Shown: one piece after another, positions 1 through 64,000 of the stretch
How the letters are laid out: every line of letters begins with the position of its first letter
How positions within the stretch are numbered: position 1 is the stretch's first letter
Origin: Streptomyces marispadix
GTDB lineage: Bacteria > Actinomycetota > Actinomycetes > Streptomycetales > Streptomycetaceae
Reading direction: 5' to 3'
DNA: 64,000 bases
Assembly (NCBI RefSeq): GCF_022524345.1
Contig: NZ_JAKWJU010000002.1
Span: 3,038,001-3,102,000 of the forward strand
Position numbers and translations under genes: made by a program
Notes under the pieces: model-generated
Databases searched by the model: none
Told to the model about the DNA's origin: nothing
The model's input: the letters and a program-made list of their open reading frames with translations, nothing else

Positions 1-176
1 AACCGGAGCGCGGATACGCGGATACGCGGCGCCTCGGGACCCGAGGCGGCCGGAAACGCGGCGCCGTCGGGAGCCGCCCCGCCGCGCCCTCGCCGGATCT
101 CGCCCCCGGATCTCGCCCTCCCCGGCATATTCCAACCGCCACCCCCGCGGGCCCCTCGTGTGCAAGCCTCCTTGCC

Positions 177-200
177 TGCGTATGAGGTTCGTCATACGCA
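177..200. promoter_or_regulatory. 24-bp inverted repeat upstream of the ABC/two-component operon
   Basis: Two perfect 9-base arms (TGCGTATGA and TCATACGCA) are separated by 6 bases and lie 54 bases before the first start codon of the operon. The operon ends in a LuxR-family response regulator, and such regulators bind inverted repeats. An autoregulatory operator is therefore the simplest reading, but this is inference. Nothing else is seen in bases 1-253. Confidence 0.5.
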
Positions 201-253
201 CTCGTGACAGCGCGCACCGGGCAACCGCCGGGCCACACGGAAGACTGAGGGAC

Positions 254-1246
254 ATGGATGCGATCGAGGTCGACGGACTCAAACGGCGATACGCGAAGGG
301 CTTCGAAGCCGTGCGAGGCGTCTCGTTCTCCGTACGGGAGGGCGAGATCTTCGCGCTGCTGGGCACCAACGGAGCGGGCAAGACCTCCACTGTCGAACTG
401 CTGGAGGGCCTGGCGCGCCCCAGCGGCGGCAAGGTGAAGGTGCTCGGATTCGACCCGTATTCGGAACGCACCGCCGTGCGGCCCCGCACTGGCGTGATGC
501 TTCAGGAGGGCGGCTTTCCCTCGGAGTTGACGGTCACCGAGACGATTCGGATGTGGGCGGGCTGCACCAGCGACGCGCGTCCCATCCGTGAGGTGCTGGC
601 CCAGGTCGGGCTCTCCGACCGGCGTGCGAACGTACGCGTGAAGCAGCTCTCCGGCGGTGAACGGCGGCGACTGGACCTGGCGATGGCGCTCGTCGGGCAC
701 CCCGAGGTGCTCTTCCTGGACGAGCCGACCACCGGCATGGACCCCGAAGGGCGGCGCGACACCTGGGAGTTGGTGCGTGAGCTGCGCAGGGCGGGCACGA
801 CCGTGCTGCTGACCACGCACTATCTGGAGGAGGCCGAGGAGCTGGCCGACCGGCTGGCCATCATGCGCTCGGGGCGCATCGTCACCGCCGGCACTCCCGA
901 ACAGGTCGTCGCGGAGCGCCCGTCGAGCATCCGCTTCACGCTGCCGGCCGGTCTCGCGCCGCATCACCTTCCGCCGACGCTGCCGCCGGCCGCCGTCAAC
1001 GAGGGCGGTCGCGTGGAGATCCGTACGCCGCGGCTCCAGGACGCGCTCACCGATCTGCTGCTGTGGGCACGCCAGTCCGGGGTCGAGCTGCCGGGGCTGC
1101 ACGCCCGTACGGCCACGCTCGAGGAGGTCTTCCTGGAGATAGCGCAACGGCCGGAGGAGGAGACGGGCGAAGGCCAGGGGCCGGGCGGCGCCGCACCGAG
1201 CCAGGACGGCCCGGCCGGCGGCGAGATGGAGGTGGAGCGGGTATGA
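254..1246 (+). CDS. ABC transporter ATP-binding protein (ABC-2 type)
   Basis: This is the nucleotide-binding subunit that powers the permease encoded next, at the inner face of the membrane. Visible motifs are Walker A GTNGAGKTS (residues 37-45), the signature LSGGERRRLDLA (about 132), Walker B FLDEPTTGMDP (about 154) and an H-loop in TTHYLEEAEELA. A longer frame opens upstream, but the ATG at 254 has an AGGGA ribosome site and starts directly at the usual family N-terminus. The last 30 residues are rich in Gly, Glu and Pro. The stop overlaps the next start (ATGA). The four-gene context, with a sensor kinase and regulator, suggests an efflux system switched on by a membrane signal, for example drug or peptide stress. 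The substrate is unknown. Confidence 0.93.
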   Translation: MDAIEVDGLKRRYAKGFEAVRGVSFSVREGEIFALLGTNGAGKTSTVELLEGLARPSGGKVKVLGFDPYSERTAVRPRTGVMLQEGGFPSELTVTETIRMWAGCTSDARPIREVLAQVGLSDRRANVRVKQLSGGERRRLDLAMALVGHPEVLFLDEPTTGMDPEGRRDTWELVRELRRAGTTVLLTTHYLEEAEELADRLAIMRSGRIVTAGTPEQVVAERPSSIRFTLPAGLAPHHLPPTLPPAAVNEGGRVEIRTPRLQDALTDLLLWARQSGVELPGLHARTATLEEVFLEIAQRPEEETGEGQGPGGAAPSQDGPAGGEMEVERV

Positions 1247-2055
1247 GCACCACGGACGCGGCCACGGTCAAGGCACCGGGCAGGGTGGACACTTCGGCGA
1301 TGGGGCGGCGCCTGCGTGCCCTGGGACGAGCCGAGTTGACGCTGCTGATGCGCAACAAGGCGATGCTCTTCGTCGCACTCGCCACTCCCGTACTGCTCAC
1401 GATCCTGATGCGGCAGACGATCAGCGGCATGAACCTCAAGGGCACCGGCCTCTCGATGGGGACGGTGCTGATCCCGGGCTCGATCGGGTACGTGCTGGTC
1501 TTCGCCGTCTACGCCAATCTGACCGGCATCTACGTCACCCGGCGCGAGGAGCTGGTGCTGAAGCGGCTGCGCACCGGTGAGGCGAGCGACGGCGAGATCC
1601 TGACGGGCAGCGCGCTGCCGTCGCTGGTGCTGGCGCTCGGGCAGTGCGCGCTGCTGCTGGCCGGCGGTGCGGCCGTGCTCGACCTCGCCCCGCCGGAGCG
1701 GCCCGAACTCGTCGTCGCGGGCGTGCTGCTGGGACTGGTGCTGATGGTGCTGCTGGCCGCGGTGTCGGCCGCCTTCACACGGACCACGGAGGCGTCGCAG
1801 ATCACCACGTTCCCGTTCATGGCGATCTCTTTCGTGGGGTCCGGTGTCGTGGTCCCGCTGGATGTGATGCCGGACGCGCTCGCCAACGTGTGTTCCCTGC
1901 TGCCGGTGTCGCCGACCATGGAGCTGGTACGCAACGGCTGGGTGGGCACCCTGAGCGGCGCGGACACCGTCAAGGCACTCGTCGTGCTGGTGGTGTGGAT
2001 CGTCCTCGGCACGCTCGCCGTACGGCGCTGGTTCCCCTGGGAGCCGCGGCGGTAG
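1243..2055 (+). CDS. ABC-2 type transporter permease
   Basis: A 270-residue membrane subunit that pairs with the preceding ATPase. It begins MSTTDAATVK at the ATG overlapping the ATPase stop. After a polar N-terminus there is a first hydrophobic segment (MLFVALATPVLLTIL), then further segments around LVFAVYANLTG, LVLALGQCALLLAGG, VLLGLVLMVLLAAVSAAF, FPFMAISFVGSGVVVPL and a last one before the Arg-rich end. This is the six-segment plan of ABC-2 exporters. Translational coupling to the ATPase supports a 2+2 complex. The substrate cannot be told from sequence. Confidence 0.9.
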   Translation: MSTTDAATVKAPGRVDTSAMGRRLRALGRAELTLLMRNKAMLFVALATPVLLTILMRQTISGMNLKGTGLSMGTVLIPGSIGYVLVFAVYANLTGIYVTRREELVLKRLRTGEASDGEILTGSALPSLVLALGQCALLLAGGAAVLDLAPPERPELVVAGVLLGLVLMVLLAAVSAAFTRTTEASQITTFPFMAISFVGSGVVVPLDVMPDALANVCSLLPVSPTMELVRNGWVGTLSGADTVKALVVLVVWIVLGTLAVRRWFPWEPRR

Positions 2056-2079
2056 ACGGAGGACGAGGAGCATGGGCAC

Positions 2080-3498
2080 GTGATCGGCTGGTGGGTGTCC
2101 CCGAAGTACCGCCGCTGGCGGGAGCGCAGCAGCCACGAGCAGGTCGAGGCGTCGACGCGCTGGATGCTCGTGGCCTACGCCTGGGTCATCCTCATCGGCT
2201 TCGTCGCACAGCTCGTGCCCAACTCGGGCCCGGAGCCTCTGCCTTCGGCCCTCGCCTGGACCGTGCTCGGCATGGGCCTGGTGCAGTGCATGCTCTGTAC
2301 CGGCGTGCTGCACCAGGCCCTCGACAGTTATCTGGGGACGCGCACCGTCGGGCGCACACAGCTCGTCCTGCCCGCGTCGCTCGTCGGGGCGATGACCGCG
2401 CTGACCGTGGCGCTCGTCGCGCTGGACGCGGTCGAGGGCGCGCTGACCGTGGGGCTGGCGCTGTACGGGACGCTGGCGCCGTTCGCGGTGACTTTCGGCG
2501 TGGCGGTGCCGCGCCGTACGGCGGCGCTGGCGCTGTGCGGCTATATCGCCGCGGCACCGGCCGCACTGGCGGCGGCGGGGATGGAGTGGTCGCGGGTGCT
2601 GGCGGCGGCGATCGTGTCGGGGCTCGGCGGGCTCATCTCGGTGTTCACCGGGCGCTCCTCGGCCTGGTACATCGCCGTGATCAGGGAGCTTCAGGAGGCC
2701 AGGGGCGTACAGGCGAGGCTGGCGGTCGCCGAGGAGCGGCTGCGCTTCAGCCGCGATCTGCACGACGTGATGGGACGCAATCTCTCCGCGATCGCGCTCA
2801 AGAGCGAACTGGCGGCGCAGCTCGCCCAGCGCGGGACGTCCGCTGAGGCGTCCGTGGAGCAGATGACGCAGGTGCAGCGCATCGCCCGTGAGTCGCAGTC
2901 GGAGGTGCGTGCGGTGGTGCGCGGCTACCGCGAGGTGGATCTGCCGACCGAACTCGCGGGCGCCCGCGGGATTCTGCGCGCCGCCGGGGTGGACTGCCGT
3001 ACGGACAACGGCGGTTCGCGTCTTCCGGCACCCGTGCAGGCCGCGCTGGGCTGGGTCGTACGGGAGGGCGCGACGAATGTGCTGCGGCACGCGGACGCCA
3101 CGTGGTGCACAGTATGGGTGGGCACGGACTCCTCGGGCGGCAGTGCGCTGCTGGTCATGGAGAACGACGGTGTACGTGCCGGTCCGGGCGGCGGGCGCAG
3201 CGGCTCCGGGCTCGCGGGGCTGCGGGAGCGACTCGACGGGGTCGGGGGCACGCTGCGGGCCGAACGGGTCGGCGAGAGCGGTACGTTCCGGCTGAGGGCG
3301 GAGGTCCCGCTGGCGACGGCGCACGGCGCCGGAGGCGAGGCCGCGCCCGGCACCGACGGCGGCACTGGCACGGACGGCGGCGCCGGTACGGACGGCGGCG
3401 CGGGCAGCGGCAGCGGCAGCCGCAGCCGCAGTGGCACCCAGGCCGGTGACTCCGCGGAGCCCACCGGTGGTACGGACGGGAAGGACACGGCGGAGTGA
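2080..3498 (+). CDS. Two-component sensor histidine kinase (HisKA_3 / NarL class)
   Basis: A membrane sensor kinase of 472 residues. Start is the GTG at 2080, preceded by GGACGAGGAG; an ATG 8 bases earlier runs into a stop. The first 200 residues hold about six hydrophobic segments without a large extracellular loop, so the signal is probably sensed in the membrane. The dimerisation box RDLHDVMGRNLSAIALK carries the phospho-acceptor His228. An N-box (EGATNVLRHA) and a G-box (GSGLAGLRERL) of the HATPase follow. The tail beyond residue about 415 is a Gly/Thr/Ser repeat with no domain. The stop overlaps the response-regulator start. The partner is the next gene, and the likely output is control of the ABC genes in front. 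Confidence 0.92.
   Translation: MIGWWVSPKYRRWRERSSHEQVEASTRWMLVAYAWVILIGFVAQLVPNSGPEPLPSALAWTVLGMGLVQCMLCTGVLHQALDSYLGTRTVGRTQLVLPASLVGAMTALTVALVALDAVEGALTVGLALYGTLAPFAVTFGVAVPRRTAALALCGYIAAAPAALAAAGMEWSRVLAAAIVSGLGGLISVFTGRSSAWYIAVIRELQEARGVQARLAVAEERLRFSRDLHDVMGRNLSAIALKSELAAQLAQRGTSAEASVEQMTQVQRIARESQSEVRAVVRGYREVDLPTELAGARGILRAAGVDCRTDNGGSRLPAPVQAALGWVVREGATNVLRHADATWCTVWVGTDSSGGSALLVMENDGVRAGPGGGRSGSGLAGLRERLDGVGGTLRAERVGESGTFRLRAEVPLATAHGAGGEAAPGTDGGTGTDGGAGTDGGAGSGSGSRSRSGTQAGDSAEPTGGTDGKDTAE
3349..3402 (+). repeat. In-frame 18-bp tandem repeat in the kinase tail
   Basis: Three copies of an 18-base unit encode G-T-D-G-G-T/A near the C-terminus of the sensor kinase, followed by a GSGSGSRSRS stretch. 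This is a low-complexity linker. Copies differ mainly at third codon positions, so it is protein-coding repeat expansion with drift. Confidence 0.8.
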
Positions 3499-4274
3499 GC
3501 AGCGCGAACAGCGAGCCGGAGCGGGAAGGCGAGCGGGATTGCGTGCCCGGCTCCGGGCACGGCGGCGAAGCCGCATCCGGTGCCGCGGCCCACTCCGGGT
3601 CCGGGGCCGAGTCCGGTGCCAAGTCCAGCGCCGGGCCCGAGTCCGTGCCCGGCGGCCGGCCGCCCGGCACCATCCGCGTTCTGCTCGCCGACGACGAGCA
3701 TCTGATCCGGGGCGCGCTGGCCGCGCTTCTCGCGCTGGAGGAGGACCTGACGATCGTCGCCGAGGCGGCGTCCGGGCCTGAGGCGCTGGCGATGGCCCGC
3801 GCGAACGAACCCGACGTGGCCGTACTGGACTTGCAGATGCCGGGCGCGGACGGCGTGCAGGTCGCCACGGACCTGCGTGACGAACTGCCCTCGTGCCGGA
3901 CCATGATCGTGACCAGCCACGCCCGTCCGGGCCATCTCAAGCGCGCTCTCGCGGCAGGCGTCAGGGGCTTCGTCCCGAAGACCGCCTCCGCGCAGCAGCT
4001 CGCGGAGATCATCCGCAGCGTGCACGAGGGAACCCGTTACGTGGACCCGGAGTTGGCGGCCGACGCGATCAGCACTGGCGACTCCCCGCTGACGGCCCGC
4101 GAGGCCGAGCTGCTCGCCCTGGCGGCGAACGGCTCCCCCGTGGCGGAGATCGCCGAGCGCGTCTCGCTCACGCCCGGCACCGTACGCAACTACCTCTCGG
4201 CGGCGACCGCGAAGCTCGGTGCGGAGAACAGACACGCGGCGGCACGCATGGCGCGCGAGCGCGGCTGGCTCTGA
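3495..4274 (+). CDS. LuxR/NarL-family response regulator
   Basis: A 259-residue regulator whose GTG start overlaps the kinase stop (GTGA). Residues 1 to about 57 are an unusual Gly/Ser/Ala/Glu-rich extension without a domain. The receiver follows: acidic pair D66-D67 in LLADDEH, phospho-acceptor D112 in VAVLDLQMPG, and K162 in FVPKTAS. The C-terminal helix-turn-helix (LTAREAELLALAANG to the end) is of the LuxR type. It is likely to bind the inverted repeat at 177-200 and control its own operon; this is inferred from position only. Because the operon lies next to the RiPP cluster, it could serve as an immunity or stress-response module for that peptide, but no sequence proves this. Confidence 0.93.
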   Translation: MSSANSEPEREGERDCVPGSGHGGEAASGAAAHSGSGAESGAKSSAGPESVPGGRPPGTIRVLLADDEHLIRGALAALLALEEDLTIVAEAASGPEALAMARANEPDVAVLDLQMPGADGVQVATDLRDELPSCRTMIVTSHARPGHLKRALAAGVRGFVPKTASAQQLAEIIRSVHEGTRYVDPELAADAISTGDSPLTAREAELLALAANGSPVAEIAERVSLTPGTVRNYLSAATAKLGAENRHAAARMARERGWL

Positions 4275-4913
4275 GGCGCCGCCGGACGCTCGCGGGGCTG
4301 GCGGGGCGGACGGCACTCGGCGGCCGGGCACGGATGCTCAACCGGCCGCGGACTCACGTCGGTTGGCGCCGTCGTGACATCCAGCACGCGACGGGCCCCG
4401 GGCGCGCAGTGGTCGGCGGGTACCGCCCGCCTGCTCCGACAGCCGCTCACACGGGGCGAATTCGGACGATCCAGTTTCTCGGGTCGAAGCCGGGGAAAGC
4501 ATTGCGATGCGGATATCTCTCCCTATCCCTTGCGTACCCCCGTGCCAATTCTCAAAGATTGAGGTTTACTTGAGCATGGCCGCCGGGAACCTGGAAAACA
4601 GGCACTGACCGGTAACGAATAGGTCCAGGCCATTATCAGCCGTGGCATAAAGCTGTCGCATTGCGCTGCAACAAACTGTCACGGATTCCTCTTCTGCCGC
4701 GCATCCCGTGCTGGCATCTTCATCCCTGCGGAAGCGAACCTGGGCATTCACGGGGAGGCAAGCGTGCGCTGGACCCGCTTCGCTGAAGTTTACGGTGACG
4801 ACCGAAAGCTCAACCGACGGGGGACCCGCGCCCGGTGACCACCCTGAGCTTCCTGGCTTCGACCACTTTCGCGAGGAACAGCCAGTCATGTCTCACAAGC
4901 TCGGAGGAATCCC
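4275..4913. other. Long intergenic region before the RiPP precursor genes
   Basis: 639 bases without a convincing gene. The part from about 4480 to 4700 is clearly richer in A and T than its surroundings, as expected for a promoter region. The small reading frames here have poor codon bias. The ribosome site for the first precursor is GGAGGA at about 4903-4908. No clear terminator after the response regulator was found. Confidence 0.6.
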
Positions 4914-5087
4914 ATGCTGGAAGAGAAGCTGAACCTGAAGATTCAGGACCAGCTCCACGAGGAGCACGCCGGCGAGATCGCCGAGGAAGCGGCTCCGGTC
5001 CTCGCCACCCCCGCTCTCGCGGGTGCCTTCGTCGGCGGTGCGGCCGTCGTGACCGGCGCGTACGCCGCCGGCAAGGCTGTCGGCTGA
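4914..5087 (+). CDS. Linaridin-type RiPP precursor peptide 1
   Basis: A 57-residue peptide with a good ribosome site (GGAGGA, 5-6 bases before the ATG). Residues 1-27 are a charged, Glu-rich leader (MLEEKLNLKIQDQL...). At residues 28-33 stands PVLATP, which fits the PxxxTP motif known from linaridin precursors. After it come 24 small and hydrophobic residues rich in Ala, Gly and Val, with a single Thr (T47), one Tyr, one Lys, no Cys and no Ser, ending AGKAVG. In cypemycin the mature peptide begins with the residue before TP. By analogy the product would start at Ala31, where the methyltransferase could dimethylate it. Being followed by a second precursor and linH/linL/linM/linT-like genes makes the assignment strong, though cleavage and modification are inferred. 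Confidence 0.85.
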   Translation: MLEEKLNLKIQDQLHEEHAGEIAEEAAPVLATPALAGAFVGGAAVVTGAYAAGKAVG

Positions 5088-5103
5088 CCACCGGCACGAC
5101 ACG

Positions 5104-5127
5104 CGGCCGGTCAACTCGGTCCGGCCG
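5104..5127 (+). other. Short hairpin between the two precursor genes
   Basis: Arms CGGCCGG (5104-5110) and CCGGCCG (5121-5127) enclose a 10-base loop in the 104-base gap between the precursors. It may stabilise or partly terminate the first precursor message. Evidence is the inverted repeat only. Confidence 0.35.
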
Positions 5128-5191
5128 TCGACCATTCGCCCTCCACGGGACAGCGGCGTTCCGTAGGGCTCAGAACAGAAGGAGTGCGCAC

Positions 5192-5371
5192 ATGATCGAT
5201 GTGACCTCGCACATCAACGAGTCGGCGGAGATCTCCGCCGTGGAGATCAACGACGCCGAGGGTGTCATCTTCACCGACTACACCCCGGTGATGGGCACCC
5301 CCGGCGCCTTCCTCGGCGGCGTCGCCATCGCCTCGGCGACGGTTGCCGCCTTCGAGCAGGGCAACAGCTGA
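5192..5371 (+). CDS. Linaridin-type RiPP precursor peptide 2
   Basis: A 59-residue peptide, ATG preceded by AAGGAG at 8 bases. The leader (residues 1-31) is acidic and contains AVEINDAEGVIFTDYT. PVMGTP at residues 32-37 again fits PxxxTP and aligns with PVLATP of precursor 1. The following 22 residues start GAFLGG, matching GAFVGG in precursor 1, and are mostly small and hydrophobic, with one Thr (T50) and two Ser, ending AFEQGNS. The leaders of the two precursors differ much more than the region around the motif. So the locus probably makes two related but distinct linear peptides with the same enzymes. By analogy with cypemycin the product would begin at Gly35. Confidence 0.83.
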   Translation: MIDVTSHINESAEISAVEINDAEGVIFTDYTPVMGTPGAFLGGVAIASATVAAFEQGNS

Positions 5372-5671
5372 TCCAGCCACTGAGCCACTGATCACGCGGC
5401 CTCGTGGTACCCCCTTCTACGCGGCCGTATGAGACGGGGCTCCGCCCGGTCGGCCGGTCCTGACACCGGCCGACCGGGTAACACCATCATCGATGAAGGT
5501 TTCTTTCAAGTCGGCCCAGACCAACTGCCGGTTATTTGCTCACTATTCCCCGATTCTCCGCAGTTGTCTTCGCGGCCGACGCGACCTCGACTTTCGCACC
5601 ACGCCCTCCCGTCATTCACCGCGACTCAGACCGCCACCCCCCACTCCGGGACCGGTACCGAGGAGACCGAC
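5372..5671. other. 300-base gap between precursor 2 and linH
   Basis: No gene is supported here. The hydrolase frame stays open upstream to 5429, but codon use is poor before 5672. The gap holds the strong hairpin at 5445-5478 and an AT-richer stretch just before the linH ribosome site. Confidence 0.6.
5445..5478 (+). terminator. 14-bp hairpin after the precursor genes
   Basis: Perfect 14-base arms (CCCGGTCGGCCGGT and its complement) enclose the 6-base loop CCTGAC, 74 bases after the second precursor stop. A leaky terminator at this place would keep precursor mRNA in excess over the enzyme mRNA, which is common in RiPP operons. No U-run follows, as is usual in Streptomyces. Confidence 0.65.
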
Positions 5672-7606
5672 GTGAAATCGCTTGCCAAAAAGCTGACCTC
5701 GACATTTCTCGGGCCGGTCCCGATCTCCCGTAGCCGTGCGCTTGCAATTTCCGAGCGGCTGACGGCGATGACTTCGCTCACATCGAGTCTCGAATACATC
5801 ACCCACCAGCGGCAGATACGCCGCGGAGGGCTCAACGACTGGACGATCGCGCGGAAGATGCACGCCTCGTCGACGCGTCCCACCAGGCGCTTTCTGGACG
5901 CCGTAGGAAATCAACGGACCACGCAGGCACTGCACATCGCGCGAATCGCGGCGAGCGCCGCGCTGCTCGCCCCCGGCAACTCCCGCTGGCGGGGCGCCGC
6001 CAACGTCTTTCTCGGCGTGAGCAACGCCGCCCTCTATCCGCGCCACCGCTACGGAACGGACGGCTCCGACCAGGTCTCCTCGTTCGTCCAGACGGCCGCC
6101 GGACTGGCCCGGCTCTCCACCCAACCCGCCGTCCAGGACGCGCTGTTGTGGTACGTGGCCCTACAGGCGAACCTGTCCTATCTGGTCTCCGGCTGGGTGA
6201 AGCTGCTGGGGCAGCCCTGGCGTGACGGCTCCGCGCTCAACGGCATCATGCGCACCCGTACCTACGGGCACGAGGGCCTGTGGAAGTTGACCAACCGCTA
6301 CCCGGTGCCCTCCCGTTATCTCGCGCACGGCGTGCTCGCCCTGGAGTGCCTGTTCCCAGTGGCGTACGCCAAAGGCGGTGCGCTGGCACGGCCGTTCATG
6401 GCGAGCGCCGCGGCCTTCCATCTGGCCAACGGCTACTTCATGGGCCTCGGCCGCTTCGTCACCGCCTTCGAGGCGATGCACCCGATGGTCGCCTACACCA
6501 GCGCGCCCAAGGACCACCCGGCGGTCGCGGGCCGCGACGACCGCATGCTGAAGGCCACCGCCTCCATGGCCGCCATCGGTGTGACCATTGCGGGTTTCCT
6601 CGCGGCGATGCGGAGGATGCGCGCCACCGACCCCTGGCCGCACGGCAAGGTGCTCACCAGCCGCCACGGCAACGAACTCCACTACAACGAGCGGATCTCC
6701 GACGACGAGAGGTCACCGGTGCTGGTGTTCGGTACCGGGATGATCTCCACGACGGAGCACTTCGGCTGGGTCACCGACAAGCTCGTCGAGGAGAGCGACT
6801 ACGGGATCATCACCTACAGCCGCGCCGGGTACGGGCCGAGCAAGCGCCGCAGCACAGGGCCGTACACCCTCCAGGAGTCGGTCGACGATCTGGTCGACCT
6901 GGTACGGGGGTCGGTGGCCGAGGGCCGCGACGTCTACCTCGCGGGGCACTCGCTCGGCGGTGAGATCGCACGCCGTGCGGCCGTCGAACTCGGCGGCCGC
7001 GTAAAGGGCGTGATCTACCTCGACAGTTCCCACCCGGACGAGCTGACCCGCTCCAAGCAGCAGCAGGAGGCCGCGGACCGGCTGAAGGACGGGCTGAACA
7101 TGTTCACGCGCAGCCTGCGGGCCGGGCTCGGTGCCACGCTCGTACGTCCCAAGTGGGTGCACGACCTGCCCGCGGAGGTACGCAGCCGGGCGTTCGCTCA
7201 GTACGCGGACAGCAAGCTGTGGCAGACCGGCATGCGCGAATGGGACGCCACGGAGGCCGACTTCCGCCGCTTCGAGGGGGACCTGCCGGCGATCGAGGCG
7301 CACGCGCTGGTGCTGTCGGCGCAGCGGACCGTCGACCGCGACCCCGAACAGCTCCTGATGCACAACGAGTTGGGCGCCGCACACCGCGGCGGGGGACGCG
7401 TCGTACACAACTCGGTGATCGAGGGCGCCGACCACGACACGATGCTCACGGACGCCCGCCTCGGCGGCGACGTGGGACGCCGGATTCTGGACTTCCTCCG
7501 CGAGGCGGAGGCCGCACAGGACGGCCGGGCCGGGAGCAGCCAGGCCGGGGGCGCCCGGAACAAGGGCGGTCAGTCCAAGGGGAACCAGTCCAAGGAGGCA
7601 CGATGA
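5672..7606 (+). CDS. linH: LinH-like membrane protein with C-terminal alpha/beta hydrolase domain
   Basis: A 644-residue protein. Start is the GTG at 5672 with AGGAG 7 bases before it; this gives VKSLAKKLTS as the N-terminus. Residues to about 330 hold several hydrophobic segments and resemble the HTTM / vitamin-K-carboxylase-like membrane fold. From about 340 an alpha/beta hydrolase begins (VLVFGTGM), with a nucleophile elbow GHSLG containing Ser427 and a likely catalytic His588 in EGADHDTM. This fusion is the hallmark architecture of CypH/LinH, needed for linaridin maturation and linked in the literature to dehydration or epimerisation of the precursor. The stop overlaps the linL start (ATGA), which fits a membrane complex of the two proteins. 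Confidence 0.87.
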   Translation: MKSLAKKLTSTFLGPVPISRSRALAISERLTAMTSLTSSLEYITHQRQIRRGGLNDWTIARKMHASSTRPTRRFLDAVGNQRTTQALHIARIAASAALLAPGNSRWRGAANVFLGVSNAALYPRHRYGTDGSDQVSSFVQTAAGLARLSTQPAVQDALLWYVALQANLSYLVSGWVKLLGQPWRDGSALNGIMRTRTYGHEGLWKLTNRYPVPSRYLAHGVLALECLFPVAYAKGGALARPFMASAAAFHLANGYFMGLGRFVTAFEAMHPMVAYTSAPKDHPAVAGRDDRMLKATASMAAIGVTIAGFLAAMRRMRATDPWPHGKVLTSRHGNELHYNERISDDERSPVLVFGTGMISTTEHFGWVTDKLVEESDYGIITYSRAGYGPSKRRSTGPYTLQESVDDLVDLVRGSVAEGRDVYLAGHSLGGEIARRAAVELGGRVKGVIYLDSSHPDELTRSKQQQEAADRLKDGLNMFTRSLRAGLGATLVRPKWVHDLPAEVRSRAFAQYADSKLWQTGMREWDATEADFRRFEGDLPAIEAHALVLSAQRTVDRDPEQLLMHNELGAAHRGGGRVVHNSVIEGADHDTMLTDARLGGDVGRRILDFLREAEAAQDGRAGSSQAGGARNKGGQSKGNQSKEAR

Positions 7607-8280
7607 CCACCACCCAGAGCGGAGCCCGTTCGGCTCTCTCCCGCGCCTTCACGGGACCGGGCGGCCTCACCCGGGCCGCCGGGGCGGCACTGCTGCTCGG
7701 CACGCTCTCGGCGCAGCATCCGAACCCGCTGTTCAACAGGGCGCAGAAGATGGACATCTTCTCGGCGCTCTTCCCCAACTGGCGCTTCTTCGCGCCCACT
7801 CCGGCGCAGCACGACTACCACATCCTCTACCGGACGCTGAACCACGAAGGCGAGACGTCCAGTTGGCGGATGGTCGAGGTGATCGTGGGCCGCAAGCTGA
7901 CGCAGATCTTCTGGTTCCCCGGACGCAGGCCCGAGAAGGCCGTCTTCGACATCGTCACCGAACTGACCACCCAGCTCGACAAGGGCTTCGGCGGGATGAA
8001 GAAGCTGCCCTCCTACCGAATGCTGGTCCGCTTCCTGCGCCAGCGCATCCGCGAGGACGGCGCGGCGGAGGGCGTGAAGGGCTTCCAGTTCACGCTCGTA
8101 CGGGCCACCGGCTACGAGGAGACCGATCCCGAGGTCGTCTTCGTCTCCCCGTACACCCCGATGACGGCACCGGACGAGTCGCAGGGCGACGGCGAGGGCG
8201 CCCTCGGCTCGGGGCGGCCGTCCTACGAATCCCACATACGCGACGACTCACGCGGGGAGGTTCCCGCACAACCGGCCTGA
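7603..8280 (+). CDS. linL: LinL-like linaridin maturation protein
   Basis: A 225-residue protein translationally coupled to the LinH-like gene. Residues 20-45 are hydrophobic (LTRAAGAALLLGTLSAQHPNP), then comes the motif NWRFFAPTP. Such a W-x-FFAP signature also occurs in DUF5819-type proteins that accompany HTTM membrane proteins. The rest is soluble-looking, and the last 50 residues are acidic and low-complexity. In cypemycin-type clusters a protein of about this size (CypL) always goes with CypH. Assignment rests on position, size and this partner; no enzymatic motif is visible. Confidence 0.78.
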   Translation: MTTTQSGARSALSRAFTGPGGLTRAAGAALLLGTLSAQHPNPLFNRAQKMDIFSALFPNWRFFAPTPAQHDYHILYRTLNHEGETSSWRMVEVIVGRKLTQIFWFPGRRPEKAVFDIVTELTTQLDKGFGGMKKLPSYRMLVRFLRQRIREDGAAEGVKGFQFTLVRATGYEETDPEVVFVSPYTPMTAPDESQGDGEGALGSGRPSYESHIRDDSRGEVPAQPA

Positions 8281-8299
8281 CCAGCCCCGGCCGGTCGCC

Positions 8300-8346
8300 C
8301 GGCCCGACCAGCCAGAGGCCCGACCAGCCCGAGGCCCGACCGGCCC
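8300..8346 (+). repeat. Three short direct repeats in the linL downstream gap
   Basis: Three neighbouring copies of about 15-16 bases share the core GGCCCGACC(A/G)GCC. They lie in the non-coding gap after linL. Function unknown; may be drift by slippage. Confidence 0.6.
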
Positions 8347-8429
8347 GAACCGCAGCACACGCACAGATGTCCGCCCCCGTACCCGAGGGGGCGGGTGAAC
8401 CGACTGATTCCCGGAAGGGGTCGATGCAC

Positions 8430-8522
8430 ATGTCCACCGGCTCGATCGTCATCTCCGTCATCGCCATCGTCATCGTCGCGGCCATCGCGCTGAACGTCTC
8501 CAAGAACAGCAAGAAGAAGTAA
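8430..8522 (+). CDS. 30-residue single-span cationic membrane peptide
   Basis: A very small gene inside the cluster. From the ATG at 8430 (GGAAGGGG ribosome site, 9 bases spacing; another in-frame ATG lies at 8424) it encodes a short polar start, a run of about 18 Ile/Val/Ala residues (SIVISVIAIVIVAAIAL) and a basic tail ending NSKKK. This is one membrane span with a positive-inside end. I know no family for it. It lacks the PxxxTP motif, so it is unlikely to be a third precursor of the same kind. Possible roles are a small subunit of the LinH/LinL membrane complex or of the exporter, or an immunity peptide. All are inferences from position. Confidence 0.65.
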   Translation: MSTGSIVISVIAIVIVAAIALNVSKNSKKK

Positions 8523-8628
8523 GCCGCACCGCCCGGCAGGCACTTCGGCACTCACGCAGTCAGGAAGCCGGCGGGCGCAAACGAAGCACAGCGGAAGGCC
8601 CGCACAACGAGACCGAGAGGGGGCCCTG

Positions 8629-9387
8629 ATGAGCTCTGTGGACGACATAGGCTACGGGCGGCAGTTCGGAGACTTCTACGACCGGATCTTTCCGAGCGGC
8701 GCCTACACCGAGCCGACCGTGGCCAAGCTCGCCTCCCTGCATCCCAGCCCCGGTGAACGCGCACTCGAACTCGGCGTGGGCACCGGCCGGGTGGCGATAC
8801 CCCTGGCCCAACGGGCCTTTCCCGTAAGGGGAGTCGACTCCTCGCCCGAGATGCTGGAACAGCTACGCACCAAGGCGAAGGAGGCGGACGCCGACGTCGA
8901 GGCGGTACACGGCGACATCCGCAAGTACACCGACGACGCGCGGTACGGACTCGTCTACTGCGTCTGCGCGACGTTCTCGATGATCCTCGACGCCGACGAC
9001 CAGCGGGCCGTCATGCAGCACGCCGCGGACCGGCTCGCCCCCGGCGGCACCCTCGTCGTCGAGACGTCCAACCCCGGCGGGCTGCGCGCCCTCCACGAGG
9101 GGCAGCAGCGCACCTCGTACTTCATCCCCTATCCGGAGCCCAACACCGGGCTGCTGACGTACTCCACGGTCTTCGAGGAGAAGAGCCTGTGGCACGCGTC
9201 GCACATCTGGTTCGAGGACGGCAAGTCCTCCGTCGGCTCCGAACTGGCCCGGCTCACCACGCCGGAGGAGGTGGACGAGTACGCGGCAGCCGCCGGCCTG
9301 AAGCCGGTCGACCGCTGGGCGGACTGGGAGGAGACGCCCTGGGCGGAGGACTCCCCCATGTTCGTCAGCACCTACACGGCGAGGTGA
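8629..9387 (+). CDS. linM: SAM-dependent methyltransferase (LinM-like alpha-N-methyltransferase)
   Basis: A 252-residue class I methyltransferase. Motif I is LELGVGTGR (46-54), the acidic end of strand 2 is in RGVDSSPEML, and a LAPGGTLVVET strand follows. The start has a strong GAGAGGGGG ribosome site. In linaridin clusters the methyltransferase dimethylates the free N-terminus of the mature peptide (CypM). Its place between the linL-like gene and the exporter supports that job here. Eight bases separate its stop from the exporter start, so they are co-translated. Another methylation target cannot be excluded. Confidence 0.84.
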   Translation: MSSVDDIGYGRQFGDFYDRIFPSGAYTEPTVAKLASLHPSPGERALELGVGTGRVAIPLAQRAFPVRGVDSSPEMLEQLRTKAKEADADVEAVHGDIRKYTDDARYGLVYCVCATFSMILDADDQRAVMQHAADRLAPGGTLVVETSNPGGLRALHEGQQRTSYFIPYPEPNTGLLTYSTVFEEKSLWHASHIWFEDGKSSVGSELARLTTPEEVDEYAAAAGLKPVDRWADWEETPWAEDSPMFVSTYTAR

Positions 9388-9394
9388 CCCAGGC

Positions 9395-11488
9395 ATGAGC
9401 AGCACCCTGGAGGCGAAGGACACGCAGGGCGCCCCGGACCCACCGGACGCGCCGGGCACGGGCGCCGGTCCGGACGCGGGCCCCGACGCCGGCGCCGGTA
9501 CGGGGACCGCGAGCGGCTCCCGTACCCTCCGCGCCGACGAACCGCTCGAGGCGCATCTGGGCCCCGCCCACGCACGCAGGCGGCGCGGCGGCAGCGGCCC
9601 GGCCGCCGTGTGGTACCTGGCGCGGCGCCACCGGGGTCTGCTCGCCGCGGGCATCGTGATCGGCCTGATCGGCGTGACGGCGCAGCTCGCGCAGCCGTAC
9701 GCGATCGGCGAGCTGATCAAACAGGCGGGCGCGAACAAGCCGCTGACGGTGGCGATCCTCGTCCTCGTGGGGCTGTTCTGCGTCGACGGCGCCTTCTCCG
9801 CGCTCCAGTCGTATCTGATCGGGCGTGCGGGCGAGAACGTCGTCTACGACGTGCGGCTGCTGCTCACCAAGCGGCTGCTGCGCGTCGACCTCGCCGCGTA
9901 CAGCAAGCAGCAGCAGGGCGACGTGCTGACTCGTACCGTCGCCGACACCTCGCTCGCGAAGATCGCACTGTCGCAGAGCCTCGCGCAGCTCGTGATCAAC
10001 GGGTTCACGGTGGTGGGCGGCGTCGTCGTGATGTTCCTGATCGACGTGTGGATGATGCTCATCACGCTGGCCTGCCTCGGCATCGCCAGCGGCGTCTCGC
10101 TGGTGCTGGCGCGCAGCGTGCGCCGGGCCGCCGTCGTCAACCGCGAGGACACCAGCGCCTACGGCTCCGACGTGCAGCGCGCGCTCTCGGCGCTGCCGAC
10201 GGTCAAGGCGTCCCGCGCGGAGGACCGCGAGACCCACCGCATCGGGCTGCTGGCCTGGCGGGCACGGAACTCGGGGGTGCGGGTCAACGGCCTCAACGCG
10301 CTGTTCATGCCGGCCATGAACGTCGGTACGCAGGCGGCGCTCGCCGTCGTCGTCGGCGTCGGCATGACCCGTGTGACCCGGGGGACGATGTCGATGGCGG
10401 ACCTCACCGCCTTCGTGATGTATCTCTTCTACATGGTCTCCCCGCTGGTGCTGTTCTTCCTGGCCATCGGCCAGTTCCAGCAGGGGCGTGCCGCGATCCG
10501 CAGGGTCGACGAACTCACCACCCTCCCGCAGGAGGGCGGCGTGCTCGACAGGATGCGGCACCGCCCGAAGCCGCCCGTCAAGTCGTCGCTGGCGGCCGAT
10601 GAGGACGCCGTCGAGTTCCGCTCCGTGCACTTCACCTACGGGGGCAAGGACGGCGCCGGCGGCGGAGAGGGCGAGGAAGGGGAGCAGGCCGCCGGGCCCG
10701 CCGAGACCCTCACCGACGTCACCTTCTCCGTGGCGTCCCGGGGAATGACCGCGGTGGTCGGCCCGTCCGGCGCCGGAAAGACCACGCTCTTCCAGCTCAT
10801 CGAGCGCTTCCACGCTCTGGACGCCGGAAGCATCACCGTCGGCGGCAAGGACATCGAGACGATGCCGCTGGCGACGCTGCGCGGACTCGTCGGCTACGTA
10901 CAGCAGGACACGGCGGCGATGCGCGGCACCGTGCGCGAGAACGTCGTCTACGCACAGCCCGACGCCCGCGAGGAGGACATCCGCGAGGTCATCGAGCTGG
11001 CAGGTCTCACCAAGGTCGTCGAGGAGCTGCCCGATGGGCTCGACACCGAACTGGGCGACCAGGGAAGCGGCCTGTCCGGCGGCCAGCGGCAGCGGCTGTG
11101 CATCGCACGCGCACTGCTTCAGAAGCCCGCGGTGCTGCTGCTCGACGAGGCGACCTCCCATCTGGACTCCGACTCCGAGCGCGAGTTCCGCGAGACGCTG
11201 CGCAAGGTCTCCGCTCGCTGCGCCGTCATCGCGATCGCGCACCGCATCTCGACCGTCGTCGACGCCGACATGATCGTGGTGATGAACGACGGCCGTGTGC
11301 AGGCCATCGGCAAGCACGACGAGCTGATGAAGCGGGACCCGCTCTACTACCGCCTCGCCAACTCCCAGCTCCAGGCGGCCACTTCGACCGCGTCCTGGCC
11401 CATGGACCCGTCCGGCGCCTCCGGTGCGCCCGGTTCGGCGGGTCCCGCTCCCCTGATGAACGGCGCCCCCGTGGGCGGCCCGCGGTGA
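9395..11488 (+). CDS. linT: ABC exporter, fused permease and ATPase (LinT-like)
   Basis: A 697-residue half-transporter that should work as a dimer. After an 80-residue Gly/Ala/Asp-rich N-terminus comes a six-span type IV exporter domain (about 75-390), then the ATPase domain: Walker A GPSGAGKTT (456-464), Q-loop GYVQQDTAAM, signature LSGGQRQRLCIARALL, Walker B VLLLDEATSHLD and switch His in IAIAHR. A Glu/Gly-rich insert (GAGGGEGEEGEQAAG) sits inside the first strands of the ATPase domain. There is no C39 peptidase domain, so leader removal must be done by another protease. Stop and next start overlap (GTGA). Likely role: export of the mature peptides. Confidence 0.88.
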   Translation: MSSTLEAKDTQGAPDPPDAPGTGAGPDAGPDAGAGTGTASGSRTLRADEPLEAHLGPAHARRRRGGSGPAAVWYLARRHRGLLAAGIVIGLIGVTAQLAQPYAIGELIKQAGANKPLTVAILVLVGLFCVDGAFSALQSYLIGRAGENVVYDVRLLLTKRLLRVDLAAYSKQQQGDVLTRTVADTSLAKIALSQSLAQLVINGFTVVGGVVVMFLIDVWMMLITLACLGIASGVSLVLARSVRRAAVVNREDTSAYGSDVQRALSALPTVKASRAEDRETHRIGLLAWRARNSGVRVNGLNALFMPAMNVGTQAALAVVVGVGMTRVTRGTMSMADLTAFVMYLFYMVSPLVLFFLAIGQFQQGRAAIRRVDELTTLPQEGGVLDRMRHRPKPPVKSSLAADEDAVEFRSVHFTYGGKDGAGGGEGEEGEQAAGPAETLTDVTFSVASRGMTAVVGPSGAGKTTLFQLIERFHALDAGSITVGGKDIETMPLATLRGLVGYVQQDTAAMRGTVRENVVYAQPDAREEDIREVIELAGLTKVVEELPDGLDTELGDQGSGLSGGQRQRLCIARALLQKPAVLLLDEATSHLDSDSEREFRETLRKVSARCAVIAIAHRISTVVDADMIVVMNDGRVQAIGKHDELMKRDPLYYRLANSQLQAATSTASWPMDPSGASGAPGSAGPAPLMNGAPVGGPR

Positions 11489-12951
11489 CCTCCACCGTCG
11501 ACGCGGCGGTCGTCGGCAGCGGGCCCAACGGCCTCGCGGCGGCGGTGACTCTGGCACGCGCGGGCCTGCGGGTCGAGATGCACGAGGCCGCGGACGTCGT
11601 CGGCGGCGGTCTGCGCTGCCAGTCCTACTTCGACGGCGACATCAGGCACGACGTGTGCTCGGCGGTCCATCCGATGGCCGCCGCGTCGCCGTTCTTCCGT
11701 GAGTTCGACCTGACGGCGCGAGGGGTCGAACTCCTCGCTCCGGAAGTCGGTTACGCACATCCCCTCGACGACGGGCGGGCCGGTCTCGCCTTCCCCGACC
11801 TGGACGCCACCTGCGACCACCTCGGCGAGGACGGCCCGCGCTGGCGGCAGCTCATGGAGCCGCTGCTCCAGCACAGCACCGGACTCGTCGACTTCTTCAT
11901 GGGCGGCCAGCGCTCACTGCCGGACGATCTCACCGCACCACTGCTGCTGGCGGCACGACTGCTGCCCCGGCGGCTGCTCCGCGGCTTCCGCGGCGACGTC
12001 GCCCCGGCACTGCTGACGGGAGTCGCCGCACACGCCGTGGGCAGGCTGCCGACCCTCGCCTCCGACGCCGTCGCGCTGCTGCTGGGGCATCTCGCACACG
12101 GCGCGGGCTGGCCGCTGCCACGCGGCGGCAGCGAACGCATCGCACATGTCATGGCCGACGACCTGCGGGCGCACGGCGGCACCATCCACACCGGTTCGCG
12201 CATCACTTCACTCGGCGAGCTGCGCCACGCTCGTGCCGTGCTGCTCGACACCGGGCCCGGCCAGTTGCTCGACCTCGCCGGGGACCGTCTTCCGTCGCTC
12301 TACGCACGGCAGTTGAGGCGTTTCCGCTACGGACCGGGCGCCGCGAAGGCCGACTTCCTCGTCTCCGAACCGATCCCGTGGACCAACCCGGAGGTGGGCC
12401 GCGCCGGCACCGTCCATCTCGGCGGCAGCCACACCGCGATCGCCCGGCAGGAGGGGCTGACGGTACGGGGCACACCCACCGGCGAGCCGTTCGTACTGCT
12501 CGTCGACCCCGCGGTCACCGACCCCGGACGTGCGCGCGACGGCAGGCGTCCCGTGTGGGCGTACGCACACGTGCCGAACGGCGATCCCCGCGATCCGGTC
12601 GCCCTCGTACGGTCACGCATCGAGAAGTACGCGCCCGGCTTCGGGGACACCGTGCTCGCCGCACGCGGCGTACCGGCCCGCGACTTGGACACGTACAACC
12701 CGAACTACGTGGGCGGCGACATCGGCGCGGGGGCGATGACTCTGTACCAGTCGCTGATGCGGCCCGTCGCACGCTTCGACCCCTGGCGCACGCCGCTGCC
12801 CGACGTCTTCCTGTGCTCGGCTTCGACACCGCCGGGGCCCGGTGTGCACGGCATGTGCGGTCATCTGGCGGCGCTCTCGGCGCTGCGCCACCGCTTCGGC
12901 ATCCGCCGGGCGCCGTCGCTGGAGCCGGTCGCCTCCGCGGCGGCACGCTGA
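11485..12951 (+). CDS. FAD-dependent oxidoreductase, phytoene desaturase-like
   Basis: A 488-residue flavoprotein starting at the GTG that overlaps the exporter stop. The N-terminus has the dinucleotide-binding fold with GSGPNG (residues 11-16) and the acidic strand end EMHEAADVVGGGLR, typical of the CrtI/amine-oxidase superfamily. The C-terminus has the second FAD-contact region (SASTPPGPGVHGMCGHLAA). Oxidoreductases of this type occur in some legonaridin-like (type B) linaridin clusters, where their exact role is not settled. Being coupled to the exporter gene makes it part of the operon. Candidate reactions are desaturation or oxidation of the peptide, but the substrate is inferred. Confidence 0.85.
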   Translation: MTSTVDAAVVGSGPNGLAAAVTLARAGLRVEMHEAADVVGGGLRCQSYFDGDIRHDVCSAVHPMAAASPFFREFDLTARGVELLAPEVGYAHPLDDGRAGLAFPDLDATCDHLGEDGPRWRQLMEPLLQHSTGLVDFFMGGQRSLPDDLTAPLLLAARLLPRRLLRGFRGDVAPALLTGVAAHAVGRLPTLASDAVALLLGHLAHGAGWPLPRGGSERIAHVMADDLRAHGGTIHTGSRITSLGELRHARAVLLDTGPGQLLDLAGDRLPSLYARQLRRFRYGPGAAKADFLVSEPIPWTNPEVGRAGTVHLGGSHTAIARQEGLTVRGTPTGEPFVLLVDPAVTDPGRARDGRRPVWAYAHVPNGDPRDPVALVRSRIEKYAPGFGDTVLAARGVPARDLDTYNPNYVGGDIGAGAMTLYQSLMRPVARFDPWRTPLPDVFLCSASTPPGPGVHGMCGHLAALSALRHRFGIRRAPSLEPVASAAAR

Positions 12952-13148
12952 GGGCGGGCGGGCCCCGGGGATCGCGGGGCAGGTCTCATCCGTGCGGCTG
13001 AACGGCCGTGCCCGTCCCCGTGGTTGAGCACCGCGGGCCGCACCGTGCCGGACCGCCCCCGTCTGCTGCCGCCGTGGGCTCGGCCCGTTGATCCGGCTCC
13101 AGATCCCGGCTCGGACCGCAGCCAGATCCCCAGCTCGTGACCCCGCTC

Positions 13149-14141
13149 TCAGATCCAGCCGCGCTCCCTGGCGAGCAGCGCCGCCTGCGGCCGGTTGCCG
13201 GCGCCGAGGAGCTGCATCAGGTCCGCGATATAGCGACGGTAGGTACGTACGGAGACGCCCAGGTCGCGGGCGCCCGCCTCGTCCTTGCCGCCGGAGCACA
13301 TGGCACGCAGCACCATCCGCTCCAGTTCGGAGGGCGCGTTCTCCTCGGTCCGCCACTCGCCGAGCAGCGTGCCCAGGTCCTCCGACTCGGCCCAGATCGA
13401 CTCGAACAGCGCGAGGATGTTGGAGACCAGCCCGCTCTCCTGCGCGAACAGCGCGCCACGCGCGGTGTCTTCGGGGTCCACGGGCACCACAGCGGTACGG
13501 CGGTCGTACATCTGGATCTTCGCCGTCGTATGGGTCACGAGCCTCACACGCGCCCCGTGCGACTCCAGTTCGCGCAGATACGCCACCGTGGGCGCATGGT
13601 CGAGGGCCTTGCGGACCAGGACCGTACGGACCGAGAGTCCTCTGCGCAGACAGCGCAGCACACGCGGGCGTGCCTGGTCGATCTCGTCCTGCCGCAGCGC
13701 GACGCCGGGTTCGACGACGGCGACCTCCTCACGGGCGAAGAAGGCCAAGTCGTCTATGCGGTCGCGGATCTTCGGCGGGTCGGTGACCTGCTCGATGCCG
13801 ACGACGGCCGGTTCGCGCTCCTCGCCGCGCTCCGCGCGCAGCGACGCCACCAACGGCTGGAGCTGGGTGACCCGTTGCAGCTTCTCATGCAGTTCGTGCA
13901 GCCGCAGATCGAGGAGCCTGGCCACGGCGACGTCCGGATCGGCCGCCGCGAGCCCGTCCGCCTGTCTGCGGAGCAGGCCGAGTTCACGCAGTCTGCGAAG
14001 CTCTCTCCGTGCCGCGTTCGGGGGCAGCCGGAGCTGGTCGATGAGGCCGTCGAGACCTATACCGGGCTCTCTCAGACAAAGCCGGTAGATATGTTCCTGC
14101 TCCTCGGTGAGACCGAGATACGACATCTCGTTCGTACCCAA
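13149..14141 (-). CDS. TrmB/LuxR-like transcriptional regulator
   Basis: A 330-residue regulator, convergent with the cluster. The N-terminus (SYLGLTEEQEHIYRLCLREP...) resembles the TrmB-type winged helix. A middle domain with DRRTAVVPVD is like the effector domains of this group. The C-terminus (ERMVLRAMCSGGKDEAG... ending RERGWI) is a LuxR-type helix-turn-helix. Start: TTG at 14141 has AGGGGGA at 8 bases; the ATG at 14126 is an alternative with a weaker site. This architecture is common in actinobacterial pathway-specific regulators, so control of the RiPP operon is likely. No binding-site pair shared with the precursor promoter was found by eye. Confidence 0.85.
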   Translation of the reverse strand: MGTNEMSYLGLTEEQEHIYRLCLREPGIGLDGLIDQLRLPPNAARRELRRLRELGLLRRQADGLAAADPDVAVARLLDLRLHELHEKLQRVTQLQPLVASLRAERGEEREPAVVGIEQVTDPPKIRDRIDDLAFFAREEVAVVEPGVALRQDEIDQARPRVLRCLRRGLSVRTVLVRKALDHAPTVAYLRELESHGARVRLVTHTTAKIQMYDRRTAVVPVDPEDTARGALFAQESGLVSNILALFESIWAESEDLGTLLGEWRTEENAPSELERMVLRAMCSGGKDEAGARDLGVSVRTYRRYIADLMQLLGAGNRPQAALLARERGWI

Positions 14142-14285
14142 GGTCCGTTTCCCCCTGTTCGGTCGTCCGCCAGGACCCGTGCAAGTGGGCGGTCGTCAAA
14201 GCTTGGGAACCCACATGCCTGAACAGGCTTCCGAGCATAGAAAAAACGAAGGCGTCCAACACCCCTGATTGAAAGACCATTTCGA

Positions 14286-14295
14286 AAGGGCCCTT
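14286..14295. promoter_or_regulatory. AAGGGCCCTT palindrome upstream of the regulator gene
   Basis: A perfect 10-base palindrome in the AT-richer region between the regulator (start 14141) and purC (stop 14391). With its flank, on the minus strand, it reads GAAGGGCCCTTTCGAA, nearly the same as a site before the SLATT gene at 20584. It may be a protein-binding site; evidence is the symmetry and the second copy only. Confidence 0.35.
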
Positions 14296-14390
14296 CATAT
14301 GGTGCGGGTCTGCCCCTCTATGCACCTTCACGGAACGCGGAATCGACTCCGGGGAAATTTCCGTGTGTTCAGCATCCGGATGGTGCCGGA

Positions 14391-15332
14391 TCACTCCCAG
14401 TCGAGCCCCGTGAGCATGCCGTACACCTCGGCGTACTTCTCGCGGGTCTGCCGTACGACGTGATCGGGCAGCGCGGGCGGCGGCTTCTCGCCGCTCCTGT
14501 CCCAGCCGGACTCCGGACCGGAGAGCCAGTCCCTCACGAACTGCTTGTCGAACGACGGCTGGGACCTGCCCGGCTCCCACCCGTCCGCGGGCCAGAAGCG
14601 CGACGAGTCCGGCGTGAGTACCTCGTCGCCGAGCACCAGGCCCACGTCCGACTCGGCGTGCACCCCGATTCCGTCGCCGCCCTCGCCCGTCCTGTGCCCG
14701 AACTCGAACTTGGTGTCAGCGAGGATGATGCCCCGGTCGAGCGCCACGTCACGGGCGCGCTGATAGACGGCGAGCGTCAACTGGCGTAGCTGCGCGGCGG
14801 TTTCGGCCCCCACCTCGCGGGCGACCTCCTCGTAGCTGACGTTCTCGTCGTGGTCGCCGACGGCGGCCTTCGTCGCGGGCGTGAAGATCGGGCCGGGCAA
14901 CTCCGAACCGTCCGTCAGCCCTTCGGGCAGCGCCAGCCCGCAGACCGTACGGCTCCGCTCGTACTCCTCCAGGCCCGAACCCGTCAGATAACCGCGGGCG
15001 ACGCACTCCACCGGGATCATGCGCAGCGAACGGCACACCATGGTGCGCCCCTCCCAGTCCGCCGGTGCGCCCTCGGGCACGTCGGTGCCGATGACGTGGT
15101 TGGGCACGAGGTCGGCGAGCTGCTCGAACCACCACAGGGAGAGCTGGGTGAGGATACGGCCCTTGTCGGGGATCTCGGTCGGCAGCACCCAGTCGTACGC
15201 GGAGATGCGGTCGCTGGCGACCATGACCAGGTCGCCCGCCTCGTTGCGGTACAGATCGCGCACCTTGCCGGTGTGCAGATGCAGCAGGCCCGGAACCTGC
15301 ACGGGGTCGGGCTTCTCCACGAATCCGGACAC
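14391..15332 (-). CDS. purC: Phosphoribosylaminoimidazole-succinocarboxamide synthase
   Basis: SAICAR synthetase, which joins aspartate to CAIR with ATP in purine synthesis in the cytosol. The 313-residue protein has the expected length. Recognisable blocks are HTGKVRDLY near the N-terminus, ASDRISAYDW, the substrate-binding VECVARGYLTGSGLEEY and the metal-site ILADTKFEFG, ending with the conserved DEVLTPDSSRFW region. It is transcribed away from the RiPP operon and lies in the same direction as purD about 4 kb upstream, with two unrelated membrane/secreted-type genes between. In other Streptomyces purC lies in a similar neighbourhood with purD. Confidence 0.97.
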   Translation of the reverse strand: MSGFVEKPDPVQVPGLLHLHTGKVRDLYRNEAGDLVMVASDRISAYDWVLPTEIPDKGRILTQLSLWWFEQLADLVPNHVIGTDVPEGAPADWEGRTMVCRSLRMIPVECVARGYLTGSGLEEYERSRTVCGLALPEGLTDGSELPGPIFTPATKAAVGDHDENVSYEEVAREVGAETAAQLRQLTLAVYQRARDVALDRGIILADTKFEFGHRTGEGGDGIGVHAESDVGLVLGDEVLTPDSSRFWPADGWEPGRSQPSFDKQFVRDWLSGPESGWDRSGEKPPPALPDHVVRQTREKYAEVYGMLTGLDWE

Positions 15333-15504
15333 TGGTCCTCCGCGGTCGGGGTGGTCTCCCCCGGGACGCGCGAAGCGCGGGCAGCCGGGAGAGGTGTGTG
15401 CGCTTCAGCTCCCGATTGTCCCGTACGAGGGCATCGCACACCTCCCGGGGGCGGGCCGGGCGGCGGCCACGGCGGTCAGAGCCCTTGCCGTCGGCGGCCT
15501 CGCG

Positions 15505-17079
15505 TCAGCAGCCCTTGCAGACACGGTCGAGGAGGTTCGCGGTGGCGCGCTGCACCCGGGGGTCCACATGGCCGGGACGGTCGAGGGCGGGCGACCAGGC
15601 GAAGGTGCCGGAGCAGAAGACGAGCGCACCGGACGGCGCACGGTAGAGGGACGTCTCCTGATGGCGGCGCACCCCGCGTATGTCCTCGTACGGGGAGTGG
15701 GCGAGCAGCACACGCTCCGTGTGGTCCGGCAGATTCGTACGCGGGTAGTAGCAGTCGGCCTCGCCGGCGACCAGACCGGGCAGCGCGTCGCCCTCGCCGA
15801 CACCGGTGGACTCCCACAGCCAGTGGTCGCTGTTGCGCACCACCAGCGGGTACGGCTCCGGCACCTGACCCGCGTACTGGATGCCCAGCACCCGCTGCTC
15901 CGGCTCGCCCTGGGTGCGCCACTGGGCGGGCCGCCCGGGGCCGCGGCGCTTACGGCACGTCAGCAGGCGGTCGGGGGCGCCGCCGGGCAGCGGGTCCAAC
16001 TGGACCTGCCAGTACATGGTGTCGGCGGAGAGGAAGACCAGCGAGGTGCCCTTGTCGCGTGCCCGCTCCACCGCGCGGCGCATGGGCACCGTCCAGTACT
16101 CGTCGTGCCCGGGGAAGACGACGCCTCGGCAGCGGGACGGGTCGACCCGTCCCGCGTGCAGATCGCGGGCGTCGGCGTAGGCGATGTCGTAGCCCTGGCG
16201 CTCGGCCCAGCGGATGAAGTCGTAGGCGTGGCCCACGTGGAGGGGCAGACCGGCACCGGCGTAGGGACGGTCGAAGGAGACGGTGACGGCGGCGTCCGCC
16301 TCGCCCAGCAGCCGCCCGTCCTCGTCCCACGAGTGGTAGAAGCTGGCGCCGGTGCGGCCGTCCTCCGGGAAGAGGTTGTACGCCTGCCACGTGATGTCCG
16401 GCAGTACGAGGAGGAGGTCGGCGGGGGTGCGGTCGCGGACCGTGAACGGGATGTGCGAGCGGTGACGACCGTCGGCGGTGGTCAGTACGGCGACATAGGC
16501 GCCGGTGGCCCAGTGTTCGGGGATCTGCAATCGCCACGACAGCCACCAGTGGTGGCAGGAGACGGTCTTGTCGGCGGCGAGCGGCGCCGGCTGTCTGATG
16601 CCCGACAGCCGCGGACTGGTGGTGATCTTCCGCGCTCCGTCGCCGTCGTAGTGGCCGATGCGGTAGATGTCGACGCCGAAGGACTGGGGCGGATCGACTG
16701 TGATGCGGAAGTCGATGGACTCTCCGGGCGCCGTGCCCCCGTCGCTTCCGGCGAAGCCCTTGATCTGGCAGTGCAGATCGTCGGCCGTACGAGGGCGGCC
16801 CACGCCGGGGTGGCGCCGGACGCGCTCGCCGCACAGCACGTCCTCCAGCCCTGTGTGGTCCACGTACCAGGGGATCATGCGCCCGTTGTCGAAGTGCTGC
16901 TCGCCGAAGCGGAGCCAGGGGAGCGGCCCCTGCCCGCACGGGTCGGTCAGCGCGTGCGCCAGCGCTCCCGACTCCCAGCGCCGGATGTCCTCTTCCTTCC
17001 CCACCTGTGACCCGACCCCCACTCTCGTCGACGCCCCCCGAAGGAGCCACCCCATCACATTACGCGAGCAGCGCGTCAC
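15505..17079 (-). CDS. N,N-dimethylformamidase large-subunit-like protein
   Basis: A 524-residue protein that looks like the C-terminal domain of the N,N-dimethylformamidase beta-subunit family. Supporting stretches are IDFRITVDPPQSFGVDIYRIGHY (a beta-sandwich start), LPDITWQAYNLF, FDRPYAGAG, a VVFPGHDEYWT block and LSADTMYWQ. These HDEYW and ADTMYWQ motifs are typical of the family. The true substrate in actinomycetes is unknown, and most members are annotated as hypothetical. Start choice is uncertain: GTG 17079, GTG 17058 and ATG 17055 are all in frame with weak ribosome sites. It lies 36 bases downstream of the next membrane gene, so the two may be co-transcribed. Confidence 0.75.
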   Translation of the reverse strand: MTRCSRNVMGWLLRGASTRVGVGSQVGKEEDIRRWESGALAHALTDPCGQGPLPWLRFGEQHFDNGRMIPWYVDHTGLEDVLCGERVRRHPGVGRPRTADDLHCQIKGFAGSDGGTAPGESIDFRITVDPPQSFGVDIYRIGHYDGDGARKITTSPRLSGIRQPAPLAADKTVSCHHWWLSWRLQIPEHWATGAYVAVLTTADGRHRSHIPFTVRDRTPADLLLVLPDITWQAYNLFPEDGRTGASFYHSWDEDGRLLGEADAAVTVSFDRPYAGAGLPLHVGHAYDFIRWAERQGYDIAYADARDLHAGRVDPSRCRGVVFPGHDEYWTVPMRRAVERARDKGTSLVFLSADTMYWQVQLDPLPGGAPDRLLTCRKRRGPGRPAQWRTQGEPEQRVLGIQYAGQVPEPYPLVVRNSDHWLWESTGVGEGDALPGLVAGEADCYYPRTNLPDHTERVLLAHSPYEDIRGVRRHQETSLYRAPSGALVFCSGTFAWSPALDRPGHVDPRVQRATANLLDRVCKGC

Positions 17080-17115
17080 CCCCCGCAGCAGATGTGAGGA
17101 AGACGAAAGGAGGGA

Positions 17116-18843
17116 TCAGACGAGACGGACAGGTTTGTCCGGCCTGACTCCCACGGCCGCCATCCAGTCACGCAGCGGCCGGGAATCGCCCTCCTCGACG
17201 AGGCCCAGCACGTGGCCCGTCAGGTCCGCCCTGCTCACCCCGTCCACCAGCAGCGCGGGGCCGTCGAGCCAGTCCAGGCCGGGGGCCGCTCCCGCGGTGT
17301 CCACGGCCGCGCAGCAGATCACCGCCGTGATGTGCTCCGTCATCAACTCCCGCCCGGTGCGCGGCGCTTGGAGGGGAAGTCCCATGGGTGTCACGGCGGA
17401 CCCGCCGGGCCCGTCGCCCACGCCCGGTATGAGCGGGCCCACGAGCGCCTCCTCGCGCGACTCACGAGCGCTCTCGCGTGCGACCGCGGCCCCTATGCGG
17501 GCGGCCAGCTCCTCCGTGCGGTCCGCTCCGCCTTCGGCCAGCCACTCCAAGATCCGTACCGGGGTCGCCGCGGCCTCGGCAGGGCCGCCGGGACGGTCCA
17601 GCGCATCGAGATGCGTGAAGAGACGGGCCGCGCGGGCCCGCCAGATGCGGTCCACGACCTCCTCCGGATACGCCTGCCAGTCGACCGGCGCCCAGTCCGG
17701 GCCCGCCTCGGCCGGGCCGCCGTGGAAGAGGCGGGCGGCCAGCAGCGAGACCGCCTCGTCGACGGCGCCGGGCTCGTCCAGCAGATCGCACGCGGGACGC
17801 TCCCCCAGCCGCGAGGTGAACCCCTCGGCGAGCCTGTCCCGGTGGGACAGCTCCGTGAGCGCGGAGACGACGCCGGCGTCGAGGCGGGCGGGCCACCGCC
17901 CGATGCGCCACGCGGGCAGGGCGACTCTCGTCAGCAGCCTGTCCCAGCCCGCGTAGGCGAGGCCGACCTGCTCCTGCGCCGCCGTACGCAGCGCGTGGTC
18001 CACACCCTGTGCACGGGAGGCCGCCGCCGCGGCGACGCCCCGCTCCATCTCGGCCGCGTGCTGCGCGCAGGCGCGGAGCATCAGCCGTGCGCAGAAGCCC
18101 GCGAAGCGCAGCAGCGCCCGGTGGACCGCGCCACGGGCCCGCGCCGCCGTTCCTGCGAGGGCCGTCGCCTTGCCTGAACCGGCAAGTGCCGTATGTGAAC
18201 CGGGATGTGGCTCGCCCGCCCGGGCTTGTGCCTCGCCCTCACGCCGGGCCTGCGCCTTGTCGGCGACCGCGACCGCCGCGTCCAAACCCCTCACGAACCG
18301 GCGGGCCGCCGCTATGTCCGGATGTGCCGAGGGACCGGTGCCCGCGACGACGGGGGCCAGCAGGGCACGCAGCTCCGCCACCCTCATCCACCACAGGAAC
18401 GGCGAGCCGATCACCAGCACCGGAGGGACCCGCTCCCGCGTGCGGTGCGAGCGGTCCTCCAGCCAACTGTCGCAGTCGGGGGTGAGCGCCACCGCCGAGG
18501 GCACGGGGACCTCCAGCCGCTCGGCCAGGTCCCGCACCAGCTCGTAGAGGTCCGCGGCGGCGCTCTCCTCCACGGGCACCGTCGGGGAGACGGCGGGCCG
18601 CGACCGGGCGATGACCGCGGCGACACCGGCCGCCGTCGCCAGCGCCAGCACCGCAGCGCAGCAGAGCGCGACCCGCACACCGGCCCAGCCGGGGCCGCCG
18701 ACGCGGCCCGTCGTCTCCGCCGCGAAGACGATCACCGCACCCGCGGCGGGCAGCAGTGCGAGAGCGAGCGCCGCGCCGCGGATGCGGAGCACGGAGAGAG
18801 CGTGTGAACGCGCGGAGCGCGTCCCTGCCTGGCGGCCCACCAC
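17116..18843 (-). CDS. M48-peptidase-like membrane protein without the zinc motif
   Basis: About 575 residues. I place the start at GTG 18843 (GGGGGTGAG ribosome site); the frame stays open to 18948. Two membrane segments (ALALALLPAAGAVIVFAA and ALCCAAVLALATAAGVAAVIA) precede a soluble part. The block PVLVIGSPFLWWMRVAELRA looks like M48 peptidases just before their HExxH helix, but the motif position reads APVVAG, so the metal site is missing. The rest is Ala-rich helical sequence without known domains. A catalytically dead relative, perhaps with a scaffold role, is the best reading. Conservation next to purD in other species would have to be checked. Confidence 0.68.
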   Translation of the reverse strand: MVGRQAGTRSARSHALSVLRIRGAALALALLPAAGAVIVFAAETTGRVGGPGWAGVRVALCCAAVLALATAAGVAAVIARSRPAVSPTVPVEESAAADLYELVRDLAERLEVPVPSAVALTPDCDSWLEDRSHRTRERVPPVLVIGSPFLWWMRVAELRALLAPVVAGTGPSAHPDIAAARRFVRGLDAAVAVADKAQARREGEAQARAGEPHPGSHTALAGSGKATALAGTAARARGAVHRALLRFAGFCARLMLRACAQHAAEMERGVAAAAASRAQGVDHALRTAAQEQVGLAYAGWDRLLTRVALPAWRIGRWPARLDAGVVSALTELSHRDRLAEGFTSRLGERPACDLLDEPGAVDEAVSLLAARLFHGGPAEAGPDWAPVDWQAYPEEVVDRIWRARAARLFTHLDALDRPGGPAEAAATPVRILEWLAEGGADRTEELAARIGAAVARESARESREEALVGPLIPGVGDGPGGSAVTPMGLPLQAPRTGRELMTEHITAVICCAAVDTAGAAPGLDWLDGPALLVDGVSRADLTGHVLGLVEEGDSRPLRDWMAAVGVRPDKPVRLV

Positions 18844-19174
18844 GAACTGCTCACCCCCATCCCTACGGGCCCGCACACCCGGGCTCAGTGGTCCCCACTG
18901 TGGCACCGCGCACCGACACCGCAATGTGCGCGGGGCCACTCGGGACACAGCCGGGCATACGGTCGGAACGTCCCATTCGACTTGCGCGGAACCCTAGTTG
19001 GGGCCCTGACAGCCGTCAGCCGCTCCGCTGTCCGGTCACTCGATGGAATGGCTTTGGGGAAAGCTCTTGCGTCCGTGGGGGGTGCGAAAGGTGTCCGCCT
19101 TGCTCCCTTTCGCCCCTCTTCATGGGGAGTCGGGCGGTCGCTTCACGCCGGTTCAGGCCGTGGCCGCCGCCCGT
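18844..19174. other. Gap between purD and the M48-like gene
   Basis: 331 bases without a supported gene. It holds the purD terminator-like hairpin (19079-19117), a short direct repeat next to the purD stop and, nearer 18950-19020, the likely promoter of the downstream minus-strand gene. Confidence 0.6.
19079..19117 (-). terminator. Hairpin downstream of purD
   Basis: GCGAAAGG (19084-19091) pairs with CCTTTCGC (19106-19113), and after one mismatch the stem extends by three or four G-C pairs. It lies about 60-95 bases after the purD stop and fits a terminator on the minus strand. Confidence 0.55.
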
Positions 19175-19185
19175 TCAGGCCGTGG
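19151..19185. repeat. 13-bp direct repeat spanning the purD stop
   Basis: GTTCAGGCCGTGG occurs at 19151-19163 and 19173-19185, 22 bases apart. The second copy contains the purD stop codon (19175-19177). It looks like a small tandem duplication of the gene end. Confidence 0.6.
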
Positions 19186-20440
19186 AAGCCGCCGCTTCCG
19201 CCGCGATGTCGCCGCGGTGATGCGAACCGTCCAGCCGGATACGCCGCACCGCCTCGTAGGCACGTTCACGCGCCCCCGCCAGCCCCTCGCCCGTCGCCGT
19301 GACGGACAGGACGCGACCGCCCGCGCTGACCACCCGGCCCTCCGTGTCGCGCTTGGTGCCGGCGTGCAGCACATACGCCTCGGGCCCGTCCAGCCGTGCC
19401 ACCTCGTCCAGGCCCTCGATCACATCGCCCGTACGGGGCGCCGCCGGGTAGTCCCGCGCCGCTACGACGACGGTGACTGCCGCCTCGTCGCTCCAGCGCG
19501 GCGGCGGTACGTCCGCGAGCCGCCCCGTGGCCGCCCCGTACAGCAGCCCGGCGAGCGGCGTACGCAGCCGTGCCAGTACGGCCTGGGTCTCCGGGTCGCC
19601 GAAACGGGCGTTGAACTCGATGACGCGCACGCCCCGCGACGTGATCGCGAGTCCCGCGTAGAGCAGCCCGGAGAACGGCGTGCCACGGCGCCGCAGTTCG
19701 TCGACGGTGGGACGCAGCACCGTCTGCTCGATCTCCTCGACCAGGCCGTGCCGGGCCCAGGGAAGCGGCGAATAGGCGCCCATGCCGCCGGTGTTGGGGC
19801 CCTCGTCGCCGTCGTAGGCGCGCTTGAAGTCCTGCGCGGGCTGGAGCGGCACGACGGTCTCGCCGTCGGTCACCGCGAAGAGCGACACCTCCGGGCCGTC
19901 CAGGAACTCCTCGATGACGACCCGCCCGCAGGCACGCCCGTGGGCGCGTGCCGCCTCGATGTCGTCCGTCACCACGACGCCCTTGCCCGCTGCCAGTCCG
20001 TCGTCCTTGACGACGTACGGCGGGCCGAAGGCGTTCAGGGCCTCGTCGATCTCCTCCGGCGTGGTGCACACATGGCTGAGTGCGGTCGGCACCCCGGCCG
20101 AGGCCATCACGTCCTTGGCGAACGCCTTCGACCCCTCCAGCCGCGCCGCCTCGGCGGACGGCCCGAACACGGCGACGCCCCGCGCCCGCAGCGCGTCCGC
20201 GACACCCGCGACCAGCGGCGCCTCCGGCCCGATGACGACGAGATCGGCGTCGATCTGCGGTGTCTCCGCCAGCGCGGAGACGGCGGCGCCGTCGGTCGGG
20301 TCGACGGCGTGCAGCGTGGCGACCTCGGCGATCCCGGCGTTGCCGGGCGCACAGTGCAGCCCCGTGACCTCGGGGTCGAGCGATAGGGAGCGGCACAGGG
20401 CGTGTTCGCGGGCGCCGCCGCCGATGACCAGAATCCTCAC
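19175..20440 (-). CDS. purD: Phosphoribosylamine--glycine ligase
   Basis: GAR synthetase of purine synthesis: phosphoribosylamine plus glycine plus ATP. The 421-residue protein is of normal length. It starts [15 protein letters not shown], the standard N-domain loop. [12 protein letters not shown], the ATP-grasp parts [14 protein letters not shown] and [13 protein letters not shown], the conserved [12 protein letters not shown] and the metal-binding [12 protein letters not shown] are all present. The C-terminal 12 residues are Ala-rich. It shares strand with purC but is separated from it by two other genes. Confidence 0.97.
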
Positions 20441-20583
20441 GGGAGCAGCCTAGACGTCGCCCTCGGCGCCCTTCACACGGCACTCTTTCGAGTGAGTCCG
20501 GAATCGCTCCTATACCTGAACAGTGCACAATTCCGTGGGAGTTCAGCCGCAAAGTGGTGTTGCGTCCCCACTTACGGCGGTAG

Positions 20584-20595
20584 GAAGGGCCCTTC
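20584..20595. promoter_or_regulatory. GAAGGGCCCTTC palindrome before the SLATT gene
   Basis: A perfect 12-base palindrome centred about 50 bases before the GTG start, followed by GAA. The same core, with one extra T, stands at 14281-14296 on the other strand. Possible binding site of an unknown regulator. Confidence 0.35.
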
Positions 20596-20638
20596 GAATC
20601 GGTCGTGGGCCGTCGTGCGTTCGTTGTGGGGTGTGGCT

Positions 20639-21346
20639 GTGAGCAAGCCGGAGATGCGGCCGGGGGCTGGACGGGCCTTCCCGCTCGGTGACTGGGGCGA
20701 GCCGGGGGACCGCCTCGACGAGCTCTACGTATGGGTCGAGCAGCGCGCTCTGTTCATCGCCGACTGGTATCTCGCCGACCGCACCCGCAAGCGGCTCGGT
20801 GCACGTGTACTGCGCACCGGCGCCTCCCTGGGTGCGACGGCGGCGGCGCTGCTGCCGCTGCTCGCCCTCACGGGCACGCTGCCCAGGGGCGTCGCCCTCT
20901 GGGGTTATGTGGCGCTGCTGGCGGCCGTGATGTGCGTGTTCGCCGACCGCTGTTTCGGGCTGACCACGGGCTGGATCAGGGACGTCGCCACCGCGCAGGC
21001 CATCCAGCGGAGGCTGGAGGCCCTTCAGTACGACTGGGCGTCGGAGTCGGTGCGCGAGATGCTCGGGCCGAAGGAGGGCGGCGCCAACGAGGCGGCCGAG
21101 CGCGGGCTGACGCTGCTGCGCCGCTTCACCGAGGACGTCTCCGAGGTCGTACGGGCCGAGACCGCGGACTGGATGCTGGAGTTCAGGCCGGGCTTCACAC
21201 CGCCCGCCTCGCAGCAGGACACGGGACAGCCGGCTCGTCCCGCGGAGGTCTGCGTCGCAGCGCAGAACGTGCACCGCTTCCCGAAGTCTCCGGGGCTACG
21301 CCCGAGCATGCCCCGCCAGCGGCCGCCGGAGGAGCCGTCCAACTGA
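20639..21346 (+). CDS. SLATT-domain (DUF4231-like) membrane protein
   Basis: About 235 residues from GTG 20639 (VSKPEMRP). The protein has a charged helix (ELYVWVEQRALFIADWYLADRTRKRL), two membrane segments (LGATAAALLPLLALTG and VALWGYVALLAAVMCVFA), then RCFGLTTGWIRDVATAQAIQRRLEALQYDWA and a Pro-rich tail. This order of helix, two spans and helix is that of SLATT proteins, predicted in the literature to form membrane effectors of nucleotide-signal or stress systems. Here it stands alone, divergent from purD, with no nucleotide-cyclase partner, so a housekeeping role is also possible. Confidence 0.8.
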   Translation: MSKPEMRPGAGRAFPLGDWGEPGDRLDELYVWVEQRALFIADWYLADRTRKRLGARVLRTGASLGATAAALLPLLALTGTLPRGVALWGYVALLAAVMCVFADRCFGLTTGWIRDVATAQAIQRRLEALQYDWASESVREMLGPKEGGANEAAERGLTLLRRFTEDVSEVVRAETADWMLEFRPGFTPPASQQDTGQPARPAEVCVAAQNVHRFPKSPGLRPSMPRQRPPEEPSN

Positions 21347-21449
21347 GCCGTGCACGGTGAACGCGCGGCGGTGGAGCGGCAGTTCAGGGGCCCCTCCCCG
21401 GGCAGGAGCGCATGATCGTAGGCCACCGGCACCGGGCTCCGTATCGCGC

Positions 21450-22115
21450 CTAGCTGAAGACGATCATCGACCCCTGCGCCAGGCTCCGTGTCGCCGCCGC
21501 GTGCAGCCCCAGCCAGACGTGGCGCTCCTGTGCGAACGGGCCCTCCCCGTACGCGACGGGCGTCTCAGCGGGCTCCTCCAGCTCCGTGGGCCGCGACGGG
21601 GACTGCGGCGCCGGCGGCGGTGCCGCCGGGTCCAGGCCCAAGTACGGTGCTACGGCCTCAAGTTCGCGCAGCAGCCCGTGGCTAGAGCCCAACGGGCCCC
21701 CGCCGTCGATGAGTTCGTCCGTAGCGAGCGGCACGGGGAAGTCGAGGGGCACATACGCGCCCGCGTGGTCGTAGTGCCACACCAGATGCGACTGCTGCAC
21801 CGTCGACTCGAACATCTCAAGCAACTGCTCGTAGTCGCCGCCCAGTTCGTCGACGGGCGTCACCTCCAGCCCGCAGAGCTGGAGGATGTGCGCGCGGCGC
21901 AGGAAGTGCAGTGCCTCGTAGTCGAATCCGGCGACGGGCGCGACCTCCCCCGACAGGCCCGGCATGTAGTTGTAGACGGGCACCGGAGGCAGTCCTGCCT
22001 CCGTCAGTGCCTTGTCGTACGAAGCGATCTCCTCGGCGAAGGGGTTGTCGGGGCTGTGGCACAGCACATCGACGAGGGGAACCAACCAGAGATCACACGC
22101 CAAGAGTCGCTCCAT
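21450..22115 (-). CDS. Conserved hypothetical protein
   Basis: A 221-residue soluble protein starting MERLLACDLWLVPLVDVL. It has no signal peptide or membrane span and no catalytic motif I recognise. Stretches such as VPVYNYMPGLSGEVAPV, FLRRAHILQLCGLEV and HLVWHYDHAGAYVPLDFP are well-structured, and codon use is normal, so the gene is real. A Pro-rich linker (PAAPPPAPQSPSRP) precedes the last 40 residues. It stands 43 bases upstream of the GntR gene end on the same strand. Function unknown. Confidence 0.75.
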   Translation of the reverse strand: MERLLACDLWLVPLVDVLCHSPDNPFAEEIASYDKALTEAGLPPVPVYNYMPGLSGEVAPVAGFDYEALHFLRRAHILQLCGLEVTPVDELGGDYEQLLEMFESTVQQSHLVWHYDHAGAYVPLDFPVPLATDELIDGGGPLGSSHGLLRELEAVAPYLGLDPAAPPPAPQSPSRPTELEEPAETPVAYGEGPFAQERHVWLGLHAAATRSLAQGSMIVFS

Positions 22116-22158
22116 CCGCAGCCGGGGATGTCAGCGTAATGCCGCGCCCGGGGCGTGT

Positions 22159-22830
22159 TCACCAAGGCGGCGACTTCTCCGCGATCGCCAGCGCGTGCCG
22201 GTGGTATTCACCGGCGATCCGGTGCGCGGTCTCGGCGTCCTCGCGCTCCACGGCGTCCACGAGTTCCCGGTGCCCGGCCCACAGCCGCTTCGACACCTCC
22301 GGCTCCTTGCGCAGGCAGGGCACGCTGTAGACCCAGCACTGCACACGCAGCCGGTCGAGGAAGTCGCAGATGTAGCGGTTGCCTATGACGTCGCCCAACT
22401 CCCGCCAGTAGCGCAGGTCGTAGCCGATCAGCACATCGAGGTCGCCAGCGCGTGCGGCACGGACCGCGGCCTCCGCCCGGCGCCGCACGGACGCGAGGAC
22501 CGCCTCGTCGAGCGTGAGCACCGGGACGGGGCCGTCGTCGGTGAAGTAGCCGTGGAAGAGGCCGTCGAGCACGACCATCCGCGCCTTCACCATCGAGCGG
22601 TAGTCGTCGACGGTGAACTCGTGCACGCGGAAGCCCCGGTGCTGCTCCACGTCCAGCAGCCCCTGCGCCGCCAGGTCGACGAGCGCCTCGCGCACGGGCG
22701 TCGCCGACACTCCGTACTGCTCCGCGATCTCCTTGACCGTGAAGTGGCTCCCGGCCGGCAGGCGCCCGGCCAGGATCTCGTCACGCAGCGCGGAGGCGAT
22801 CTGCGACCGCAGAGTGCTTCGCTTGATCAT
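22159..22830 (-). CDS. GntR-family regulator (FadR/FCD subfamily)
   Basis: A 223-residue repressor-type protein. The ATG at 22830 overlaps the stop of the aminotransferase (ATGA), which fixes the start. The winged helix-turn-helix is at residues 5-70 (RDEILAGRLPAGSHFTVKEIAEQYGVSATPVREAL). The C-terminal all-helical FCD domain has residues that often bind a metal (LIGYDLRYWRELGDVIGN and GHRELVDAVE). Being coupled to the aminotransferase gene, it probably controls that enzyme in response to an amino acid or its product. The ligand is unknown. Confidence 0.9.
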   Translation of the reverse strand: MIKRSTLRSQIASALRDEILAGRLPAGSHFTVKEIAEQYGVSATPVREALVDLAAQGLLDVEQHRGFRVHEFTVDDYRSMVKARMVVLDGLFHGYFTDDGPVPVLTLDEAVLASVRRRAEAAVRAARAGDLDVLIGYDLRYWRELGDVIGNRYICDFLDRLRVQCWVYSVPCLRKEPEVSKRLWAGHRELVDAVEREDAETAHRIAGEYHRHALAIAEKSPPW

Positions 22831-24233
22831 CGACCGGCGGTCGTGTGCGCGTCCGCGGCCGAGAGCGCCTCGTCGAGGATCTCCAGGCCCTCCTTGGCCT
22901 CCGCCTCGCTGATGGTGCACGGGGGCACGACATGGGTGCGGTTCATGTTGACGAACGGCCACAGGCCGCCGCGCTTGCAGGCCGCCGCGAAGTCGGCCAT
23001 CGGCTTGTTGTCGGCACCGCTCGCGTTGTACGGGACCAGCGGCTCACGCGTCTCCTTGTCCCGTACGAGGTCCAGCGCCCAGAAGACGCCCAGGCCCCGC
23101 ACCTCGCCGACGCAGGGGTGGCGTTCGGCGATCTCCCGCAGCGCAGGGCCGATGACGTCCTCGCCGATCCGCGCCGCGTGCTCGACGATGCCCTCCTCCG
23201 CCATGGCGTTGATGGTCGCTACGGCCGAGCCGCACGCCAGCGGATGCCCGGAGTACGTCAGCCCGCCCGGGTAGGGACGCTTGTCGAAGGTGGCGGCGAT
23301 CTCGGCGGAGATGGCCACGCCGCCCAGCGGCACATAGCCGGAGTTGACGCCCTTGGCGAAGGTGATCAGGTCGGGGGTGACGCCGAAGTGGTCGGCCGCG
23401 AACCACGCTCCCGTACGCCCGAACCCCGCCATCACCTCGTCGAGTACGAAGACGATGCCGTGCCGGTCGCAGATCTCGCGGACGCCCGCGAGGTAGCCGG
23501 GCGGCGGTACGAGGACGCCCGCCGTGCCGGGCACGGTCTCCAGGATCACCGCGGCGACGGTGCCGGGGCCCTCGAAGGCGATGGTCTCCTCCAGGTGCGC
23601 CAGGGCACGTTCGGACTCCTGCTGCTGCGTCTCGGCGTAGAAGTGCGAGCGGTACAGATGCGGACCGAAGAAGTGCACGGCGCCCGCGGCGCCGGTGTCG
23701 TTGGCCCAGCGGCGCGGTTCGCCCGTGATGTGGATCGCGGCGGCGGTGTGGCCGTGGTACGAGCGGTACGTGCTCAGCACCTTGGGGCGGCCGGTGTGCA
23801 GCTTCGCCATGCGCACGGCGTTCTCGACGGCCTCCGCGCCGCCGTTGGTCCAGAAGACCTTGTCCAGGTCGCCGGGGGTGCGCTCCGCGACGAGCCGCGC
23901 AGCCTCCGCCCTCACGTCGACGGCGAATCCGGGCGCCATCGTGCACATGCGGGCCGCCTGCTCCTGGATGGCGGCGACGACCTTGGGGTGCTGGTGGCCG
24001 ATGTTGGTGTTGACGAGCTGGGAGGAGAAGTCGAGGTAGCGGTTGCCGTCGTAGTCCCAGAAGTACGAGCCCTCGCCGCCGGCGACCGGCAGCGGTTCGA
24101 TCAGCCCCTGCGCCGACCACGAGTGGAAGACGTGTGCGCGGTCCGCCGCCCGTACGGCCTGGCCGGCGGCCGGGTCGGGCACGGAGGCGGCGGGGCCCGC
24201 GGCAGGGGTGGTGTTCGTACTCGTGCTGGTCAC
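22827..24233 (-). CDS. Class III (omega-type) aminotransferase
   Basis: A PLP enzyme of 468 residues from GTG 24233, which has GAGGAG 8-9 bases before it. Key features are the phosphate-binding VFWTNGGAEAVENAVRMA, YRSYHGHT, the aspartate that holds the PLP ring in FVLDEVMAGFGRTG, the Schiff-base lysine in LITFAKGVNSGY and the SGHPLACGSA block. These place it with beta-alanine/4-aminobutyrate or omega-amino-acid:pyruvate aminotransferases, many of which are labelled aspartate aminotransferase family. The coupled GntR gene suggests catabolic, substrate-induced expression. It is too far from the RiPP cluster to be a tailoring enzyme. Confidence 0.9.
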   Translation of the reverse strand: MTSTSTNTTPAAGPAASVPDPAAGQAVRAADRAHVFHSWSAQGLIEPLPVAGGEGSYFWDYDGNRYLDFSSQLVNTNIGHQHPKVVAAIQEQAARMCTMAPGFAVDVRAEAARLVAERTPGDLDKVFWTNGGAEAVENAVRMAKLHTGRPKVLSTYRSYHGHTAAAIHITGEPRRWANDTGAAGAVHFFGPHLYRSHFYAETQQQESERALAHLEETIAFEGPGTVAAVILETVPGTAGVLVPPPGYLAGVREICDRHGIVFVLDEVMAGFGRTGAWFAADHFGVTPDLITFAKGVNSGYVPLGGVAISAEIAATFDKRPYPGGLTYSGHPLACGSAVATINAMAEEGIVEHAARIGEDVIGPALREIAERHPCVGEVRGLGVFWALDLVRDKETREPLVPYNASGADNKPMADFAAACKRGGLWPFVNMNRTHVVPPCTISEAEAKEGLEILDEALSAADAHTTAGR

Positions 24234-24299
24234 GTGCTGGCTCCTCTGCTCGGGGAAGGCGCCGGTGGTACTGCCCACGGCCGTGGAACGGCCCACAGC

Positions 24300-24986
24300 C
24301 TAGGGCCTGTCCGAAAAGAGCGTCGTCCTCCCGTCGGCAGCCGGGGTGCGGGCGGGCCTGACGTTCCGCTTGAGCCTCGGCGGCCGAACGATCCTGAGGA
24401 TCTTCCGCGCACGGCTCACTCCGCCTGTGCGTGCCTGCCGATAGCGGACGTCGACGACGGTGAGATGGCGGCCGTAGTCCACCTCCTGGATCTTCCACGA
24501 AAGCGGCTCCCCGAGGTGTTCCTTTACGAAGGAGTCGATGGCGGCCGGGTCGGTGACCGCCGCGTCGAGCGTGACGAGCGCACGCTGGGTGCGCGCGAGG
24601 AGCCGCGGGTGGCCGGCCGCGTAGACCACGGCGAGCGGCAGGGCGCACAGGATCGCGGTGAGGCCCAGACTCACGTTCGGCAGGCCCGAGATGAGGCCGA
24701 GCACGAGCGTCGTGAAGTAGTAGGCGACCTCTTCTGTCTGCATGGACTCCGACCTCAGCCCTACGATCGACAACACGCCGATCAGGCCGAACGCGAGCGC
24801 GATACCTCCCTTGTCGCCGCTGCGGCCGAGGGCGGCGGCGAGCGCGAACAGCGAGACGTTCAGCGCGAGATACCCGGGGATCAGATCCCTGCGCCGGTGC
24901 CGCGGATAGTAGACGGCGAAAGTCAGCACACATACCGCGGCGATGTCCAGGGCGAAATGGGCGAGTATCCGGCTGATCAATTCCAT
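24300..24986 (-). CDS. DUF4956 membrane protein
   Basis: A 228-residue protein with four to five hydrophobic segments in the first 130 residues (DIAAVCVLTFAVYY, LALNVSLFALAAALG, GIALAFGLIGVLSIVGLRS, VAYYFTTLVLGLISG, ALPLAVVYAAG), then a cytosolic domain containing VDYGRHLTVVDVRYRQ. The GLRS(E) turn after the third span and this order match DUF4956 proteins, which in some bacteria accompany polyphosphate-type VTC or CotH genes. Neither is present nearby. Function unknown. Confidence 0.82.
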   Translation of the reverse strand: MELISRILAHFALDIAAVCVLTFAVYYPRHRRRDLIPGYLALNVSLFALAAALGRSGDKGGIALAFGLIGVLSIVGLRSESMQTEEVAYYFTTLVLGLISGLPNVSLGLTAILCALPLAVVYAAGHPRLLARTQRALVTLDAAVTDPAAIDSFVKEHLGEPLSWKIQEVDYGRHLTVVDVRYRQARTGGVSRARKILRIVRPPRLKRNVRPARTPAADGRTTLFSDRP

Positions 24987-25250
24987 ATCGGGAAAATAAG
25001 GGAACCGGTGAATCAGGGAACCACTACGGCCATCACCCCACCGATAAGGGCGAATTGAGAGCTTGTCATCTCAATTGCGGCCACCCGTACGGGAACTGAG
25101 CGGCAGAGACCGGACGAGAACGGAAACCGACCGCCGTGCCCGCCACGTGTTATCGGATCGGGTCCGGGCTCCGCCCGAAGCCCGCCGCCCGCCGACTTAT
25201 TCTCATGGCAGTCTCATGGCAGGCGGATACCCGGGGGGAAGAGGTAGCAG

Positions 25251-27218
25251 ATGAAGCGGCTCGGCGCCGAAGACCCGCGCTGGATCGGTGACTTCCGGCT
25301 GCTGGGCAGGCTGGGCGAGGGGGGCATGGGCCGGGTGTATCTGGCCCGTTCCAAGCGGGGACGCACGGTCGCGGTCAAGGCGGTGCAGAACGAACTCGCA
25401 CGCCAGCCGGACTTCCGCCGCCGATTCGCCCAGGAGATCACCGCCGCGCGCAAGGTCGGCGGCGAGTGGACCGCGCCCGTGCTGGACGCCGACACCGAGG
25501 CCGAGACGCCGTGGGTCGCCACGGGCTACATCGCGGGGCCGTCGCTCGCCGAGGTCGTGGACGAGCAGTTCGGGCCGCTGCCCGTGGAGTCCGTCATGGC
25601 TCTGGCCTCCGGGCTGGTGCGGGCGCTGCACGACATCCACCGGGCGGGGCTGGTCCACCGCGACCTCAAGCCGTCCAACGTGCTCATCACGATCGACGGT
25701 CCGCGCGTCATCGACTTCGGCATCGCCCGCGCCCTGGACTCGGCGGTGCAGTCCGCCGGGGGGCTGACGCGTACGGGCGCGCTCGTCGGCTCCCCCGGTT
25801 TCATGTCGCCCGAGCAGGTACGGGGGTTGCAGACGACGCCCGCGAGCGACATCTTCTGCCTGGGCGCGGTGCTGGCGTACGCGGCGACGGGGCGGATGCC
25901 GTTCGGCACCGCGGACAGCGGAGTGCACGCGCTGCTGTTCCGCATCGCGGAGGAGGAGCCCGAACTCTCAGGGCTGGACGGCCCGTTGCTCGACATGGTC
26001 GCGTCGTGCCTGGCCAAGCCGCCCGCGGAACGGCCCACCCTGGAGGCGCTGCTGGAGCGTACGGAGGGCGGGCTGAAGGGCACCTGGCTGCCGGGCGAGG
26101 TGCTCGCGCAGCTCGGGCGCCACGCGGTGCGACTCCTCGACAGCGAGGACCCGGAGACCGTGGAGCAGCCCGGTCACGCGGCGGCGCCTACCGGCACGGC
26201 ACCGACCGGCATGGCTACGACCGGCACTGCACCGACCGGCATGGCACCGACCGGCACTGCACCGAGCAGCGCTCCCTCTACGCCGCCCCCGGAACCGGCC
26301 GCTCCGTCGACTCCACCGCACGGGCCCGGGGCACCGTCGGCGCCGTCCACCCCACCGCCGTCCGGCGGTTACGGTCCGCCCGCGAGCAGCCCGTACTCGA
26401 CGCCGCCCGGACAGCAGCAGCCGCCATGGCAGCCCGGGTTCCCGGGGCAGGCGCCGGGGCCGGCGCCCGGCCCCGCGCCGATGCCCCACCAGCCGAACCA
26501 GCCCAGCCGGCCGAACCAGGCCGCGCCGCCCAACAAGCCCGCCCTGGCCGCCCGTTCGGCGCGCAAGCTGTCGCAGTCCATCACCGTGCTGCTGAGCCTC
26601 CACATGCTCGTCGCCGTGATCGCCGTGATCGTGGAGATCGCCGTGATCAACACGCTCAGCGACGCGGAGGGGCGGTACCTCTACGCCTTCGATCTCGAAC
26701 GCATCAACGGCTACGGGGGACTTCAGGGCGCCACCATCGCCGTCGAGGTGATCGGCTTCCTGCTGAGCGTCACCCTGATCGTGCTGTGGCTGACGTGGTT
26801 CTGGCGTATGAGGGCCAACGCCGAGACCTTCGCGCCCGGCCAGGTCCGCTACACCACGGCGATGTCCGTGTGGTGCTGGTTCATCCCCGTGTGCAACCTG
26901 TTCATGCCGAAGCAGATCATCAACGACGTCTGGCCCGCGAGCGATCCGTCCGCCCAGTGGTACGGATACGGGCCGCGCCCGCAGACGGGGCGGGGCGTCG
27001 TCACCGCGTGGTGGACGATGTGGCTGATCTACTTCGTCTTCTTCACCGGCAACTGGGAGAGCTGGTACGAGCAGGAAAGCCTCGACTCCGCCCAGCAGAC
27101 GGCCTCCTTCGCCCTGTTCGGCGACGTGTTCGGCATTCCGGCCGCGATCCTCGCGATGGTCGTGGTCTCCCGGCTCACCGCCATGCAGGACGGCCGCCTC
27201 TCGGGACGTACCGCCTGA
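25251..27218 (+). CDS. Ser/Thr protein kinase with C-terminal DUF4328 membrane domain
   Basis: A 655-residue PASTA-less kinase. Kinase features: glycine loop LGEGGMGRVYLA, catalytic Lys43 (TVAVKAV), HRDLKPSN with D138, DFG at 155-157, GSPGFMSPEQVRG. A Pro/Thr-rich linker from about 300 to 430 follows, with five in-frame 15-bp repeats. The end has four membrane spans (VLLSLHMLVAVIAVIVEIAV, AVEVIGFLLSVTLIVLWLTWFW, WCWFIPVCNLF, MWLIYFVFFTG) typical of DUF4328. So the kinase domain faces the cytosol and the C-terminus could sense a membrane state. It is followed 223 bases later by a second kinase in the same direction. Confidence 0.92.
   Translation: MKRLGAEDPRWIGDFRLLGRLGEGGMGRVYLARSKRGRTVAVKAVQNELARQPDFRRRFAQEITAARKVGGEWTAPVLDADTEAETPWVATGYIAGPSLAEVVDEQFGPLPVESVMALASGLVRALHDIHRAGLVHRDLKPSNVLITIDGPRVIDFGIARALDSAVQSAGGLTRTGALVGSPGFMSPEQVRGLQTTPASDIFCLGAVLAYAATGRMPFGTADSGVHALLFRIAEEEPELSGLDGPLLDMVASCLAKPPAERPTLEALLERTEGGLKGTWLPGEVLAQLGRHAVRLLDSEDPETVEQPGHAAAPTGTAPTGMATTGTAPTGMAPTGTAPSSAPSTPPPEPAAPSTPPHGPGAPSAPSTPPPSGGYGPPASSPYSTPPGQQQPPWQPGFPGQAPGPAPGPAPMPHQPNQPSRPNQAAPPNKPALAARSARKLSQSITVLLSLHMLVAVIAVIVEIAVINTLSDAEGRYLYAFDLERINGYGGLQGATIAVEVIGFLLSVTLIVLWLTWFWRMRANAETFAPGQVRYTTAMSVWCWFIPVCNLFMPKQIINDVWPASDPSAQWYGYGPRPQTGRGVVTAWWTMWLIYFVFFTGNWESWYEQESLDSAQQTASFALFGDVFGIPAAILAMVVVSRLTAMQDGRLSGRTA
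26190..26264 (+). repeat. Five 15-bp tandem repeats in the kinase linker
   Basis: Five contiguous in-frame units encode TGTAP/TGMAT/TGTAP/TGMAP/TGTAP. Alternating units are nearly identical, which suggests a 30-base higher-order unit. It lies in the disordered linker, so its copy number probably varies between strains. Confidence 0.85.
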
Positions 27219-27441
27219 CGGCTGCCCGCCCGGAACGCCTGTCTCGAAGACGCATCGCCCTGCGGCCGTTCCCGGGGACGTAACGGCCGAAAACCGCCTG
27301 AGAACCGCCCTGTTGTGAAACGACGGGCGCCGGGCGGCGGCGAATCAAACGGGAACGCGTTGGCAGCCCGACTGTGACCTTCGCGACGGAGAGTGAGAGG
27401 GTTCCGGCGCACCAAGACCAAGAACGACGTGGGGGGACGAC

Positions 27442-29319
27442 ATGGCAGATCTGGCTGCGGACGATCCGCAGACCATCGGCCGCTACCGGCTGCTCAGCAG
27501 GCTCGGCTCCGGCGGCATGGGCCGTGTCTATCTGGCCCGTTCCGAGGGCGGACGTACGGTCGCCGTGAAGCTGATCAAGGCCGAGCTGGCGGCCGAGGCG
27601 GAGTTCCGCTCCCGCTTCCGGCTGGAGGTGGAGGCCGCCCGCCGTGTGGGGGAGCGCTGGACGGCGCCGGTGCTGGACGCCGACACCGAGGCCGAGAACC
27701 CCTGGGTCGCCACCGGCTACATCGCGGGCCCCTCCCTGGAACAGGTGGTCTCCAGCCGTACGCAGGCCGGGGACGGCCCCCTCCCCGAGAACACCATCCG
27801 CACGCTCGCCTACGGACTCTCCAGCGCGCTGCTCGACATCCACGGCGCCGGTGTGGTCCACCGCGATCTGAAGCCGTCGAACGTCCTGGTCACCATCGAC
27901 GGGCCGCGCGTCATCGACTTCGGCATCGCCCGTGCGCTGGACGCCCTTCCCGACTCGACGGTGACCGGCACCGGGGTCGTCGTGGGCTCCCCCAGCTATA
28001 TGTCGCCCGAGCAGATAAGGGCACAGCAGGTCACTCCGGCCAGCGACGTCTTCTGCATGGGCTCGGTGCTCGCATACGCGGCCACCGGCCGTACGCCCTT
28101 CGGAAGCGAGGGCGGCGGTATTCACGCGGTGATGTTCAACATCGCCTCCGCCGAGCCCGATCTGGAGGGGGTCGAGGAGCCCCTGCGCGGGCTGATCGCC
28201 TCGTGCCTCGCGAAGGACCCGGCCGAGCGCCCGGCGCCCGAGGACGTCATCGCGGGCGTGCAGCCCATCTCGACCGGTACGGCCTCGGCGCCGTGGCTGC
28301 CGGCGGCCCTCATCGCCGAACTGGGCCGCCACGCCGTCCAGTTGCTCGACACCGACACCCCGCCCTCGGGCTCCGGGGCGCCGGACGTTCCCGGCGGCGA
28401 GGACGCCACCGAAGCGCGTACGCCCGCCGCGCCCGCTCAACAGGCCGCCCCCGCACACCAGTCGGGCGCCGCGGCACCGGAGGCCGGGCCGTCCGTAGCA
28501 GGTGCCGCTCCCGCTCCCGTGCGCCGCCCGCGCAGGCGGCTGGCCATCGGCGCGCTCGCCGCAGTCGTCGTGGCGGGCGTCGCCTTCGTGGCGTCCGGCG
28601 CCGAACTTCCGCTGCTGGACTCGGAGAAGAGCGGCAACAAGACCGAGTCCTCCGACATCCCCGAGAGCTACGTGGGCACTTGGAGCGGCAGGGTCGAACG
28701 GGACGGCGAACCCACGGGCCAGTACCGCCGGTTCGTCGTCTCACACGGCAAGGTCGGCGAGGTCGTGGCCAACAGCATCAGCCTCGGCGAGAACTACGAG
28801 TGCAAGAGCGACGGCAAGCTCGTAGCGGCGGGCGACTCGCTGGAACTGGACACCAAGGTCGTCAAGAGCGTGCCCGAGGATAAGTGTTCGGCGCTGGGCT
28901 CCCACAAGCTCACCGCGGGGCCCGGCGGTTCGACGCTGGAGTGGGAGGCCGCGGGCCGTACCGCCACGCTCCACCGGGTCGCCGAACCGGAGAGGCTGCC
29001 GAAGGAGTATCTCGGCGAGTGGCAGCGGCCGTTGCCCGCGGGCGGCACCCAGCGGCTGACCGTGGAGCAGGTACGGACGGGCTCGATGTCCGTCGGCATG
29101 GTCTCGGAGGCCACCGACGAGCACTGCGAGGCGAAGGCCGATCTGTTCTCCGTCGGCGGGGGCGGTGAGGCCGTACGCATCGGACCGCCCACCGTCGACA
29201 AGACCGCCTCGACCGGTACGTGCGCCACCGGCGACTCATCCTCCCTGAGCGTGGAGGACGGCCGCCTGGTGCGCACGTTTCCGAACGGCGGGAAATTCTC
29301 GTACACGCGCCTGAACTGA
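27442..29319 (+). CDS. Ser/Thr protein kinase with duplicated extracellular domain
   Basis: A 625-residue transmembrane kinase. N-terminal kinase: LGSGGMGRVYLA, Lys43, HRDLKPSN with D142, DFG from D159, GSPSYMSPEQIRA. An Ala/Pro-rich linker is followed by one span (LAIGALAAVVVAGVAFVASG, about 370-390). Outside the membrane are two similar halves of about 105 residues: one starts ESYVGTWSGRVERDG, the other KEYLGEWQRPLPAGG. Each has a pair of cysteines about 40 residues apart, so disulfides are likely. This looks like a duplicated lipocalin-like sensing module. The kinase domains of this gene and the one before are closely similar, so one probably arose by duplication and then took on a different C-terminus. 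Confidence 0.92.
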   Translation: MADLAADDPQTIGRYRLLSRLGSGGMGRVYLARSEGGRTVAVKLIKAELAAEAEFRSRFRLEVEAARRVGERWTAPVLDADTEAENPWVATGYIAGPSLEQVVSSRTQAGDGPLPENTIRTLAYGLSSALLDIHGAGVVHRDLKPSNVLVTIDGPRVIDFGIARALDALPDSTVTGTGVVVGSPSYMSPEQIRAQQVTPASDVFCMGSVLAYAATGRTPFGSEGGGIHAVMFNIASAEPDLEGVEEPLRGLIASCLAKDPAERPAPEDVIAGVQPISTGTASAPWLPAALIAELGRHAVQLLDTDTPPSGSGAPDVPGGEDATEARTPAAPAQQAAPAHQSGAAAPEAGPSVAGAAPAPVRRPRRRLAIGALAAVVVAGVAFVASGAELPLLDSEKSGNKTESSDIPESYVGTWSGRVERDGEPTGQYRRFVVSHGKVGEVVANSISLGENYECKSDGKLVAAGDSLELDTKVVKSVPEDKCSALGSHKLTAGPGGSTLEWEAAGRTATLHRVAEPERLPKEYLGEWQRPLPAGGTQRLTVEQVRTGSMSVGMVSEATDEHCEAKADLFSVGGGGEAVRIGPPTVDKTASTGTCATGDSSSLSVEDGRLVRTFPNGGKFSYTRLN

Positions 29320-29345
29320 AGGGCCACGCGCCCCGACTGAAGGGC

Positions 29346-29362
29346 CCGGACCGACAGTCCGG
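29346..29362 (+). terminator. Small hairpin after the second kinase
   Basis: CCGGAC and GTCCGG arms enclose a 5-base loop, 27 bases after the kinase stop. It is weak and may act with the larger hairpin at 29409. Confidence 0.4.
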
Positions 29363-29408
29363 AATCAGCGGGCCCCGCACCGGCTCCCGGCCGTCGCGAA
29401 CTGCCCGG

Positions 29409-29435
29409 CGCCCGGGGCCGTTTGGGCCCCGGGCG
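29409..29435. terminator. Bidirectional terminator between convergent genes
   Basis: An 11-bp all-G/C stem with loop GTTTG lies between the kinase (plus) and the ABC permease (minus), directly next to the permease stop at 29437. Position and symmetry fit a shared terminator. Confidence 0.75.
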
Positions 29436-29436
29436 G

Positions 29437-31137
29437 CTACTTCGTCTCCAGGTCCCTGCGCCTGAACCCGGCCAGCCCCACCGCGATCAGCACGGCAGCG
29501 ACCGCCGTGAGCACGGCCAGCGGCATCCAGTCCAGGTCCTTGGCGGGAAGCTGCGGCACGTGCCCGAACGGGGAGAGGTCGTTCATCCAGTCCGGGAACT
29601 GGAGGATCTGCCCCAGGTATCCGACGAGGAACGCATACGCGGGTACGGCCCACGCCGCCGCCGTGAACCGCGGCAGCCACCCGAAGAGCACCGCCACGAC
29701 GCCCGCCGTGACCCACAGGGCCGGTGCGTACGCCAGTGCCGCACCGGCGAGCGACAGCACCAGCCCGCCGTCGCCCGTGGACGCGGCGCCCGCGATGCCG
29801 AAGCCCAGCCCGGCCAGCAGCAGCGTGAACGTGCCGCCCGCGAGCGTCACCGACAGGTGGCTCCAGACCCACCGCGTACGGGACAGGCCGGTGGCCAGCA
29901 GCGGTTCGGCCCGCCCCGCGCTCTCCTCGGAACGGGAGCGCAGCGCCGCCATCACCACGTAGACGGCGGCGATCACCGCGTTGACGATCATGACGATGGA
30001 GGCGAAGGACTCCACGAACGACGAGCCGCCGGTCTTCGCCAGCGCCTCGTCCATGACGTGGACGTCCTTCAGCATGTCGTCGACGTCGCCGAGGAGCGAC
30101 CCGTACATCGTCCCGAGCAGGAAGAGGGCTGTGCCGAAGCCCGCGACGGTGCCGCGGTGCAGGCGAAGCGCGAAGCCGAAGGGGCGCGTCAGCGCGGCCG
30201 ACGCCGTGCGCCGCCCGGGGCGCGGATTGCGCAGGCCCTCTCCCACGTCGCGCCGCACGCTGAGCACATAACCCGCGCCGCACGCCACGAGCGCGGTCGC
30301 CGCCATCGGCAGCAGCGGCCACCACAGGTCGTCGACGAAGGGGTAGCTGCGCTGCGCCCAGCCGATCGGCGACAGCCAGGAGAGCGTACCGTCGCCGACG
30401 TCGCCCGCGGCACGCAGTACGTAGGCGAGCCCGAGCACGCCAAGAGCCATCCCGGAGGCGCCCCTCGTGTGCCCGGTGATCTGCACGGTGATGGCCGCGA
30501 CCCCGGCGAAGACGGCGCCGAGCCCGGCGAACGCCGCCCCGTACAGCAGCGACCCCTCCCAGTTCACGCCCTCGATCCCGGAGCTGCCCAGGCCGAGCGC
30601 GAGCAGCCCGCCGAGCAGCAGCGAGGCGCCGACGGTCACGGTGAGCGCGGCGGTCAGCGCGGCATGGCGCCCCACGACGGTCGAACGCAGCAGCTCCGCA
30701 CGCCCGCTCTCCTCCTCCGCCCTCGTGTGGCGTACGACGGTCAGCACGCTCATCAGCGCGGCGAGCACCCCGTAGAAGCCGATCACCTGGTGGCTGAGCA
30801 TCGCGCCGAGGTTGTAGCCGCCTTCGAGGTAGTGGCGGGGCCCGGTCATGGCGAGCGCGGCCGGGCTGCCCATGGTCTTCGCGACGGAGGCCCGGTCGGC
30901 CGCGTCCGGGTAGAGCCCTTCGAGCTTGCCGACGGTGGAGAGCCCGACGAGCGCGAGCGCGGCGATCCACGCGGGGATGCGTACGCGGTCGCGGCGCAGC
31001 GCGAACCGGATCAGTACGCCGGTGCCGGCCAGCGAACCGCGGGGGCCGTGCGGACGAGTCCCCTCAGCGGACGGACCTGCCGGGGCCGTGCCGGCCGGGG
31101 CGCCCGCGGTGGCCTGGCCTGCCTGGGCGGCCATCAC
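29437..31137 (-). CDS. ABC exporter permease, large duplicated type
   Basis: A 566-residue membrane protein with about twelve spans in two similar halves, as in the permeases of polyketide/tetronasin-type exporters. Start is GTG 31137, overlapping the ATPase stop (GTGA). Characteristic parts are [22 protein letters not shown] near the N-terminus, [17 protein letters not shown] [20 protein letters not shown] in the first half and the matching [21 protein letters not shown] in the second. This repeated ESGRAE loop marks the internal duplication. It works with the ATPase upstream, under a divergent MarR-type regulator. Substrate unknown, probably a toxic small molecule. Confidence 0.9.
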
Positions 31138-32072
31138 GCGGCTCCCACGGACCCGTTGACGCCGTGGCCGTTGGCCGCCAGCTCGTCACCGTAGTGCCGC
31201 AGCATCAGCTCCTCCAGCGTGGGCGGATGGCTGGTGAGGCTGCGGATGCCGAGCGTGCTGAGGTGGCGGACGGCACCGTCGAGGTGGGCACCGTCCACGG
31301 CGAAGTGCACGCGGCCGGCGTCGGTACGTACGTTGTGCACTCCCGGCAGCGCGTCGAGCCCGGCGACGGGGCGCTCGGTCTCCGCCTCGATCGTCGTACG
31401 CGTCAGATGGCGCATGTCGCTGAGCGTCCCGGACTGCACGATCTTGCCGAGGCGGATGATGCTCACGCGGTCGGCCAGCTTCTCGACCTGGGCGAGGATG
31501 TGGCTGGAGAGCAGCACGGTCTTGCCCGCGGCCTTCGCCTGGAAGATGACGTCCTGGAAGACGACCTCCATCAACGGGTCGAGTCCCGCGGTGGGTTCGT
31601 CGAGCAGCAGCAGCTCGGCGTCGGAGGCGAGGGCGGCGATGATGGCGACCTTCTGCCGGTTGCCCTTGGAGTAGGTCCGGCCCTTCTTCGTCGGGTCGAG
31701 GTCGAAGCGCTCGATCAGCTCGTCGCGGCGCGCGGTGTCGAGGCCGCCCCGCAGACGCGCGAGCAGGTCGATCGCCTCTCCGCCGGTGAGCGCGGGCCAC
31801 AGCTCCACGTCGCCCGGTACGTAGGCGAGCCTGCGGTGCAGGGAGACGGCGTCCTCCCACGGGTCGTGGCCGAGGAGCCGTGCGTTGCCGGCGTCGGCGC
31901 GCAGCAGCCCGAGCAGTACGCGGATGGTGGTCGACTTGCCGGCCCCGTTGGGTCCGAGGAAGCCGTGCACCTCGCCGGTGCGGACTTCGAGATCGAGGCC
32001 GTCGAGTGCGCGGAGCCAGCCGAAGGTCTTCACGAGACCGGATACCGAGATCGCGGTGGCGGATGTGTCCAT
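31134..32072 (-). CDS. ABC transporter ATP-binding protein
   Basis: A 312-residue ATPase. Walker A is GPNGAGKST, the Q-loop part is [13 protein letters not shown], the signature [15 protein letters not shown], Walker [14 protein letters not shown] and the switch region [21 protein letters not shown] in place of LSGGQ is usual in this drug-export subfamily. It is first in the operon; the start lies 19 bases from the 18-bp palindrome at 32092. The C-terminal 90 residues form the extra regulatory domain of such ATPases ([17 protein letters not shown]). Confidence 0.93.
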
Positions 32073-32091
32073 GGACAGGACGGTACGCTCG

Positions 32092-32109
32092 CTTCACAAA
32101 TTTGTGAAG
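32092..32109. promoter_or_regulatory. Perfect 18-bp palindrome between exporter and MarR-type regulator
   Basis: CTTCACAAA directly followed by TTTGTGAAG, a gapless palindrome in the 94-base divergent region. It is 19 bases from the ATPase start and 57 bases from the regulator start, so a bound dimer could block both promoters. It is AT-rich against a GC-rich background, which also fits a promoter. Operator of the MarR-type protein encoded at 32167 is the natural inference. Confidence 0.75.
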
Positions 32110-32166
32110 TTAAGGAAGCGTTAGGATCTGCGGTACGACGCTGAGCAGGGAGGAGGGCCCGGACCG

Positions 32167-32799
32167 GTGACGCCCACGAAGAGACCAGAGCCCGAGCCGC
32201 CGCGCGAGGCCCCGCCCGAGCCCTCCGTCGAGGACGGCTTCGAGCCCGAGGGCTACGACACGGCCGCGTCCACATTCGTCGAGCGCTTCGCCGCCGACAT
32301 GACCGAGGCAGGCATGCAGCGCATGGCCTCCCGCGTCTTCGCCTGCCTGCTCGCCTCCCGCGACGGCTCGCTCAGCTCGGCGCAGCTCGCCGAACGCCTC
32401 CGCATCTCCCCGGCGGCGGTCTCCGGCGCCGTCCGCTATCTCTCCCAGGTCCACATGGTCAGCCGCGAACGCGAGCCGGGCTCGCGCCGCGAGCTGTACC
32501 GCGTACACGAGAACGTCTGGTACGAGGCGCTGCTCGACCGCGACCAGCTGCTGACCCGCTGGACCACCACGCTGCGGGCGGGCGAGAAGGCCCTGGGGCC
32601 GGACACCCCGGCGGGCCGCAGGGTGCGCGACACCTACGACTTCCTGGAGTTCATGCAGGGGGAGTTGGAGGGAATGCTCGACCGCTGGTACGCACACCGC
32701 ACCAAGAGGGACGAAGGCACGGGCGGTGCGGACGACGCGGGCGGCACGGGCGGTGCGGACGACCGGCAGGGCCCCGCGCGGTCGGGCGGCGAGCGCTGA
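32167..32799 (+). CDS. MarR/GbsR-type winged-helix regulator
   Basis: A 210-residue DNA-binding protein from GTG 32167. The N-terminal 35 residues are acidic and Pro-rich. Residues about 40-110 form the winged helix ([30 protein letters not shown], then [25 protein letters not shown]), followed by a dimerisation helix region with [25 protein letters not shown]. The last 35 residues are a Gly/Ala/Asp repeat. It is divergent from the ABC exporter and shares with it the palindrome at 32092, so it is very likely its repressor. It ends 4 bases from the convergent diacylglycerol-kinase-like gene. Confidence 0.9.
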
Positions 32800-32803
32800 G
32801 ACC

Positions 32804-33649
32804 TCAGGCGGGAAGCGTGAGGCTCCACGCCCCCGCCAGCGCGGTCCACGTACGTACCCGCACAGGCCCGCCCACCAGGGCGTCCGCACGGTAGCGGAAG
32901 TCCGGGCCCGACACCGTCACCGCCTTCGCACGGGCCCGCACCAGACCGGCACGGTCCCGCCCCTCGGGCCGCACGGTCACCTGGGCCAGGCTCGGCACAC
33001 CCCCGCTCGGCAGATGAGAGGAGCCGGGCGAACTCACCGACACCTCCCGCACCGGCCGGTCCAGATCGGCCAGCAGCTCGCCGTCCGCCTCGACCCGGAG
33101 CCGCTGAGCGGCGGCCCTCGGCCGGCACGCACGCGACAGCGCCGCCTTCGCCCTCAACGCACCGCCGCGGCCCGCGTCTTCGGGCCCGCTCGGCTGCCCC
33201 GGGATGCGGATGCCGCCCAGCACCACGCCGCCGCTGTCGTCTATGAGCAGGCCGAGCCGCTGCCGTACACCGTCGAGCACGGTACGGGCCGCGGAGACCG
33301 CGTCCGCGGGAACGCCCAGTCCGCAGGTGACCGCGGTGGTCTCCGCCGCGCCCACCGGGACCACCGACAGCACCGCCTCCTCCAACTCCCGCTCTCTGTG
33401 CAGCAGTCGGACGGCTCTCAGCAGCGCCCTGTCGTCGCCCACCACCACCGGGCGGCGGCTGCCGCGGCGTGCCAGGGCGCGCTCGGTCTCCTCCGGCCCG
33501 TCCGGCAGGCACAGCTTCACGCCCGGTGCGCCCGCGCACAGCACGTCACGCGCGATGCGCACGGATTCCCCGTCCCACAGCTTGGCAGCGGGGTCGATGA
33601 CCATGAGCAGCGAGGGCTGCGAGGTCCCCGCGGGGTCTGGAGCCGACAC
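32804..33649 (-). CDS. Diacylglycerol kinase-like (DAGK catalytic domain) protein
   Basis: A 281-residue protein from GTG 33649 (GAGAGGAA ribosome site). The first half reads as the nucleotide-binding part of the DAGK/NAD-kinase-like fold ([56 protein letters not shown]). The classic GGDGT motif is changed to VVGDDRA, and the downstream substrate part is short, so activity is doubtful. A variant lipid-kinase-like protein next to purA is a common arrangement in Streptomyces. It is divergent from purA with a hairpin in between. Confidence 0.7.
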
Positions 33650-33683
33650 CTTGTTCCTCTCTCAGGTAACCTCTCGGTGCAAG

Positions 33684-33711
33684 AGCCCCTGTCGCTGTTG
33701 CGCCAGGGGCT
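33684..33711. other. Hairpin in the purA leader / divergent promoter region
   Basis: Arms AGCCCCTGTCGC and GCGCCAGGGGCT (one mismatch) with loop TGTT lie 89 bases before the purA start and 35 bases before the divergent gene start. Such a stable stem in a divergent promoter region is unexpected for a terminator. It could be an mRNA leader structure of purA or an operator-like element. Confidence 0.55.
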
Positions 33712-33799
33712 TCCTCTATCTGGGGCACCGGTCCGCGGCTCTTGCGACGGCACTCGCCACGCACGTGGGACATGCCCCGCCCGGAAGGGGTGTACGCCT

Positions 33800-35083
33800 G
33801 TGCCCGCACTCGTGCTGCTCGGTGCTCAGTGGGGTGACGAGGGCAAAGGGAAGGCCACCGACCTCCTCGGCGGATCGGTGGACTACGTGGTGCGTTACCA
33901 GGGCGGCAACAACGCCGGCCACACGGTCGTCGTCGGCGACCAGAAGTACGCGCTGCACCTGCTGCCTTCGGGCATCCTCTCCCCGGGCTGCGTCCCCGTG
34001 ATCGGCAACGGCGTCGTCGTCGACCCGTCGGTCCTGCTCTCCGAGCTGAGCGGGCTGAACGAGCGCGGCGTCGACACCTCCCGCCTCCTGCTCAGCGGCA
34101 ACGCACACCTGATCACGCCGTACCACACCGAGGTCGACAAGGTGACGGAACGGTTCCTCGGCAAGCGGAAGATCGGCACCACGGGGCGCGGCATCGGGCC
34201 CGCCTACGCCGACAAGATCAACCGGGTGGGCATCCGCGTCCAGGACCTCTTCGACGAGTCGATCCTGACGCAGAAGGTCGAGGCCGCCCTCGACTTCAAG
34301 AACCAGGTCCTAGCCAAGCTCTACAACCGCCGCGCCGTGCGCACCGAGCAGATCGTCGAGGAACTGCTCGGCTACGCCGACGAGTTGCGCGGCTACGTCG
34401 CCGACACCACCCTGATCCTCAACAACGCCGTCGACGAGGGCAAGGTGGTCCTCTTCGAGGGCGGCCAGGGCACGCTGCTCGACGTCGACCACGGCACCTA
34501 TCCCTTCGTGACCTCCTCCAACCCCACGGCGGGCGGCGCCTGCACGGGCGCGGGCGTCGGCCCCACGAAGATCAGCCGCGTCATCGGCATCCTCAAGGCG
34601 TACACGACCCGCGTGGGCGCCGGGCCCTTCCCCACCGAACTCCTCGACGCCGACGGCGAGTCGCTGCGCGAGATCGGCGGCGAACGCGGCGTCACCACGG
34701 GCCGCGACCGCCGCTGCGGCTGGTTCGACGCGGTCATCGCCCGCTACGCGACCCGCGTCAACGGACTGACCGACTTCTTCCTCACCAAGCTCGACGTACT
34801 GACCGGCTGGGAGCGCATCCCCGTCTGCGTCGGCTATGAGATCGAGGGCCGCCGCACCGACGAACTCCCCTTCAGCCAGAGCGACTTCCACCACGCCAAG
34901 CCGGTGTACGAGTTCCTGCCGGGCTGGTCGGAGGACATCACCAAGGCGAAGTCCTTCAGCGACCTCCCGAAGAACGCACAGGGCTATGTGAAGGCACTGG
35001 AGGAGATGTCCGGGGCTCCGATCTCCGCGATCGGGGTCGGACCCGGCCGTGACGAGACGATCCAGATCAACCCCTTCTTGTAA
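33800..35083 (+). CDS. purA: Adenylosuccinate synthase
   Basis: Catalyses GTP-dependent joining of IMP and aspartate, first step from IMP to AMP. The 427-residue protein is of standard length. Start GTG 33800 has GGAAGGGG at 9 bases and gives [18 protein letters not shown], the universal N-terminal P-loop. Other diagnostic parts are [21 protein letters not shown], the [24 protein letters not shown] block (partly), GVGPTKI and [12 protein letters not shown]. It is followed immediately by a strong terminator, so it is a single-gene unit. Confidence 0.98.
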
Positions 35084-35144
35084 GGGCGGAGTTGGGGTAC
35101 TGGTGGGGGCTGCCCCGCCAGTACCCGCCCCGTCACCTCCGCCC
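35084..35144 (+). terminator. Two-tier terminator hairpin after purA
   Basis: The inner stem pairs 35095-35108 with 35113-35126 (14 pairs, one G-T) around a GCTG tetraloop. An outer 8-bp stem pairs GGGCGGAG (35084-35091) with CTCCGCCC (35137-35144). It begins right after the purA stop and ends just before the ribosome site of the next gene, so it should efficiently insulate the two. Confidence 0.85.
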
Positions 35145-35169
35145 CCGACGAAACGAGGAACGCCGGCCG

Positions 35170-35661
35170 ATGCCTGATCAGCCCCAGCCCTCCCCGTCCC
35201 ACTCTCCCGCCGCCTCAACGTCCCCGTCCCCGTCTCCGCTGATCGAAGCGCTCGGGCTGCAACCGCACCCGGAGGGCGGCTGGTTCCGCGAGACGTGGCG
35301 CAGCGATGTCGTGGTGCGCCCCGACGGGTACGACGGTGAGAGGGCGAGCGCCACCGCGATCTACTTCCTCCTCGGTCCGGGGGACGAGTCGCGCTGGCAC
35401 GTCGTACGGTCCGCCGAGATCTGGCTGTGGCACTCCGGATCGCCGCTCCTCCTCCACCTCGGCGGCGACGGCGAGCGGCCGAGCGCCGAGCCGCGGACGC
35501 TGACCCTCGGCCCGGATGTCGCAACCGGCCATCTGCCGCAGGCAGTTGTGCCGCCCGGGGCCTGGCAGAGCGCCCGTCCCCGGGACCGCGACGGGGAGAC
35601 CCTGGTCAGCTGCGTCGTCTCGCCCGGCTTCGACTTCGCCGACTTCCGCATGCTGCCGTGA
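35170..35661 (+). CDS. Cupin-fold DUF985 protein
   Basis: A 163-residue protein from ATG 35170 (GAGGAA before it). After a Ser/Pro-rich start, the sequence LIEALGLQPHPEGGWFRETWRS is the conserved opening of DUF985 cupins. It is followed by ATAIYFLLGPGDESRWHVVRSAEIWLWHSGSPLLL and PPGAWQSARPRDRDGETLVSCVVSPGFDFADF, the two cupin strands with His residues. Some relatives are epimerase- or isomerase-like sugar enzymes, but the family reaction is not known. It stands alone between the purA terminator and the convergent kyn operon. Confidence 0.88.
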   Translation: MPDQPQPSPSHSPAASTSPSPSPLIEALGLQPHPEGGWFRETWRSDVVVRPDGYDGERASATAIYFLLGPGDESRWHVVRSAEIWLWHSGSPLLLHLGGDGERPSAEPRTLTLGPDVATGHLPQAVVPPGAWQSARPRDRDGETLVSCVVSPGFDFADFRMLP

Positions 35662-35705
35662 GGCGCTGATTCACGGTCGGTGACTCACCGCTGAGCGCGC
35701 TCCGC

Positions 35706-36431
35706 TCACGACAGCGCGTCGGCGAGCACGCCGAACGCGGGCGTGCCCGGCGTGAACGGCGCAAAGTGACCCGCGCCGGTCAGCACGTGCAGCCGCGCGC
35801 CCCAGTCGTTCGCGTAACGCCGTGACAGCTCCAGCGGTACGTCCACGTCGGCCGTGCCGTGCAGGATCTCCACCGGCACACGGGGCGGCAGCCGCATGGG
35901 ATCCGCGTCGGGCAGCAGCTTCGGCACCGCGTCGTCACCGCCCAGGAATTCGCTCACGGCGCCGTTGCTGAGCTGCAGTTGGTGCGCCCTCGCCAGGTCG
36001 GCGACCGGGGCGACCGCCACGACGCGATCAGCCGCGCGCTCCCTCTGCGAGGCCGCCCACAGCGCGAGGTGCCCGCCCGCGGAGTGCCCGAGCAGGACGT
36101 TCGGCGTTCCCAGGTGATCGAGCGCGGCGCCGATGTCGCGGGGCGTCTCCGGCCACCCGCCGCCACCGCCCACGCGACGGTATTCGACGAGCTCCACGGC
36201 CATGCCCCGCGCCGCCAGCGCGGCGGCGAACGCCGAGAGGTGCGTGCGGTCGTACGCCTCGCGCCAGTAGCCGCCGTGCAGCACCGTGACGCGCGGCCCG
36301 AAGCCGTCCGTGCCGTAGAAGTCGACGACCTGGGAGGGGTGTCGGCCGTAGGCGACAGTGCGTTCCGGCGGGACCGGCTCCAGACCCAGCAGTGCTTCCT
36401 CTTCTCCGGCTCCCGCTGCTGCGTCACCCAC
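35706..36431 (-). CDS. kynB: Arylformamidase-type alpha/beta hydrolase
   Basis: A 241-residue hydrolase from GTG 36431 (GGAGGAG ribosome site). The oxyanion motif HGGYWRE, nucleophile elbow GHSAGGHLALW and C-terminal GAGHF with the catalytic His are present. It lacks the metal-site pattern of cyclase-type KynB and instead matches the alpha/beta-hydrolase class of formylkynurenine formamidases. It is the last gene after kynA and kynU, 32 bases behind kynU, which supports hydrolysis of N-formylkynurenine as its job. Confidence 0.82.
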   Translation of the reverse strand: MGDAAAGAGEEEALLGLEPVPPERTVAYGRHPSQVVDFYGTDGFGPRVTVLHGGYWREAYDRTHLSAFAAALAARGMAVELVEYRRVGGGGGWPETPRDIGAALDHLGTPNVLLGHSAGGHLALWAASQRERAADRVVAVAPVADLARAHQLQLSNGAVSEFLGGDDAVPKLLPDADPMRLPPRVPVEILHGTADVDVPLELSRRYANDWGARLHVLTGAGHFAPFTPGTPAFGVLADALS

Positions 36432-36463
36432 GCGAACTCCTCCCCCGCGGCCGGTGGCTCACC

Positions 36464-37762
36464 TCATGCTTCGCGCCGGCTTGCGAGCACCACGTCCGCG
36501 AGAGCACGCGCCGCGCGATCGGCGTCGGCGAACGACGTGTAGAGCGGCGTGAACCCGAAGCGCAGCACGCCGGGTCTGCGGAAGTCGCCGACGACGCCGC
36601 GTGCGTGCAGCGCCGACATCACGCTCTCCGCCTTCCCTTCCAGCTCGCCCTGGCACAGCAACGAGACCTGGCTGCCTCGCCGTCGGTGTTCCTCCGGGGT
36701 GAGCGAGGTGAGCATGCCCGGCGGGACGTGCGTACGCACACGTGCGAGGAAGAAGTCCGTCAGGGCGAGGCTCTTGGCGCGAACCGCCGCCAAGTCGACG
36801 CCCTCCCAGACCTTCAGGGCCTCCTCCAGCGCGAGCATCGACAGGATGTCCGGCGTGCCGACCCGGCCCCGTGCCGCACCGTCGCGCGGCACGTAGTCGT
36901 CCGCCATGGCGAACGGGTCCGCGTGCGAGGTCCAGCCGGGCAGCGGGCTGTCGAACCGGCCCTGCGCCTCTCGCCGTACGTAGAGGAACGCGGGCGAGCC
37001 GGGGCCGCCGTTGAGGTACTTGTACGTACAGCCGACGGCGAAGTCCGCGGCGGACGCGTCGAGTTCGACGGGCAGCGCACCCGCGCTGTGGCAGACGTCC
37101 CATACGGCGCGGCCTCCCGCACGGTGCACGGCTGCCGTGACCGCCGCCAGGTCGTGCAGCTCGCCGGTGCGGTAGTCGACGTGGTTGACGAGCACGGCGG
37201 CGGTCGAAGGGCCCGCCGAGGCCGCCATCTCCGAGACGGGCACGGCCCGTACCGTGGCGCCGGTCAACCGGGCGGCGGATCGGGCGACATAGCCGTCGGT
37301 GGGGAAGGTGGCGGCGTCCACGAGGATCTCGTCGCGCTCCTCGCCGTGCTCCTCGCGGGCGAGGCGCACCGCGCCCACCACGGCCTTGAAGACGTTGACG
37401 CTGGTGGAGTCCCCGACGACGATCTGCCCTTCGGCCGCTCCCACGAGAGGTGCGATGCGGTCGCCGATCCGCTCGGGCGCGCTCCACCAGCCCGACTCGC
37501 TCCAGGAGCGGATACGCAGCCGCCCCCACTCGCGCTCCACGACCTCGGCGAGGCGGGCGGGCACCGAACGGGGCAGCGCGCCGAGGGAGTTGCCGTCGAG
37601 ATATACGACGCCCTCGACGCCGCCGCTCCCGTCGCCGTCACCGTCGTCGGCCGGTACGTCCGGCCCGTCGAGCACGAAGTCCTTGCGTCGGTGGGCGAGT
37701 TCGTCGGCCGCGTCCAACTCGGCGGCGCTCGGGCCGTCCTGCGGCTCCCACGCGTCAGACAT
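36464..37762 (-). CDS. kynU: Kynureninase
   Basis: A PLP enzyme of 432 residues that splits kynurenine to anthranilate and alanine. Start ATG 37762 overlaps the kynA end by 8 bases. Visible parts: YLDGNSLGALPRSVPARL near the N-terminus, VGDSTSVNVFKAV (PLP phosphate site), VDYRTGELHDL, VWDVCHSAGALPVEL with the PLP aspartate, and the Schiff-base lysine in CTYKYLNGGPGSPAF. It ends with the small C-domain (VLRFGFTPLYTSFADADRAARAL). With kynA and kynB it makes a complete path from tryptophan to anthranilate. Confidence 0.96.
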   Translation of the reverse strand: MSDAWEPQDGPSAAELDAADELAHRRKDFVLDGPDVPADDGDGDGSGGVEGVVYLDGNSLGALPRSVPARLAEVVEREWGRLRIRSWSESGWWSAPERIGDRIAPLVGAAEGQIVVGDSTSVNVFKAVVGAVRLAREEHGEERDEILVDAATFPTDGYVARSAARLTGATVRAVPVSEMAASAGPSTAAVLVNHVDYRTGELHDLAAVTAAVHRAGGRAVWDVCHSAGALPVELDASAADFAVGCTYKYLNGGPGSPAFLYVRREAQGRFDSPLPGWTSHADPFAMADDYVPRDGAARGRVGTPDILSMLALEEALKVWEGVDLAAVRAKSLALTDFFLARVRTHVPPGMLTSLTPEEHRRRGSQVSLLCQGELEGKAESVMSALHARGVVGDFRRPGVLRFGFTPLYTSFADADRAARALADVVLASRREA

Positions 37763-38624
37763 GGCTGCGCGCCGTCCACAGCTCGGGGAAGACGTTCTTC
37801 GCGGCACGCTTCTCCAGCCAGGCCACACCGGCCGAGCCGCCCGTGCCGACCTTGGCGCCCATCGCCCGCCTGGTGGCGACGAGATGGTCGTTGCGCCAGC
37901 GCCACACCAGCTCCGCGACCTCAGTCAGCGCCTCGCCGAGCCGTACGACGTCGTCCTCGCCGGACTCCGCGCCGGCGCCGCCGCTCTCCTGCCGTGCGTA
38001 CGCCGCGACCCACACGGCCTCGACCCCGGGGTGCGGCCGGTACGGCTCCGAGACGTCCCTCGTCAGCACCTCCCGCGGCACGTCCTCGCCGCGCCGGGCC
38101 AGGTAGCGCAACACCTCGTCGTACAGGCCCGGTTCGTGCAGCGCCTTCTCCAACTCGTCGTGCACACGCGGCGCTCCGCGGTGCGGCACGAGCATCGACG
38201 CCGACTTCTCCCCCAGCAGGAACTCCATCCGCCGGTACATCGCGGACTGGAAGCCCGAACCCTCCCCCAGCGCCGACCGGTACGCGTTGAACTGCGCCGG
38301 CGTCAGATGCGCGAGCGGCTCCCAGGACGCGTTCAGCGACCGCAGTTCGTAGGTGGAGCGCTTCAACGCGGCCAGGGCGCCTTGGAGTTCGTCCTTGCGC
38401 AGCGACTTCGCGGCGGTCTCCCACTCGTGCACGACGACCGTGAACCACAGCTCCATCACCTGCGTGGTGACGAGGAACGCCATCTCGCCGGGGTCCTCGG
38501 ACAGCGGATGCTGAAGATGCGTGAGGACGTCGGCCTGCACATAGTCCTCGTACGGAGTGGTGCCTTCGAAGTCCAGATCGGGTGCCTGCGTACCGGCCGC
38601 GGGGTCTTCGACGTCGTGCGACAT
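37755..38624 (-). CDS. kynA: Tryptophan 2,3-dioxygenase
   Basis: A 289-residue haem dioxygenase that opens the indole ring of tryptophan, first step of the kynurenine path. Supporting blocks are TPYEDYVQADVLTHLQHPLS, FLVTTQVMELWFTVVVHEWE with a haem-region histidine, STYELRSLNASWEPLAHLTPAQFNAYR, SGFQSAMYRRMEFLLG and the C-terminal WRWRNDHLVATRRAMGAKVGTGGSAGVAWL. This is the usual length and order. It is first in the kynA-kynU-kynB operon. The promoter must lie in 38625-38750, beyond the two hairpins that end the DUF3151 message. Confidence 0.96.
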   Translation of the reverse strand: MSHDVEDPAAGTQAPDLDFEGTTPYEDYVQADVLTHLQHPLSEDPGEMAFLVTTQVMELWFTVVVHEWETAAKSLRKDELQGALAALKRSTYELRSLNASWEPLAHLTPAQFNAYRSALGEGSGFQSAMYRRMEFLLGEKSASMLVPHRGAPRVHDELEKALHEPGLYDEVLRYLARRGEDVPREVLTRDVSEPYRPHPGVEAVWVAAYARQESGGAGAESGEDDVVRLGEALTEVAELVWRWRNDHLVATRRAMGAKVGTGGSAGVAWLEKRAAKNVFPELWTARSHV

Positions 38625-38751
38625 CGCTTCTCCTCAACGTGGTGTCCGGGTAGCGGTCCGCTCCTGTTCATCTGGGCAGTGGAGCCCCGGTCCCCTCAGG
38701 CCCGGCTCCGGTTCTCCGGTCGTGCGGGCCTGGCACTCATCATCGGGGAGG

Positions 38752-38808
38752 CGGCCCGCCGGGACAAGAGCACCTGGTCAGGGCCCAGGTCATATGCCCG
38801 GCGGGCCG
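38752..38808 (-). terminator. Nested hairpin between DUF3151 gene and kynA
   Basis: Outer arms of 12 bases (38752-38763 with 38797-38808) enclose an inner 6-bp stem ACCTGG/CCAGGT (38772-38777 with 38785-38790). With the hairpin at 38816 it makes a double terminator for the minus-strand DUF3151 gene, 128 or more bases before kynA. Confidence 0.6.
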
Positions 38809-38815
38809 TCGGCGA

Positions 38816-38846
38816 CCGGCGGTGCGCGCTTCCCGCACACCGCCGG
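38816..38846 (-). terminator. Hairpin downstream of the DUF3151 gene
   Basis: Nine-base arms CCGGCGGTG and CACCGCCGG lie 28 bases beyond the DUF3151 stop. Fits a terminator on the minus strand. Confidence 0.6.
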
Positions 38847-38873
38847 CGGCCCTCTCCGCATTCCCTACGAACC

Positions 38874-39287
38874 CTACGAAAGGGTCGCCGCGGCCGTGGG
38901 CGAACTCTCCTTGAGGAACGTCGAGCAGCGCTCGTACTCCTCGTGCTCCCCGATGGCCTGCGCTGCCCGCGCCAGCGCGTGCAGCGAGCGCAGGAAGCCG
39001 CGGTTCGGCTCATGTTCGAACGGCACGGGCCCATGGCCCTTCCAGCCGTTGCGGCGCAGCGCGTCGAGGCCGCGGTGGTAGCCGGTGCGCGCGTACGCGT
39101 AGGACTCGACGACCCTCCCCGCCTCGAAGGCGTCGTCCGCGAGCAGCGCCCACGCCAGCGACGACGCCGGATGCTTGGCGGCCACCTCGACGGGCGCGGT
39201 CCCGGAGGCGAGCAGCTCGCGCGGGCCGGGGTCGTCGGGCAGGTGGGTCGGGGGCGGGCCCCCGAGCAGGTTCTCGTGGATGCTCAT
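38874..39287 (-). CDS. DUF3151 protein
   Basis: A 137-residue cytosolic protein typical of actinobacteria. It starts MSIHENLLGGPPPTHLP and has the conserved HPASSLAWALLADDAF, SYAYARTGYHRGLDALRRNGWKGHGPVP and NRGFLRSLHALARAAQAIGE helices. It looks like a TPR-type helical protein. In Streptomyces it usually follows the aldolase gene, as here (217 bases, with a terminator between). No function is established. Confidence 0.9.
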   Translation of the reverse strand: MSIHENLLGGPPPTHLPDDPGPRELLASGTAPVEVAAKHPASSLAWALLADDAFEAGRVVESYAYARTGYHRGLDALRRNGWKGHGPVPFEHEPNRGFLRSLHALARAAQAIGEHEEYERCSTFLKESSPTAAATLS

Positions 39288-39418
39288 GGTCTCCAGTCTG
39301 CCTTGTCGTCACGGGACACAGTCGTGGCTGTGCGAACCCGGCGGCCGGGCCCCCTTCACCCCGCGGACACCGGGAGGGCGCGTCGCACGCATCGGGAGCG
39401 CACCCCGCACACACCGGA

Positions 39419-39448
39419 AGGGCCGGCCGTGGAATCACGGCCGGCCCT
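39419..39448 (-). terminator. Terminator downstream of the aldolase gene
   Basis: A perfect 12-bp stem (AGGGCCGGCCGT and its complement) with 6-base loop lies 57 bases after the fba stop on the minus strand. Confidence 0.8.
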
Positions 39449-39504
39449 CCGACGGCTCGGCTCACGACTGCACGGCGGGAACCTCATCCCCGCCTCTGCC
39501 GCCG

Positions 39505-40527
39505 CTACTTCAGCCGGGTGCCGGTCGAGCGCAGGTTCGCGCACGCCTGCTGCACGCGCTCGGCCATGCTCTTCTCGGCCGCCTTGCCCCAGCTACGCGG
39601 GTCGTAGACCTTCTTGTTGCCGACCTCGCCGTCGACCTTCAGCACACCGTCGTAGTTACGGAACATGTGGTCCGCGACGGGACGGGAGAAGGCGTACTGG
39701 GTGTCGGTGTCCAGGTTCATCTTCACGACGCCGTTCTCCAGCGCCGTGGCGATCTCGGTGTCCGTGGAGCCGGAGCCGCCGTGGAAGACGAAGTCGAACG
39801 GGTTCTGCTTGCCGGACTTCGCGGCCACGCCCTCCTGGAGGTCCTTCAGCAGCTCGGGGCGGAGGACGACGTTGCCCGGCTTGTAGACGCCGTGCACATT
39901 GCCGAACGAGGCGGCCAGCAGGTAGCGGCCCTTCTCGCCCAGGCCCAGGGCCTCGGCGGTGCGCAGCGCGTCGTCGACGGTCGTGTACAGCTCGTCGTTG
40001 ATCTCGTGGCTGATGCCGTCCTCCTCGCCGCCGGTCGGGGTGATCTCGACCTCGAGGATGATCTTCGCGGCGGCGGCCTGGGCCAGCAGCTCCTCGCCGA
40101 TCTCCAGGTTGTCCTTCAGCGTCTCGGCGGAGCCGTCCCACATGTGCGACTGGAAGAGCGGGTTCTGGCCCGCGTCCACGCGCTCCTTGGAGACGGCCAG
40201 CAGCGGACGCACGTAACCGTCGAGCTTGTCCTTCGGGCAGTGGTCGGTGTGCAGGGCGATGTTGACCGGGTACTTCTTCGCGACGATGTGCGCGAACTCG
40301 GCCAGCGCCACGGCACCGCTCACCATGTCCTTGCTGTACTGCCCGCCGAGGAACTCGGCGCCGCCCGTGGAGATCTGGACGATGCCGTCGCTCTCGGCCT
40401 CCGCGAAGCCGCGCAGCGCGGCGTGCAGGGTCTGCGTCGAGGTGACGTTGATGGCGGGGTAGGCGAACTTGCCCGCCTTCGCCCGGTCGAACATCTCGTT
40501 GTAGACCTCGGGGGTCGCGATGGGCAT
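39505..40527 (-). CDS. fba: Fructose-bisphosphate aldolase, class II
   Basis: The zinc-dependent glycolytic aldolase, 340 residues. It opens MPIATPEVYNEMFDRAKAG. The zinc-site motif ALHTDHCPKDK, VEITPTGGEEDGI, FGNVHGVYKPGNV and the phosphate-binding FVFHGGSGS followed by VKMNLDTDTQYAF are intact. The length and C-terminal part (KVYDPRSWGKAAEKSMAERV) match type A class II enzymes. Codon use is strongly biased, as expected for a highly expressed gene. Confidence 0.97.
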   Translation of the reverse strand: MPIATPEVYNEMFDRAKAGKFAYPAINVTSTQTLHAALRGFAEAESDGIVQISTGGAEFLGGQYSKDMVSGAVALAEFAHIVAKKYPVNIALHTDHCPKDKLDGYVRPLLAVSKERVDAGQNPLFQSHMWDGSAETLKDNLEIGEELLAQAAAAKIILEVEITPTGGEEDGISHEINDELYTTVDDALRTAEALGLGEKGRYLLAASFGNVHGVYKPGNVVLRPELLKDLQEGVAAKSGKQNPFDFVFHGGSGSTDTEIATALENGVVKMNLDTDTQYAFSRPVADHMFRNYDGVLKVDGEVGNKKVYDPRSWGKAAEKSMAERVQQACANLRSTGTRLK

Positions 40528-40863
40528 CTGTCCGCTCCTTGGGTTCCTCGGGGTGCGTTTCGGCTCTGCTGCGGCGTCTGGATTCTCACGGCGCCCGGAC
40601 CGGATCGACGGAGGGGCCGGGCCCGGACCGGATCGACGGGAATCGACGGAATCAACGGAACGACGTCATCGTCGCCTCCCATCCTCCCAGACGGACGGCA
40701 GTGCGTGAGCCGCGCCTCATCCGTGGCCCGCCGGGTCCCCGGACGGCGCCCGTACCGGTTCCGCAGGCCTGTTCCGCAGACAGGTTCGCAGCCCGGCTCC
40801 CCAGTCCGGCTCCACGGGCCGGTTCCGTCGGGCCCGTCGCGTCAGATCGCGTCGGCCCGTCGG
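40528..40863. other. Gap between pyrE and fba
   Basis: 336 bases holding the fba promoter and a direct repeat (40593-40639). Nearer pyrE there is a run of GGCCCGTCGCGTC-like G/C-rich short repeats (about 40829-40860) that may form a weak terminator. No gene is supported. Confidence 0.5.
40593..40639. repeat. 19-bp direct repeat upstream of fba
   Basis: GCCCGGACCGGATCGACGG occurs at 40593-40611 and 40621-40639, with two shorter GAATC(G/A)ACGG echoes after it. It sits 66-112 bases before the fba start, so it may overlap the promoter. Function unknown. Confidence 0.7.
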
Positions 40864-41400
40864 TCAGGCCAGACCGAGGTCCGCCAGGTCGTACGCGTGC
40901 AGATACGGCAGGCCCGCCTGCTCGACGGCACCCGCCGCACCGCGCTCGACGATGGTCGCCACCGCCACGACCTCCGCGCCCGCCTCACGGGCGGCCTCGA
41001 CGGCGGTGAGCGGGGAGTTGCCGGTGGTCGAGGTGTCCTCGACGATCAGCACCCGCCGCCCGGCGATGTCCGGACCCTCGATGCGGCGCTGAAGACCATG
41101 CGCCTTGCCCGCCTTGCGTACGACGAACGCGTCCAGCCTCCGGCCCCTGGCCGCCGCCGCATGCAGCATCGCCGAGGCCACGGGGTCGGCGCCGAGCGTC
41201 AGCCCGCCGACGGCGTCGAAGTCGAGCCCCTCGGTGAGGTCCAACATGACCTGCCCGGCGAGCGGCGCGGCCTCCCCGTCGAGGGTGATGCGGCGCAGGT
41301 CGATGTAGAAGTCGGCCTCCTGGCCGGAGGAGAGGGTGACCCTGCCGTGCACGACGGCCTTTTCCTTGATCTGCCGCAGCAGCGCGTCTCCAGTGCTCAT
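40864..41400 (-). CDS. pyrE: Orotate phosphoribosyltransferase
   Basis: A 178-residue enzyme making OMP from orotate and PRPP in pyrimidine synthesis. Key parts: VTLSSGQEADFYIDLRRI near the start, GLTLGADPVASAML, VRKAGKAHGLQRRIEGP and the PRPP-binding VLIVEDTSTTGNS. The length is right for the short bacterial form. It is followed 42 bases later... on the upstream side by the epimerase-like gene in the same direction, so co-transcription is possible. Confidence 0.96.
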   Translation of the reverse strand: MSTGDALLRQIKEKAVVHGRVTLSSGQEADFYIDLRRITLDGEAAPLAGQVMLDLTEGLDFDAVGGLTLGADPVASAMLHAAAARGRRLDAFVVRKAGKAHGLQRRIEGPDIAGRRVLIVEDTSTTGNSPLTAVEAAREAGAEVVAVATIVERGAAGAVEQAGLPYLHAYDLADLGLA

Positions 41401-41442
41401 GTGCGGGAGCCTATGCGGCCGGCCTCCCGGGCCTGCGGGCCC

Positions 41443-42261
41443 CTATGAGAGCGTCCGCCAGCTCCAGGTGGTGGCGGCCTCCAGCGGCTGGATCGCGGTG
41501 ACCAGGTGCGGATGGGAGTTGAGGCCGTTGGGCGGGCCCGTCTGCGGCTCCACGCACACGGCCTCCGGCTGCTCGTCGTAGACCACGACCCACTCGGCAC
41601 GGCTCGTGACCTTCAGCTCCAGCCTGCCCGGCCAGGTCAGTGTCACGTCGACGCCGTCGGGCATGCCGAAGCAGTCGTCCCACGGGCCTGGCTTCGGCGG
41701 CACGCGCTTGCCGGTTGGCAGATGGTCGACTCCGCGCTCCTCCTGCCACTCCGGTTCGAAGTCGATACGTACGCCGTCGCCCCGCCCGTACGGATCGCGC
41801 AGGAACCACGGGTGCCAGCCCGCCTGCGCGGGGAAGCTCGCATCGGTCGCCTCGACCCCGAGGGTGAGCGTGAGGCTCTCGCCCCCCTCGTCGAGTTCGA
41901 CGATCTGCGTCACCCGGCCCTCCCACGGCCACGGGTCGCTCAGTTCGCAGATGAAGGCCGCCGAGCGTCCGTCCTGCCGCAGGGTGCGCCAGGCGGCGTC
42001 GCGCACAGTGCCGTGGATCGCGTGCGGGCCGCTGTCCAGGGGGAGTTGGTACAGCTCGCCGCCGCTGCGGAAGCGTCCCTGATCGGTGCGCCCGCACCAG
42101 GGCACCATGACGAACGCGCCGTATCTGTTGCCCTGCCTGAGGAGTTCCGTACCGCTGACCTTCAGCGAGGCGATACGGCAGCCCCGGTGCGGTTCGACCG
42201 TCAGCTCGGCGTCTCCGGCGCGGAGCGTGACGTCGGCCTCAGTGGTGGCGGTGTCAGTCAT
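41443..42261 (-). CDS. Aldose 1-epimerase family protein
   Basis: A 272-residue protein with the galactose-mutarotase-like beta fold. Supporting parts are LRAGDAELTVEPHRGCRIASLKVSGTEL at the start, YGAFVMVPWCGRTDQGRF, the substrate-site LDSGPHAIHGTVRDAAWR with its His, LTLGVEATDASFPAQAGWHPWFLRD and VYDEQPEAVCVEPQTGPPNGLN with the likely catalytic Glu. Probably acts on a hexose or hexose phosphate in the cytosol. It stands just upstream of pyrE on the same strand. Confidence 0.9.
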   Translation of the reverse strand: MTDTATTEADVTLRAGDAELTVEPHRGCRIASLKVSGTELLRQGNRYGAFVMVPWCGRTDQGRFRSGGELYQLPLDSGPHAIHGTVRDAAWRTLRQDGRSAAFICELSDPWPWEGRVTQIVELDEGGESLTLTLGVEATDASFPAQAGWHPWFLRDPYGRGDGVRIDFEPEWQEERGVDHLPTGKRVPPKPGPWDDCFGMPDGVDVTLTWPGRLELKVTSRAEWVVVYDEQPEAVCVEPQTGPPNGLNSHPHLVTAIQPLEAATTWSWRTLS

Positions 42262-42481
42262 GACGCGACCCTAAACCTCGGCACTTCCCGGCAGAGTGCG
42301 ACCCGGCCGTGGGGCATACGGCGCCGCGACGGCGGTACGGGCGCGGCCGAGGCGCTACGAGTGCGGCTCGGAAGCGGTACGGAGGTGGTACGGACGCAGT
42401 ACGGATGCGGCCCGGACGCGGACGCGGTACGCACGCGGGCCGGGCCGGGGGGCGATGGTGCCTCGTGCGTGTGCCGCCCCG

Positions 42482-43597
42482 TCAGCGGCGACGGCGCAGC
42501 GCGCGCCCGATGACGACGGCCCCGGCGACGACGGCCGCCGCGGCGGGCGCGACCCAGCGCAGCGCGGCCGAGTTGGCGATGGGCTCGGGCAGCGGCACGG
42601 GCGCGTAGCGTCCGCGGGGCGGTGCGTGGTCGACCTCCTCGGCGCTGCGCCCGATCATCGTGCGGCGCGCGTGCGCCGCCTCGGCCTCGGCGGCGGCCTC
42701 CACGTCGGCTTCGTCGAGCGGCTCGTCGTCGTGCATCGGGTCGAGGGAGGACGGGGGCACCTCGGTGCCGAAGATGCCGCCGCGCTCCGGGGGTTGCTGC
42801 CCTGACTTCTCCTCCCCGGTGGCCTGGTCGTCCTCCTGGGCCTCGCCGGAGGACTGGTCGTCCGGGGTGTCCGGGGTCTGCTTGTCGCGGGCCTGCTTCT
42901 CGCGGCTTCCCGCGCCTTCCGCGTCCTCCGAGCCGGACTGCTCGGCGCTCTTGTCGGGACCCGGGATACCGGGGATGACGCGGTCGTTGTCGCCGGGTTC
43001 GCCGATGCCGCCCGTCGGCCCGGCGGCAGGCTCGTCGGTGGCCGCCTCCGCCGCGGGGGCGCCCGGAGCGTCCAGCTCACGGGGCGGGTCCTGCTCGATG
43101 CTCTCGCCGAGCGCCTTGCCGAACCGTTCCAGCAGCCGATGTCCTGCCGCCGTCGCGGTCTTCCGCTCGACGTCCGCGATGCGTCCGTCGGCCCTGACCG
43201 TGCCGGTGCAGACGAGGCGAGTGCCCTCGCCCTCCTTAGACCGCCTCGGTACGACGGTGAGGTCCAGCTTCACGGAGCCGGTGCCCCGCGCCTCCGTGCC
43301 GCGGCCCTTGACGGTGAAGTCCTCGCCACGGGGCGTGACGGTCAGGCTGCCCCGGTAGGTGATCGTGGAGCCGCCGACCCGGACGCGCAGACGTCCCTCG
43401 GCTGTGCTCCCGTCACTCCGGCCGCTCGTGCCGCGTGTGCGGCCCGTACCGCCCGTACCGCCCGTGCCGCTCGTGCTCTCCGCGCCTTCCGCTCCGTCGA
43501 GTTGCAGACCGGGTACGCAGCGCGCGACGCGTCCTGGCTCGGCGAGTGCCGCCCGTACCGACGCGACGGAAGACGGAACGTTCACCTCGTGCTCCAT
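42482..43597 (-). CDS. CoxG/SRPBCC-family protein with C-terminal membrane anchor
   Basis: About 371 residues. The ATG at 43597 (MEHEVNVPSSVASVRAAL) fits the usual CoxG start; another ATG lies at 43615. Residues 1-150 form the SRPBCC domain: VARCVPGLQLDG, ITYRGSLTVTPRGEDFTVKGRG, and an ATAAGHRLLERFGKAL end. It is interrupted by a Gly/Thr/Arg-rich insert (TGGTGRTRGTS). A long acidic disordered linker follows, then one hydrophobic anchor (WVAPAAAAVVAGAVVIG) and a basic tail ALRRRR. CoxG domains recruit CO dehydrogenase to membranes in other bacteria, but no CO dehydrogenase genes are here, so the role is open. Confidence 0.85.
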   Translation of the reverse strand: MEHEVNVPSSVASVRAALAEPGRVARCVPGLQLDGAEGAESTSGTGGTGGTGRTRGTSGRSDGSTAEGRLRVRVGGSTITYRGSLTVTPRGEDFTVKGRGTEARGTGSVKLDLTVVPRRSKEGEGTRLVCTGTVRADGRIADVERKTATAAGHRLLERFGKALGESIEQDPPRELDAPGAPAAEAATDEPAAGPTGGIGEPGDNDRVIPGIPGPDKSAEQSGSEDAEGAGSREKQARDKQTPDTPDDQSSGEAQEDDQATGEEKSGQQPPERGGIFGTEVPPSSLDPMHDDEPLDEADVEAAAEAEAAHARRTMIGRSAEEVDHAPPRGRYAPVPLPEPIANSAALRWVAPAAAAVVAGAVVIGRALRRRR

Positions 43598-43705
43598 AGG
43601 GCGGAGCCTACCCATCGCACCCCGTACATGTGACCGGTCGGCGCTCTTCCGCCGCGCACCGTACCCGGCTGGGCGGGCACCGCTCCCATCGCGGGTGCGG
43701 GGCCG

Positions 43706-45427
43706 CTAGTAGCGGGGGTGAGTGAGCGTGGACGGCGGAAGGCCCGTCATGCGGTCGCGTTCGGCGCGCAGTCCGGCGACGCGCAGCTGATGCCGGGTCA
43801 GGCCGCCCAGCGCCTGGCCTACGCCCTGGTGGATGCCGGAGGCGTCCTGCGCGCCCGGGGCCTCGGCGGCTCCCGGGACGTCCGCGCTGCCGGTCCCGCT
43901 CAGCGAGGTCAGCTCCTGGCCGCCGCCCTGACCGCCACGCTGTCCGCCGCCCGGGGAACCTCCCTGGGAGCCGGTCAGGCTCGGCCCGCCGGTCCCGCCG
44001 CGCGAGGCGAGCACGAACCCCCAGTCGCGGGGGCTGCGCACCACATACGGCGAGGTGTCCAGCCCGGCGCGTCGCAGCGTCGCCTCGACCGTCCAGTACG
44101 TACGGGGGCGCGCGGCGGCGGGACCCGCGTGCACGGCGAAGCGGCCGTCCCTCGCCAGCACCCGGTCCACCAGCCCGTAGAACTCCTGCGAGTAGAGCTT
44201 GGCGAATTCCTGCGCGGCGGGGTCGGGAAGGTCGGAGACGACGACGTCGTAGGGCGCGGCGCCGGTCTCGCGCGTGCGCCGGCGCAGCCAGTCGAAGGCG
44301 TCGCCGCCGGTCTCGACCCGTACCCGCGGGTCCCGGTACGCATCCCTGTTGAGCCTCCTCAGTCCCGGGTCCGTACGGGCCAACTCCACGGCGGCGGCGT
44401 CGTGTTCGAGGACAGTGACCTCACGTACCCCGGTGTGGGCGAGGACTTCGCGCAGTGCCTGGCCGTCCGCGCCGCCGAGGATCAGCACCCGGTCGTGCGG
44501 GCCGCCGCTCATGGCGGGCCCCGTGAGCGAGGCGGGATAGCGGTCCCCGTCGGCCGAGCAGGCCCGCAGCCGCCCGTCGAGGAAGAACCGCAGCGGCTGA
44601 CCGCCCCGCAGATACGCCCGGGGGTCGGGGTCGCCCGTGAGTACGGCCTCCTGCGCGCCGCTGCGGACGGCGACCCTCACCTCGTGTCCGTACACCGCGT
44701 GCCGGGCCGCCCGTTCGAAGGACGGCACGAAGACGCTGCCGACGGCCAGCAGCAGCACCACGACGCCGTTCACCGTGAACAGCACCCAGCGTGTGCGGGT
44801 GGTCATGTCGCCGCGGAAGAGCCAGAGGACGACGACTCCGCCCGCGGTGGCGTTCACGACGCCCGTCAGCAGGGCGCCTGTCAACTGCCCGAAGAACGGC
44901 AGCAGCAGGAAGGGGAAGGTCAGTCCGCCGACGAGCGCGCCCACGTAGTCCGCGGCGAAGAGGTCGGCGACCGCTCCGCCCGCGTCCTGGTGGCGGATGC
45001 GCTGGATGAGGGTCATCAGCAGCGGCATCTCGGCGCCGATCAGCGCCCCGATGACGAGCGAGAAGCCGATGAGCGCGATGCGCGCGCCGCCCAGCCAGGC
45101 GAAGCCGGCGTACAGCGCGATGGCCGAACCGCCGCCCACGAGCGCCAACATGGCCTCCACGGCGGCGAATCCGGTCGCGGCCCGGCAGCGCAGCCGCTTG
45201 GCGAGCAGCGAGCCGATGCCCATCGCGAAGACCATCACCGACAGCACAACGGACGCCTGGGTCACCGAGTCGCCCGTCAAGTACGAGGCGAGCGCGACGA
45301 GTTCGAGTTCGTAGACGAGGCCGCACGCGGCGCACACGAAGACCGAGGCGAGGACGAGCCCGCGCCCTACCCCGGCGGGCACCGGCAGCCGCGCCTCCTG
45401 GGGCTGGACGAGGGGGCGGTCGATCAT
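43706..45427 (-). CDS. Membrane polyamine aminopropyltransferase (spermidine synthase-like)
   Basis: A 573-residue protein with about seven spans in the first 240 residues ([23 protein letters not shown] first) and a C-terminal spermidine-synthase-like domain. The nucleotide motif is [17 protein letters not shown] instead of GGGDG, then [29 protein letters not shown] and the catalytic-region aspartates in [24 protein letters not shown] Gly/Gln-rich stretch ([16 protein letters not shown]) precedes the end. Such fused membrane forms are common in Streptomyces, and their real substrate is untested. Confidence 0.85.
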
Positions 45428-45530
45428 GCCGCGAACGCTACGTGAGGCTTTTTGGCATCTCCGTCACCCACACGCATTGCACGGGAGCAAAACACGCGCA
45501 GGGATGCGGCGGGGAGCACGGCACCTCGTA

Positions 45531-46133
45531 TCAGGGCTGCCCGCGGCCGACTGCCGTGCGTGGAGGGCCTGTTGGCCCTGCCGCGGCGAGCGCGGCGGGG
45601 GCCGCAGCGGTCGCGGGTGCGGAAGGCGCCCCGGCCCGTGACACTCGGGTGCGGGTGGAGACCAGCCGCCCCTCCTGCGGATACGAGTGCCAGGTACGCC
45701 AGCGGACGTGCCCCGCGTGCCGCTGTACGAGCAGCGCGGTGAACGCGTGCGGGGCGCCCGGGAAGGTACCGGCGAGACCGCCGGGATGGTCGGAGACGAG
45801 TTCGGTCAACTCCTGCGCCCGGCTTGCGAATGCGCAGGGCGAGAGCTTCTCGACGCGGGCGGCGAAGTCGTACTCCCAGCCGCCGGCGCGTCTGGAGACG
45901 CCGAGCGGCAGGGGCGTACTGCTGGCGGGCATGCAGGCGACGGTCTCGGAGCAGACGAGCCCGTCCTCTTCGAGCAGCACCTGATGCGAGGCGCCGAGCA
46001 GTCTCAACTCAGCTATGGAGCCGTCGAGTTCGAGTGTCCGCCAGGCCAGGGCGGGCAGCCGTTCCAGACCGAGCGCCCAGGCGAGGTCGCCCGCGCGGGT
46101 GTCGGTGTACGGGGTGGAGAGAGTGGTGAGCAT
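45531..46133 (-). CDS. DUF2617 protein
   Basis: About 200 residues from ATG 46133 (MLTTLSTPYTDTRAGDLAWAL). The body has the DUF2617 pattern: LELRLLGASHQVL-like AELRLLGASHQVLLEEDGL, ETVACMPAS, YDFAARVEKLSPCAFASRAQEL, GTFPGAPHAFTALLVQ and VRWRTWHSYPQEGRLV(S)TRT. The tail is Ala/Pro-rich without structure. It lies upstream of the aminopropyltransferase on the same strand, an arrangement seen in other Streptomyces. Function unknown. Confidence 0.87.
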   Translation of the reverse strand: MLTTLSTPYTDTRAGDLAWALGLERLPALAWRTLELDGSIAELRLLGASHQVLLEEDGLVCSETVACMPASSTPLPLGVSRRAGGWEYDFAARVEKLSPCAFASRAQELTELVSDHPGGLAGTFPGAPHAFTALLVQRHAGHVRWRTWHSYPQEGRLVSTRTRVSRAGAPSAPATAAAPAALAAAGPTGPPRTAVGRGQP

Positions 46134-46822
46134 GGGTCGGCTCCGCAAGCGGCACGGTGGAGGGGTGGGCCGGGCGCTCCCGTCGACGAGTCGACCGATG
46201 ACCGGCGCTCAGTGGAGAGTGGGTGGGGGGTGACCACTGAGCGGTGGTCGGGTCCGTGTGTTCGTGCGAGGCCGACTCGTACCCACGCCAAGTCCGGTGA
46301 TACATGGTCACCGAATCATGAAATGTATGCTGCCACAGCTCTATTGCCCAACTTCTCCGGGTTTCCATCCGCGCGGGGGCCGGGCAGTTCACATGTTCAA
46401 CTCCCGGATGCGCGGCGGAACTTGGGGTTCCTCCGTCCTGCGTCGGAGCTCGGGCTCGTACACGGCTTCCCCTCGCGGCCGAGTCTGCCGACTCGCCCGG
46501 CTTGTCGGCCCGTTGACGCACGGACGCACGGGAGGGCGCACAGGCGCGGGCACGGGCGCGGGCACGGGCGGAGCCCCGCACCGTGGCGCGGGGCTCCGAG
46601 TCCCTTGTCGTCCATGAAGGTCCGGCCGCATGCCGTACATGGGTCGCCCCCCGGGAGCCGCGTCGGCCGCACATCGCACGCGAGTACAACTCCCATGGGA
46701 CCGGGGGTACTTGACACGCGAGACGTGCCGCCCTACGGGGCCGCCTGGTAACGGGCGCGACCAGCACCGCCATGCGCTGCGGCAGCCGAGCCGCCGGTGC
46801 CCCGGCGGGTGCCGTGGGGCCG
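46134..46822. other. Long non-coding stretch with a hairpin
   Basis: 689 bases. It contains an AT-richer part around 46300-46350 that probably carries the DUF2617 promoter, GGGCACGGGCGC repeats near 46540-46565 and the hairpin at 46569-46598. Reading frames here (for example 46397-46717 on the minus strand) have weak codon bias and no recognisable domain. Confidence 0.5.
46569..46598. terminator. 11-bp hairpin in the long gap
   Basis: CGGAGCCCCGC and GCGGGGCTCCG enclose the loop ACCGTGGC. It lies 225 bases beyond the minus-strand Gly-rich gene and looks like a terminator for that strand, or part of an untranslated RNA. Confidence 0.55.
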
Positions 46823-47107
46823 TCAGGCGCCGCCGCCACCGCCGCAGCCACCCCCACCGCCGCCGCCTCCGCAGGACGAACCGCCGCCGCAGGAGGAGCC
46901 GCCGCCGCACGAGTGGCCGTGACCGCCCCCGTGATGACCGCCGGAGTCACCGGCCCACCAGGCGCCGCCGCCCGCGGTGCCGCCGCCCGAGTAGCCGCCG
47001 CGCCTCGGCTTGCGGCCGCTGCCTGAGCCCTTCGACGCGGCGGCGACGATCACGCCGACGACCACCACGAAGACTATGACGACGAAGATCACGCCTAGGC
47101 CGACCAT
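46823..47107 (-). CDS. Small membrane protein with Gly/His/Cys-rich tail
   Basis: A 94-residue protein from ATG 47107 (GGGGGAAG before it). One membrane span (VGLGVIFVVIVFVVVVGVIVAAA) is followed by a basic stretch SGRKPRRGGY, then a tail of Gly with His and Cys: HHGGGHGHSC, and GGGSSC repeated. Four cysteines and at least four histidines suggest metal binding or cross-linking, but no family is known to me. It is divergent from the secreted CHRD gene. The tail sequence is repetitive at DNA level (GCCGCCGCC runs). Confidence 0.75.
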   Translation of the reverse strand: MVGLGVIFVVIVFVVVVGVIVAAASKGSGSGRKPRRGGYSGGGTAGGGAWWAGDSGGHHGGGHGHSCGGGSSCGGGSSCGGGGGGGGCGGGGGA

Positions 47108-47450
47108 GTGCTTCCCCCATTTCTGCGCGGTGCGCATGCACCGCATCCGTTCTCGCCGCGGCCGCGCGTCCCTCCGGAAGCCAAGGCCGGCAGCACCCGG
47201 CACCGTGCCGGTGTGAGGCGCTTCTGCCCGAAGGTCCGGAACGTAAAAGCGAGTTGAGCAAGACGAGAGCTTCGGCCGCCGACGGGCGCCGTGTACGCCG
47301 CCGGACTGCGCCGAATGCCCGGTACGGATGCGGATGCCCACCGCCCGGAATAGCGTCACCACCGAGCAGTCATCACGGAACGTGTCCGAATACACGCTCT
47401 CCGTACTCGGAGGCGAACAGACGAAGCCGGAATCAAGGAGGAGCATCCGC
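47108..47450. promoter_or_regulatory. Divergent promoter region
   Basis: 343 bases between the divergent Gly-rich and CHRD genes. It must contain both promoters. A small inverted repeat CGTGT-N6-ACACG lies at 47381-47396. The CHRD ribosome site AAGGAGGAG (about 47435-47443) is one of the strongest in the window. Confidence 0.5.
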
Positions 47451-47963
47451 ATGCGCGTAACCACCGCTGCCGCCGCGGCCGTACTCGGTGCCGCGGCCCT
47501 GCTGGGCTCGGCCGGTACCGCCACCGCCGCCACCGCCCACACCGCCACCACGGCCACCGCCGACCCCGCCGGCGGCCACGGGTCTCATCTCGTGCGGCTC
47601 GACGGCCGCCAGGAGGTCCCCGGACCCGGCGACCCCGACGGCTCCGGCCGCCTCAACTACCGCATCCACCATGGCAAGTTCTGCTACAAGCTGAGCGTCC
47701 GCGACATCGCTCCGCCCAACGCCGCCCACATCCACTTCGGCCCCAGAGGCGAGGCAGGCCCGATCGCCGTCACGCTCAGGACGCCTCCCGAGAACGGCTC
47801 GGTCCGCGGCTGCATCCGCGCCCAGCAGACCCAGACCCCGCAGAACGCCGCCCGGGTCCTCACCCGCTGGGAGCTGCAAGGCATCAAGCAGAACCCGTTC
47901 TTCTTCTACGTCAACGTCCACACCCCCGAGTTCCCGGCCGGAGCCGTACGCGGCCAGCTCTGA
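47451..47963 (+). CDS. Secreted CHRD-domain protein
   Basis: A 170-residue protein with a clear Sec signal peptide: MRV start, hydrophobic AAAAAVLGAAALLGSAG and Ala-rich cleavage region (ATAAT, about residue 27). The mature part has the CHRD pattern found in chordin and bacterial secreted proteins: LDGRQEVPGPGDPDGSGRL near the start, CYKLSVRDIAPPNAAHIHFG, and FFYVNVHTPEFPAGAVRGQL at the end. Two cysteines (FCYKL, RGCIRA) may form a disulfide. Role of CHRD proteins in bacteria is not established. Confidence 0.9.
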   Translation: MRVTTAAAAAVLGAAALLGSAGTATAATAHTATTATADPAGGHGSHLVRLDGRQEVPGPGDPDGSGRLNYRIHHGKFCYKLSVRDIAPPNAAHIHFGPRGEAGPIAVTLRTPPENGSVRGCIRAQQTQTPQNAARVLTRWELQGIKQNPFFFYVNVHTPEFPAGAVRGQL

Positions 47964-47976
47964 CATCCCTCCCCGA

Positions 47977-48020
47977 GCACGCCCCCGGCGCCGCGGAAAG
48001 ACGCGTTGCGGGGGGCGTGC
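47977..48020 (+). terminator. Hairpin after the CHRD gene
   Basis: Ten-base arms GCACGCCCCC and GGGGGCGTGC enclose a 24-base loop, starting 13 bases after the CHRD stop. Fits a terminator before the next, independent gene. Confidence 0.6.
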
Positions 48021-48077
48021 GGGCCGGGCCGTGCGCGGGAGTTGAGGAACACGTGCGCTTCCCGGAGGATGACGGCC

Positions 48078-49313
48078 ATGACTGCTGATCAGCGTGCTCC
48101 GGGACGACCGCTGCTCAATCGGCGCCTCGCGGAGTTCGGCACCACGATCTTCGCGGAGATGTCTGCGCTCGCCGTGCGCACCGGCGCCATCAACCTCGGC
48201 CAGGGCTTTCCCGACACCGACGGCCCCGAGCAGGTCCGCGAAGCGGCCGTACGAGCGCTGCGTGACGGCCGCGGCAATCAGTACCCGCCGGGGCCCGGCA
48301 TCCCCGAGCTCCGTACCGCCGTAGCGGAGCACCAGCGGCGCTGGTACGGGCAGTGGGGCCTCGACCCCGACCCGGACACCGAGGTGCTGGTCACCGCGGG
48401 AGCGACCGAGGCCATCACCGCGGCGCTGCTGGCGCTGGTGGAGCCCGGCGACGAGGTCATAGCCCTGGAGCCGTACTACGACTCCTATGCGGCGGCCATC
48501 GCCATGGCGGGCGGCACCCGCGTCCCGGTCACCCTCCGCCCGGACTCCGGGGAGGACACGGAAGAGCACGGCACCCAGAGCGGTGGCCGCTTCCGGCTCG
48601 ATCTCGACGAGCTGCGCGACGCGGTGACCGACCGCACCCGGCTGATCCTGCTGAACACCCCGCACAACCCCACCGGCACCGTGCTCAGCCGCGACGAACT
48701 CGCCACGATCGCCGGACTCTGCGTGGAACGCGGCCTGCTGGCGGTGACCGACGAGGTCTACGAACACCTCGTCTACGAGGGCGAGCACATCCCCATCGCG
48801 ACGTTCCCCGGCATGCGGGAGCGCACGGTCACGATCAGCTCGGCAGGCAAGACCTTCTCCTTCACGGGCTGGAAGGTCGGCTGGGTGACGTCCACGCCGG
48901 AGCTGGTCGGCGCGGTGCGCTCCGCGAAGCAGTACCTCACCTACGTCTCGGCCGGTCCCTTCCAGTACGCGGTCGCGGAGGCCCTGGCCCTGCCGGACGA
49001 CTACTACACCTCGCTGCGCGACGATCTGCGCGCACAGCGCGATCTTCTGTCCCAGGGGCTCTCGGACGCCGGCTTCGGCGTCTTCCGCGCGCCCGGCACG
49101 TACTTCGTGACGACCGACATCCGTCCGCTCGGCGAGCGCTCGGGCATCGACTTCTGCCTGGCGCTGCCCGAGCGCTGCGGTGTCGTGGCCGTACCGACGC
49201 AGGTCTTCTACGATCACGAGGCGGCCGGTGCGCCCTTCGTGCGCTTCGCCTTCTGCAAGCGGCAGGAGGTGCTGGCGGACGCGGTGAGACGGCTGAAGGA
49301 CGTGCCCAGATGA
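48078..49313 (+). CDS. Class I/II PLP aminotransferase
   Basis: About 411 residues. Of two in-frame ATGs, 48078 has GGAGG at 9 bases and is preferred to 48069, where the site touches the start. Features are INLGQGFPDTDGPEQV, VLVTAGATEAITAALLAL, YYDSYAAAI, the NTPHNPTGTV loop, TDEVYEHLVYEG with the PLP aspartate and tyrosine, and the Schiff-base lysine in ISSAGKTFSFTGWKVGW. This set is typical of the kynurenine/methionine/glutamine aminotransferase group (family I gamma). A link with the kyn operon about 10 kb away is conceivable but not shown. Confidence 0.92.
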   Translation: MTADQRAPGRPLLNRRLAEFGTTIFAEMSALAVRTGAINLGQGFPDTDGPEQVREAAVRALRDGRGNQYPPGPGIPELRTAVAEHQRRWYGQWGLDPDPDTEVLVTAGATEAITAALLALVEPGDEVIALEPYYDSYAAAIAMAGGTRVPVTLRPDSGEDTEEHGTQSGGRFRLDLDELRDAVTDRTRLILLNTPHNPTGTVLSRDELATIAGLCVERGLLAVTDEVYEHLVYEGEHIPIATFPGMRERTVTISSAGKTFSFTGWKVGWVTSTPELVGAVRSAKQYLTYVSAGPFQYAVAEALALPDDYYTSLRDDLRAQRDLLSQGLSDAGFGVFRAPGTYFVTTDIRPLGERSGIDFCLALPERCGVVAVPTQVFYDHEAAGAPFVRFAFCKRQEVLADAVRRLKDVPR

Positions 49314-49492
49314 GGGCCCTGCCCGACTGAGGGCGTCATTCGCCGTCCCGGCGCGGCTCGTCGCCGGCAACAGGAGCGATTCTCAAGCGGGGCGGCTGTC
49401 GGACCGGGCGTCACCGGGCCGCCGAGCAGGAGCAAGCCTCCGCTCATACACTACAAAAACGGGCAATTCGTCCAACACAGTCATGGAAGAAC

Positions 49493-51991
49493 ATGCCTTC
49501 AGCCTCCTTCACGCTGGACCACGCGGCACACATCACTTCGTGGAGCCCCGCTGCCGCCGCATGGTTCGGACGCTCCGCAGCCGCTGTGCTGGGCCGGCAC
49601 TGCCGGTCGCTCTTCGCGGGCACGGCGCTGCGCGCACTGGCCGAGGCATCGAGCAGCGCCGCGGCCGGAAGGGACTACAGCCGGGTCGTACCGGTGACCT
49701 CCCGCGACGGCGAACCCCACGAGGTGCTGCTGACCTGCTCCCCGCTGACCGAGCCCGGCGGCGGGTCCACGGGACTGCTGTGCGAGGTGAGCGACACCGC
49801 CCGTGACGCGGAGGAGCGCGGCGAGGCTACGTCCCGCCGAAACGGCACGGCGCCCTCCGGCGCCGGCGGCTCTTCCGCGGAGGCCGCCCCGGTGGGCCTG
49901 GTCTCCCCTCCGGACGATGTGCAGACGGCGTTCATGGACGCCTTCGTACGCAAGTCACCCCACGGCATGGGCGTCCTCGACGCCGAGCTGCGCTACGTAC
50001 TGGTCAACGACGCCCTCGCCGACTTCAACGGAATCCCGGCCCGCGAGCACATCGGGCGAACGGTCAGCGAGGTCGTACGCCCCGCGGACCGCGGCGAGTA
50101 CGAGAAGCATCTGCGCAGGGTGCTGGAGACCGGCGACCCGCTGCACAACGTGCTGATATCCGGCCGTACCGAGGGCCACCGCGACCGTGACCGGGTCTGG
50201 TCGGTGACCTTCTTCCGGCTGACGTACGCCGACGGCCGCGTACTGGGCCTGGGCGGTCTGATCGTCGACGTCACACAGCGGCAGACCGCGCTGCTGGAGG
50301 CGTCCGCCGTACGGCAGCGGCTCGACCTGGTCAACAAGGCGGGCAGCAAGGTGGGCACGACGCTGTCCATGGCGGAAACCGCGCGGGAGCTGACGCAGTT
50401 CGTCGTGCCGGACTTCGCCGACGTCGCGACGGTGGAGATGCGCGGCGACTTCCTCGACGGCGCACGCTTCCCCGACCCGCAGCGGGACGTCTCCACGGTC
50501 CGGGTCGCCGGACGCAGCGGGCTCGGGCGCCACCCGAGCGAGCGGCCGGGCGACGTGCTCCCCACCGAGGCCGACGGCGAGTATGTGCACCCCGTGGGGT
50601 CGCCCGCACACGAGAGCCTGTGCTCGGGCCGCTCCTGGCACAACCAGAAACTGGCCGGTGCCGCGCTCGCCGAGATGACCACCACGCAGGACGAACCGGG
50701 AGTCGAGGAGCACGGCCTGGGCTCGGTGGTCATGGTGCCGCTGCTGGCACGCGGGCGGTGCCTGGGGGTTGTGACCTTCGGACGCTCCCCGGACCGCGAA
50801 CCGCTCGACGACGAGGACCGGCTGGTCGCGGAGGAACTCACCGCGCGTACGGCCCTCAACCTCGACAACGCCCGCTTGTACGACGAAGAGCGGCGGATCG
50901 CGCTCGCGCTTCAGCGCAACATGCTCCCGAGCGGCAAGGACCTCCCCCGGCGGCCTGGCCTGGAGGTCGGCTACCACTACTGGTCCACCAGCCGCTCGGC
51001 CAACGTCGGCGGCGACTGGTTCGACGTCATACCTCTCTCCGGGCATCGCGTGGCGCTCGTCGTAGGCGACATGATGGGCCACGACATACACGCGGCGGCC
51101 GGCATGGGCCAGCTCCGCACCGCCATGCACACCCTGGCCAGGCTCGATCTGGAGCCTGTCGACCTGCTCAAACGGCTGGACAACATCGTGGAGTTCAGCC
51201 CCGCGATGCAGCACGCCACCTGCGTGTACGCCGTGTACAACACCGTGACCCGTGAGTGCAGCGTCGCGAACGCCGGCCATCCCGCGCCGATGCTGCGCCA
51301 GGCCGACAGCACGACCGCGATGATCGAGGTCGACTCGGGGATTCCGCTGGGCGTCGGCATCGGGAGCCCCGAGTTCGCCGTCACCGACCTGGTGCTCCCG
51401 GAGGGCGGCACGCTCGTGCTCTACACCGACGGCCTCATCGAGCGCCGCGGCAAGGACATCGACGACGGCATCGAGTCTCTGCGCGTGGCGCTCTCCGATC
51501 CGGGCCCGTCGATCCTCTCCGTGCAGCAGTGGTGCGACAGCGTGGTCGGGGAGCTGACGGACTGGACCGACGGCGACGACCTCGCCGTCCTCATGGCGCG
51601 GGCCAAGCCGATGCCCGAGCACCGAAGCGCCCGCTGGTCCGTGGCCTCCGAGCCCGGTGCGGCCTCACGCGCACGGGCGCTCGTAGGACGGACACTGCAC
51701 GACTGGGGACTGGACGAGCTGGTCGATACGGCACAGCTTCTGACGAACGAGCTGGTCACGAACGCCTACCGGCACGCACGGGGAGAGATCGGGCTCCAGC
51801 TGGCCAAGGGCGGGACGCTCGTGGTGGAGGTCTCGGACCAGGACGAGCGCCTGCCGCACCGCGCCGAGACGACGCCGGAATGCCAGTGGGGGCGTGGCCT
51901 GACGCTCGTCGACGGCCTCGCACAGAAGTGGGGAGCGCGCTCGATCACCTCGGGCAAGGTGGTCTGGTTCGAGCTGCCACTCACGGGCTGA
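49493..51991 (+). CDS. PAS-GAF-SpoIIE phosphatase with HATPase (RsbU/RsbW-like) domain
   Basis: An 832-residue soluble regulator from ATG 49493. Order: a PAS-like segment (1-105), a second PAS (about 145-265, VLDAELRYVLVNDALADFNG), GAF (about 290-455), SpoIIE/PP2C phosphatase (about 465-690; GGDWFDVIPLSGHRVALVVGDMMGHDIHAA with metal aspartates) and an anti-sigma-type HATPase (about 700-832; QLLTNELVTNAYRHARGEIGL, RGLTLVDGLAQKWG). Proteins of this kind control anti-sigma-factor antagonists by dephosphorylation and phosphorylation. Streptomyces has many, and its partner is not in the window. It is 133 bases or more upstream of the NRPS leader frame. Confidence 0.93.
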   Translation: MPSASFTLDHAAHITSWSPAAAAWFGRSAAAVLGRHCRSLFAGTALRALAEASSSAAAGRDYSRVVPVTSRDGEPHEVLLTCSPLTEPGGGSTGLLCEVSDTARDAEERGEATSRRNGTAPSGAGGSSAEAAPVGLVSPPDDVQTAFMDAFVRKSPHGMGVLDAELRYVLVNDALADFNGIPAREHIGRTVSEVVRPADRGEYEKHLRRVLETGDPLHNVLISGRTEGHRDRDRVWSVTFFRLTYADGRVLGLGGLIVDVTQRQTALLEASAVRQRLDLVNKAGSKVGTTLSMAETARELTQFVVPDFADVATVEMRGDFLDGARFPDPQRDVSTVRVAGRSGLGRHPSERPGDVLPTEADGEYVHPVGSPAHESLCSGRSWHNQKLAGAALAEMTTTQDEPGVEEHGLGSVVMVPLLARGRCLGVVTFGRSPDREPLDDEDRLVAEELTARTALNLDNARLYDEERRIALALQRNMLPSGKDLPRRPGLEVGYHYWSTSRSANVGGDWFDVIPLSGHRVALVVGDMMGHDIHAAAGMGQLRTAMHTLARLDLEPVDLLKRLDNIVEFSPAMQHATCVYAVYNTVTRECSVANAGHPAPMLRQADSTTAMIEVDSGIPLGVGIGSPEFAVTDLVLPEGGTLVLYTDGLIERRGKDIDDGIESLRVALSDPGPSILSVQQWCDSVVGELTDWTDGDDLAVLMARAKPMPEHRSARWSVASEPGAASRARALVGRTLHDWGLDELVDTAQLLTNELVTNAYRHARGEIGLQLAKGGTLVVEVSDQDERLPHRAETTPECQWGRGLTLVDGLAQKWGARSITSGKVVWFELPLTG

Positions 51992-52123
51992 CGTGCGGTT
52001 TTGCCGAGGGCGCCCAGGAGTTGGGCGGATCCTCCAAGCATTGGCCGCATATGCTGGTGGTAGATGAATGGGTAGAACCTCGCGCCACGAACGGGAACGT
52101 CCGATCTGGGACTGGGGGACCGC

Positions 52124-52168
52124 GTGGCAAGCGTGCACTTACGCCGATCCAGCGAGCAGCCGCCATGA
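52124..52168 (+). CDS. Putative 14-residue leader peptide with a TTA codon, overlapping the NRPS start
   Basis: GTG 52124 has GGGGGA about 5 bases before it and opens a frame of 14 codons (VASVHLRRSSEQPP). Its TGA (52166-52168) overlaps the NRPS ATG (52165-52167) as ATGA. The NRPS start itself has almost no ribosome site, so translation could depend on ribosomes arriving from this leader. Codon 6 is TTA (52139-52141), the rare leucine codon that in Streptomyces needs the bldA tRNA. If real, it would tie NRPS/PKS translation to development. No family match is known; the case rests on site, overlap and codon. Confidence 0.5.
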   Translation: MASVHLRRSSEQPP

Positions 52169-55100
52169 GACAGCAGGCAGTGGTCCCCGGAGACCAGCCG
52201 GGCAGCCAGACGGACATTCACACCGAGCCGGACACCCTGCTGAGCCGCTTCGACGACGCGGCCCGGCATGATCCCTCCGCCGTAGCCGTACGGTCCGGGA
52301 CGTCGGCGATGACCTACGGGACGCTCGCCGACGCCTCGCGTGCGCTCGCCCGGCGGCTTGAGCCTCTGGTGGCGGACCGGCCGGGGCCCGTGGCGGTACT
52401 GCTCGAACCCGGGCCGGGACAGGTGTGCGCCGCGCTGGCCGCGATGCGCTGCGGAAAGCCGTATCTGCCGGTGGATCTCTCCTATCCGCGGCAGCGCATC
52501 GACAGCATCCTCGCGGACGCGGCACCGGCTGCCGTGATCGGCCACGAGGTGGCGGACCCGGGTGGGTCCGGGGCCGTCGACGTCGGCAGTGAGCCCGGAC
52601 ACGATTCGCGGATCACCGCCGGGCAGTGGGGCGACTCGGCGCGGGTGACCGCGGACGACGCCTACGTGATCTACACCTCCGGGTCGACCGGCAGCCCCAA
52701 GGGCATCGTGGTCCAGCACCGGGGCATCCTGAACCTCCTCGACGAGTGCGTGGCCCGCCGTGAACTCGCCCCGGGCAGCCGCTACAGCACATGCGCGAGC
52801 CCCGGGTTCGACGCGGCCGTACTGGAGGCGTGGACTTCGCTGACCACCGGCGGCGAACTCGTAGTGACGCCCGACAGCCGACGCTGGCACCCCGCCGAGT
52901 TCGCACGCTGGCTCGCGGACGAGCGCATCGCGCACTCCTACGTACCGGCGGCGTTCCTGCCCGCGGTGGCGCAGGGGCTGCGGGACGGGCTCGACCTGCG
53001 GTCGCTGCGGCGGATCATCGTCGCCGTCGAGCCGATACCCCGCGGCCTGCTCGGCGAGATCAAGCGGGCCCTGCCGGACCTCACCCTCATCAACGGCTAC
53101 GGGCCGACCGAGGCGTCGGTGTGCGTATCGATGTACGAGGTCACCGAGGACGACGAGGGTCCGGAGCGCACGCCCATCGGCACGGCGATACGCGGCACGG
53201 AACTGGTGGTGGAGCCGCTGGAGGGCAACGCGCAGGCAGAGAGCGGGAGTTCGGAGGTCGTCGAGCCCGGGACGGACGAGCCTGGGACAGACGAGCCTCG
53301 GACGGATGGGTCCGGGGCCGACGGGTCCCGCACAGACGAGTCCCGCACAGACGGGTCCGGGGCAGACGGGTCCAGGGCAGACGGGTCGGTGCGCGGGGAG
53401 CTGCACATCGGCGGGGTGGGAGTAGGCCGCTACATACATCCCGAGACCACACAGCGCCCCGCCTTCTACACACGCACGACGCCGGACGGCGGCAGCACGC
53501 CGTTCTACCGGACCGGGGACGTCGTACGCATGGACAGCGACGGCATGCTGACCTTCCTGGGACGCGTCGACCACATGATCAAGATCCGGGGGCACCGGGT
53601 CGAACCGGGCGACGTGGAGCACGCGTTGCTCGACGAACCGGCGCTCGCGCAGGCCGTGGTGCTCAAGCGGCCCGCGGAGGGCCCCGGCGGCGGCGACGCC
53701 CCGGGAGCCGGCACCGGCCCCGCCTCCGGCGCAGGCCTCGCTTCCGGCACAGGCACCGGCGCAGGCACCGGCTCCGGCATCCCCGAGCAACTCGTCGCCT
53801 ACGTGGTCCCCGAGGCGGACGCCTCGCCCGATCTGGCGCGCATACGAAGGCGGCTGCGCGAGCGGCTGCCCTGGTACGCCGTCCCGCATCAGATCGTGGT
53901 GCGCGACGCGCTGCCCCTGACGACGCACGGGAAGATCGACAGGACGGCCCTCGCCGCGGACACCCACGTTCCGGCGCTGGCGGCGACGCCCAGCGAGCAT
54001 CCGCAGCGCGACGACGTCGAACCCGAACTGCTGAGCCTGTGGAACGAGGTGCTGGGCGAGGCTTACGGGCGGCCCGACCCCCGGCTGTCGTTCCTCGCCA
54101 ACGGCGGCGACTCCCTCGCCGCTGGCCGGATGGCCGCCGCACTCACCGAGCGCCTGGGCAGGCCGGTGCCGGTGCTCGACATCCTGCTCGCCGACGACCT
54201 CGCCGACCTTCAGGAAGTGGTCAGCCGTACCCTCGCGGAGACGTCACCGCCCGGAGTGCCGACCGGGGCGCCGACGGCCTACGGCACCGCGGCCCCCCGG
54301 CTGCGGGCCCCCGGCCCCGGGGAGCCGGTCCCCGCCACATACGGACAGCGAGGCCTGTGGTTCCACGACTCGCTGCATCCCGGCAGCACCGTCTACAACG
54401 AGCCGCTCGTGCTCCGTCTGCGCGGCCCCCTGGACCGCGATGCGCTCGCCTCCGCGATCAGCGCCGTCGTGGAGCGGCACGAGGCGCTGCGTACGTCACT
54501 GGAGATGCACGACGGCGAACTGCGGCAGGTCGTACGGCCGCCCGAACCGGTGGAGTTGGCCGTCGAGGATCTGCGTACCGCGGAGCGGGACCGTGCCGGG
54601 GCGGTGCGGCGGTCCGTGCGGGACGCCGTGCACACGCCCTTCGACCTCTCCCGTGGCCCGCATCTGCGCGCGCGTCTGCTGCACTGCGGCGACGACGAGC
54701 ATGTGCTGGTGCTGACCTTGCACCACAGCGCGTTCGACGGTGCTTCCGCGGACGTGCTCTTCGGCGAACTGTCCGCGCTGTACACGGAGTTCACCACCGG
54801 TGAGCCGTCGGGGCTGGGCCCGCCCGAGGGGCAGTACGCCGAATTCGCGCTGTGGCAGCACGAGATGGCCGCCGGAGGGCATTTCGACGAGGACGTCGAG
54901 TACTGGCGGCGGCAGCTCGAAGGGCTGCCCGAGGCCATGGATCTGCCCACGGACTTCCCACGGCCGGAGACCCCTTCGGGAGACGGCGCTCTGGCACGCG
55001 CCCGGCTCTCCCCCGAACTGGTCGGGCGCATCGACGAGTTGGCGCACACCACGGGCGCGACCCGCTACACCGCGCTGCTCGCGGCCCTCCACATACTGCT

Positions 55101-57759
55101 CTCGCGGTACTGCGGCACCGAGGACGTCGCGGTGGGCGCGCCCTTCTCAGGGCGCGACCTTCCCCGTACCGCACGCTCCGTCGGCTACTACCTCAACATG
55201 CTGCCGCTGCGGGCCGGTCTGAGCGGTGGAACGGACTCCCCTGACGCTGCCGCCGAAGGCGAGGGCCCCGACTTCCGGCAGCTTCTCGCCCGCACCCGCC
55301 AGACCGTCACCGGCGCCTACGCCCACCAACAGGCCCCGTACGGGCTGCTGTTGGAGAAACTGCCCGGCAAGTCCTCTGCCGAGAACCCCTATCTGCAGGT
55401 GTGTCTGGTGCCGGAGGACGTCTACCGGCACGAGATGACCTTCGCGGGCGTGGAGTCGGAGTTCGAGTACCACGACACGGGCATCGCGAAGTTCGACCTG
55501 ACCGTCAACGTCATCCCCGACCCCGGCGGCGGTCTGCGGCTGACCGCGGAGTACAGCACCGACCTGTTCCGCGCGGCGACCGTGGAGCGGCTGCTCGGCC
55601 ACTTCCGTACGCTCCTGGAGTCGGCGACGGCCGATCCCGGGCTGCCCGTACGGCGGCTGCCGATGCTGAGTGCCGCCGAACGGGCCCAGATACTCGGCAC
55701 GTTCGCGGGCGGGCCGCCCTCCGCCTCACCGCACGGCACTGCCGGTGCCGGTACGGCCGTGCACGAACTGGTCGGCCACTGGGCGGAGTCCACGCCCGAG
55801 GCCGTGGCGCTGGTGTCCGGCGACGAGGAGCCGGAGCGGCTGACCTATCGCGAACTGGTGGGCCGCGCGGACCAGTTGGCCCACTATCTCGCCGAACGCG
55901 GCGCCGAGCCCGGCACCCGGGTCGGCGTGCGGCTGCCGCACGGCGTCGACGCGGTGGTCGCCTTCCTCGCCGTGCTCAAGACCGGCGCGGCCTACGTACC
56001 GCTCGACCCTTCCTACCCCGCGCAGCGGCTCGCCTACATGGCCGAGGACGCGGACCTCGTCGCCGAACTCACCGCCGAACTGCTGGAGGAGGACCGGGCG
56101 GCGATCGAAGGCGGGCCCCGCCGTGCGCCCATGGTCGCCGTACGCGGCGACGACATCGCATACGTCGTCTACACCTCGGGCTCCACCGGGCGCCCCAAGG
56201 GTGTGCAGGTCCCGCACAGCGCCGTCGTGGACCTCGCGCTCGGCGCGCCCCGCTGGGCAGGACTCGACAGCGGCACGCGGCTGCTGCTCGTGGCGTCGCT
56301 CTCCTTCGACCTCGTCACGTTCGACATGTGGGGAACGCTCGGCAACGGCGGACGGCTCGTCCTGCCCCCGACGGGCCCCTCGACGCCGGACGCGCTCGCC
56401 GCGCACATGGCACGGCACGCCGTCACACACGCCGACATGCCGACGGCGCTCTTCCACCGCCAGGCCGAGGCGGCGCCGTCCTCGCTGGCGGGGATCGGCA
56501 CCGTGGTGGTGGGCGGCGAGGTGCTCAATCCCGCGCTGGCCGCCGCCGCGCTCGAAGCGGCGCCCGGCATGCGGCTGATCAACGCCTACGGGCCGACCGA
56601 GGCCACCACCTACGCCACGTACCACGTCATGAACGGCCCGGGAGACGTGAGCGAGCCGGTGCCGATCGGACGTCCCACGCCCAACACCCGCGTGCGGATA
56701 CTCGACGAGCAGGGGCAGTTGGTGCCGGTGGGGCTCGTCGGCGAACTGCATCTGGGCGGCCCCGGGCTCGCCGTCGGCTATCTCGGGAACCCGGGGGCGA
56801 CGGCGGAGCGCTTCGTCGAGGACCCGTACGGGCCGCCCGGTGAACGGCTCTACGCCACGGGAGACCTCGTGCGCTGGCAGCCCGACGGCACCGTCGACTA
56901 CGTGGGCCGTGGCGACGAGCAGATCAAGCTGTACGGCTTCCGGGTCGAACCGGGCGAGATCGAGGCCGCGCTGCGAACGCATCCGGACGTCACGCACGCG
57001 GTGGTCACCAGGCGCGAGGACCGTCCCGGAAGTCCTTATCTGGCGGCCTACTTCACGACCGCGCAGGGGCGGGAGGTCTCGTCGAGGGAGCTGACGGAGC
57101 TGGCCGCCGGGCGCCTGCCCTCGTACATGGTGCCGCGTGTGCTGACGGCGATGGAGCGCTTCCCGGTCACTGCGGGCGGCAAGATCGACCGCGCGGCGCT
57201 TCCGGTGCCGTCGGCGGCGGGCGGTGCGCCCGGCCGTGCGCAGGACGGCGGTGCGTCTGACGGCGGCGAGCGTCAGGGCGAGCTCTGGGACGAACAGCGG
57301 GGCGAGCGTAGCCGCGGGCCCCACAGCGGGAACGGCGCGCCCGCCGCGCCCGGCACCGCAGCCCCCGGCGCGACTCCCGGCGCGACGGCTTCCGGTGCGG
57401 CGACCTCCGGCGCGACGACTCCCGCCACCGCCCCCGAGGCCCCCGTTCCGGAAGGCTCCCTGCCCGAGGACTCCGTGCCCGGTCTCGCCTACGTACAGGA
57501 GGAGATCGCCAGGATCTGGCGCGACGTCGTCACGGTCGACGAACTCGGCCCGGACGACCGGCTGTTCGACATCGGCGGTGCTTCGCTGCACGTCACGCTG
57601 ATCCATCAGCGGGTCGCCGAGCGGTTCGGGCTGTCGCGGCTGCGCATGATCGATCTGTTCGGCCATCCCACGGTGCGCGAGTACGCCGCCCATGTCCACA
57701 GGCTGTGCACACAGGAGGCGGCGCCGCGTACGGAGGCGAAGGCGGGTGGCCCGAAGTGA
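52165..57759 (+). CDS. Nonribosomal peptide synthetase, A-T-C-A-T
   Basis: 1864 residues. Order: A1 (about 20-590, YTSGSTGSPKG; GYGPTEASVCVS; YRTGDVV; final HGKIDRTAL), T1 (NGGDSL, Ser650), C (HHSAFDG, His853-Asp858), A2 (YTSGSTGRPKG at 1336; AYGPTEATTYATY; FRVEPGEIEAAL; GGKIDRAAL), T2 (IGGASL, Ser1807). So a loading module plus one extension module, without epimerase or own thioesterase. By hand alignment the specificity residues read about DALYIAGVCK for A1 and DLFDVGATYK for A2. I cannot assign A1. A2 shares D, L, F, T and Y with an Ala-type code, which is weak. An 8-unit 15-bp repeat interrupts A1. An ATG at 52051 is a less likely start. Its stop overlaps the PKS start, giving an assembly line of three extension steps at most. 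Confidence 0.93.
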   Translation: MRQQAVVPGDQPGSQTDIHTEPDTLLSRFDDAARHDPSAVAVRSGTSAMTYGTLADASRALARRLEPLVADRPGPVAVLLEPGPGQVCAALAAMRCGKPYLPVDLSYPRQRIDSILADAAPAAVIGHEVADPGGSGAVDVGSEPGHDSRITAGQWGDSARVTADDAYVIYTSGSTGSPKGIVVQHRGILNLLDECVARRELAPGSRYSTCASPGFDAAVLEAWTSLTTGGELVVTPDSRRWHPAEFARWLADERIAHSYVPAAFLPAVAQGLRDGLDLRSLRRIIVAVEPIPRGLLGEIKRALPDLTLINGYGPTEASVCVSMYEVTEDDEGPERTPIGTAIRGTELVVEPLEGNAQAESGSSEVVEPGTDEPGTDEPRTDGSGADGSRTDESRTDGSGADGSRADGSVRGELHIGGVGVGRYIHPETTQRPAFYTRTTPDGGSTPFYRTGDVVRMDSDGMLTFLGRVDHMIKIRGHRVEPGDVEHALLDEPALAQAVVLKRPAEGPGGGDAPGAGTGPASGAGLASGTGTGAGTGSGIPEQLVAYVVPEADASPDLARIRRRLRERLPWYAVPHQIVVRDALPLTTHGKIDRTALAADTHVPALAATPSEHPQRDDVEPELLSLWNEVLGEAYGRPDPRLSFLANGGDSLAAGRMAAALTERLGRPVPVLDILLADDLADLQEVVSRTLAETSPPGVPTGAPTAYGTAAPRLRAPGPGEPVPATYGQRGLWFHDSLHPGSTVYNEPLVLRLRGPLDRDALASAISAVVERHEALRTSLEMHDGELRQVVRPPEPVELAVEDLRTAERDRAGAVRRSVRDAVHTPFDLSRGPHLRARLLHCGDDEHVLVLTLHHSAFDGASADVLFGELSALYTEFTTGEPSGLGPPEGQYAEFALWQHEMAAGGHFDEDVEYWRRQLEGLPEAMDLPTDFPRPETPSGDGALARARLSPELVGRIDELAHTTGATRYTALLAALHILLSRYCGTEDVAVGAPFSGRDLPRTARSVGYYLNMLPLRAGLSGGTDSPDAAAEGEGPDFRQLLARTRQTVTGAYAHQQAPYGLLLEKLPGKSSAENPYLQVCLVPEDVYRHEMTFAGVESEFEYHDTGIAKFDLTVNVIPDPGGGLRLTAEYSTDLFRAATVERLLGHFRTLLESATADPGLPVRRLPMLSAAERAQILGTFAGGPPSASPHGTAGAGTAVHELVGHWAESTPEAVALVSGDEEPERLTYRELVGRADQLAHYLAERGAEPGTRVGVRLPHGVDAVVAFLAVLKTGAAYVPLDPSYPAQRLAYMAEDADLVAELTAELLEEDRAAIEGGPRRAPMVAVRGDDIAYVVYTSGSTGRPKGVQVPHSAVVDLALGAPRWAGLDSGTRLLLVASLSFDLVTFDMWGTLGNGGRLVLPPTGPSTPDALAAHMARHAVTHADMPTALFHRQAEAAPSSLAGIGTVVVGGEVLNPALAAAALEAAPGMRLINAYGPTEATTYATYHVMNGPGDVSEPVPIGRPTPNTRVRILDEQGQLVPVGLVGELHLGGPGLAVGYLGNPGATAERFVEDPYGPPGERLYATGDLVRWQPDGTVDYVGRGDEQIKLYGFRVEPGEIEAALRTHPDVTHAVVTRREDRPGSPYLAAYFTTAQGREVSSRELTELAAGRLPSYMVPRVLTAMERFPVTAGGKIDRAALPVPSAAGGAPGRAQDGGASDGGERQGELWDEQRGERSRGPHSGNGAPAAPGTAAPGATPGATASGAATSGATTPATAPEAPVPEGSLPEDSVPGLAYVQEEIARIWRDVVTVDELGPDDRLFDIGGASLHVTLIHQRVAERFGLSRLRMIDLFGHPTVREYAAHVHRLCTQEAAPRTEAKAGGPK
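53269..53388 (+). repeat. Eight 15-bp tandem repeats inside the first adenylation domain
   Basis: Eight contiguous in-frame units (53269-53388) encode five-residue blocks of the type (G/R)(T/A)D(E/G)(P/S), for example GTDEP, RTDGS, GADGS. They sit between IGTAIRGTELVVEPLEG and the GELHIGGVGVGRY strand, where other A domains have only a short loop. A second, less regular Gly/Ser/Thr tract lies at about 53700-53780 between motifs A8 and A10. Confidence 0.9.
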
Positions 57760-60700
57760 CCGGCAGGACCGCGATCGTGGGCATGGCGGGCCGCTTCCCG
57801 GGCGCCCCCGACGTCGACGCGCTGTGGTCGATGCTGGCGTCCGGCACCGAGGCCGTGCGCCGCTTCTCCGACGGCGAACTCCGTGCCGCAGGCGTGCCCG
57901 AGAGCCGGATCGGCGACCCGGATCATCTGCCCTTCGGGGCGGATCTGCCGGGCATCGAGGACTTCGACGCGGAGTTCTTCGGTATCACTCCCGCCGAGGC
58001 ACGGCTCATCGACCCTCAGCACCGGATCTTCCTGGAGTGCGTTTGGGCCGCGCTGGAGGACGCGGGCGCTCCGCCGAGCGTCCACGGCGGCCGCACCGGC
58101 GTGTTCGCCAGCGCGAGCCTCAGCTCGTATCTGCTGCACAACGTGCTGCGCTCCGCCGACCACCGCGACGCGGCGTTCACCTATCCCGTACTGCTCGGCA
58201 ACGACAAGGACTTCCTCGCCACCCGCGTCTCCTACGCGCTGAATCTGCGGGGCCCCAGCGTCGCCGTGCAGTCTGCCTGCTCCAGCTCGCTGGTGGCCGT
58301 CGACCAGGCGTGCGCGGCGCTGCGATCGGGGCGCTGCGACGTGGCGGTCGCGGGCGGGGTCAGCGTGTTCACGCCGCAGACGGTGGGCTACCGCTACCAG
58401 GCGGGCGGCACGTTCTCCCGCGACGGGCACTGCCGTCCCTTCGACGCGGCGGCTTCCGGCATGGTGCGCGGCAGCGGCTGCGGGGTCGTCGTGCTCAAGC
58501 GGCTGGACGACGCGCTCGCCGACCGTGACCACGTCTACGCCGTCGTCGCGGGCACCGCGGTCAACAACGACGGTTCGGCGAAGGCGGGTTACAGCGCTCC
58601 GGGCGCCGCAGGCCAGGACGAGGTCGTCCGGATGTGCCTGGAGAGCAGCGGGGTCCCGGCCTCGCTGGTGGGCTATGTGGAGGCGCACGGCACGGGCACC
58701 TATCTCGGCGACCCCATCGAGGTCGCGGCGCTACAGCAGGCGTACGAAAGCAGCGGCGACCCGCCCGGAGAGTGCGCCCTCGGCAGCATCAAGGCGAACA
58801 TCGGCCACCTCGACGCGGCGGCGGGCGTCGCCGGGCTCATCAAGACCGCGCTGGTGCTGCACCACCAGACCGTTCCGCCGCAGGCCAACTTCAGCGATCC
58901 CAACCCCGAACTGCGGCTGGCGGAGACGCCGTTCGTCGTGCACACCCGACCGGTGAAGCCCTCGCGGCCCATCGAGGCAGCGGCCGTCACGTCGCTGGGC
59001 ATCGGCGGTACGAACGCGCACTGCGTGCTGGAGCGGACGCCTGCGACTCCCCGCTCGGGCGGCGACGCCTCGGGCCGGAGCGGCTCTGGCGGCGGCGGGG
59101 AGTACGTGCTGCTGCTGTCCGCGCCCGACACGGAGCGTCTGCGCGACGCCGCGGGCGACCTGCTCGACCATCTGGAGCGCAATCCCCGAACCCGGCTCGA
59201 CGACCTCGCCTTCACCCTGGCCCACGGCCGCAGCCCACTGGCACACCGCACCGCGGTCACCGCGGCCGACGTGGGCCAGGCGATCGCCGGGCTACGCGAC
59301 GTGCGCGAGGGACGCTTCGAGGAGCTGGGCGCGTACGGGGAGCGCGGGGCGTACGGCGACGCGTACTTGGACACCGGGCGGATCGGCGACGTACGGGAGG
59401 CACGTAAGACACGGCTGCCGGGTACGCGGCTGCGGCGCGTACGGCACTGGATCGAGCCGGAGCCGGAGCAGGCGACTGAGCCGGACGGGGCGGCTCGGCG
59501 AGAGCAGGCGCCGCAGCGGGACCGGGCCGGGGCCGGGCCCTCCGGTGTGGAACCCACCGGGACCGAGCCGGCCGAGGACGCCGTCGGCATCGCGACCCGC
59601 CTCTTCCGCGACCATCTCGGCATCGACTCCGCGGGCCCGGACGACGACTACTACACGCTCGGCGGCGACTCGCTGCAAGCCATCTCCCTCGTCGAGGCCC
59701 TAAGGGAGCGGCTGGGCGGGGAGTTGACCCCTGAGCGGTTCACCGGCCTGGGAACGCCACGGCAGGTCGCGCACTGGCTGACGGCCCCGCACCCCGACGG
59801 CGGCGAGGCCGTCGAGCCCCCCGCCGAGGCCGGCGGCGAAGCCGCGAGCGAGGGCTCACCGGGCGACACCCTGACCCTGATCAAGGAAGGCCGCCCCGAC
59901 CGGACCTCCGCCGACAGGCCCGTCTTCCTGATCCACCCCTCGGGCGGCTCCGTCTCCTTCGCCCACGCCCTCGCCGCGCACAGCCGCGACCCGAGCCCCC
60001 TGTACGGCATCGCCTACCCGGTCGCCCTCTCCGCCTCGCTGACGACCGTCCCGCGCATGGCACGCCACTACGTCCGTCTCATCCGGAGGGCGCAGGCACA
60101 CGGCCCGTACCGGATCGGCGGCTACTCGCTCGGCGGTGCCGTCGCGCTGGAGGCCGCCCGGCTGCTCACCGGTGAGGGCGAACGCGTCGAACGGGTGCTG
60201 ATGTGGGACACCCTGCCCCCGCGTCCGGGCGAACGCGCCCGCAGCGAGCAGGAGTTCCTCGATCTCTATCCCCCGCTGCTGCGGCTGATGTTCAAGCTTC
60301 CGCCGCCGTCCGCCGAGCCCGCGCCCCGTCCCCGTACGGCCGACGAGGCCATCGAGTCCGTGCGCCCGCCGGGCTGGCCGGACGCGGTCGTACGGGAGCT
60401 GCGCACCATGTACGAGGTGTGGCGCGTCTGCGACCGTGCCCTCGCCGAGTACCGGCCCGAGCCCTACGACGGCCCCGTCCACCTCTTCGTCGCCGAACAG
60501 CCCCTGCCGGACGGGCCGTTGACGGCGCTCACCGACGCAGGTCCCGGCGGCACCGCGACGGCCGAGGGCTGGCTGGGCGTGCTCACCGGAGAGCTGCGCT
60601 CGACGACCCTGCCGGGACACCACTTCGACATGTTCGACGCGGCCCGGCTGCCGGTCCTGGCGGACGCGTACGACCGTGCGCTGAGGCCGTCGGCCGCCCG

Positions 60701-61748
60701 CACCAGCGAAAGCGGGAGCGCCGGTGCGGCAACGGCCGTGCCTGCCACGCCCGTCGAGCCCCCTGACCCTGCGCCTGCCGCCCGCGCAGAGCCCGCCGTA
60801 CGCCGGGGCGGGACCGGGGGCGGGGACGACGGTGGCGTGGAGCGCCGCCGTGTGGCGCTGCTCTTCCCGGGCCAGGGAAGCCAGTTCGAGGGCATGGGAC
60901 GCGAACTCCTCGCCCGCTACCCGGAGTCGGCCGAGGAGGCGGACGAAGTCCTCGGCTACCGGGTCGAGGACGTATGCGCCGGTGATCCACGGCGCCCGCT
61001 GAGCGACACCGCGTACACGCAGCCCGCGCTCTACGTCGTATGTGCGCTGGCGCTGCGCCGCTGGCGGGAGGAGCAGGCGGAGGCAGGCGCGGCCGGTGCC
61101 CTCCCCGTGGTGGCGCTGGGCCACAGCCTTGGCGAGTACAACGCGCTGGAGGCCGCCGGGGTCTTCTCGTTCGCCGAGGGGCTGCGGCTCGTCGCCGAAC
61201 GCGGCGCGGCCATGGCGAAGATCGGCGGCGGCGGAATGATCGCCGTGAGCGGCCTCACGGACGAGGAGCTGCGGTCGCTGCTCGACGCTCAGGGCGAACC
61301 GACGCGACTGGACCTCGCCGCCGTCAACGCCCCACGCATGCACACCCTCGCGGGCCCGGACGGCGCCCTGGAGGCCATGTCCGCCATACTGCTGCGGAAC
61401 GGGGCTCGCTCGGTACGGCGGCTCGACGTCGGCGGGCCGTTCCACTCACGGTGGATGAGCCCCGCCGCCCGTGAATTCCGCGCCGTGCTGGACGCTTCAC
61501 GGGCCGAGTGGGCTGCGCCCGCGTTCCCCGTAGTCGCCAACACCACGGCGCGGCCGCACTCCACGGAACGCGTGCGCGAGGAACTCGTCGCGCAGATCGA
61601 CCACCCGGTCCTGTGGAGCCGTTCGATCGAGCACGTCATCGCGGACCACGCCGACCCGGAGTTCCACGAGATCGGCGGCAGGCGCGTCCTCACACCGATG
61701 GTCACGCGGATACGGAACGCCCTGAAGGGCGCGGCACGGCAGGGCTGA
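57756..61748 (+). CDS. Polyketide synthase with domain order KS-T-TE-AT
   Basis: 1330 residues from GTG 57756, overlapping the NRPS stop. KS: QSACSSSL with Cys175, EAHGTGT with His311, NIGHLD with His351, all intact. After the KS come about 130 residues of linker with no acyltransferase between KS and carrier. T: LGGDSLQA, Ser639. TE: FLIHPSGGS, GYSLGG with Ser791, and PGHHFD with His955/956. Then an Ala/Pro linker and a full malonyl-type acyltransferase (about 1035-1325): LLFPGQGSQ, GHSLGEYNAL with Ser1124, GGGGMIAVSGL, and GPFHSRWM with His1230. The AT looks like the stand-alone malonyltransferases of trans-AT systems. No KR, DH or MT domain is seen, so one malonyl unit would be added as a beta-ketoacyl and released by the TE. 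Confidence 0.92.
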   Translation: MTGRTAIVGMAGRFPGAPDVDALWSMLASGTEAVRRFSDGELRAAGVPESRIGDPDHLPFGADLPGIEDFDAEFFGITPAEARLIDPQHRIFLECVWAALEDAGAPPSVHGGRTGVFASASLSSYLLHNVLRSADHRDAAFTYPVLLGNDKDFLATRVSYALNLRGPSVAVQSACSSSLVAVDQACAALRSGRCDVAVAGGVSVFTPQTVGYRYQAGGTFSRDGHCRPFDAAASGMVRGSGCGVVVLKRLDDALADRDHVYAVVAGTAVNNDGSAKAGYSAPGAAGQDEVVRMCLESSGVPASLVGYVEAHGTGTYLGDPIEVAALQQAYESSGDPPGECALGSIKANIGHLDAAAGVAGLIKTALVLHHQTVPPQANFSDPNPELRLAETPFVVHTRPVKPSRPIEAAAVTSLGIGGTNAHCVLERTPATPRSGGDASGRSGSGGGGEYVLLLSAPDTERLRDAAGDLLDHLERNPRTRLDDLAFTLAHGRSPLAHRTAVTAADVGQAIAGLRDVREGRFEELGAYGERGAYGDAYLDTGRIGDVREARKTRLPGTRLRRVRHWIEPEPEQATEPDGAARREQAPQRDRAGAGPSGVEPTGTEPAEDAVGIATRLFRDHLGIDSAGPDDDYYTLGGDSLQAISLVEALRERLGGELTPERFTGLGTPRQVAHWLTAPHPDGGEAVEPPAEAGGEAASEGSPGDTLTLIKEGRPDRTSADRPVFLIHPSGGSVSFAHALAAHSRDPSPLYGIAYPVALSASLTTVPRMARHYVRLIRRAQAHGPYRIGGYSLGGAVALEAARLLTGEGERVERVLMWDTLPPRPGERARSEQEFLDLYPPLLRLMFKLPPPSAEPAPRPRTADEAIESVRPPGWPDAVVRELRTMYEVWRVCDRALAEYRPEPYDGPVHLFVAEQPLPDGPLTALTDAGPGGTATAEGWLGVLTGELRSTTLPGHHFDMFDAARLPVLADAYDRALRPSAARTSESGSAGAATAVPATPVEPPDPAPAARAEPAVRRGGTGGGDDGGVERRRVALLFPGQGSQFEGMGRELLARYPESAEEADEVLGYRVEDVCAGDPRRPLSDTAYTQPALYVVCALALRRWREEQAEAGAAGALPVVALGHSLGEYNALEAAGVFSFAEGLRLVAERGAAMAKIGGGGMIAVSGLTDEELRSLLDAQGEPTRLDLAAVNAPRMHTLAGPDGALEAMSAILLRNGARSVRRLDVGGPFHSRWMSPAAREFRAVLDASRAEWAAPAFPVVANTTARPHSTERVREELVAQIDHPVLWSRSIEHVIADHADPEFHEIGGRRVLTPMVTRIRNALKGAARQG

Positions 61749-61831
61749 CCCGGTTCTGCCCGGCACTGGCTCAAGCCGGACTCGGCTCAACGCACGCGGA
61801 ATCAGGGCCCGGTGACCAGGGCCAGGACACA

Positions 61832-61865
61832 GCGGCAGGGCGCCTTCCGAGAGGCGCCCTGCCGC
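61832..61865. terminator. Bidirectional terminator after the PKS gene
   Basis: A perfect 13-bp stem (61832-61844 with 61853-61865, GCGGCAGGGCGCC and its complement) with an 8-base loop lies between the convergent PKS and YbjN genes. Confidence 0.85.
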
Positions 61866-61887
61866 CCGCGTCCCGCGTGCCCGCACG

Positions 61888-62424
61888 TCACGCGGAGTCG
61901 TCGTCGGGACCTTCCTCGCCCGACTCCGCGTCCTTCTCCAGACCGAACTGCTCCACGAGCCACTTGTCGAACTCGATCGACGCCCGCACCCAGCTCACCA
62001 CGCTGGAGACGAAGTGCTCCAGTGAGACGCCCGTGCCGATCAGCAGTTGGGCCTCGCCGATCAGCCGGACCGTGCCGTCGTCGTGCGTGTGGCTGTAGAC
62101 CTTCGGCCACAGCGTCCGCCGGTTCCAGTCGTCGATGGACTCCAGCAGCTTGGGCTTGTCCTCGATCGGGTGGGGCCGGTCGTAGAACGTACGGACCGAG
62201 AAGACCTGCTGCTCCTCCTCGCCCCGGAACATGAAGTACGTGCGGAAGTCCTCCCACGGCGCCGCGAGGTCACCCTCTTCGTCGACGACGTACTTCAGCT
62301 CCATCTGGTCCAGAAGCTGCTTGACCAGCTCCTGGTCGGGGATGACAGGGCCGGTCGGGCCGGATTCCTGCGGGTCGGGCTCCTGGCCCCCGAAGTTCGG
62401 GATCGAGGACGGGTCGATGCTCAC
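61888..62424 (-). CDS. YbjN-domain protein
   Basis: A 178-residue cytosolic protein from GTG 62424 (GAAGGGAAA before it). The core has the YbjN pattern: LVKQLLDQMELKYVVDEEGDLAAPW, YFMFRGEEEQQVFSVRTFYD, LLESIDDWNRRTLWPKVYSH, GEAQLLIGTGVSLEHF and SWVRASIEFDKWLVEQFG. Such proteins resemble type III secretion chaperones in fold and are common in actinobacteria without known function. The acidic last 20 residues are disordered. It is convergent with the PKS gene and in the same direction as clpB. Confidence 0.9.
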   Translation of the reverse strand: MSIDPSSIPNFGGQEPDPQESGPTGPVIPDQELVKQLLDQMELKYVVDEEGDLAAPWEDFRTYFMFRGEEEQQVFSVRTFYDRPHPIEDKPKLLESIDDWNRRTLWPKVYSHTHDDGTVRLIGEAQLLIGTGVSLEHFVSSVVSWVRASIEFDKWLVEQFGLEKDAESGEEGPDDDSA

Positions 62425-62620
62425 CTGTGTTTCCCTTCATACGGATTCCGCCATCCTCCCCCATGCCGGGCCGGTCCTGGCAAGCGACGCGGAGGCCGGG
62501 TGACCCCGGCCCGCGTCGTCGCCGGTCAGAGCCCCGCGAGGCACGACGGCGGAGCCTCCCCGGACCGCGCCTGGCCTTCCTCACCCCGCCGGTCCTCCGT
62601 CATTCCTCCGCCGGCCACCG

Positions 62621-64000
62621 TCAGTCCTTCGTGAGCCGCGCCGCTGCCTCCGGGCCGCCGCTCCCGGGCTCCGCCCGCTCGGCGCTGCCGACCATCAGCC
62701 CGTTCCAGCCGTCGACGTGGTCGACGCGCACCGTGTCACCGTCGCGTACCTCGCCGGAGAGGATCTCGCGGGCGAGCTGGTCGCCGATCGCCGTCTGAAC
62801 CAGGCGGCGCAGCGGACGTGCCCCGTACGCCGGGTCGTTGCCCTCGCGCGCCAGCCAGGCCAGCGCCCCCGGGGTGACCTCCAGCTCCAGCCGGCGGTCG
62901 GCGAGGCGCCGCCGCAGCCCGTCGATCTGGAGGCGGGCGATGCGGCCGAGTTCGTCCTCGCTGAGGGCGGAGAAGACCACGACGTCGTCCAGGCGGTTGA
63001 GGAACTCGGGCCTGAAGGACGAGCGGACGGTGGCGAGCACCTTCTCCCGCTTCTCCTCCTCCTTCTCCAGGGGGTCCATCAGGTACTGGCTGCCCAGGTT
63101 GGAGGTGAGGACGAGGATGGTGTTGCGGAAGTCGACCGTCCGGCCCTGGCCGTCCGTGAGGCGCCCGTCGTCGAGGACCTGGAGCAGGATGTCGAAGACG
63201 TCGTGGTGCGCCTTCTCCACCTCGTCCAGCAGTACGACGGAGTACGGGCGCCGCCGCACGGCCTCGGTGAGCTGACCGCCCTCCTCGTAGCCGACGTAGC
63301 CGGGAGGTGCGCCCACCAGACGCGCCACGGAGTGCTTCTCCCCGTACTCGCTCATGTCGATACGGACCATGGCCCGCTCGTCGTCGAAGAGGAAGTCCGC
63401 GAGCGCCTTGGCCAGTTCGGTCTTCCCGACGCCCGTGGGACCGAGGAAGAGGAACGAACCGGTGGGGCGGTCGGGGTCGGCGACACCGGCGCGGGTGCGG
63501 CGCACGGCGTCGGAGACGGCACGCACCGCCTCGGTCTGGCCGATCAGCCGCCTGCCCAGCTCATCCTCCATGCGCAGCAGCTTCTGGGTCTCGCCCTCCA
63601 GGAGCCGCCCGGCGGGGATGCCCGTCCAGGACGCCACGACGTCGGCGATGTCGTCCTGGCCGACCTCCTCCTTGACCATCGTCTCCCGCTCCTGCTGGGA
63701 AGCGGCTGCCTCCTCCTCGGCGGCCGACGCCTCGGCCAGTTCGCGCTCGACGCCGGGGATCTCCCCGTACAGAAGCTGCGAGGCGGTCTCGAAGTCGCCC
63801 TCGCGCTGGGCCCGTTCGGCCTGGCCGCGCAGGTCGTCGAGGCGTTCCTTCAGCTCACCCACGCGGTTGAGGCCCTGCTTCTCCTTCTCCCAGCGTGCGG
63901 TCAGTCCGCGCAACTCCTCCTCGCGGTCGGCGAGTTCACGGCGCAGCCGCTCCAGGCGCTCCACCGATCCGGGGTCGGTCTCGTTGCCGAGCGCCATCTC
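62621..64000 (-). CDS. clpB: ATP-dependent chaperone ClpB, C-terminal part
   Basis: The gene runs off the window edge, so only about the last 460 residues are seen. Present are the coiled-coil middle domain (RLERLRRELADREEELRGL... with QAERAQREGDFETASQL), the linker DDIADVVASWTGIPAGRL, and the second AAA+ domain: Walker A GPTGVGKTE, DMSEYGEKHSVARLVGAPPGYVG, Walker B VVLLDEVEKAH, sensor SNLGSQ and FRPEFLNRLDDVVVF, ending with the small domain (DPAYGARPLRRLVQ). This two-ring disaggregase works with DnaK on heat-damaged protein. Gene order YbjN-clpB is usual in Streptomyces. Confidence 0.95.
   Translation of the reverse strand, partial: EMALGNETDPGSVERLERLRRELADREEELRGLTARWEKEKQGLNRVGELKERLDDLRGQAERAQREGDFETASQLLYGEIPGVERELAEASAAEEEAAASQQERETMVKEEVGQDDIADVVASWTGIPAGRLLEGETQKLLRMEDELGRRLIGQTEAVRAVSDAVRRTRAGVADPDRPTGSFLFLGPTGVGKTELAKALADFLFDDERAMVRIDMSEYGEKHSVARLVGAPPGYVGYEEGGQLTEAVRRRPYSVVLLDEVEKAHHDVFDILLQVLDDGRLTDGQGRTVDFRNTILVLTSNLGSQYLMDPLEKEEEKREKVLATVRSSFRPEFLNRLDDVVVFSALSEDELGRIARLQIDGLRRRLADRRLELEVTPGALAWLAREGNDPAYGARPLRRLVQTAIGDQLAREILSGEVRDGDTVRVDHVDGWNGLMVGSAERAEPGSGGPEAAARLTKD

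Follow-up and report, generated by a model that had tools for sequence, protein, structure and literature searches.

A probable clade of paired-precursor linaridins, possibly acting jointly on membranes

The 64,000-nucleotide stretch of Streptomyces marispadix DNA analyzed here (the window, contig positions 3038001-3102000) contains two small neighboring genes ahead of a set of linaridin-type modification and export genes, and this raises the question of whether the encoded peptides are separate products of shared enzymes or the components of a unit. The results suggest that the locus probably belongs to a clade of paired-precursor linaridins in which the pair is the commonest state, its members possibly being two-component with joint membrane action. 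The genomic pairing is directly observed and one enzyme set for two peptides is consistent with the data, whereas the joint action of A1 and A2 is what we infer. The genes of the locus are the following.

4914 to 5087, plus strand: A1 precursor, 57 aa, PVLATP motif, predicted core of 24 aa from Ala34.
5192 to 5371, plus strand: A2 precursor, 59 aa, PVMGTP motif, predicted core of 22 aa from Gly38; linaridin_RiPP model NF033402, E 0.069, 13.2 bits (cut-off 35).
5672 to 7606, plus strand: H, N-terminal membrane domain (LinG/HTTM counterpart) fused to an alpha/beta hydrolase (LinE counterpart); PF12697, 4.9e-16.
7603 to 8280, plus strand: L, LinL-type partner overlapping H by ATGA; weak DUF5819 match (PF19136, E 0.0011), below the cut-off.
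8424 to 8522, plus strand: S, basic single-span membrane peptide of 32 aa with a KKK end, between L and M.
8629 to 9387, plus strand: M, SAM methyltransferase, predicted to carry out alpha-N-dimethylation; PDB matches YunM (7wzf), 6e-89, and CypM (7wzg), 1.9e-13.
9395 to 11488, plus strand: T, ABC exporter; PF00664, PF00005.
11485 to 12951, plus strand: X, FAD oxidoreductase, perhaps LinC-type; 68-69% identical in 4/4 linaridin_RiPP loci and 69% in Streptomyces sp. CT34 and S. noursei.
13149 to 14141, minus strand: R, convergent LuxR-type HTH regulator; PF00196, 4.1e-5, at its cut-off.

Of the 392 genus genomes searched, 59 (the window's own among them) encode a relative of at least one half of H at E up to 1e-20; the closest by protein are from Streptomyces, as is the 6.7 Mb genome in which the window lies. 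A total of 121 loci including the window was collected, and 99 were kept after dropping 22 near-identical ones (L070 was put back for the tail-match test below). Removal of four linaridin_RiPP loci and three distant ones leaves 92 family loci, 87 of them with at least 1 kb upstream.

The two small PxxxTP genes of the original prediction are present, each with a ribosome-site match of all five bases ahead of it. The predicted core starts, Ala31 and Gly35, were three residues off, both lying inside the motif; PxxxTP is followed by Ala34 in A1 and by Gly38 in A2. Both proteins follow the same plan of leader, motif and hydrophobic core, with different leaders and different C-termini, the A1 core ending in Gly and the A2 core in Ser. 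Also, each core holds one Thr, kept across all ten group I pairs, so one dehydration per peptide would be possible in the window's own group. A small-ORF filter gave 109 matches in 248 kb upstream of H genes, above chance, compared with 36 on the minus strand (1603 kb) and 29 elsewhere on the plus strand (1355 kb), some of the latter being real. Of the 154 family precursors, 131 have the PxxxTP motif, which had been a criterion in choosing the HMM seeds. Moreover, the A1 core is under purifying selection: a comparison of the window with six near relatives (21 pairs, the pairwise counts being non-independent) shows 102 synonymous and no nonsynonymous codon differences in the A1 core, and 66 synonymous and 32 nonsynonymous ones in the A2 core of the same seven strains.

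The remaining genes correspond closely to what had been predicted. The membrane/hydrolase fusion with a coupled partner is borne out by the PF12697 match in H and the overlap of L, and the methyltransferase, exporter and flavin oxidoreductase are found as M, T and X. The N-terminal half of H has no Pfam match at E up to 1 and no HTTM family model matched H, its two halves corresponding to separate genes in linaridin_RiPP loci. In the hydrolase half, Ser427, Asp587 and His588 are invariant in all 16 aligned rows, and Ser427 of GHSLG and the downstream His are kept in three linaridin_RiPP loci as well. Since no protease other than this domain was seen in the cluster, the hydrolase half is a candidate leader peptidase. 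For M, the nearest solved structure is YunM, followed by CcbJ and the cypemycin methyltransferase CypM, and a CypM-type alpha-N-methyltransferase activity is predicted from these likenesses. X may be of the LinC type, a name given by inference, and T has no Pfam match to a peptidase domain.

Of the 92 family loci, which were collected by H, all have the membrane domain and 87 have a detected L. Between L and M, an S-like ORF is present in 14 of 68 loci, including the window, and a different hydrophobic ORF in nine others. R has a match (1e-3) in 24 of the 92 loci, the window among them. Downstream, purC adjoins the cluster and was taken as its edge.

Membership in the linaridin type is well supported by sequence homology, and it is assigned by the enzymes; neither precursor reaches the cut-off of NF033402. 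This linaridin-specific model, put forward as a check of the original prediction, does not match A1 and scores A2 far below threshold; a search of the own genome found nothing, nor did one of 14 control genomes. Among the 392 genus genomes the model has five matches, three of them over the cut-off. Around four of the five (the three over the cut-off and one of 28.6 bits), counterparts of the window enzymes were found, with gaps: X in 4/4 loci as listed above, T at 29-62% identity, M at 25-54% (3/4), L at 30-33% (6e-19 to 1e-12), the membrane half of H at 31-33% (1e-29 to 4e-33) and, more weakly, the hydrolase half at 25-32% (6e-5 to 8e-9). The locus L093, with a match of 22.9 bits, has no match to window proteins within its 3.1 kb. 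In Streptomyces sp. CT34 and in S. noursei, each with one NF033402 match, the full enzyme set surrounds that match, and these homologues of H, L, M, T and X uphold the predicted linaridin type. Also, a seed-only precursor HMM, trained on 80 loci plus the window and leaving out the linaridin_RiPP loci, detects the four linaridin_RiPP precursors (6.8e-8, 1.9e-5, 3.2e-4 and 1.2e-3) and those of CT34 (9.2e-5) and S. noursei (5.9e-6). A daptide assignment was considered because the best NCBIfam match of M is the daptide model NF041820; it was rejected, the score being 83 bits versus a cut-off of 175, with no aminotransferase or alcohol dehydrogenase family match and with cores ending in Gly and Ser instead of a C-terminal Thr.

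Two precursors in one locus had been regarded as unusual. On the contrary, this is the commonest state of the clade, at least two being detected by HMM in 60 of 87 loci: exactly two in 40, three to five in 20, one in 6 and none in 21. The six linaridin_RiPP loci (four genus loci, CT34 and S. noursei) carry one precursor each. At least six of the 92 family loci carry one longer small ORF with PTLGTP (L030, L031, L035, L036, L041 and L042). Precursors were left out if E exceeded 1e-3 (seven) or no core could be parsed (five), and a "precursor" in each of L058 and L080 looks like out-of-frame noise. In a tree of the membrane domain, from which three of the 99 loci are omitted for a short H, the window falls in a clade of 29 rows (support 98/99), 23 of them with at least two precursors, and the four linaridin_RiPP rows stand apart behind long branches.

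As a separate observation, 14 of 60 clusters, against 3 expected, contain two precursors whose C-terminal tails match each other as well as the top 5% of foreign matches. For example, L058 has GSKQPS or GSKQPN five times where L059 has NKER tails, and L049 has THPTLPHA three times; the window pair has no shared tail. Gene conversion is not favored as the origin of these tails, given that codons differ (Ser as AGT, AGC and TCG in L058), although this was an informal comparison and other copies are near-identical in codons.

Whether the pair is a unit was addressed with A1 and A2 HMMs built from ten near loci and applied to 44 clusters outside that group (44 of 52, those with precursors on another strand or after H being left out). 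In 36 of the 44 clusters the first precursor resembles A1 more than the last one does, and in eight this order fails; taken separately, the first is A1-like in 32 and the last A2-like in 33. Locus L084 has A1 and A2 ahead of H plus another A1/A2 pair, which lies between T and X. Moreover, the distances among A1 cores are correlated with those among A2 cores (0.78), and the correlation persists once the H distance is controlled for (partial Mantel 0.47, 0/2000 permutations, 51 clusters), co-divergence that goes beyond that of H. Also, among 61 cores with less than 50% identity, the GxxxG pattern is observed 53 times versus 28.9 in shuffled cores (sd 4.6), about 1.8-fold more and reached by none of 1000 shuffles, whereas GxxG is not enriched in the same thinned set (20 versus 30.0).

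These data bear on the strongest alternative, namely that duplicated precursors diversified into two independent linaridins made by one enzyme set, each with its own product and target and no joint action. The six linaridin_RiPP loci with a single precursor show that one peptide can suffice, and the presence of three to five precursors in 20 of the 60 multi-precursor loci, together with the order broken in 8 of 44 clusters, fits poorly with a strict one-to-one partnership. However, the order kept in the other clusters, the co-divergence of A1 and A2 beyond H and the second pair in L084 speak against independent peptides, and we regard this explanation as rather unlikely, while still the most serious competitor.

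A second alternative starts from the composition of the cores. Thr is absent from 31 of 149 family cores, which makes dehydrobutyrine, a mark of linaridins, impossible there, and both Ser and Thr are absent from 11, so those peptides cannot be dehydrated. Such Thr-free cores were rejected as proof of a second job of H and L, since each locus with parsed cores has Ser or Thr in at least one of them; the 11 cores would nonetheless be material for testing work of H/L apart from dehydration. Class IIb two-peptide bacteriocins consist of two paired hydrophobic peptides with GxxxG, and the products could be unmodified or barely modified peptides of this kind, which the linaridin enzymes merely cap and export. 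The GxxxG enrichment and the Thr-poor cores would agree with this, as would source names: among the matches listed, named precursor homologues are hypothetical or uncharacterized proteins, a bacteriocin twice (one "Class IIb bacteriocin", one "Bacteriocin") and an acetyltransferase once, none being named a linaridin as far as the names are given. Nonetheless, the window differs from class IIb systems in its modification enzymes and in having PxxxTP instead of a double-Gly leader, T lacks a peptidase domain match, L is present in nearly all family loci and the catalytic residues of H are kept in every aligned row, all of which leaves this explanation improbable. Finally, the differing leaders and C-termini and the faster evolution of the A2 core could be taken to mean that only one of the small proteins is a product and the other serves as a regulator, chaperone or immunity peptide; this is scarcely credible for proteins that share one leader-motif-core plan and match a single precursor HMM (itself seeded with them).

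The cluster is larger than originally delimited, as S and an ABC/two-component module upstream of the precursors, both overlooked in the original prediction, go along with it. The genes of this module are the following.

254 to 1246, plus strand: DrrA-type ABC ATPase, likely part of an immunity/response module; TIGR01188, 1.7e-69, 234 bits, below the cut-off of 312.
1243 to 2055, plus strand: ABC-2 type permease partner, assigned by position and sequence; conserved neighbor, no NCBIfam match at 1e-10.
2080 to 3498, plus strand: sensor histidine kinase, assigned by sequence and position; conserved, no NCBIfam match at 1e-10.
3495 to 4274, plus strand: NarL/LuxR-type response regulator; PF00072, 1.8e-24, and PF00196, 5.3e-13.

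Of the 99 loci, some of which have short flanks, 13 including the window have these four genes together with the pair of precursors, in three arrangements: on the same strand, on the opposite strand or split (L018).

Based on gene content, homology to linaridin genes, pairing, co-divergence and the selection on the A1 core, all of them observed, a pathway for the paired-precursor linaridins can be proposed, each of its chemical steps being deduced. The leaders of the ribosomally made A1 and A2 would recruit the same membrane enzyme, H-L, in which the fused HTTM-like and hydrolase domains with the LinL partner would edit the hydrophobic cores. Proteolysis after PxxxTP, for which the hydrolase domain of H is the candidate, would then free Ala34 of A1 and Gly38 of A2, M would dimethylate the new N-termini, X would oxidize some site of the peptides and T would export the resulting 24- and 22-residue peptides. 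Both would most likely act on membranes together, packing through their GxxxG faces, with self-protection provided by the ABC/two-component module and perhaps also by S. The i/i+4 spacing of GxxxG suits an alpha helix; many D-residues would perturb such a helix, and this argues against packing through GxxxG. A more specific form is proposed tentatively, and we hold it to be somewhat doubtful: two modified, N,N-dimethylated transmembrane peptides would form one pore through their GxxxG faces and, in some members, a cluster-specific C-terminal tag, common to all precursors of a cluster and changing in concert, would be read by a cluster protein as a code for self/non-self or for pairing. If true, the paired-precursor clade would bring two-component members to the linaridin class.

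Few linaridins have been characterized so far, and no report of paired linaridins was found among the open-licence papers searched. The class A linaridins (cypemycin, grisemycin and salinipeptins) share with the window an N-terminal methyltransferase related to CypM (1.9e-13), and CypH is a fused H protein like that of the window. In contrast, the window lacks both features of that class, as originally predicted: no CypD-type decarboxylase, that is, no such flavoprotein family among the cluster proteins scanned, and no C-terminal Cys, neither core containing any Cys. The modifications described in the linaridin papers, as far as these sources present them, are Thr dehydration, N-terminal dimethylation and D-residues, with AviCys in class A (PMC9927463, PMC10373908). 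Multiple D-residues are reported in linaridins, and an L-type gene, grmL, is reported to be indispensable in one case and may encode an epimerase (PMC10373908).

A closer likeness is found to the legonaridin type (class B). Streptomyces sp. CT34 is named as the legonaridin producer in the pertinent section of its source (PMC11705897), and its locus L174 would be the legonaridin cluster. The identities to the window are 63% for T, 69% for X, 55% for M, 25% for E, 28% for L (3e-15) and 31% for G, and the precursor is detected by the HMM of the window clade. Nonetheless, CT34 has one precursor, richer in Thr, and separate E and G genes, which are fused in the window. Another CT34 locus, L043, was rejected as the legonaridin cluster on account of a small ORF of different appearance and of a linaridin_RiPP match lying elsewhere in that genome. 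Yunnanaridins A-C are further linaridins, and LinC oxidoreductases were studied in their 2023 paper, as the account cited here summarizes (PMC12299652). M is closest to the solved YunM, which presumably belongs to yunnanaridin. Five linaridins had been described in detail before corynaridin, according to the overview given in its report (PMC9927463). As far as the cluster description in that report extends, corynaridin resembles the window in PxxxTP, an HTTM protein, an alpha/beta hydrolase, LinL, an ABC transporter and the absence of a decarboxylase, and differs in having one precursor with seven Thr, no methyltransferase and an SDR-type oxidoreductase (PMC9927463).

A C-terminal tail common to the precursors of a single cluster is observed at several of the related loci gathered by homology to the hydrolase fusion H (L058, L059, L049, L055, L070, L027, L062 and L063, among others), such within-cluster sharing being found in 14 of 60 clusters. 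Between sister clusters the tail differs, though the precursor cores appear orthologous, and some codon differences are present between the precursors that share a tail.

The precursor layout also varies. At L030, L031 and L042 (S. scabiei group), the A1/A2 pair is replaced by a single longer PTLGTP precursor upstream of H (Ala-rich tail, ~60 residues). At L084, in turn, a second A1/A2 pair lies at 5868 and 6088 counted from the start of H, located between the exporter and oxidoreductase genes.

Two other features of the window have counterparts among these loci:

254-4274, DrrA-type ABC pair and two-component system
8424-8522, basic single-span membrane peptide of 32 aa, between L (the LinL-type partner of H) and the methyltransferase M

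In 13 of the 99 loci, a module of the first type accompanies the precursor pair, in three arrangements. An ORF comparable to the peptide is found in 14 of 68 loci, the window included; the peptide is a possible immunity or accessory peptide.

Finally, at L043 (Streptomyces sp. CT34, ~9730), where M, the exporter T and the oxidoreductase X have no matches, homologues of H (52%) and L (45%) adjoin a different small ORF of 53 aa containing Ser/Thr. H and L may serve another peptide class.
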